A DNA stretch of 25,292 nt, taken from positions 1 to 25,292 of IMG/VR virus record IMGVR_UViG_3300021420_000892, one strand, 5' to 3'. The DNA comes from a virus. A program made the position numbers and the translations under genes. Of this stretch, positions 1 to 25,292 are shown one piece after another; within the stretch, counting starts at the first letter, position 1; every line of letters starts with the position of its first letter. The notes under the pieces are model-generated. The model had not been told where the DNA came from. It saw only the letters and a program-made list of their open reading frames with translations, and ran no database searches.

Positions 1-954
1 ATGCGGAGATTTCCGAAATCAATTGCGATTCTCATTCTCACGGCTGGTGCGCCGATGACGGTTGCCGCGCAGACTTCCAGCGTCAGCAAGGCAGCTGGGC
101 GATACGTCGCCGGGGCATATCAGGGGATTACGAACAGCGTGATTGGCGGTCCGTACACGACTGGCACCGTCAACATTCAGCTTGCGCATCCCTGGATCGA
201 GACGCCAGACGGCCGCACGATTTATCCCTACAGCACGACCTTGCCGGTGACCATTTTTAATTCCAGCGGCTCGGAGACGGTGACGCCTTCGGCGGTAAGC
301 AACTGCGGCTCGAACTCTCCTGCGCCTTGCACGATTACGGTGACCGCGGCGAATGTACACGGCCAAGGCGATTACGTGATGAGCGGAACCGGCGGGCTCT
401 ACGAAGCCGCGTTTGATGCCAACGCGAACGGCGGGGGGAATGTGGTCGTCGATCCGAGCTCGAGTGCCACAGCCGCCAACGTCACGAATGCGCGGGCGCT
501 GTATGCGAATGTCGGTATCGAAGACGAAAAGACCGCTGCGACAGGAATCGCTTCGCCCTCAGTGCTACTCACGGCGATCGGAACGGGCACTGCGACGGCT
601 TCTTCGACGCTCTACCTGCTGGCGGCGGGAGCTGCGACGAATGCCTTCACCAATATTACGGCGACGAACGTCACGTTCGCCGCGCCACGCACCGGAACGC
701 TGCGAAATTTGCAGTGCACGGCGACCGCAGGCGGCGTCAACGCGAGCTCCGGCGGTGTGACGGTGCGTACGGCGGCGGTTTCCAGCGGAACCTTTTCCAA
801 CACGACGATTACAGGAACATTCGGAACCGCAACCAGCACGAGCGATACGACGCACACCGCCAGCGTGTCGCTGGGCCAACCCATCCAGATTCAGGTCACT
901 TCTCAGGCTTCCGAGACGCTGGCCGGCGTGGTGTGCACGGTACAACTGAATTAA
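1..954 (+). CDS. Secreted Ser/Thr/Ala-rich beta protein, function unknown
   Basis: A 317-residue protein starting at the first base of the window, so its ribosome binding site cannot be seen; the start is supported by a clear Sec signal peptide (MRRFPKS, then a hydrophobic core, likely cut after VAA near residue 23). The rest is low in charge and rich in Thr, Ala, Gly and Asn, as in extended beta-structured surface or tail-fibre proteins. Residues about 200-317 look like a compact beta domain with two Cys (LRNLQCTA and GVVCTVQLN) that could form a disulphide, fitting export. It is followed by a terminator-like hairpin and a small gene on the same strand. I recognise no family. It may be a tail-associated protein or a secreted accessory protein carried by the phage-like element. 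Confidence 0.75.
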   Translation: MRRFPKSIAILILTAGAPMTVAAQTSSVSKAAGRYVAGAYQGITNSVIGGPYTTGTVNIQLAHPWIETPDGRTIYPYSTTLPVTIFNSSGSETVTPSAVSNCGSNSPAPCTITVTAANVHGQGDYVMSGTGGLYEAAFDANANGGGNVVVDPSSSATAANVTNARALYANVGIEDEKTAATGIASPSVLLTAIGTGTATASSTLYLLAAGAATNAFTNITATNVTFAAPRTGTLRNLQCTATAGGVNASSGGVTVRTAAVSSGTFSNTTITGTFGTATSTSDTTHTASVSLGQPIQIQVTSQASETLAGVVCTVQLN

Positions 955-972
955 AAACGACGTTATTTAGGG

Positions 973-1006
973 CGAAAAAGGCGCGTTATAGCAACGCGTT
1001 TTTTCG
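973..1006 (+). terminator. Bulged hairpin E1, terminator-like
   Basis: Outer stem CGAAAAA (973-979) pairs with TTTTTCG (1000-1006). G980 is unpaired. The inner stem GCGCGTT (981-987) pairs with AACGCGT (993-999, one G-T pair) around loop ATAGC. TTTAG lies just upstream (966-970). The inner stem followed by a run of six T could act as an intrinsic terminator after the first gene. It shares its architecture with the hairpins at 10866, 14949 and 15039, but lacks their CGACAACACCAAT tail. Confidence 0.6.
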
Positions 1007-1027
1007 GCTCGAGGATTGGAGCAGCTT

Positions 1028-1420
1028 ATGCCCGCATATAACAATGCTTTTCCGCCGATTGGGATTTGGCCTGGGGATACCTGTCAGGTGTGGAACGCGG
1101 AGCAGCCGGCGCCGGGAAACGGCGGCGCATCGGCGAGCCAGCGCGTGGCGCTTGGCGAACGAGACGGTGCACCGGCGGGATTCTCCGTAACGGGATTCTT
1201 CTCGGCGCCTCCGGGCGCATTCGAGATCGACGTGCAGGTGAGCGACGTCGACGTTGATTCGCAGTACCAGACCTGCCTGAACGGCAACATCACCGTGGTC
1301 GACGCCACGAACCAGACGTTTCATTACGACGGGGCAACGGTGCTGGCGACCTTCGTGCGGCTGCTGATGCGCAGCCGGACGAATGCCGTGAACGTGACGG
1401 CGGACATCCGGCGTCTCTAG
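1028..1420 (+). CDS. Small hypothetical protein (130 aa)
   Basis: Start at ATG 1028 (MPAYNNAFPP) is preferred over the upstream TTG at 1016, because GGAG at 1018-1021 sits at proper distance from it. The protein has no signal peptide. It has two Cys, a short acidic beta-rich stretch (EIDVQVSDVDVDSQYQ) and a positively charged C-terminus (LLMRSRTNAVNVTADIRRL). The size and beta character resemble small virion accessory proteins, but I recognise no family. It lies 12 nt before the next gene and after a terminator-like hairpin, so it may begin a transcription unit with the two secreted proteins downstream. Confidence 0.7.
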   Translation: MPAYNNAFPPIGIWPGDTCQVWNAEQPAPGNGGASASQRVALGERDGAPAGFSVTGFFSAPPGAFEIDVQVSDVDVDSQYQTCLNGNITVVDATNQTFHYDGATVLATFVRLLMRSRTNAVNVTADIRRL

Positions 1421-1432
1421 CCAAAAAACAAA

Positions 1433-2653
1433 ATGAAAATATTTCTTATCGCCGCTCTCATCGCGGCGGCGGGACTGGTGTGCGCAAGCGGCGCCTGGGC
1501 GCAGGGTCCTCCGGCGGGCGCATCGTCGTCAACTGCCGGCAGCGGCTCCGGGCTTCCTGCTGGCCCGACAACGCCGAACACTCGCCCGCAGTTTTGCACC
1601 GAGACGCCCAGTGGCGGAGTTGCTCCGGCGAATTGCACCTGGGGGCTTGCGGGCGCGACGATCACCGACCGAGCGAGCAACGAGACATCTTACCTTTTCG
1701 GATGCACTGACATCGGCAACTACACGCGCGTGACGAACGTCAACGGCGAAACGCTTAGCGGTGGACTTACGATCCCCGATGGCAACACGGGCTGTTTTGT
1801 GCCGGGTGTCAACATTGGAATCATCATCGAGGCGGGGTACACCTTCACAACGCTAAGCCGTCAAACATCCTCTCAGATTCGCTGCCAGCCCAACGCCGCA
1901 TTGACCAATACCTGCTCGCTGACTCCGGGAGTGACCTACATTCTCGTCGAGGACAGCGGGTTCAATTACACACTCAACGTCCAGGGCGTGCCGCAAGCGC
2001 AGAACATCCACGAATACGATCTCTTCTGTGACATTGGGAACGGGTACTACGGAACTCACAATTGGTCGTTCAATGGCACCGGAGCGGGAATTGGCTCTCT
2101 AAACGGCGCGTCCACGAAATATCCCTGCGGGTTCCAGATCAGTTCCGGCGCGACGTCCGGCAACTGGGTTTTCTTTGACTTCAATAACAACGGCCCTGGC
2201 GCCGCTCCTCAGTATCAGAACTACTTCGGCTCAAGCATGGCTTTCGCTTTCCAGCGAACAAATGCCCAGTCAGCCCCCCAAGAGATCATGGAAGTGGGAT
2301 TGGCCGACACCAGCCTCACCGTACAACCGGCGAACTTCGTTGGGCTGCGTGCGGTGGCGACCGCCGCGAAAGTGGATTTCTTTGCCGTGTGTCGGACCGG
2401 GGCCGCTGACGGAACCCCGGTAGATAGCACCGTCCTCGAAGACACAGCGATCCATTTCGTGTTTGTGACTTTCATCTCCCAGAACAGCGTCTTTGTGTCG
2501 CTCGATGGGGGAACGCCGCTCAACATCACGACGGGATGCGCGACGGGCGCGACGGTTCTGACTCCCGTGTTTTACATCTCGACATCGGAAGCCGTGACCA
2601 AAAAGGTGAACGTGCTTTATTGGGAATGGAACGCTCAGGTCGTGCGGCCGTGA
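1433..2653 (+). CDS. Secreted protein with lectin-like beta C-terminal region
   Basis: A 406-residue protein with a textbook Sec signal peptide (MKIFLIAALIAAAGLVCASG, cleavage after AWA near residue 24), then a Pro/Gly/Ser linker and a Cys-containing beta-rich body. Residues about 230-406 alternate hydrophobic and polar strands with aromatics (NWVFFDFNNNG, FFAVCRTGA, HFVFVTFISQNSVFVSLDGG, KKVNVLYWEWNAQV). This is the look of a jelly-roll or concanavalin-like fold, but that is inference from pattern only. No good Shine-Dalgarno is seen upstream of ATG 1433. The stop overlaps a possible GTG start of the next gene (GTGA at 2650-2653), suggesting translational coupling. Confidence 0.78.
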   Translation: MKIFLIAALIAAAGLVCASGAWAQGPPAGASSSTAGSGSGLPAGPTTPNTRPQFCTETPSGGVAPANCTWGLAGATITDRASNETSYLFGCTDIGNYTRVTNVNGETLSGGLTIPDGNTGCFVPGVNIGIIIEAGYTFTTLSRQTSSQIRCQPNAALTNTCSLTPGVTYILVEDSGFNYTLNVQGVPQAQNIHEYDLFCDIGNGYYGTHNWSFNGTGAGIGSLNGASTKYPCGFQISSGATSGNWVFFDFNNNGPGAAPQYQNYFGSSMAFAFQRTNAQSAPQEIMEVGLADTSLTVQPANFVGLRAVATAAKVDFFAVCRTGAADGTPVDSTVLEDTAIHFVFVTFISQNSVFVSLDGGTPLNITTGCATGATVLTPVFYISTSEAVTKKVNVLYWEWNAQVVRP

Positions 2654-5043
2654 GCGATTCGCTAGGATGCCGCGCTAAAGGCCGCAGACAAAGACAAGAT
2701 GCCGGGCTAAAGCCCGGCGCTACATTTACACCACTGAAGAGATTTTTGCTGCTGATTGCTTTGCTTCTCGGATTTGCCGCGCCGGGATTCTCTCAGGCTG
2801 TGACTCTGAGCGTTCCCATCTTTGTCTACCCGACGCAGAGCAGCGACTACAATCCGACGCCGGGAGCGTCGAGCTATACGGGGATCGGCGGGATGGTTCT
2901 CAACATCCTAACGGGCACGCCGCCGTTTACGTGTGCCCTGAACAGCGGCTCGATCCCGGCAGGAATGACCTTGTCGGCAGTCACCCCGACTTCGACTCCC
3001 GTGGGCGGATGTGTTCTTAGCGGCTCGCCGACCACTGCGGGGGACGTATCGTTCACTCTGAAAGTCACCGACGCGAACTCCAACACAGCCACGAGCGGGA
3101 CGATTTCTTTCCCTGTCGTCACGGCCACTCCCGCGACTTACTCCGCGCAAGCGTGCCCGACTCCCACGACTACGAGTGTCACCTGCACCTGGACGAGCAG
3201 CGTGGCGACCAGTTCACAAGTTTGCGACAGCTTCGGCAATGCCTTTGTCAAAGGGACGCCGGGAGCTTCGGTGACGCCGGAAAGCGGATGCACAACCGAG
3301 ACGGATTTAACCGGAACGACCTCACACTCGGTTGCTCTAAGCGGCCTCGCGGCCTGTACCCGCTATGAAGTCTACTTCATGGGGCGCGGCATCGTTGGAG
3401 GCGCTCCTGCGGATTACCTTTTCTCGTGGAACGATCCCGGTTCCGGCAGTTTCTTTTTTGCGACCGCGTGCGCGGCGTCGGCGGGAACAGCGGATTTTAG
3501 CGTGCAGATGAACGGCCCGCACAACATCCTGCAACAAGGCCCGATGATCGTGATGTTCTATACCTGGGATTTGGTTGGCGTCACCGACATTCAAGGCCAC
3601 AATGTCAGCTTTCAGATCACCGGCATCCCGACAAACTCCAAAGTCCACTGGCCGGACCAGCAGGACAATGGAGCTGCAATCGGAACGGTCAGCACCACGA
3701 CCACCGCCGATGACACGCTTACACTGAATGCCAATAGCGATCTCGGATCGGGTAGCGCATCACCGTTCGCAAACGCCGAACAGTTTGAAATCCTCACCAA
3801 TCAGGGTGGGACGACTCCGGTTGGCAGCTACACGCTGACACTCACGGTCAAGGCGGGCGCGACACCCACGACCCACACCTACACGTGGGCGATGAACGTC
3901 AGCACTTCGACATTCGTGCCGGGAACGCCAGCGACCCAACCGCCGATTCCTTCGCTCTCAACTTGGACAGGCTATCTGACCAGCGTCGGATCGGGCTATT
4001 ACCTCACACCGGGAACTCCCGGCGGCACGCCGATCATCTGCGCCTTTGGAAATGTGGGCCTTGGCTTTTACGACGGCGAGTGGGTCATGTACCAGACCGG
4101 GATGTATCTCGGGCAGTCGATTCCCTGGGTCCAGGCCGCGAGCCAATGTGACCAGAGGTACGCAAATTATCAAATCACCGGAGCGGACACGACCTGGAAT
4201 GCCGGAGCGATCTACATTTTTCCGCATGGCCTCTTCTATGAATGTAAGAACTTCGGGACTCCCACGGCCTGTTCTGGAGTTCACGCGCTGCCGCACTGCT
4301 GCGGGGGGACTCAAGTGGCCAATATCATCCCCTACGCGAGTGGGGACTATGCCAGGGAAGCGGCAGAGATGCTGGAGGCGAAGCGGCTCGATTACGATTT
4401 AGGTGGCGGCACAACCACGCTTGCGCAGGTCAATGCGATGGCCGCTTACGTTCTCGGAATCCTGGACCAGTATGCGAACGACGATCCGACTGTTCTGGAA
4501 GAATCGTTCATGCTTGGCGGATTGGATGTAAAAGCCGCCATCGAATATTACCTCGATCCGAATACGGGCAATGGCGATGTGCGCGTGCCTGCAGCGGTCC
4601 AGGCGGTCCTCGATCACTGGTGGAACAATTTCTGGGTGCCATGGAATGGGGCGGCAGGGGGATTTCCTTACGAGCTTCGGACATGGACCAGTTTGCGGCA
4701 GGCGGGATGGGGAGCGATACAGGAATTCGGAAACGGCGGCGCATCCCTGGAAGACCTGAACAACCTCATCGCCCCCGGATACGCATGGCTCTACTCGGCT
4801 ACAGGGCAGCAAAAGTATCAGTTGGAAGCGGATACCATTTTCAATTCCAGCGTCCTTGAGCCAACCAACATTGGCATCAAATTCTTCGGCAAGACCTACA
4901 CGCAGGGCTATCGCTGGACGTTCGAGTATCTCGGCTGGCGCGGTGCTTTGACTATCCCGACCACCTGCTTCCTGCTTCCGCAATCGGGAACGTGTCCGAA
5001 GCTGAACGGACCCGTTCCGGCAGTGGGGAGCCCTACTTTATGA
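2650..5043 (+). CDS. Large secreted protein: Ig-like + Fn3-like + helical toroid-like domain
   Basis: The reading frame is open from 2536, so the start is uncertain. GTG 2650 overlaps the previous stop (GTGA); other choices are ATG 2626 or a rare CTG at 2734 directly before the signal-peptide-like LKRFLLLIALLLGFAAPGFS. From 2650 it is 797 residues. Residues about 60-155 resemble a He_PIG Ig-like domain (GTPPFTC, AGMTLS, GGCVLSGSPTTAG, FTLKVTDANSNT). Residues about 160-250 resemble Fn3 (SHSVALSGLAACTRYEVYFM). Residues about 515-770 form a Trp/Tyr-rich helical domain (AAEMLEAKRLDYDLGG, DHWWNNFWVPWNG, YAWLYSATGQQKYQLEAD) recalling alpha/alpha-toroid glycosidases or lyases. No catalytic residues can be assigned. 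A repeat (2666-2729) encodes the segment just before the signal peptide, so it probably inserted at the original gene start. Confidence 0.7.
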   Translation: MSDSLGCRAKGRRQRQDAGLKPGATFTPLKRFLLLIALLLGFAAPGFSQAVTLSVPIFVYPTQSSDYNPTPGASSYTGIGGMVLNILTGTPPFTCALNSGSIPAGMTLSAVTPTSTPVGGCVLSGSPTTAGDVSFTLKVTDANSNTATSGTISFPVVTATPATYSAQACPTPTTTSVTCTWTSSVATSSQVCDSFGNAFVKGTPGASVTPESGCTTETDLTGTTSHSVALSGLAACTRYEVYFMGRGIVGGAPADYLFSWNDPGSGSFFFATACAASAGTADFSVQMNGPHNILQQGPMIVMFYTWDLVGVTDIQGHNVSFQITGIPTNSKVHWPDQQDNGAAIGTVSTTTTADDTLTLNANSDLGSGSASPFANAEQFEILTNQGGTTPVGSYTLTLTVKAGATPTTHTYTWAMNVSTSTFVPGTPATQPPIPSLSTWTGYLTSVGSGYYLTPGTPGGTPIICAFGNVGLGFYDGEWVMYQTGMYLGQSIPWVQAASQCDQRYANYQITGADTTWNAGAIYIFPHGLFYECKNFGTPTACSGVHALPHCCGGTQVANIIPYASGDYAREAAEMLEAKRLDYDLGGGTTTLAQVNAMAAYVLGILDQYANDDPTVLEESFMLGGLDVKAAIEYYLDPNTGNGDVRVPAAVQAVLDHWWNNFWVPWNGAAGGFPYELRTWTSLRQAGWGAIQEFGNGGASLEDLNNLIAPGYAWLYSATGQQKYQLEADTIFNSSVLEPTNIGIKFFGKTYTQGYRWTFEYLGWRGALTIPTTCFLLPQSGTCPKLNGPVPAVGSPTL
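2666..2729. repeat. Family D repeat, tandem pair
   Basis: Two related palindromic units lie side by side. The second contains a perfect 7-bp stem GCCGGGC-TAAA-GCCCGGC followed by GCTACATTTAC. The same core recurs at 10622 (portal stop codon) and, degenerated, around 19916-20036. It sits between the stop of the 1433 gene and the signal peptide of the next one and is read through in frame. Confidence 0.7.
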
Positions 5044-5126
5044 AGGCCCAATTACATCCGAGCGACATAGGGCGATTGTACGAAGTGCAGAGAGAAGTGG
5101 CCGCACTCAGGAACGCGATCCAGTAA
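5040..5126 (+). CDS. Very small ORF (28 aa), start-stop coupled
   Basis: ATG 5040 overlaps the TGA of the upstream gene (ATGA). It encodes MKAQLHPSDIGRLYEVQREV and eight more residues before TAA at 5124-5126. The sequence is hydrophilic and could form one amphipathic helix. The overlap is the main evidence for translation; there is no homology that I recognise. It could equally be chance. Confidence 0.4.
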   Translation: MKAQLHPSDIGRLYEVQREVAALRNAIQ

Positions 5127-5134
5127 ATACCGTG

Positions 5135-5290
5135 ATGGAGCACCGTGGAGATCCGAGCACTGTGAAGGGAATTCGGGCAACGGATCCGCTGGCTAAGGCG
5201 GCGGAGCTCGCGCAGGCGATCGTTCTTCGCTATGAATGGTCGGAGCGACCGAAGAAACCGCGCCTTTTGGTATACACAAAAAATCGTTAA
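5135..5290 (+). CDS. Small basic hypothetical protein (51 aa)
   Basis: ATG 5135 opens a 51-codon frame ending TAA 5288-5290, 22 nt before the next gene. A predicted helix (TDPLAKAAELAQAIVLRYEW) is followed by a Lys/Arg-rich tail (SERPKKPRLLVYTKNR). It fills what would otherwise be a gap between the secreted-protein block and the packaging genes. No clear Shine-Dalgarno precedes it, so translation may be coupled to the 28-codon frame upstream. The basic C-terminus could bind nucleic acid, but this is a guess. Confidence 0.5.
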   Translation: MEHRGDPSTVKGIRATDPLAKAAELAQAIVLRYEWSERPKKPRLLVYTKNR

Positions 5291-5312
5291 GGAAAGCTAA
5301 CTGGGAGAGCGG

Positions 5313-5693
5313 ATGCCTAAAAAGCGGATTCAGAATGACGAGAGCAACGCCGGCGACCAGCAACTCGCCGGCAGCGCAGAAAACAGCGGCACCGAAATTC
5401 GACTAGCACCGGCAAAAGAGTTGCCGATGCCGCGGAGCCATCGCGAATTGGGCGAGGCGATCTTCAAGATAAAACATCCCGCACCAGTGGGGGCTGAACT
5501 GCTCGATAAGAACAACGACGACCGCAACGCGCCGACACGACTGAAATCGCTGCAGACGTTCGCAGATTGGATGTACGGGGAACACGGTGGCGAAGCGCAT
5601 AGCAGGCCGCCGCGCATTATCTGGGATATTCCCGGGCCTCCGTATGAGCCGCCCGATCCGGAGCTGGAGAAATTGGAAGGAGGCGAGAAGTGA
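5313..5693 (+). CDS. Hypothetical protein upstream of terminase (126 aa)
   Basis: ATG 5313 has GGGAG five bases upstream. The protein is hydrophilic: a low-complexity N-terminus (residues 1-30), a mixed middle part (SHRELGEAIFKIKHP; TRLKSLQTFADWMYGEHGGE) and a Pro-rich tail (IIWDIPGPPYEPPDPELEKL). Its place two genes before the large terminase is where a small terminase subunit is often found, but I see no helix-turn-helix signature, so I do not name it so. Its end carries a strong AGGAGG that serves the next gene, whose GTG overlaps this stop. Confidence 0.75.
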   Translation: MPKKRIQNDESNAGDQQLAGSAENSGTEIRLAPAKELPMPRSHRELGEAIFKIKHPAPVGAELLDKNNDDRNAPTRLKSLQTFADWMYGEHGGEAHSRPPRIIWDIPGPPYEPPDPELEKLEGGEK

Positions 5694-5854
5694 GCGCATT
5701 GAGCAAGCAGAAAATCGGCGAGATCGTGGAACTGGCGGGAGTGATCGCCTTTTCCGCCGGAGTGATCATCAGCGTGCAGCATTACGCCATCGGTGCGCTG
5801 TTGCTTGGCGGGACTGCGGCGTACGCCGTGGGCAAGAAGCTCCGAACCGCGTAA
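5690..5854 (+). CDS. Small two-helix membrane protein, holin-like
   Basis: GTG 5690 overlaps the TGA of the upstream gene (GTGA) and lies six bases after GGAAGGAGG (5675-5683), a very strong ribosome binding site. The 54-residue product has a short charged N-terminus, two hydrophobic helices (IVELAGVIAFSAGVIISV and YAIGALLLGGTAAYAV) and a basic end (GKKLRTA). This hairpin topology and size fit class II holins or other small phage membrane proteins. Here it sits directly before the terminase rather than beside an endolysin, so a role in lysis is unproven. A second two-helix protein lies at 19645. Confidence 0.75.
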   Translation: MSALSKQKIGEIVELAGVIAFSAGVIISVQHYAIGALLLGGTAAYAVGKKLRTA

Positions 5855-5860
5855 GAAAGC

Positions 5861-7345
5861 GTGGGCGTCGCGGCGGACATTGTTGCGCCGGAAAATCCCG
5901 AGGCACCAAAGCCCGAACCGCCGCCGGTTTTTGCGTCTTGGTACTACCGGCCATTTCCGAGGCAAGAAGAGTTTCACCGATGCGCGGCGAAATATCGGCT
6001 TTTTGGCGGGGCGGCCGGTCCGGGAAAAACGAAAGCGCTTTTGTGGGAAGCGATTCGCCAGGCAAATAAATGGCCTTGCGTCGATACGCTGCTGCTGCGG
6101 CGTACGTTCCCGGAACTCGAAGCTTCGCTGATCACGTATTTTCGCCGCGATGTGCGGCGCTGGATGTACGAGAGCTACAACGAAGCGAAGCACATCATCA
6201 CCTGGCACAACGGCTCAACCACGCGCTTCGGTTATTCCGCAGGCGAAAACGACGTCTACCAATATCAGGGCGCGGAATTTCTCTTTATCGGCGTCGACGA
6301 GCTGACACTCTTCACGCTGGGCCAGTGGCAATTCCTGACAAGCCGCAATCGTTGCGCGGTTGCTGGAACGACGCCGAATATGGCCGGGGCGACCAATCCC
6401 GGAAATATCGGCCATGCCTGGGTGAAGGCGCTGTGGGTCGATCAGCGGCCGGCGCCGGGCATGGACCGTCCGGGGCAATACGATTCGGACGACTACGCGT
6501 TCATTCGCGCGACCATTGCCGATAATCCGCTCTATAGAGATGACACGGATTATCTGAAGACGCTGAATGCGCTGCCGCGGCACCTGCGACAAGCATTTCT
6601 CGAGGGCGATTGGAACGTCTTCGCGGGGCAGTATTTCGATCTTTTCGACGTGCGGCGGCATACGGCGCGGGCCGAGCAGCTCGGTTTGCAGTCGTGGTGG
6701 CCGCGATGGATCTCCATCGATTGGGGCTACGAGCATCCCAGCGCGGTTTATTGGCACGCGGCGCGTCCTGGCGGGACGGTGGTTACTTACCGAGAATTCG
6801 TAGAAAACCATTTGTCCCCTGACAAATTAGCGAAGGTCATCGTTGATCGCTCGCGGGATTTCAGGGAAGGGCAAGAACGGATCGGCGAAATATTCCTTTC
6901 GCCGGATGCGTTTGCCCATCAGACGTCGGAATTCACTATCGCCGACCAATTGGGCGCCGTGTTGGCGGAAAACGGGCTGCCGCGGCCGATTCCCGCGGAT
7001 AACGATCGCATCGGCGGCTGGATGTTGATGTACCAGATGCTGCAGGCGGGGCAATGGCTGATCGCGGATCATTGCACCCACCTGATCGAATGCCTCCCGA
7101 CACTGATACGCGATCCGGCAAACGTGGAAGACTTGCAGAAAATGGATGGAGACGATCCGGCAGACAGCGCGCGCTATGGGCTCAAGTCGCGGCTCGCGTC
7201 GGCGCGCGCGCCAATCGAGCATCGCGTGGCCGAGCGAATTAGCGCCGTCGATCCCACTTCGCGGGCCATCTGGACGCAGAAATATGCGGCCGAGGAGCGT
7301 CGAGGGATGCGCTCGCCGCTGCTGCCGCTGCGCCATGGCCGGTAA
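5861..7345 (+). CDS. terL: Phage terminase large subunit
   Basis: Packaging motor ATPase-nuclease that drives DNA into the procapsid through the portal. GTG 5861 follows the previous stop by six bases, with a weak AAGAAAG upstream. In the 494 residues, Walker A is GGAAGPGKTKAL (49-60, Lys56) and Walker B LFIGVDE (141-147, Asp146/Glu147). The conserved TNPGNIGHAWVK (178-189) and the linker LPRHLRQAFLEGDWNVFAGQ (238-257) follow. The C-terminal RNase H-like nuclease starts at ISIDWGY (Asp287), with a further acidic candidate at SPDAF (Asp349). Length and order match Terminase_6-type large subunits. No frameshift or missing motif is visible, so it appears functional. Portal, scaffold and capsid genes follow in the usual order. 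Confidence 0.96.
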   Translation: MGVAADIVAPENPEAPKPEPPPVFASWYYRPFPRQEEFHRCAAKYRLFGGAAGPGKTKALLWEAIRQANKWPCVDTLLLRRTFPELEASLITYFRRDVRRWMYESYNEAKHIITWHNGSTTRFGYSAGENDVYQYQGAEFLFIGVDELTLFTLGQWQFLTSRNRCAVAGTTPNMAGATNPGNIGHAWVKALWVDQRPAPGMDRPGQYDSDDYAFIRATIADNPLYRDDTDYLKTLNALPRHLRQAFLEGDWNVFAGQYFDLFDVRRHTARAEQLGLQSWWPRWISIDWGYEHPSAVYWHAARPGGTVVTYREFVENHLSPDKLAKVIVDRSRDFREGQERIGEIFLSPDAFAHQTSEFTIADQLGAVLAENGLPRPIPADNDRIGGWMLMYQMLQAGQWLIADHCTHLIECLPTLIRDPANVEDLQKMDGDDPADSARYGLKSRLASARAPIEHRVAERISAVDPTSRAIWTQKYAAEERRGMRSPLLPLRHGR

Positions 7346-7381
7346 GGCCATGGGAAGCGGGTTGGCGGAGAGACGCCGTTG

Positions 7382-7675
7382 ATGTTCGACAAAATCATGG
7401 ATTGGCTCGGGCGATTGCGGCAGGGGATGCGCAGCCGCTACGTGCGGGAACTCGAAGCCGAGATCGCGCGCGAGCGCGCGGAGATCGAACGGCTGCGCAC
7501 CGAGAATCGCGCGATGCTGAATTCGCTGCTGGGGACGGCCGGCGTGGCGCCGATCGAAGCGCCGCCGCCGCATCCGGCGCAGATCGCGCCGATACGGCGG
7601 CGGTCATGGTCGCAGATAGCTGCGGCGCGTGAGATTGCGGCGGGGCGAGAAATGGTTAGCGGTGAGCGATCGTAA
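7382..7675 (+). CDS. Small coiled-coil protein between terminase and portal
   Basis: ATG 7382 (a TTG at 7379 is an alternative) follows GGAGAG by about ten bases. The product has about 97 residues. An amphipathic basic N-terminus (MFDKIMDWLGRLRQGMRSRY) leads into a coiled coil with heptad-like Glu/Arg/Leu spacing (VRELEAEIARERAEIERLRT, residues about 21-46). A Pro-rich linker (IEAPPPHPAQ) and a basic tail follow. It could be a packaging or portal accessory protein by position, but I recognise no family. Strong Glu/Arg bias causes long open frames on the other strand here; these are shadows. Confidence 0.7.
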   Translation: MFDKIMDWLGRLRQGMRSRYVRELEAEIARERAEIERLRTENRAMLNSLLGTAGVAPIEAPPPHPAQIAPIRRRSWSQIAAAREIAAGREMVSGERS

Positions 7676-7687
7676 GAGACAACGGAG

Positions 7688-7777
7688 AAAGCCCCAGGGC
7701 CCCGCCCAACCACCCCAGCGCACGCAGAACCGGCGCGCGCTGGGGACCCCGGTTTCCGCGGGCGCCTGGGCTACAAG
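7688..7777. repeat. Composite repeat: family B nested in family A
   Basis: Outer arms AAAGCCCCAGGGC and GCGCCTGGGCTACAAG (family A) enclose a complete family B hairpin (about 7711-7753) with arms CCCCAGCGC and GCGCTGGGG followed by GACCCCGG. Comparison with 15781-15827, a family A copy without B, suggests that B entered A. The spacer 7778-7830 shows nothing that I recognise. Confidence 0.8.
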
Positions 7778-7830
7778 AATTCGTACCGACCTTCCGAATG
7801 CGAACGTCGCCACCCGAAAAACTTAAAGAA

Positions 7831-7894
7831 AAAGCAGATCCCTCCTCGTTCGCCCGCATGAAGACACGCGGGCGAAGTTCGTCGGGATGACAGC
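7831..7894. repeat. Family C repeat
   Basis: Left end AAAGCAGATCCCTC and right end CGGGATGACAG flank an inner stem CGCCCGC/GCGGGCG. Its ends match those of the copy at 20846 and are related to AGATTCTTCGGGCC...CAGAATGACA at 8816, 13366 and 21348. It ends 25 nt before the portal start codon. Confidence 0.75.
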
Positions 7895-7919
7895 TCTTGT
7901 GTGTGCACCATGAGGACAG

Positions 7920-10631
7920 ATGAGCACGAGTGAAAACGCGATCCTGAAAGACACGCAGCGCGGCGCGGCCGTCGAGGCCGACGGCAATGCGCCGACGCAG
8001 TCGGTGCAGCTCGGCGGCGGGATTTCGCTCGGACTCGATTCGCAGAGCGATCCTGGGACGGAGGCGCTCGGCCCGAATAACGAGCGCCTGGAGCAAACTG
8101 CGCCGCGGCTGGTGAACGCGTTGCGCGAGCTTGTGGTGCAGTTTCGCCAGGAAGGGATCGTTGCGCGGCGTCACGAAATCCGGCGCATTCGCCAGGCGCG
8201 GCTTTTCTGGCAGGGGCTGCAATACGCCTGGTGGAATCCGCAGGACATGAATTGGCACCTGCCGTGGGAAGCGAAGATCTATGACGATTCGGCGCTGGAA
8301 GAAATGCCGCGGTTTCAGTTCGTTACGAATTTGTATCAGGCATTCGGGCTGTCGTTTGTCTCTGTGATCAGCCAGGACGTGCCGGCCACGCGTTTCTATC
8401 CGCAATCGACGCTGAGCGACGCCGATATCGAGACAGCCAAGGCCGCTTCGCAAGTGGCGGACCTGATCGAGCAAAATAATCGCGTGCAGCAGTTGCTTAC
8501 TGGAGTGGGATTTTATCTGTGGACCGACGGCAAAATCGGCGGGTACGTGCGCTACGTTGCCGATGGGCAGCGCTTCGGATGGCGCGAGGAATTGCTGCTC
8601 GAAGAGCGGTGGGTTCGGCTGGGCCGCGATGCTTACGTTTGCTCGAAGTGCGGGGCGGAAAGCGAAGCCGGCGACGATTTAAGCGTCGCAAATGCACAGG
8701 GAAAAGCCCCAGGTGACCCAACTGCCACCCCAACGCGCGCAAAAGCAGCGCGCGTTGAGGACCTCGGGAGCGTCGGGTTACACTGGGCTACAAGTGCGGA
8801 GCAAAACCAACAGAGAGATTCTTCGGGCCAACACATCAGCCGTCAGAATGACGGTTCGCCGCAATGGTCGCCAAGCTTTCTGACTGGGACGATGTGCGCG
8901 CAATGCGGCGCGACGCTCGGCGCGAACGACTTTCGACCGGCACCGCTGGTGCCGGTGCCACAAAGTGTTGGCACGCGCCGCGTGGCTAACGGCCAGGAAG
9001 TGATTTCCATCGTCGGCGGCCTCGAGCTGAATACGCCCGTCTGGGCCAACGAGCAGTACGAGTTCCCGTATCTGCAATGGCAGATGGAAGTGCACCGCGC
9101 GAAGCTGAAGGCGGCTTTCCCGCACGCGGCCGACAAGATCCAGATGGGCGGCCCGCAAGGGGCGGACGATATTTATGCGCGAGCGACGCGCATCGCCGTC
9201 TCGCAAGGCATGCCGACAATTCATCCGGGCGATGCGCTTTTCAATCTGATCACGTTTTCGCGCACCTGGATTCGTCCGTGGGCGTTTTATTCCATCGAGG
9301 ACGCCGCGGTGCGCGATCAGCTTCTGCGGCTATTTCCCGACGGCTGCTACGTGGCATTCGCTGGTGAGACTTACTGCGAATCGCGCAATGAATCGATGGA
9401 CGATTGCTGGCGCGTGATGCATGCGTTGCCGGGCGATGGGCAGAATCGCCCGAGCGTGGGCGATTCGCTGATCGAAGTGCAGGAGCGATACAACACGCTT
9501 TCCAATATTCAGGCCGAGACTTACGAATACGGTGTGCCGCCGATCTACGCGGATCCGCAGGTGCTCGATTTTGACGCGCTCGCGAATCAAACCGCGGAAC
9601 CAGCGGCGCATTATCCGGCGCGGGCGAGGCCGGGAATGTCTCTGGCGGACGGGTTTTTCCAGCCGGCACCGGCGCAAGTGCCGCCGGACATGCTGCGGCA
9701 TCAGCAAGACCTGATCGGGCCCATCGCCCAATTCCTCACGGGACTTTTTCCGGCCGTGTTTGGCGGAGAAATGGAAAACGTGAAAACTGCGAGCGGCTAC
9801 GCCATGGCTCGCGATCAGGCGCTCGGGCGGCTGGGACTCGTTTGGCGGCGCCTCAAATCTTTTTATTGTGACGTGATGCTGCTGGCGGTGGATTGCTTCC
9901 GCAAAAGCCGCCCCAGCGATGTGGAGATTCCGTTTCTCGGCGCGGGCGGGGAATTCGAGGCGCGATTCATCCGCCTGGCGAACCTTAAAGGGAATATCCA
10001 GGCGCATCCGGAATCGGACGAGACGTTCCCGCGGCTGAAATCGCAGCAACGCGCCGTGCTGCAACAGCTCATGACTAATCCCGATCCGACCATTCAGGCC
10101 GCTCTGCGCGAGCCGGCCAATCTCGGGTTCGTCAAGTCGCTGGTGGGCTTGAGCGAACTCGTCGTGCCGGGAGATGACGCGCGCAATAAACAGCTGCGCG
10201 AGATTCAGGCTTTGTTGACGGCGGGGCCTCTTTTTTCGCCGCAAGCTCGCCTTACCGGCGACGTTGCGGCGTTCGACAACCCCATTCATGCGGGGCCGGA
10301 TGCACTGACTGGGCCCGGCAAGACCGGAGCTGCCGTTGGCGGGGACTTCGGCCTGGGTGCCACAACTTCTCCGCCGGGCGCGGAAGACACGCCCGGCCTT
10401 CTGCCCGCGGTCCGATCTACGGTGCCGGTGGATGAGTTGCTGGACGATCACGCGACGGAATTCGAGGAGTGCCGGCGGTGGGCAAGTTCGGATGCCGGCC
10501 AGATCGCTCGCGCGCAGAATCCCGCGGGTTTTGCCAATGTACGCGCGCACGCGGCGGAACACGCCGCAGCGCTCGCGCGGCAGCAGGCACAAGCCGCGCC
10601 GCTCAAAGCCGGCTCTGTTGTGCCGCGCTGA
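7920..10631 (+). CDS. Portal-like protein with a repeat-interrupted zinc ribbon
   Basis: A 903-residue protein between terminase and scaffold/capsid genes, called portal by position, size and general character (IRRIRQARLFWQGLQYAWWN; FVTNLYQAFGLSFVSVISQD; long helical stem and C-terminal part). Portals form the dodecameric DNA entry ring. ATG 7920 follows GAGGA at 7912-7916. A zinc-ribbon-like pair occurs as CSKC (241-244) and CAQC (326-329), separated by about 80 residues because two repeats are inserted in frame (residues about 261-312). Another repeat encodes residues about 773-789, and the Arg codon plus TGA stop belong to a further repeat. Despite these insertions no stop codon interrupts the frame, implying selection. 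I cannot exclude that it is a portal fused to extra domains. Confidence 0.8.
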   Translation: MSTSENAILKDTQRGAAVEADGNAPTQSVQLGGGISLGLDSQSDPGTEALGPNNERLEQTAPRLVNALRELVVQFRQEGIVARRHEIRRIRQARLFWQGLQYAWWNPQDMNWHLPWEAKIYDDSALEEMPRFQFVTNLYQAFGLSFVSVISQDVPATRFYPQSTLSDADIETAKAASQVADLIEQNNRVQQLLTGVGFYLWTDGKIGGYVRYVADGQRFGWREELLLEERWVRLGRDAYVCSKCGAESEAGDDLSVANAQGKAPGDPTATPTRAKAARVEDLGSVGLHWATSAEQNQQRDSSGQHISRQNDGSPQWSPSFLTGTMCAQCGATLGANDFRPAPLVPVPQSVGTRRVANGQEVISIVGGLELNTPVWANEQYEFPYLQWQMEVHRAKLKAAFPHAADKIQMGGPQGADDIYARATRIAVSQGMPTIHPGDALFNLITFSRTWIRPWAFYSIEDAAVRDQLLRLFPDGCYVAFAGETYCESRNESMDDCWRVMHALPGDGQNRPSVGDSLIEVQERYNTLSNIQAETYEYGVPPIYADPQVLDFDALANQTAEPAAHYPARARPGMSLADGFFQPAPAQVPPDMLRHQQDLIGPIAQFLTGLFPAVFGGEMENVKTASGYAMARDQALGRLGLVWRRLKSFYCDVMLLAVDCFRKSRPSDVEIPFLGAGGEFEARFIRLANLKGNIQAHPESDETFPRLKSQQRAVLQQLMTNPDPTIQAALREPANLGFVKSLVGLSELVVPGDDARNKQLREIQALLTAGPLFSPQARLTGDVAAFDNPIHAGPDALTGPGKTGAAVGGDFGLGATTSPPGAEDTPGLLPAVRSTVPVDELLDDHATEFEECRRWASSDAGQIARAQNPAGFANVRAHAAEHAAALARQQAQAAPLKAGSVVPR
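8702..8794. repeat. Family A/B repeat inside the portal gene
   Basis: AAAAGCCCCAGG (left) and CTGGGCTACAAG (right) bound a family B-like hairpin (about 8725-8767, CCCCAACGCGCGC / GCGCGCGTTGAGG). It is read in frame as part of the portal, between the two CxxC pairs. It is more diverged than the intergenic copies. Confidence 0.8.
8816..8853. repeat. Family C repeat inside the portal gene
   Basis: AGATTCTTCGGGCC and CGTCAGAATGACGG match the intergenic copy at 13366-13402 nearly end to end. It lies 21 nt after the A/B copy and is translated within the zinc-ribbon spacer. Confidence 0.75.
10237..10285. repeat. Hairpin E5 inside the portal gene
   Basis: Outer stem CGCCGCAA/TTGCGGCG (10237-10244/10264-10271), a 2x2 mismatch, inner stem TCGCC/GGCGA, loop TTACC, then TT and the tail CGACAACCCCAT. 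It is nearly identical to the copy at 15095-15145, and both are translated in the same frame (PQARL...DVAA.DN). Confidence 0.8.
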
Positions 10632-10651
10632 AGACCGCGGCGCTACGTTTA
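10622..10651. repeat. Family D repeat containing the portal stop codon
   Basis: GCCGCGCTGAAGACCGCGG followed by CGCTACGTTTAA matches the core of the copy at 2698-2729. The TGA stop of the portal (10629-10631) lies within it, so the native C-terminus may have been replaced. The strong GGAGG for the next gene follows at 10666-10670. Confidence 0.65.
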
Positions 10652-10674
10652 AATCGAACTTGGTTGGAGGAAAA

Positions 10675-11880
10675 ATGGAGCAGGGAAGCAGTGCAAGCGC
10701 GCTGGCGGCGCGTACGGCAGGTATGACAGACGAACAGATTCTGGACCTCGATCTCGAGGCTTTGCAAAATGGCGGAGGCGTTGGAGCGCAGGGAACTCCC
10801 GCTGGTTCTGTCGGAGCTTCTGCGGATTTTGGCGATGAATGGGAAGCTGTAGAAACTTCTTTTGGCTCGCAGGGCGCCGTGATGTCCACGGCCCCTGCGA
10901 GACTCGACAACACCAATACGCCTGCGCCAGATCCACATGGCGTAAGGTCGAGCGTGCCTGAAAAGGCTGGCGCGAATGCGCAAGGCGAGCCCTTCGGGAA
11001 TAACCCTCAGGGCGAGCCTGCGTGGCTGAAGCGGCTCGAGACGCAACCTGCGGCTGCAGCCGAAGCGCGCCAGTGGCGCGAGGCGGCGAAGGACGTGGCC
11101 ACGCTGGACGCGGCTTACTTCAGCGGCGACGCCGGAGCGCGCTCGGGACTGGCTGCGCGGCTCTACCAGAGCGATCCCGCGGCGTTTCGTGAAATGCTGG
11201 CGGAAAGCGCGCGCATGCTGGCGTCGCGCGATCCGCAGGCGCTGGCGGAGCTTGCGCGGCAACTCGGAGTCAGTGAGGCGCAGGCGCCGGGTACTGCGAC
11301 GAAATCGCTAGGCCAGGCGGCGCGATCCGCCGAGTCTGGCGTTGCGACGCAAAACCAAATGTCCCCCGACAATCTCGGCACCGCTGCGTTTCCCGCGGAA
11401 GCCTACCGCGCGTTTGAATCCGCGACCAACGAAGACGTGGCGAGGAGCACTCGCGAGGCCATCGAGCGCACACTGGGCTCCACGCTGCCCGAAGGCATCG
11501 GCGAGGGTGCGCGGCGGCGGATCGGCGACGACATTTTTCAGGAACTACACGCGACGCTTTCCGCAGATCGCGAACTAAGCCGGCAAGTGGGCGATATCCT
11601 GCGCGGGTGGCATTTCGATGGCGCGACGAAGCAGCAGATCGTTTCGCTGATTTCGAGTCGTGCTCGCGCGGCGATGCCGGAGGTGTCGCGGCGCGTGGTC
11701 GCGGAGTGGACTTCGTCGGTGCTTGCTTCCGACCGAGCTCGCGCGGCGCGCGTGGATGCGGCAGCTTCGCGGCGAGACATCACAGGAGGACGCCTACCTG
11801 CCGCAGTTCCGGCCAATGCGCTGACTCCGCGAAGGGTCGATTACTCCCGTATGAGCGACGAACAAATCCTGGACCTGTAA
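10675..11880 (+). CDS. Scaffold-like / prohead core protein
   Basis: ATG 10675 with GGAGG at 10666-10670; 401 residues. It sits between portal and major capsid genes, the usual place for the scaffolding protein that guides procapsid assembly. Composition is Ala/Glu/Arg/Gln-rich with long predicted helices (about 290-385), and the N-terminal half is low in complexity. The short motif DEQILDL occurs at residues 19-25 (MTDEQILDLDLE) and again as the very last residues (MSDEQILDL-stop). Such terminal motifs could contact coat or portal; this is inference. Residues about 64-81 are encoded by a family E hairpin in frame. No protease signature is seen. Confidence 0.65.
   Translation: MEQGSSASALAARTAGMTDEQILDLDLEALQNGGGVGAQGTPAGSVGASADFGDEWEAVETSFGSQGAVMSTAPARLDNTNTPAPDPHGVRSSVPEKAGANAQGEPFGNNPQGEPAWLKRLETQPAAAAEARQWREAAKDVATLDAAYFSGDAGARSGLAARLYQSDPAAFREMLAESARMLASRDPQALAELARQLGVSEAQAPGTATKSLGQAARSAESGVATQNQMSPDNLGTAAFPAEAYRAFESATNEDVARSTREAIERTLGSTLPEGIGEGARRRIGDDIFQELHATLSADRELSRQVGDILRGWHFDGATKQQIVSLISSRARAAMPEVSRRVVAEWTSSVLASDRARAARVDAAASRRDITGGRLPAAVPANALTPRRVDYSRMSDEQILDL
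10866..10917. repeat. Hairpin E6 inside the scaffold-like gene
   Basis: Outer stem CTCGCAGGG/CCCTGCGAG (10866-10874/10893-10901), single unpaired C10875, inner stem GCCGTG/CACGGC, loop ATGTC, then ACT and the tail CGACAACACCAAT (10905-10917). TTTGG precedes it. Same architecture as 15039-15076 with different stem sequence. Confidence 0.85.
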
Positions 11881-11893
11881 TGCCTTTGGTCTC

Positions 11894-12130
11894 ATGACAG
11901 GGATCGCCACCGACGTTGGGGCTCAGAATGCGATGGAGGGGGACCAGAACCTGAGGCGAACAGGCAAGACCACGACAGATGCAATTTCATTTATAGTCCA
12001 TAGGGATGGGTCGCCTCCGACAGATGATGAGGTAATGCACCTGGGCAATGTGGAGCATGCCGAACCGTACAAAATTGGAAGCGTTTACCTGTACAGGGAG
12101 AAAAAGCCTACAGTCACGAGAACCAGATAA
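11894..12130 (+). CDS. Small hypothetical ORF (78 aa)
   Basis: ATG 11894 has no clear Shine-Dalgarno. The product is hydrophilic with one aromatic-rich end (PYKIGSVYLYREKKP). It overlaps the longest version of the beta-propeller frame that follows. The codon pattern is less biased than in the neighbouring phage genes, so it may be a remnant carried in together with the propeller gene. No family recognised. Confidence 0.35.
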   Translation: MTGIATDVGAQNAMEGDQNLRRTGKTTTDAISFIVHRDGSPPTDDEVMHLGNVEHAEPYKIGSVYLYREKKPTVTRTR

Positions 12131-13265
12131 ATCAGCCCGCACGGCCCAGGTTAAGGGCGCAGCGGTACCGCGAAAAATCGCCTGGTTCCTTCTGATGACG
12201 GCTCTTCTGCTCGCGGGCAGGGCGAAGGCGCAGTGTGGGAATGGGGCGAACTTTACCGTTTGTCCCGTCGCGGACCGAATTTACATCAACACGGATAAAA
12301 GGCTTGGAGCGCTACGGCTTTCTGACGGAAGCATATTGTGGCAGATTGACCTTCCCCCCAGGGAAGAGAGCTACACGGCAACGGCGGCCACGAAGGATGT
12401 AGTGGCGGTCTGGGCCGGCTTTCCCGACACCGGGATCTACGCATTCGATGCGAAGACAGGCAGACCTGCCTGGCGAATCAACACGAGTTCGTACGGGATT
12501 ACAGCAGTCGGGCCTTACTTCGTGTTCAGTGATGCGGAGCACTGGGAAGCGCTCACGGCAGTGGACGACAAGACAAGAAAAAGGATCTGGCACCATAGCG
12601 GAAGCAGACCCACCCGGGGAGGCGTCAGCATGCTGGTCGCCGCCGATGAAGAGATTCTCACCGAGTTCTTTGCGATTAACGGCCATTCCGGCCAAATTTT
12701 GAAACGGTGGCCAAGGGCGTGGGTGGTTTCCGCGGGTGCGTTGAGCGACAAATTTGTCGCCATCGGAACTCGTGATGCAGGGCGCAAGACGAATAAAGTA
12801 GCCGCTTACTCTCTTCCCGGTTACGAGATGTTATGGGTGAGAGACAATGCCGAGGGAAGACAGGTCGAAGCCATCGCGACGGACAGTGATCACGTCCTCG
12901 TGGCGAGCAGTCCTTGGGATGCGGAGAGCTTTAGCCCTGGAGAAATCAGGCTGGAAGTCCTCAAAGCTTCTTCCGGGGACGCGATCTGGACCAAGACAAT
13001 AAACTCGAGCGGGCCGCTGGCTTCGCCGGTCGGGCTAAGCCAGGGCATCGCGGTCTTTGCCACGGGCGAATCAGCGCATTCGCGCATCGTGCAGGGCTTT
13101 GACGCTGCCACAGGGCAGTTGAAATGGACGGTTCGGACCGACCAAAGGATTGACGGGGTGACCTGCGTTGGATCGAGCTGTTATGTCGGTGGTGAAATCG
13201 GCGAGGTCCTGGCAATTGATGTGCAGACCGGCGCGCAGCGCTGGTATCGAGTTTCCACACAATAG
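12048..13265 (+). CDS. PQQ-type beta-propeller repeat protein, secreted
   Basis: The frame is open from ATG 12048, but the likely mature protein begins near 12231 after a signal-peptide-like segment (VPRKIAWFLLMTALLLAGRA, cleavage after AKA). No normal start codon lies just before it, so the start is uncertain. Eight PQQ/quinoprotein-like repeats with a Gly-x-x-x-Trp type signature can be counted: LRLSDGSILW, FDAKTGRPAW, VDDKTRKRIW, INGHSGQILK, YSLPGYEMLW, LKASSGDAIW, FDAATGQLKW, IDVQTGAQRW. This fits one complete eight-bladed propeller. Such domains bind PQQ in dehydrogenases or act as scaffolds; no dehydrogenase module is fused here. It interrupts the scaffold-capsid gene order and is not a usual virion protein, so it looks like an acquired cargo (moron) gene. 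Confidence 0.78.
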   Translation: MWSMPNRTKLEAFTCTGRKSLQSREPDKSARTAQVKGAAVPRKIAWFLLMTALLLAGRAKAQCGNGANFTVCPVADRIYINTDKRLGALRLSDGSILWQIDLPPREESYTATAATKDVVAVWAGFPDTGIYAFDAKTGRPAWRINTSSYGITAVGPYFVFSDAEHWEALTAVDDKTRKRIWHHSGSRPTRGGVSMLVAADEEILTEFFAINGHSGQILKRWPRAWVVSAGALSDKFVAIGTRDAGRKTNKVAAYSLPGYEMLWVRDNAEGRQVEAIATDSDHVLVASSPWDAESFSPGEIRLEVLKASSGDAIWTKTINSSGPLASPVGLSQGIAVFATGESAHSRIVQGFDAATGQLKWTVRTDQRIDGVTCVGSSCYVGGEIGEVLAIDVQTGAQRWYRVSTQ

Positions 13266-13365
13266 TCCGTACGCGAACCCTAGTGCATTCCTGCAATAAA
13301 CGTTGTCCGGAAGCTGCTCGGCGCACCAGCGCGAACGGTGGTTGCCCGCTATGCGAAGGGCAGTG

Positions 13366-13402
13366 AGATTCTTCGGGCCTCGAGACGACCCTCAGAATGA
13401 CA
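13366..13402. repeat. Family C repeat
   Basis: AGATTCTTCGGGCCT at the left and CTCAGAATGACA at the right, with a short divergent centre. It is part of the 412-nt gap 13266-13677 between the propeller and capsid genes, which otherwise holds the composite repeat at 13470-13655 and no recognisable gene. Confidence 0.8.
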
Positions 13403-13469
13403 AATTATCGTCACCGTAAATAAGGCCTAAGTCACACCGAAATCATTCGCAAGACACCGCGAGCGCGGG

Positions 13470-13655
13470 CCGCAGTGACCACTCCAGCACGCGCAACATC
13501 GGCACGTGCTGTGGACCCCGGTTCTGCGGCCACGGTGAGCGGCACAAGCCAAACCCGCACAGCCGACTTGGGCCATGCCCCAGTGCGCACGCCTTTCTTG
13601 TAGGCGAGAGCGCTGTTCGCTCTTAGGACGCGCGCATTGGGGACCCCGGGGCTGT
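13470..13655. repeat. Composite of two family B-like hairpins upstream of capsid gene
   Basis: First unit: CCGCAG (13470) and CTGCGG (13525) enclose CTCCAGCACG...CGTGCTGTGGACCCCGG. Second unit: CCCCAGTGCGCACGCC (from 13578) pairs with GCGCGCATTGGGGACCCC (ending about 13647) and holds an inner palindrome GCGAGAGCGCTGTTCGC. GGCACAAGCC and GGGGCTGTGCC form further arms. It ends about ten bases before the capsid ribosome binding site, so it will lie in the capsid leader if transcription starts upstream. Confidence 0.65.
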
Positions 13656-13677
13656 GCCACCAAAAGGAGAAAACACG

Positions 13678-14934
13678 ATGACGCAAATGCAAAATACGCA
13701 GACCATTGCGCTGCAACTGGAAAAGGTGCGGGACAAAGTGCCGCTGCTGTATGAACGCGACGACGTCCTGCTCAGCATGATCCAGCAGCGCGGAGACGTA
13801 GAGAAAGTCAGCTCGCGCAACATGCGGATTCCGCTGCAAGTGAACCCCGGAGGCAAAGGCGGCTCCTACAACGCCGATGGCGGCGATCTGGGGCGGGGCT
13901 CGGGCACCAGCTACGACGTGGCGCAGATTTCGCCGATCTTTTTCAGATTCGCGGTGGAGATCAGCAAACTCGTCGAGTACGCCACGAATGCGCGCGAGAA
14001 GGCCATCGAGAATGCCGCCAAGCGGGAAGTGGCGAACGGGATGAAGCAATTTCGCGCATTCCTGGACAAAGTGCTACAGACCGCCGGTAATGGCGTGCTG
14101 GGCACGATTGGTTCCGTGAGCGGCACGACGCTGACCATGAATACGCCGCCCGGCGCCGCACTTGTTTACGTGGGCCAGACGATCCAGGTTTACGACTCGA
14201 CCATCACGACGAATCGCGGCTCCTGCAACGTGGTCGCCGCCGATCCGATCAGCAGCACGCAGACGATCACTATCGACGCGTTGCCAACCGGAACCATCGC
14301 CACGGACGTAATCGTGCACGACGGACTTTCCGGCGCGCAGCCGACTTCGCTATTCGGCATCAAGTATCACCAGAACAATGCTACCACCGGGACATGGATG
14401 AATCTGAACCGCGCGACTTACCCGCAGCAGTTGCAGACGCCGCGCGTGAATGCGGCGAATTCCGCGCTCGTACCCGGCTATGTGCGCCTGGCCATCAACA
14501 AGGTTCGCAAAGCGTTGGGCATTGGCCATCTCGGCAAACTGATCGCTTATACCTCGGTCGAGCAGGAACATGCCTGGGAGAATCTGGGCATCACCATCAG
14601 CCAGGTGATCAAGGAAAACGCCAGCGGCAGCGCCAACGATCTCGATCTGCTCTTTTCGGGGCGCAAGACGATGTCCGGCGTGCCGATCAAATCTTCCATC
14701 AATGCCGATCAGACGCGCGTGGATTTTCTCGACCTGTCGCACTGGGGACGCGCGGTGATCAAGGATATCGACTATTTCGAGGTGGGCGACCAGACGGTCT
14801 TCCCGATATACGGAACCTCGGGAGGACTCTCTGCGGCATTTATTTTCTATTTTGACACCGGCTTCCAGGTGTTTTCCGATTCGCCTCGCAGCGGGGCCTA
14901 TATCGACGGGCTGGCGAGACCGACGGGCTACTAG
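13678..14934 (+). CDS. Major capsid protein, HK97-like
   Basis: ATG 13678 with AAGGAG at 13664-13669 is chosen over the in-frame GTG at 13654; 418 residues. The protein shows the style of phage coat proteins: a polar N-terminal arm, a long helix (VEYATNAREKAIENAAKREV, about 99-118), a Gly-rich beta stretch, and a C-terminal region with aromatic strands (DLSHWGRAVIKDIDYFEVGD, FPIYGTSGGLSAAFIFYFDT). Residues about 138-217 (GTIGSVSGTTLTM...VGQTIQVYDS...ATDVIVHDGL) form a separate beta unit, like the insertion domains of P22- or phi29-type coat proteins. Position after portal and scaffold agrees. The strong ribosome binding site and the hairpins directly after the stop fit a highly expressed gene. 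Confidence 0.85.
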   Translation: MTQMQNTQTIALQLEKVRDKVPLLYERDDVLLSMIQQRGDVEKVSSRNMRIPLQVNPGGKGGSYNADGGDLGRGSGTSYDVAQISPIFFRFAVEISKLVEYATNAREKAIENAAKREVANGMKQFRAFLDKVLQTAGNGVLGTIGSVSGTTLTMNTPPGAALVYVGQTIQVYDSTITTNRGSCNVVAADPISSTQTITIDALPTGTIATDVIVHDGLSGAQPTSLFGIKYHQNNATTGTWMNLNRATYPQQLQTPRVNAANSALVPGYVRLAINKVRKALGIGHLGKLIAYTSVEQEHAWENLGITISQVIKENASGSANDLDLLFSGRKTMSGVPIKSSINADQTRVDFLDLSHWGRAVIKDIDYFEVGDQTVFPIYGTSGGLSAAFIFYFDTGFQVFSDSPRSGAYIDGLARPTGY

Positions 14935-14948
14935 CGCGCCATTTTTAG

Positions 14949-15000
14949 CGCCAAAAGCGGCGTGATTCAGCACGCGCTTTTGGCGTTCGACAACACCAAT
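14949..15000 (+). terminator. Bulged hairpin E2 after capsid gene, with conserved tail
   Basis: Outer stem CGCCAAAAGC/GCTTTTGGCG (14949-14958/14976-14985), unpaired G14959, inner stem GCGTG/CACGC, loop ATTCAG. TTTAG precedes it and TT plus CGACAACACCAAT (14988-15000) follows. Lying 14 nt after the capsid stop it may end or attenuate transcription, although its T run is short. Confidence 0.7.
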
Positions 15001-15038
15001 GCGTTTTATCCCCTCCACCCACGAAACGACTTCTTTAG

Positions 15039-15076
15039 GCCGGAAAAATGGCGTGATTGACACGCCTTTTTCCGGC
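15039..15076 (+). terminator. Bulged hairpin E3, strong terminator shape
   Basis: Outer stem GCCGGAAAAA/TTTTTCCGGC (10 bp), unpaired T15049, inner stem GGCGTG/CACGCC (6 bp), loop ATTGA; TTTAG precedes it. The inner stem followed by TTTTT is a good intrinsic terminator, and the A run on the other side would make it bidirectional. Confidence 0.75.
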
Positions 15077-15082
15077 ACGACG

Positions 15083-15745
15083 ATGTCTTTTGTTGCGCCG
15101 CAAGCTCGCCTTGCCGCCGACGTTGCGGCGCCCGACAACACCAATCATTTGGCAATACGAATCATACGGGAGCAGCAGGAACCGCCGGAGGCGGTTCGAC
15201 GGCGGCTGGAGATTGCCGGCGGACGAAACCGCTTCGGCGAAGCGAATTATCGCGCGGTGTGGGGATGGTCGCGCCTAGCGTGGGTAGGCGGCAAGTGGGA
15301 AGACCGTAACTCGGCAGGCGAACTCGTGCGCGAGTGCGTGGAGCTGCGGCGCGTACCCAAGTACGAGCCACACGATCGCTGGCACATCGAACGATGGCTG
15401 CCGCCGGAAGCGTACGGCGCGCCGCGCGCCTGGTACGCACAGACTGTCGAACGCGACGACGGCGTCAGCGTGCCGGCGCTTGGGCCATATCCCGAACGCG
15501 GCGAATACGAGCATTGCTTCACGCTCGAAGGGCCGCACGGCGAATTCGTGCAGCTCACACCTACCGTGGCCGAGTACATTGCGTGCGCCATCGAAGCCGG
15601 ACGGCGCGCGAGCGCCGGCGCAAGGCGGCAGGCAATCGAGCAGCGCGAAGAGCGCAGCGAGCGTGATTACGACAATTGGGCCTGGGACGTGCTCGACAGC
15701 GGATGCCCAGCATTTCACGGGCTGCCGTTCGTGAGTTGTTTATAG
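15083..15745 (+). CDS. Hypothetical protein downstream of capsid gene
   Basis: The frame is open from ATG 14999, itself formed by the tail of hairpin E2 (CACCAATG), and runs through hairpins E3 and E4. ATG 15083 or TTG 15149 are more likely starts; none has a good Shine-Dalgarno. The conserved-looking part begins at LAIRIIREQQEPPEAVRRRL. The protein (220 aa from 15083) is rich in Arg, Glu and Trp (AVWGWSRLAWVGGKWEDR; HIERWLPPEAYGAP), ending in a helical region (REERSERDYDNWAWDVLDSG). No family recognised. The native start seems to have been overwritten by repeats. Its position after the capsid gene suggests a virion accessory role. Confidence 0.6.
   Translation: MSFVAPQARLAADVAAPDNTNHLAIRIIREQQEPPEAVRRRLEIAGGRNRFGEANYRAVWGWSRLAWVGGKWEDRNSAGELVRECVELRRVPKYEPHDRWHIERWLPPEAYGAPRAWYAQTVERDDGVSVPALGPYPERGEYEHCFTLEGPHGEFVQLTPTVAEYIACAIEAGRRASAGARRQAIEQREERSERDYDNWAWDVLDSGCPAFHGLPFVSCL
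15095..15145. repeat. Hairpin E4 overlapping start of the downstream gene
   Basis: Outer stem GCGCCGCAA/TTGCGGCGC (15095-15103/15123-15131), 2x2 mismatch, inner stem TCGCC/GCCGA with one C-C mismatch, loop TTGCC, then C and the tail CGACAACACCAAT (15133-15145). It is a near copy of 10237-10285 in the portal gene. Confidence 0.8.
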
Positions 15746-15853
15746 CGCGAAAAGACCGTGATAGGTCGCTTACAACAGGAAAAAGCCCCAGGGCCCCGCA
15801 ACAACGGCGGGCGCCCTGGGCTACAAGTTTTTTTCGAGTGCGACAACACCAAT
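15741..15853. repeat. Family A copy inside a split hairpin E7
   Basis: TATAG and an E-like 5' arm (CGCGAAAAGACCGTGAT, 15746-15762) are followed by a complete family A element (15781-15827, AAAAGCCCCAGGGC to GCCCTGGGCTACAAG). Then come TTTTTTTCG (15828-15836), able to pair with CGAAAA of the left arm, and the tail CGACAACACCAAT (15841-15853). This suggests that A inserted into an existing E copy. Confidence 0.55.
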
Positions 15854-15884
15854 AGGTATTTGAGAAAAGGAAGAGGGGAGAATC

Positions 15885-16523
15885 GTGAGATCAACAAGCG
15901 CGGTGATCGTCAATTTGGCGGAAGAGACTTGGACTTTGCATCGCAGCTACGGCACTTACCGGGTGCGCGGCTGCGAGAGCGGTGAACCCTATGCGCTCAC
16001 ACGCGTCGACGAACGCACGGCATACATGGATATGGGCGATAAGCGTAGCGTGGAAGTTCCGATTGCGGCCGATGAAATCGCGGCGGATCTCTGCCGCGAG
16101 ATCAATTCCGATAGCGGTGAAGAAAGCTTCTTTGGAGTTTTCGTGGCCGCGGGCGAGACGCCCACCAACGAGGAGCTGCGCAGGGCGCGCGAGAAGCTCG
16201 CCGCGTTTTATCGAAGGCTCGTGGCGGGCGCCGACCGCGAATGGGAGCGCTCGCATTCCTATCTTTTCATCAATGACGTGGAGCGCCGCGCCGCCCACTA
16301 TCTGGGGCTCGAGAAGGATTGGTTTTATCAAGCTCACGAAACGGTTGAATGCCCCGGTTGCGGAGAGAAGATCAAGCCGGGAGTCGCGGTCTGCAGGACC
16401 TGCGGGGCAATTCTCGATCAGGGCAAAGCCGCCAGTCTTGGCCTGGCCCCGCCGAGACGCGTGACGCGGGGAGCGGTTACGTCAAAATCAGGAAATCGGG
16501 CGGACGCAGTTCGGACCAACTAA
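15885..16523 (+). CDS. Zinc-ribbon protein, virion or regulatory accessory
   Basis: GTG 15885 follows AGGGGAG; 212 residues. The N-terminal 60 residues form a beta-rich domain (AVIVNLAEETWTLHRSYGTY). The middle is helical (NEELRRAREKLAAFYRRLVA) and includes YLFINDVERRAAHYLGLEKD. A four-Cys zinc ribbon follows: CPGC at 156-159 and CRTC at 170-173. The tail is basic (PPRRVTRGAVTSKSG). The ribbon may bind nucleic acid or stabilise a protein contact; no enzyme motif is visible. Together with the portal's CxxC pairs, two proteins of this structural block carry zinc-ribbon-like motifs. No specific family is recognised. Confidence 0.75.
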   Translation: MRSTSAVIVNLAEETWTLHRSYGTYRVRGCESGEPYALTRVDERTAYMDMGDKRSVEVPIAADEIAADLCREINSDSGEESFFGVFVAAGETPTNEELRRAREKLAAFYRRLVAGADREWERSHSYLFINDVERRAAHYLGLEKDWFYQAHETVECPGCGEKIKPGVAVCRTCGAILDQGKAASLGLAPPRRVTRGAVTSKSGNRADAVRTN

Positions 16524-16548
16524 GCCTGGTTGAAACGTGGAGAAACCC

Positions 16549-19500
16549 ATGAAACGCCAGTCGGGAACTTTGTTAGGTGCGAAACGCGGCGACTTTGCTT
16601 GTGCCGCGAAGCTCCTGATGTCCATGACGTTCGCGGCGAAGAAGGTGCGCTTTTCGCGCTCGACGATAGCGGCGCTGGTTGCCCTGTTATTTGTATTGAG
16701 CGCGAGCGCTGCACATGCACAGAGTGGGACTCTAGGCAGCACGAGTTCGCCGGTGGTGAATGCTTTCGGACGGCCGATGGCAGGCGTAGATGTGTCGATC
16801 TGCCAGCCGGCCGCCACGACGGCGGCGCAGGTCATCAGCAATACAGCCGTGCTTACGATGGCCAGCAATCCCGTCACGGCGGGATTTGCGGCGGGCATGC
16901 TGGTGCAAGTTTCCGGGTTTACGGGCGCCGATACTTATTTCAATGGAGGGACGTTCACGAATGGAACGGGAATCACCGGAGGCTACACGATTCTATCTGT
17001 AACGTCGACCACCATCACTTACGCGCTTACGCACGCGAACGCCACAGCGTCGAGCAACGGAACGGTGTTGCAGCAGGGCAGTGGCACCACGGGTTGCGCG
17101 GGGCTATCGGCGGTTTACACAGATCCTGGCATGACGCAGCCGCTGGCGCAGCCGATCGTCACGGATGCCTACGGGAACTGGAACGCCTTCGCACAATCGG
17201 GGCAGCTTTACTACGTTCAGTTTTATGGTACCGGCGTGACGACTTCGATGCGCTGGATCATGGTGAACGTCACCACGAATGCCGCCGTGAAGCCGCAAAG
17301 TAGCGATGCGGTGCAACACGTATCGCCGAATGGCAGCGACAGCAACGATGGGCTGAGCATGGGTACGGCAAAGTTGACGTTGCTCGGGGCTTACAACGGA
17401 CTGCCTTCTACCGGTGGAACGATTTACGTAAGCGGTTCCGGCGTGCAATGCACTTCCGTTTCCGGGCAGGGGCTTGGCATTGCCGGCTCCGGAGATCCCA
17501 ATTACGCCTCAATGCCGGCGGTTCTCGGCAACGTGCAATGGGTAAAGGCAAAAGCGAAATCAGTGAGTATCCAAGGATTAAGCGCGGGCACCGATCAGGG
17601 ACAAAACGCGACCTATGGATGGGCGACAAACATCAGTTGCGGTAACGCGACGACTCCTGCCTTTTGGCTCTCTGGTGTGACGGCTTTCGAGATCAGTCAC
17701 ATCATGGTTCGTACCGCCAGCATCGGAGCACGCGTCTCGATTGATTCCACCGGCGCACGGGGCAACGGCTCCAATCTTTCGACCAACATCCGATTTGCCA
17801 ACGATGATTTCTTTTCCGTAAGCGGCGGAGGGCCGGTCATTGACAGCGGAGGCGGACTGACCTGGTTCCGTGTGACCGACACGCTATTAGAAAATGGCGC
17901 GGGACAAGCCTCCACGTCTGACGCTGCTTCGGGGGCTTATTTCAGCAACGGGAATGCCGCCACCTCTCTGGGACTGATCTATTTCGATCATGTTTTTTTC
18001 ACAGGCGGCGGTGGGGTGCGCTTCGACTCTTGCACCGGATCGTCGGGCAGTTTTTATATGCAGCGAGCATTGATGCAAGGAAGCGGAAATAGCCAGCCCC
18101 TTTACGAAGTAACTAACACGTGTGGTGGAGTTGTTTCTGACATTATCCTCGAAGGCGGTGAGTCCGATAGCGGTACAAACATTCCTGTGGTACGCATACC
18201 AGCAGGAATGAATCCGTGCGCTACGAATGTATCGGGAGCGAGTCTATCCGGCTTGCAGTATGCATGGCTGGAAGGGCCACTGACGGTAGGCGCGGGACAG
18301 TGCAGCCCTAACGCTTCCGGCGGAACACCGACCTATGCCGAACTTACGCCCCTGGCTAATGTGATACCCGCTGCCAAATGGCAGCGCAATGGCCCATATG
18401 GAATCTCGATCAACGATGAGAGTTACCGGCGCTCCTTCTCGCCTACATTTGTGCGCTTTGCTAACCTTGCCGCGCAGAGTCCAGCAAGTTGGGTGGCCAA
18501 CCTTGGAACCGGCAATTCGCTGACACAGATTCAAGGCCCAGGCGATCCTTCAGGTGTAACCAACGCCGCTACTCTGAACTGCACTGCGAATGGAGGACAA
18601 GGCGGCTGCGATTACTACGCTTATAACAACAACCTGACGCTTTCAGCCGGAGATTATATCTACGTTGGAGTCTGGGCGCAGCCGGCATCCACGACAGGAT
18701 TTGCCGTTAACACTCTAGGTGTATTCGGAGCGCCAATTGGACTCGAACAGGTTAGCAATCCTTCAACGCTGCGGCTGATCGCAGCTGGGCCTAACGGTGG
18801 CGGAATTCAAAACGGAAACATTTTTAGCAATCCTTACTACCAGACCGATGGTAACTGGCAATGGATTTGGGCGCTGGCCAAGGTCACAGCGCCATCTGGC
18901 TCGCTCGCCACATTCAAGGTTCACCTCGCTTTCCTAACTGGATTTCCGGTCAATTATTACGCGCCGATGTTCGTGCGTATTCCCGCTTCGAGCGTGGCCC
19001 TCGTAGTAGCGCCGACATTTTCCAGCGCCTCGGAAACGGGTAACACCGTCACGTTTACCACAACGGCTGCACATAATCTTTACGGTGCGATGCCGGTGAT
19101 CGTTTCGGGATGCAGCGTCGGTGGCTACAACGGCGAGTGGGTCGTCACCGGAACTCCGACCTCGACGACTTTCACGCTCTACAATCCGACGAGCGGCCTG
19201 GGCGCGCCCACGGGATGCGTCATCACGCCGGGGAACGACAGCGAAGTCGCGGATTGGGCGAATAACATCGCGCCTTATGGCGACAACTGCACGACGGGAA
19301 CTCTGTGCGGAATACGCGGCGTCACCGTGCCGAAAGTCGTCGCTTCGGGGACGTCGACTCTGGGAAATTCGGCGATCGGAGCCGGCGCTTGCGCTGCAGT
19401 AGTGACGAGCAGCGGCGTTGGAGTTGCCACCACGGACAGGATCGAATGGGCCTACGCGAGCGCTCCTGCAACGGCGGATGGACTTCTGATGCTTAGCCCT

Positions 19501-19599
19501 TACGTGACGAGCGGAAATGTGAATTGGAAGCTATGCAATCCTACGGCAAGTTCGCAGACGCCATCAGGACTCGTGGTGAATTGGGAAGTTCTGCGCTAA
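16549..19599 (+). CDS. Large beta-helix tailspike-like protein with signal peptide
   Basis: ATG 16549 has GGAGAAA upstream; a GTG at 16537 is in frame but inferior. The 1016 residues begin with a long basic N-terminus (1-38) and a hydrophobic signal segment (TIAALVALLFVLSASAAHA, to residue 57). Residues about 100-180 and 820-895 are related small beta modules; the second contains TTAAHNLYGAMPVIVSGC. From about residue 258, HVSPNGSDSNDGLSMGTAKL opens a parallel beta-helix of the kind found in pectate lyases and phage tailspikes, with Gly/Asn/Ser-rich coils to about 600. The C-terminus is a Cys-containing beta domain (IAPYGDNCTTGTLCGIRG). A polysaccharide receptor-binding or -degrading role is likely, but active-site residues cannot be assigned. 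A Sec signal on a spike-like protein is unusual. Confidence 0.8.
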   Translation: MKRQSGTLLGAKRGDFACAAKLLMSMTFAAKKVRFSRSTIAALVALLFVLSASAAHAQSGTLGSTSSPVVNAFGRPMAGVDVSICQPAATTAAQVISNTAVLTMASNPVTAGFAAGMLVQVSGFTGADTYFNGGTFTNGTGITGGYTILSVTSTTITYALTHANATASSNGTVLQQGSGTTGCAGLSAVYTDPGMTQPLAQPIVTDAYGNWNAFAQSGQLYYVQFYGTGVTTSMRWIMVNVTTNAAVKPQSSDAVQHVSPNGSDSNDGLSMGTAKLTLLGAYNGLPSTGGTIYVSGSGVQCTSVSGQGLGIAGSGDPNYASMPAVLGNVQWVKAKAKSVSIQGLSAGTDQGQNATYGWATNISCGNATTPAFWLSGVTAFEISHIMVRTASIGARVSIDSTGARGNGSNLSTNIRFANDDFFSVSGGGPVIDSGGGLTWFRVTDTLLENGAGQASTSDAASGAYFSNGNAATSLGLIYFDHVFFTGGGGVRFDSCTGSSGSFYMQRALMQGSGNSQPLYEVTNTCGGVVSDIILEGGESDSGTNIPVVRIPAGMNPCATNVSGASLSGLQYAWLEGPLTVGAGQCSPNASGGTPTYAELTPLANVIPAAKWQRNGPYGISINDESYRRSFSPTFVRFANLAAQSPASWVANLGTGNSLTQIQGPGDPSGVTNAATLNCTANGGQGGCDYYAYNNNLTLSAGDYIYVGVWAQPASTTGFAVNTLGVFGAPIGLEQVSNPSTLRLIAAGPNGGGIQNGNIFSNPYYQTDGNWQWIWALAKVTAPSGSLATFKVHLAFLTGFPVNYYAPMFVRIPASSVALVVAPTFSSASETGNTVTFTTTAAHNLYGAMPVIVSGCSVGGYNGEWVVTGTPTSTTFTLYNPTSGLGAPTGCVITPGNDSEVADWANNIAPYGDNCTTGTLCGIRGVTVPKVVASGTSTLGNSAIGAGACAAVVTSSGVGVATTDRIEWAYASAPATADGLLMLSPYVTSGNVNWKLCNPTASSQTPSGLVVNWEVLR

Positions 19600-19644
19600 G
19601 CGGTACGAAAATCGTCCAAAGCGAACTGGAGAAGAACCCGATCG

Positions 19645-19881
19645 ATGTATGGTCTCGAATTATGGCTGAAGGGACTTGCCGCGGCGGCGATTGCCGGCGC
19701 GGCTAACGGCGTGATCACGGGGTTTGCCGCCGTGGGCATCGATCCTGCGCATTTCAATCTGCAAGCGGGTCTTAAGTCCACGCTGGCCATTGCGGGTGTG
19801 AGCGCCCTCATGAGCGGCATCATAGGCGTCGCGGCGTATTTGAAGCAGTCGCCGCTGCCGGCAAACGACTCGACGAGATAA
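19645..19881 (+). CDS. Small two-helix membrane protein, holin-like
   Basis: ATG 19645; GGAGAAG lies about 12 bases upstream, a rather long spacing. The 78-residue product has two hydrophobic segments (GLAAAAIAGAANGVITGFAA and STLAIAGVSALMSGIIGVAA) rich in Ala and Gly, with a short loop and a polar tail. Size and topology fit small phage holins. No endolysin gene is beside it. It follows the tailspike-like gene by 45 nt and may share its transcript. Confidence 0.7.
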   Translation: MYGLELWLKGLAAAAIAGAANGVITGFAAVGIDPAHFNLQAGLKSTLAIAGVSALMSGIIGVAAYLKQSPLPANDSTR

Positions 19882-19915
19882 GCGCAGGCTCACTTTTCAA
19901 CTGCGAGATGCCTTT

Positions 19916-20036
19916 GTGGCGCCGGGCTTCAGCCCGACAGTTTCCTCTGGCGAGCGAAATGCCGCACTAAAACCACCCCAGCACACGCAAAAACGGCGAG
20001 TGCTGGGGACCCCGGCAAAGGGCGGCGCTGCATTTA
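19916..20036. repeat. Composite repeat: family B inside family D-like arms
   Basis: GGCGCCGGGCTTCAGCCCG (D-like palindrome) is followed by ATGCCGCACTAAAA, then a clean family B hairpin (19972-20015, CCCCAGCAC...GTGCTGGGGACCCCGG), then GGGCGGCGCTGCATTTACC, which matches the right end of family D. It fills the 204-nt gap between the holin-like and adaptor-like genes. Confidence 0.75.
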
Positions 20037-20085
20037 CCGCAACATCGCGTGATGACAACCTGCGCTGAAATTGGAGGAGCGAAGC

Positions 20086-20811
20086 ATGCCCATTGTTGGA
20101 TCGACGGCGTACAACACGGCGGGGCAAATCACTTCGCTGGTGCGCTCGCTTCTGAACGACGCAGCGGGAAATCTTTTTACCGACGCACTTCTCATCCCGT
20201 ACGCCAACTCGGCGTATCGCAAGGTGCAGCGCGCGCTGGCGAATATTCAATCGGCCAGCTTCCTAAGCGACGACGTGCTGCTGGTTGTTCCCGCAGTCAC
20301 GGCCACTGATCCTTCGCTACAAGTTTCGATCACGGATGCCAACGCGCCACCGAATCAATTGCCACCCAACCTGCTCGTGCCGCTGAAATTGTGGGAGCGG
20401 CCAAACGGTTCTACCGACGATTTCGTGGAGATGACAGACCTGACCGATCATGGCGGCCTGCCGTCGCAACCGCAGGGCGCGAATCTTCAATACTGGGAAT
20501 GGCGCGCCGATGGTCTCTACTTCCTGGGGGCCACGCAGGATACGCAGATCCGCCTGCGTTACGAGATGGCTTATCCGCAATTCGTTGACGGCACGAGCGC
20601 CGTGCTGATCCGCGACGCGATCGAGCCGATCGCGTATTTCACCGCAGCGCTTGCCGCGGGGGCTCGCGGAGCGCCGCAAGCGGCGCGCTGGGATGATGCC
20701 GGCACGGATGCGCTGGAAGATTTGTTGCTGCGAGCGACGCATCGCGACCAGCACACGGGGCGACGAAGACGGCCATATACATGGCGACAGGGCTACGGTC
20801 CGATTGTGTAA
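20086..20811 (+). CDS. Head-tail adaptor/connector-like protein
   Basis: ATG 20086 with GGAGGAG at about 20073-20079; 241 residues. It starts with helical segments (TAGQITSLVRSLLNDAAGNL; LIPYANSAYRKVQRALANIQ), followed by a beta region with Trp/Tyr (LQYWEWRADGLYFLGATQDT; IRLRYEMAYPQFVDG) and a helical, basic C-terminus (RDQHTGRRRRPYTW). This helix bundle plus beta layout and its place between capsid and nozzle-like genes fit a ring-forming adaptor that docks on the portal. The assignment is by context and pattern, not by a defining motif. Confidence 0.65.
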   Translation: MPIVGSTAYNTAGQITSLVRSLLNDAAGNLFTDALLIPYANSAYRKVQRALANIQSASFLSDDVLLVVPAVTATDPSLQVSITDANAPPNQLPPNLLVPLKLWERPNGSTDDFVEMTDLTDHGGLPSQPQGANLQYWEWRADGLYFLGATQDTQIRLRYEMAYPQFVDGTSAVLIRDAIEPIAYFTAALAAGARGAPQAARWDDAGTDALEDLLLRATHRDQHTGRRRRPYTWRQGYGPIV

Positions 20812-20845
20812 ACCTTCAGGCGACCTGCTGTTGTTTCCGTCGATG

Positions 20846-20937
20846 AAAAAGCAGATCCCTCGGCCCGAACGCGGGGCCTCGGGATGACAGCGCAGGCGAC
20901 CGCATCGACGGCGCGAGGACTCTTCGGAATGACAACT
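20846..20937. repeat. Family C repeat with a second right end
   Basis: AAAAAGCAGATCCCTCGGCC and GGGGCCTCGGGATGACAG (20846-20890) form a palindromic unit whose left end matches 7831. A second right end GGACTCTTCGGAATGACAA follows at 20917-20935, like a partial tandem copy. Confidence 0.75.
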
Positions 20938-20966
20938 TTTCGTTACGAAAACGGGAGGGAAGGGAA

Positions 20967-21311
20967 ATGGCTCTTGCGATCACGATTACGGATATAGATT
21001 CCGGGGAAGGCAACCTGTACGTGTTTGGCCTGCTGACCGCGTCCGGTAACTATGCAACAGGCGGCGACACACTGGATTTCACCACCGTGGCGAGTCAAAT
21101 TGGCGCCAGCCAGGCGCCGCTGCAAGTGTGGATAGGCGGTGTGACCGGCGATAATTACGGTTTCGTCCGGACCGCTTCGCCGACGCTTGCCAACGGAAAA
21201 ATCAAGATCAATACGGCGTCCAATACGGAGCTCGGTGCAGGGGCATATCCTGCGCGCATCACCGGCGATGCAAACATTCAGATCGAAGCCGTTTTCAATA
21301 AGTTGATTTAG
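20967..21311 (+). CDS. Small beta-rich virion-type protein (114 aa)
   Basis: ATG 20967 directly follows GGGAGGGAAGGGAA, one of the strongest ribosome binding sites in the window, suggesting high expression. The sequence is nearly all beta (LAITITDIDSGEGNLYVFG; TGGDTLDFTTVASQIGASQA; LQVWIGGVTGDNYGFV) without Cys or signal peptide, ending ANIQIEAVFNKLI. A capsid decoration protein or small tail protein would fit the strong translation signal, size and location. I recognise no family. Confidence 0.75.
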   Translation: MALAITITDIDSGEGNLYVFGLLTASGNYATGGDTLDFTTVASQIGASQAPLQVWIGGVTGDNYGFVRTASPTLANGKIKINTASNTELGAGAYPARITGDANIQIEAVFNKLI

Positions 21312-21347
21312 TGGGGCGATTGTTGTGCTCTCGCAGGAAATGAAGAA

Positions 21348-21434
21348 AGATTCTTCGACTTCGCGTCCCGACGGAAATCGTGACGACACGATTTCCCGGA
21401 GCAAAAGGCTCGGGACGCTTCGCTCAGAATGACA
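21348..21434. repeat. Family C repeat with long nested palindrome
   Basis: AGATTCTTCGACTTCGC and GCTTCGCTCAGAATGACA bound GCGTCCCG/CGGGACGC arms and, in the centre, a perfect 10-bp stem GGAAATCGTG-ACGA-CACGATTTCC. It ends 19 nt before the next start codon. Confidence 0.8.
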
Positions 21435-21453
21435 CGTTTACGGTAGGTCGAAC

Positions 21454-24189
21454 ATGAGTGTGTTGGGTACAACGGATGCGCCGCTGGATATATTTGGCGG
21501 GCTGGTCACGGACGTGGCTCCGGCGGATTTGCCCGCCGGGGCCTCGCCGGATTGCGCCGACGTCGCTTTTGTACCGGGCGCGGTGAAGACGCGGCCGGGG
21601 CTGCTCTCGGTGTTCGCCGCAATTTCCGGCAATCCTACGATCAACTACCTCAAAACGTTCATCCAGCCGAATCTTGCCGAAACGATGCTCGCGCTCGATT
21701 CGGCCGGATTGCTGTGGGGCGAATTCACCCCGGGCACGCTGACGCAAATCAATAGCGGCCCGGGTGGAAAATTCATTGCGCCAAATTGCCGCGCCAAATC
21801 CGCCACGCTTTTCGGCCGCGAGTACATCGCGTTCCATGACGGAAAATTCGGCATCGATATTCCGCGGCAATATGACGGCACGAATTTCGATCGCGTGAGC
21901 CAGGTGGGACCGGGCGCGGGTCCGGTGAGCGCATTCGATGCGCCGGCGGAGCCTGTTTACACCGTGGGCAATTCGCCGACGGGGGCGGTGCGCAACAACA
22001 ACGTCGTCACGATCACAGCCACCTCGGCGCACAATCTGTATCCGGGAGCGTCGGTTCTGATTGGCGGCGTCGTGGACACTTCGTTCAACGGCACTTTCGT
22101 CGTGCAGTCCGTGCCTTCGCCGACAACGCTGACGTATCAGCAGCTAGGCGCGGCGAGCAATTCGGGTGGCAGTTCCGGAAGCGCTACGGCGACGTTGGCC
22201 CCGCAGCTTTCGGCGGGCGTGCATCAGGTCTGCGTTCTCTTTAAGACGCGCCAGGGCTATTTGACGCAGCCGTCGCCGCCGGTGACCTGGACAGCTTCGG
22301 GCGGCCGCCGTGTGCAATTGATTGGGATTCCGCTGCCGCTGAATGACGCGAACGTAGTTGCGCGTATTCTGGCGTTTACTCCCGCAGGCGGAGGATCCTT
22401 TTACTACACCAGCGGGCTCCAGAATTCGCCGCAGATGATCATTCCGGATACGACCACCACGACTGTGACGCTGGATTTCTCGGATACCGCCTTGCTGGCC
22501 GCCACGCTGGCCGATCCGCAATTTCGTTTGGTGGAATTGGGCGAATGCGCGGGGGTCATCGGTTACGCTTCGCGGCTTTTTTGGTGGGGCGAGCGCAACA
22601 AGGTAGACAATTTCGAGAATCTCAGCTTCGATGGCGGATTCGTGAGCAGCGGAGTTGGCGTGCGGCCTCCGCTGGGCTGGACTTCCGACAATACTTACGG
22701 CGGGGCGGGGGGCAGTTCCTTCAGCCCCTTGTGGGGCGGCGCATGGGAGATCGCTGGTGATAATGTCGCAAACGATAAGGGCATGATCACGCAGGCGGCG
22801 CGCGTGGATTCGAGTGGCGTGCCCATTATTGCGCCGAACACAGCGTATTCAGTCCGCTTTCGCGCGATGAATGATCCCGCCAGCTCGACGCCAAGTTCAG
22901 GCAATCTGCACATTCATCTCTACAGCGCTTCGCAAAGCCTCGACGTGGGCTTCGATGTGGCGGCAACGTCGCTGACCACCAAATTGCAGGAATTCGCGGG
23001 CGTGCTCACCACCGGGACTTTCTCGCCGGTGCCTGCCGATTTGCTGCTGCGCGTTTATGCCGACGGCCTCAACCTGAATTGCGGCGTGATTTTCGACAAC
23101 ATCGAAATCTATCCGACAGCGCAACCATATAACGCGAGTATCGTGCGCGCGAGCCGCGCCGAAGATCCCGAAAGCTACGACGGCGTCGATGGGCTGCTCT
23201 CAGTCGCCGAAAATAACGGCCAGGCCGTGCGGGCCGCGTTTGTGTTGCGCGACCAGATGTATTTCGTGAAAGAGCACTCGATTTACTCCACGCGCGACGA
23301 TGGCGTCAATGAACCGGCCGATTGGACGTTGAGCGAAGTGTCGAACATAGTGGGAACGCCATCGGTAGATGGCGTGGATACCGGTGAAGATTGGGCTGTG
23401 ATCGCCGATCGCGCGGGCCTTTTTATTTTCGACGGCGGCGAGCCGGTGAAAATATCGCAGGAAATTCAGCCGCTCTGGGACACCATAAACTGGCAATACG
23501 GCCACACGGTGTGGGTGCGCGTGGATACGCGCGCCAAGCGGATTCTCGTTGGCGTGCCGACTGCCCCAGCCACGCAGCCGAACCGGGTGCTGGTGCTCGA
23601 CTACCGGAGTCTTTCGACTGCCGCTGACATTGCTACGTATGCCTCGGTGCACAGCAGCTCCATGACCGGGCGAATGATCTCCGTCGCGCGCGCGCGTAAA
23701 TGGGCGCCTTGGAACATCGCCGCCAATTCCGCCGCGCTTATCGAGCGCAGCGACGGCACAGCGCGGTTTTTTATTGGCAATGGCGCAGGCACAGGAAAGA
23801 TTTATCAGCTGAGCGACACGCAATTTTCGGACGATGGCGGGGCCATCGCGAGTTACTACACCACGTATTTCTTTCCCAGCGCGGATCAGGAAAGCGAACT
23901 CGGCGTGCGGGCGCATCGCAAGCTGTTTTCGTATTTGACCTGCTACGCAGAAGGGGCAGGGAACTTGAACCTGACTTCGTTCGCGGACAACGAGAGCTTT
24001 CCCGCGGTGCTGCCTTCACTGGCGCTGAGTTCCCCGGGTAGCAAGGATCTCGAGCTTTCCATCAATTTGCACGCGGAACGGACCGCGTTTCAGGTGGGCA
24101 CGAACCAGGCCGGTTCGTGGTTCCGGCTGTCGCGACTGGTCGCTTCGCTTGCGCCGGATCCGTGGTCGCCAGTGCGTGGCGGAAATTAG
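21454..24189 (+). CDS. Tail nozzle/stem-like protein with inserted beta domains
   Basis: ATG 21454, GGTAGG upstream; 911 residues. The N-terminus (DIFGGLVTDVAPADLPAGAS; FVPGAVKTRPGLLSVF) and the C-terminal part (EDPESYDGVDGLLSVAENNG, LRDQMYFVKEHSIYSTRDDG, DWAVIADRAGLFIFDGGEPV, RILVGVP) resemble the beta-propeller tail proteins of short-tailed phages (T7 gp12 or P22 gp10 type). This is known from family style, not from a search. Two modules look inserted: residues about 170-247 (TSAHNLYPGASVLIGG, NGTFVVQSVPSPTTLTY), related to a module of the tailspike-like protein, and residues about 385-558 (NFENLSFDGGF...GVIFDNIEIYPT), like a carbohydrate-binding jelly roll. The stop is one base before the next start codon. 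Confidence 0.72.
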   Translation: MSVLGTTDAPLDIFGGLVTDVAPADLPAGASPDCADVAFVPGAVKTRPGLLSVFAAISGNPTINYLKTFIQPNLAETMLALDSAGLLWGEFTPGTLTQINSGPGGKFIAPNCRAKSATLFGREYIAFHDGKFGIDIPRQYDGTNFDRVSQVGPGAGPVSAFDAPAEPVYTVGNSPTGAVRNNNVVTITATSAHNLYPGASVLIGGVVDTSFNGTFVVQSVPSPTTLTYQQLGAASNSGGSSGSATATLAPQLSAGVHQVCVLFKTRQGYLTQPSPPVTWTASGGRRVQLIGIPLPLNDANVVARILAFTPAGGGSFYYTSGLQNSPQMIIPDTTTTTVTLDFSDTALLAATLADPQFRLVELGECAGVIGYASRLFWWGERNKVDNFENLSFDGGFVSSGVGVRPPLGWTSDNTYGGAGGSSFSPLWGGAWEIAGDNVANDKGMITQAARVDSSGVPIIAPNTAYSVRFRAMNDPASSTPSSGNLHIHLYSASQSLDVGFDVAATSLTTKLQEFAGVLTTGTFSPVPADLLLRVYADGLNLNCGVIFDNIEIYPTAQPYNASIVRASRAEDPESYDGVDGLLSVAENNGQAVRAAFVLRDQMYFVKEHSIYSTRDDGVNEPADWTLSEVSNIVGTPSVDGVDTGEDWAVIADRAGLFIFDGGEPVKISQEIQPLWDTINWQYGHTVWVRVDTRAKRILVGVPTAPATQPNRVLVLDYRSLSTAADIATYASVHSSSMTGRMISVARARKWAPWNIAANSAALIERSDGTARFFIGNGAGTGKIYQLSDTQFSDDGGAIASYYTTYFFPSADQESELGVRAHRKLFSYLTCYAEGAGNLNLTSFADNESFPAVLPSLALSSPGSKDLELSINLHAERTAFQVGTNQAGSWFRLSRLVASLAPDPWSPVRGGN

Positions 24190-24190
24190 C

Positions 24191-24724
24191 ATGTTGAATA
24201 TTCCGCAGCTCGCGCAGGTGAAGGCGCGCGATCCGTATGTCTACGAATCGCTACAGCAGATCGTGAACGCCATCAATGCGCTCGGGCGCGCGACCGGCGT
24301 CGATCCTTCGGGGTCGATTTCACAGCCAGACAGAATCGGCGGCATCTCGGTGCTCGCGGCCAACGGTATCTTCGATATTGCCATCACCGATAATTCCGCG
24401 GTGCACCGTGGCATTTATTACTTCGCGGAATCCGATACGTCGCCGAATTTCACAGCACCGCGCGTGTGGTTCATGGGCTCGTCGCGCAACCTACGCGTTG
24501 CGCTCGGCAACCTCACGCTTTATTGGCGCGGCTACAGCCAGTACATCGGTTCAACCCCGTCTGCGCCGGTGACTTTTGGCTCGCCGCCCACGGCGGTGGT
24601 CGGCGGCGGGTCGGCGGGTCCAACGCTGCAGACTTCCGCGGGGAGCGGGACAGCGACGGGGCAGCAAGGCGGCAGCGGATTCGGAACCGCGCTCACGCTC
24701 CTGACGAACGCCACGACGGTGTAG
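24191..24724 (+). CDS. Short tail-associated protein (177 aa)
   Basis: ATG 24191, one base after the previous stop, so translation is probably coupled. A helical N-terminus (QLAQVKARDPYVYESLQQIV, NAINALGRATGVDPSG) of the type that anchors phage tail or fibre subunits is followed by an Fn3-like beta domain (FDIAITDNSAVHRGIYYFAE; RVWFMGSSRNLRVALGNLTL). The C-terminus is a low-complexity Gly/Ser/Thr tail (GGGSAGPTLQTSAGSGTATG). I infer a fibre or neck component bound to the nozzle-like protein encoded just upstream. No specific family is recognised. Confidence 0.7.
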   Translation: MLNIPQLAQVKARDPYVYESLQQIVNAINALGRATGVDPSGSISQPDRIGGISVLAANGIFDIAITDNSAVHRGIYYFAESDTSPNFTAPRVWFMGSSRNLRVALGNLTLYWRGYSQYIGSTPSAPVTFGSPPTAVVGGGSAGPTLQTSAGSGTATGQQGGSGFGTALTLLTNATTV

Positions 24725-24747
24725 CCCGCACAAGTAAGGGCTCTCAT

Positions 24748-24864
24748 TTCTCCCTGTGTTCTCAGTGCATCCACAGTCTCCGTATGGATTTCAGATTGAA
24801 TCCTGGCGCGAGGCCGGAAAGGATTTAACACAGAGGTCACTGAGGCACAGAGCGCACAGAGAAG
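24748..24864. repeat. Family F inverted repeat
   Basis: TTCTCCCTGTGTTCTCAGTG (24748-24767) is an imperfect inverted copy of CACTGAG (24838-24844) and CACAGAGAA (24855-24863) on the right. It resembles the ACACAGAGGTCACTGAG-type repeats seen in many bacterial genomes. It separates the tail genes from the GNAT-like gene and may have displaced that gene's ribosome binding site. Confidence 0.65.
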
Positions 24865-24902
24865 CCAACCTGTCGTTGCGAGTCAATTACGGCCAAAAAT
24901 TG

Positions 24903-25292
24903 ATGCAAGTGCACGCGTACACAGACGCGGATCTTGAATCTCTGCGCGCGATGCACGCAGGGCAGGGATTTGGCTACGCGCTTCCTGATCTCGCCGATCC
25001 GCTGTTTCTGGTGCGCAGCGTTGTGGAAGAAGACGGTCGGCCGCGCATGGCCGCATTCTTGCGGCTTACCGCGGAGGCTTATCTGCTTGCCGATCCGCTG
25101 GAGGGCTCGCCGCGTCAGCGCTGGCGTTGGCTGCTCGCGCTGCATGAGGCCGTACGGCAGGAGGCCGCGGCGCGCGGCCTTGCTGATGTGCAGGCGTTTT
25201 TGCCGCCGCGCGTGGCGCGCGCGTTCGGACGACGCCTGACGGCGCTCGGCTGGCGCCGCGATCCATGGACGTGCTACACGCGGCAGTTGTAA
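24903..25292 (+). CDS. GNAT-like acetyltransferase
   Basis: The frame is open from 24756, but its first part is repeat F; ATG 24903 (MQVHAYTDADLESLRAMHAG) gives a natural GNAT start, although no Shine-Dalgarno precedes it. The 129 residues show the family order: N-terminal strand and helix, central strands (DPLFLVRSVVEEDGRPRMAA; FLRLTAEAYLLADP), then a helix starting where acetyl-CoA would bind (SPRQRWRWLLALHEAVRQEA) and a last strand (WRRDPWTCYTRQL). The canonical Q/R-x-x-G-x-G/A loop is weak (EGSPRQRWRW), and the protein is short, so activity is uncertain. GNAT-like genes are found in virion blocks of some phages. The stop codon is the last base of the window. Confidence 0.65.
   Translation: MQVHAYTDADLESLRAMHAGQGFGYALPDLADPLFLVRSVVEEDGRPRMAAFLRLTAEAYLLADPLEGSPRQRWRWLLALHEAVRQEAAARGLADVQAFLPPRVARAFGRRLTALGWRRDPWTCYTRQL

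Follow-up and report, generated by a model that had tools for sequence, protein, structure and literature searches.

Bulged hairpins in a phage contig as probable copies of a palindromic mobile element of Acidobacteriota and their phages

The hairpins scattered along a phage contig of 25,292 nucleotides (IMG/VR record IMGVR_UViG_3300021420_000892, positions 1-25,292, called here the window) probably belong to a palindromic mobile element that is non-autonomous and occurs in a narrow group of soil Acidobacteriota and in their phages; on our best reading, it works like the Rickettsia palindromic elements (RPE) and REPs. The element is about 70 bases long (~68-75 bp) and comprises, from 5' to 3', GACTTTTTTAWG, a 10 bp stem whose 5' arm has a single unpaired base, an inner stem of 6 bp, a loop of 5-6 nt starting AT and, finally, CTCGACAACCnnATCAT. 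Its 5' foot has the consensus TTTTTTAWG. The 5' block and the 3' tail, CGACAACACCAAT, are conserved and the stem is variable; this tail, absent from the original prediction, occurs in exact form in the window at 10905, 14988, 15133 and 15841. The flanks of the copies hold almost no information, and thus the element is a discrete dispersed repeat in unrelated surroundings. There is also a second, shorter form, A2, with the same 5' block and bulged hairpin but without the tail, copies of which are nested inside the loop of some existing element copies. We found no published account of the element in the literature on palindromic repeats of Acidobacteria and phages, an absence that is not proof of novelty.

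A strict blind scan looked for an outer stem of seven or more Watson-Crick pairs, a 5' arm with exactly one base left unpaired, five or more pairs in the inner stem and a loop of 4-7 nt. On the + strand it recovers three of the hairpins, 10866 (stems of 9+6 pairs), 14949 (10+5) and 15039 (10+6). Matches of the same handedness number 11 across 1.02 Mb of DNA from related phages, against 0 after composition shuffling, and therefore the hairpins are not a product of chance. These three have the architecture that had been claimed for a family of four, whereas the remaining member, at 973, is weaker. It is not recovered by the strict scan and surfaces only when G-U pairs and one mismatch are allowed, the loose scan being too permissive for use. 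At minimum energy it folds with a 2x2 internal loop in place of the single bulge assigned to G980, and so this bulge is not secure. The hairpin is still accepted, with 38.8 bits and an E-value of 2.9e-10, by R2, a covariance model built only from bacterial copies.

Eight copies are found in these 25 kb, every one of them on the coding strand (+), including four further or damaged copies that had been overlooked (10223-10289, 15094-15148, 15823-15856 and 16564-16676). The weak member, at 958-1025, has its hairpin at about 970-1009, folds without a clear single bulge and sits between two + strand genes. A diverged copy at 10223-10289 (R2 29.3 bits, E 3.8e-7), whose tail, CGACAACCCCATT, carries 2 mismatches, lies within the 3' part of the ORF at the portal position (7920-10631). 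It is followed by the copy at 10852-10920 (57.6 bits, E 1.8e-16; hairpin 10866-10901, bulge C10875, tail 10905-10917), which lies in frame within the ORF that starts at 10675, in its N-terminal part. Immediately 3' of the capsid gene stop (14934), the copy at 14935-15003 (63.9 bits, E 1.5e-18) has its hairpin at 14949-14985, bulge G14959 and tail 14988-15000. The next one, at 15026-15093 (66.9 bits, E 1.5e-19; hairpin 15039-15076, bulge T15049), has a near-identical counterpart within the next gene in the sister phage L119, and is adjoined by a diverged copy at 15094-15148 (17.0 bits, E 0.0046) with the outer stem GCGCCGCAA/TTGCGGCGC and the exact tail at 15133. The fragment at 15823-15856 keeps the exact tail at 15841; a GTAG-type repeat at 15779-15822 seems to have displaced the rest of it, and R1, a 12-sequence covariance model with 16 pairs made from phage copies, spans 15732-15856 with an insert (E 0.022). 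Finally, the copy at 16564-16676, located where the gene at 16537 begins, is a composite with A2 nested in its loop (R1 E 1.7e-5; R2 E 1.6e-5), and related 113-nt forms are present in L119, L006 and bacterial loci.

The statement that the outer stems differ completely while staying paired was too strong, as an AAAA/TTTT block is kept in that stem, with three of its pairs invariant. The pairs around this block do covary. In the R1 set, 98.9% of the cells are paired and 11 of the 16 pairs are changed on both sides, a level reached by 0 of 500 shuffles. Since some copies of this set had been found by structure, the bacterial set weighs more: in 30 bacterial copies, 98.1% of the cells are paired and the covariation score is 0.357, against 0.091 when shuffled (0/500) and at most 0.067 in slid controls. 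The single 5' bulge is kept outside the window as well, in 29 of these 30 copies. The original suggestion of a structured, REP-like element that is dispersed and has covarying stems is thus supported.

The covariance-model search that had been proposed gives, with R1 at E<=0.01, 54, 28 and 13 matches in three bacterial genomes, counts that include some copies counted on both strands. The element is numerous in these 3 of 89 Acidobacteriota genomes of one family, and 396 other genomes of the same class have at most one match each. The refuting condition of no more copies than in shuffled genomes therefore fails, the 396 genomes being a stronger control than shuffling. The link between host and phage holds in the opposite direction too, as R2, built without phage copies, recovers the four hairpins of the original family with the E-values given above, and the element ties these phages, an uncultured group, to the bacteria that are likely their hosts. 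Its density is ~40-fold higher in phages than in the chromosomes of these Acidobacteriota; most phages of the group are without it, and only L119-L122 and near-identical contigs match. Simple patterns were less informative. An IMG/VR scan for CGACAACACCAATNCG returned mostly chance matches, with the preceding hairpin in close relatives only, and a genome scan with GCGYYCGACAACACCAAT gave 43 matches, not far above chance, one of which, in the Acidobacteria contig L217, was genuine and led to the host genomes.

Copies occur between genes and, in frame, within conserved genes, the latter being established at two genes, HemN-like and YpdA-like. The HemN-like gene of G001 has a net gain of 69 nt in frame with respect to an empty site in G060. 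At a first site of the YpdA-like gene, 99 nt are present in frame in G001 only, the site being empty in G060, G061 and other aligned relatives. At a second YpdA site, A2 lies inside the loop in G060 and G061 and not in G001; likewise, the site after the phage capsid gene has A2 nested in the loop in L119 and not in the window, and there is a flanking duplication beside the L119 copy. Such nested-copy differences could have arisen via gene conversion between copies. The flanks of the insertion sites are too diverged for reading a target-site duplication, as would be expected of a MITE, or the exact cleavage site. Within conserved bacterial genes the copies lie antisense, and a recurring antisense-encoded peptide resembles VVERQKGVxITPLLAHEKV. 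The sense frame +1 is open in 18/18 phage copies, and four of the six frames are open in 21-26 of 30 bacterial copies, compared with 45% for shuffles. For annotation purposes, the element accounts for extra peptides in otherwise conserved proteins.

Several known systems share some of these traits. IS200/IS605-derived minimal elements (palindrome-associated transposable elements) have a hairpin with conserved unpaired flanks on both sides, as does the present element, but none of the Y1 loci examined revealed a parent IS whose ends match. The SAS/ESAS repeats of cluster K mycobacteriophages consist of an inverted repeat with variable arms and an adjoining conserved 13-base block; in contrast to them, the present copies show no tie to start codons and are found within genes as well as in host chromosomes. 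The resemblance to REP/BIME/REPIN (GTAG) sequences includes the hairpin, a comparable stem length, an unpaired end block and many copies, some inside genes; however, the GTAG tag is missing at the foot (it is found in one phage copy only), no RAYT is bracketed by copies, the copies are fewer, and neighbours run in the same direction rather than inverted. RPE are palindromic and dispersed, between genes and in frame in conserved genes that are unrelated to one another, a gene sometimes holding two of them, with open reading frames and no dedicated transposase known, and some of them are CGTC-tagged repeats (PMC10969869, PMC3733652). The likeness to RPE is one of features and comprises in-frame insertion into unrelated conserved genes, empty sites in relatives, open frames and a recurring encoded peptide. 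The present element differs in its phylum, its length (~70 bp versus ~150 bp), the single-base 5' bulge, the conserved 3' tail, the nesting in its own loop and its abundance in phages. Nor is it a CGTC-tagged repeat, which has a CGTC/TGTC tag, an 8-9 bp stem beginning with A-T pairs and a CCA tail (PMC3733652), whereas the stem here begins G-C, C-G and has 10+6 bp with a bulge. Palindromic elements in frame within proteins are best known from Rickettsia, where the mover has not been found. Soil Acidobacteriota are a separate case, with phage copies at much higher density, empty sites, and nested copies that record later events. They offer an accessible system in which to find out what moves palindromes that lack a transposase; they also suggest that phages are carriers of such palindromes.

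As for the mechanism, the element would move as folded single-stranded DNA during replication, and a HUH (Y1) enzyme would cut and join it in trans, reading the hairpin and its unpaired flanks, a role for Y1 that is our leading guess and to which we give somewhat less than an even chance. Phages would carry the element between cells, and copies inside genes would persist because they add ~23-33 tolerated residues. A further proposal, which we hold to be unlikely, is that phages are the main reservoir and vehicle and that the element prefers to enter resident copies of itself at their exposed loop, in which case folded single-stranded DNA (of the replicating phage or the lagging strand) would be both the moving form and the target.

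The original prediction named movement by a Y1 (TnpA_REP) transposase as one of two main explanations. In a specific form of this idea, overlapping the Y1 step just described, the copies would be a family of true REPs with a variant tag replacing GTAG, and a dedicated TnpA_REP (RAYT) of the host would mobilise them. The bulged hairpin with its unpaired 5' block fits such a family, as do the TTGTAG at the foot of one phage copy (L121, 13512) and the presence of Y1 genes in all three genomes (G001, G060 and G061), one of them, G001:C24, with an element copy 520 bp away. This Y1, however, has a different repeat, CCACCCCAGC...GGGGACCCCGG, at its borders, and the RAYT of G001:C330 has GGGTGCCGCACCC repeats there; a copy of the element inserted at the 5' end of the latter shifts its frame. 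No Y1 gene is present in the window; a TnpA_REP gene flanked by copies was sought with R1 at the Y1 loci of the three genomes (some G060 matches at contig ends being left out) and no bracketing pair was found, while in G061, with 27 copies, the only Y1 remnant found is broken. In addition, chromosomal neighbours within 3 kb point in the same direction in 16 cases and in opposite directions in 1, whereas REPs are mostly inverted dimers (PMC3733652). Movement by such a transposase is therefore not supported as first put forward, and we consider a dedicated RAYT rather unlikely.

Two readings without transposition of this kind seem less probable still. A conserved phage regulatory RNA or DNA signal, either a nut-like antitermination site or a cluster K-type start-associated repeat, later acquired by host chromosomes, would explain the boxA-like 5' block CTTCTTTAA with the hairpin directly after it, the coding-strand orientation throughout the window, the conservation of 5' block and tail while the stem varies, and a phage density (8 in 25 kb) far above that of the chromosome. 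It is difficult to reconcile with antisense copies inside conserved bacterial coding genes, tandem copies after one gene, copy positions that differ between closely related phages and the lack of the element in most phages of the group, and 62 kb of sequence that contain the window show no match to Rfam at the gathering threshold. A terminator was rejected, as no T run follows the hairpin on either strand; so was a frameshift signal, since the hairpin follows the TTTAAG block without a spacer and some copies are intergenic. For an integron attC site, considered because of the extrahelical base, matching core boxes were not seen. As improbable as the regulatory signal is that ancient copies were only shuffled among loci and phages by homologous exchange or gene conversion, without current transposition: simple and nested forms alternating at one site and the flanking duplication beside the L119 copy agree with this, but homologous exchange cannot seed the unrelated flanks seen at many loci, and the first YpdA site is occupied in G001 alone.

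The mobile element that we favour leaves the orientation of its copies aside. They are antisense to the nearest ORF in 25 of 36 cases (p 0.03), a weak preference based on crude ORF calls, and strand bias tested by GC skew (p 0.03) comes from short contigs and is too weak to use. Together with the same-direction neighbours, the antisense preference hints that the copies play some part in RNA or replication, which a mobile element by itself does not explain.

The hairpins at 973, 10866, 14949 and 15039 of the window had been predicted to share a 5' arm in which exactly one base is unpaired. A strict blind scan recovered this architecture at 10866, 14949 and 15039 and missed the hairpin at 973, for which energy folding gives a 2x2 internal loop in place of the single bulge. 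Applied to 1.02 Mb of related phage DNA, the scan found 11 hairpins of this kind; shuffled versions of that DNA gave none. A conserved block, CGACAACACCAAT, unnoticed in the original prediction, lies 3' of the hairpins; it occurs exactly at 10905, 14988, 15133 and 15841 of the window and nowhere on the opposite strand, and in 71 related loci it has six exact occurrences, all of them on the gene strand, confined to the closest relatives and mostly preceded by a hairpin. Gathering copies by this block or by a TTTRG-like foot near a hairpin yielded 17, from the window, its sister phages and one contig binned in an Acidobacteria MAG. The consensus of the aligned copies comprises RGACTTCTTTAAG, a 10 bp outer stem holding a constant A/T block, a single unpaired base, in most copies C, an inner stem of 6 bp, a loop of 5-6 nt and CYCGACAACACCAAT.

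The stems do covary, as had been claimed. In the 12 copies of a covariance model built from phage copies (R1), 98.9% of the pair cells hold a standard pair, and both sides are changed in 11 of the 16 pairs; covariation exceeds that of 500/500 shuffles, with slid controls far lower. Because some of these copies had been selected by structure, the test was rerun on 30 model-found bacterial copies, whose alignment was fitted to the model and is hence tilted towards the structure: 98.1% of pair cells are paired and the covariation score is 0.357, against 0.091 when shuffled (0/500); the numbers of doubly changed pairs (46/500) and of pair types (27/500) stand out less from the shuffles. The 5' single-base bulge likewise persists outside the window, in 29 of the 30 bacterial copies, each folded freely.

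A second model (R2), built from the 30 copies in bacterial loci alone, matches the window at 15026 (E 1.5e-19), 14936 (1.5e-18), 10852 (1.8e-16) and 958 (2.9e-10), and at diverged copies at 10223 (3.8e-7) and 15094 (0.0046). Its bacterial copies were originally found by a model partly trained on window copies; its alignment and scoring are free of phage sequence. Bacterial and phage copies belong to one family.

An 18-base pattern scan of bacterial genomes gave one telling match, contig QHYR01000308 (L217) of 'Acidobacteria bacterium isolate gp2 AA83' (genome G001), which is itself related to the window phage (G001:C321). At E<=0.01, R1 matches at least 54 times in G001, 28 in G061 and 13 in G060, some copies being counted on both strands; at 25 bits or more, and counting each copy once, there are at least 44 (27 contigs), 27 (21) and 11 (6), respectively; these counts are lower bounds, as the filters were strict and a limited number of candidates was scored in each genome. 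The element is numerous in only these 3 of the 89 genomes of the family; a survey of 399 genomes in the class adds, beyond the main carriers, no more than single matches in G234, G292 and G366. The element of G366:C289 (L413, 1067) is identical, flanks included, to that of G060:C308 (L365, 3619), possibly one shared contig binned twice or a very recent transfer. Among related phages, R2 matches only the closest (L119 to L122, L076, L081 and C321), with no match in the more distant L123 to L189. Density is about one copy per 119 kb in G001 outside C321 and one per 3.2 kb in the window.

The flanks of 37 bacterial copies hold almost no common information and the 5' boundary is sharp at GAC; this is an inserted element. 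In G001, a HemN-like radical SAM gene (Pfam Radical_SAM and HemN_C) carries two copies, the site of the second being empty in G060, an in-frame difference of 69 nt. A YpdA-like Pyr_redox gene of G001 also carries two: at the first site G001 has 99 additional nt in frame, absent from G060, G061 and the other aligned relatives, and at the second the element is present in all three genomes and absent from relatives outside. Some other copies placed inside ORFs rest on crude ORF calls, and those ORFs may be spurious. The element lies antisense in the HemN-like and YpdA-like genes and encodes VVERQKGVxITPLLAHEKV-like peptides. One sense frame is open in 18/18 phage copies tested, and four of the six frames each run uninterrupted through 21-26 of 30 bacterial copies, against 45% for shuffled copies. 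Palindromes of such composition favour openness to some extent, so selection for open frames is here an inference.

A shorter form, A2, shares the GACTTTGTTAA foot and the bulged hairpin with the element, lacks the tail, and is nested in the loop of several copies in bacteria that measure about 112-117 nt; at the second YpdA-like site, A2 lies within the element loop in G060 and G061. The site 3' of the phage capsid gene holds the simple form in the window and the nested form in L119, a relative whose capsid is 98% identical, and a near-identical copy of the window element at 15039 lies in L119 inside the next gene after the capsid. Beside this in-gene element stands a near-duplicate of the flanking codons (IRIIREQQE / IKVIREQHT; L119 8890-9060, against window 15148-15200). 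A further A2 copy lies at the 5' end of the G001:C330 RAYT gene and shifts its frame, with a net change of about 43 nt; in intact relatives the reading frame runs on uninterrupted at this point.

As for the mover, a Y1 (TnpA_REP/IS200-like) transposase had been suggested. Y1 matches number 4 in G001, 10 in G060 and 1, broken, in G061, and none of the scanned loci is bracketed by the element. The repeats at the borders of the Y1 gene in G001:C24 are of another, GTAG type, and those around the RAYT gene in G001:C330 are GGGTGCCGCACCC repeats. Y1 enzymes (IS200/IS605 group) read a hairpin with conserved unpaired flanks and, because the element has this form, our first guess, at somewhat less than even chances, is that such an enzyme might act in trans on its folded single-stranded DNA. 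Neighbouring chromosomal copies share their orientation in 16 cases and are opposed in 1, whereas REPs mostly form inverted dimers (PMC3733652). By the features that define these groups, the element is neither a GTAG REP nor a CGTC repeat, and it has no match in Rfam; we therefore file it as a palindromic mobile element outside both tagged families. Nearest in behaviour are the Rickettsia palindromic elements, which insert in frame into unrelated genes (PMC10969869) and are partly CGTC-tagged repeats, without associated transposase (PMC3733652). A literature search of limited coverage found no description of the element.

Other repeats accompany it. A second family, AAAGCCCCAGGG...CCACCCCAGCRCRCGC...GCGCGYGCTGGGGACCCCGG...CCTGGGCTACAAG, occupies 7688-7785, 8703-8795, 13457-13521, 13600-13649, 15779-15825 and 19951-20015 of the window and starts with GTAG on the minus strand; a single 5' bulge is present in the copy at 15787 too, and one copy lies in frame within the portal-position gene. 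The family looks like a true REP, since repeats resembling it flank the Y1 gene of G001:C24 (L325, ~1630-1870). An inverted pair, TGCCGGGCTAAAGCCCGGCGCTACA / TGTGGCGCCGGGCTTCAGCCCGACA, at 2700-2724 and 19915-19939, seems to represent a third type of REP; read in one of its orientations, it has GTAG at the foot. More distant phages (L134, L142, L149, L150 and others) carry many minus-strand copies of a GGGTGCCCCACCC...GGGTGGGCTCTT hairpin, and the RAYT gene of G001:C330 has a hairpin of similar type at its border.

The window (25,292 bases, from the virus records of IMG/VR) encodes by PHROGs a terminase (5861-7345) and a capsid protein (13654-14934). No INPHARED phage record encodes a relative of the latter; relatives occur in 71 IMG/VR loci, with identities that range between 98% and 38%. 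Between the scaffold-position and capsid genes, an ORF with a PQQ-type beta-propeller (12048-13265; Pfam PQQ_2, E 5e-19) is unusual cargo for that place.
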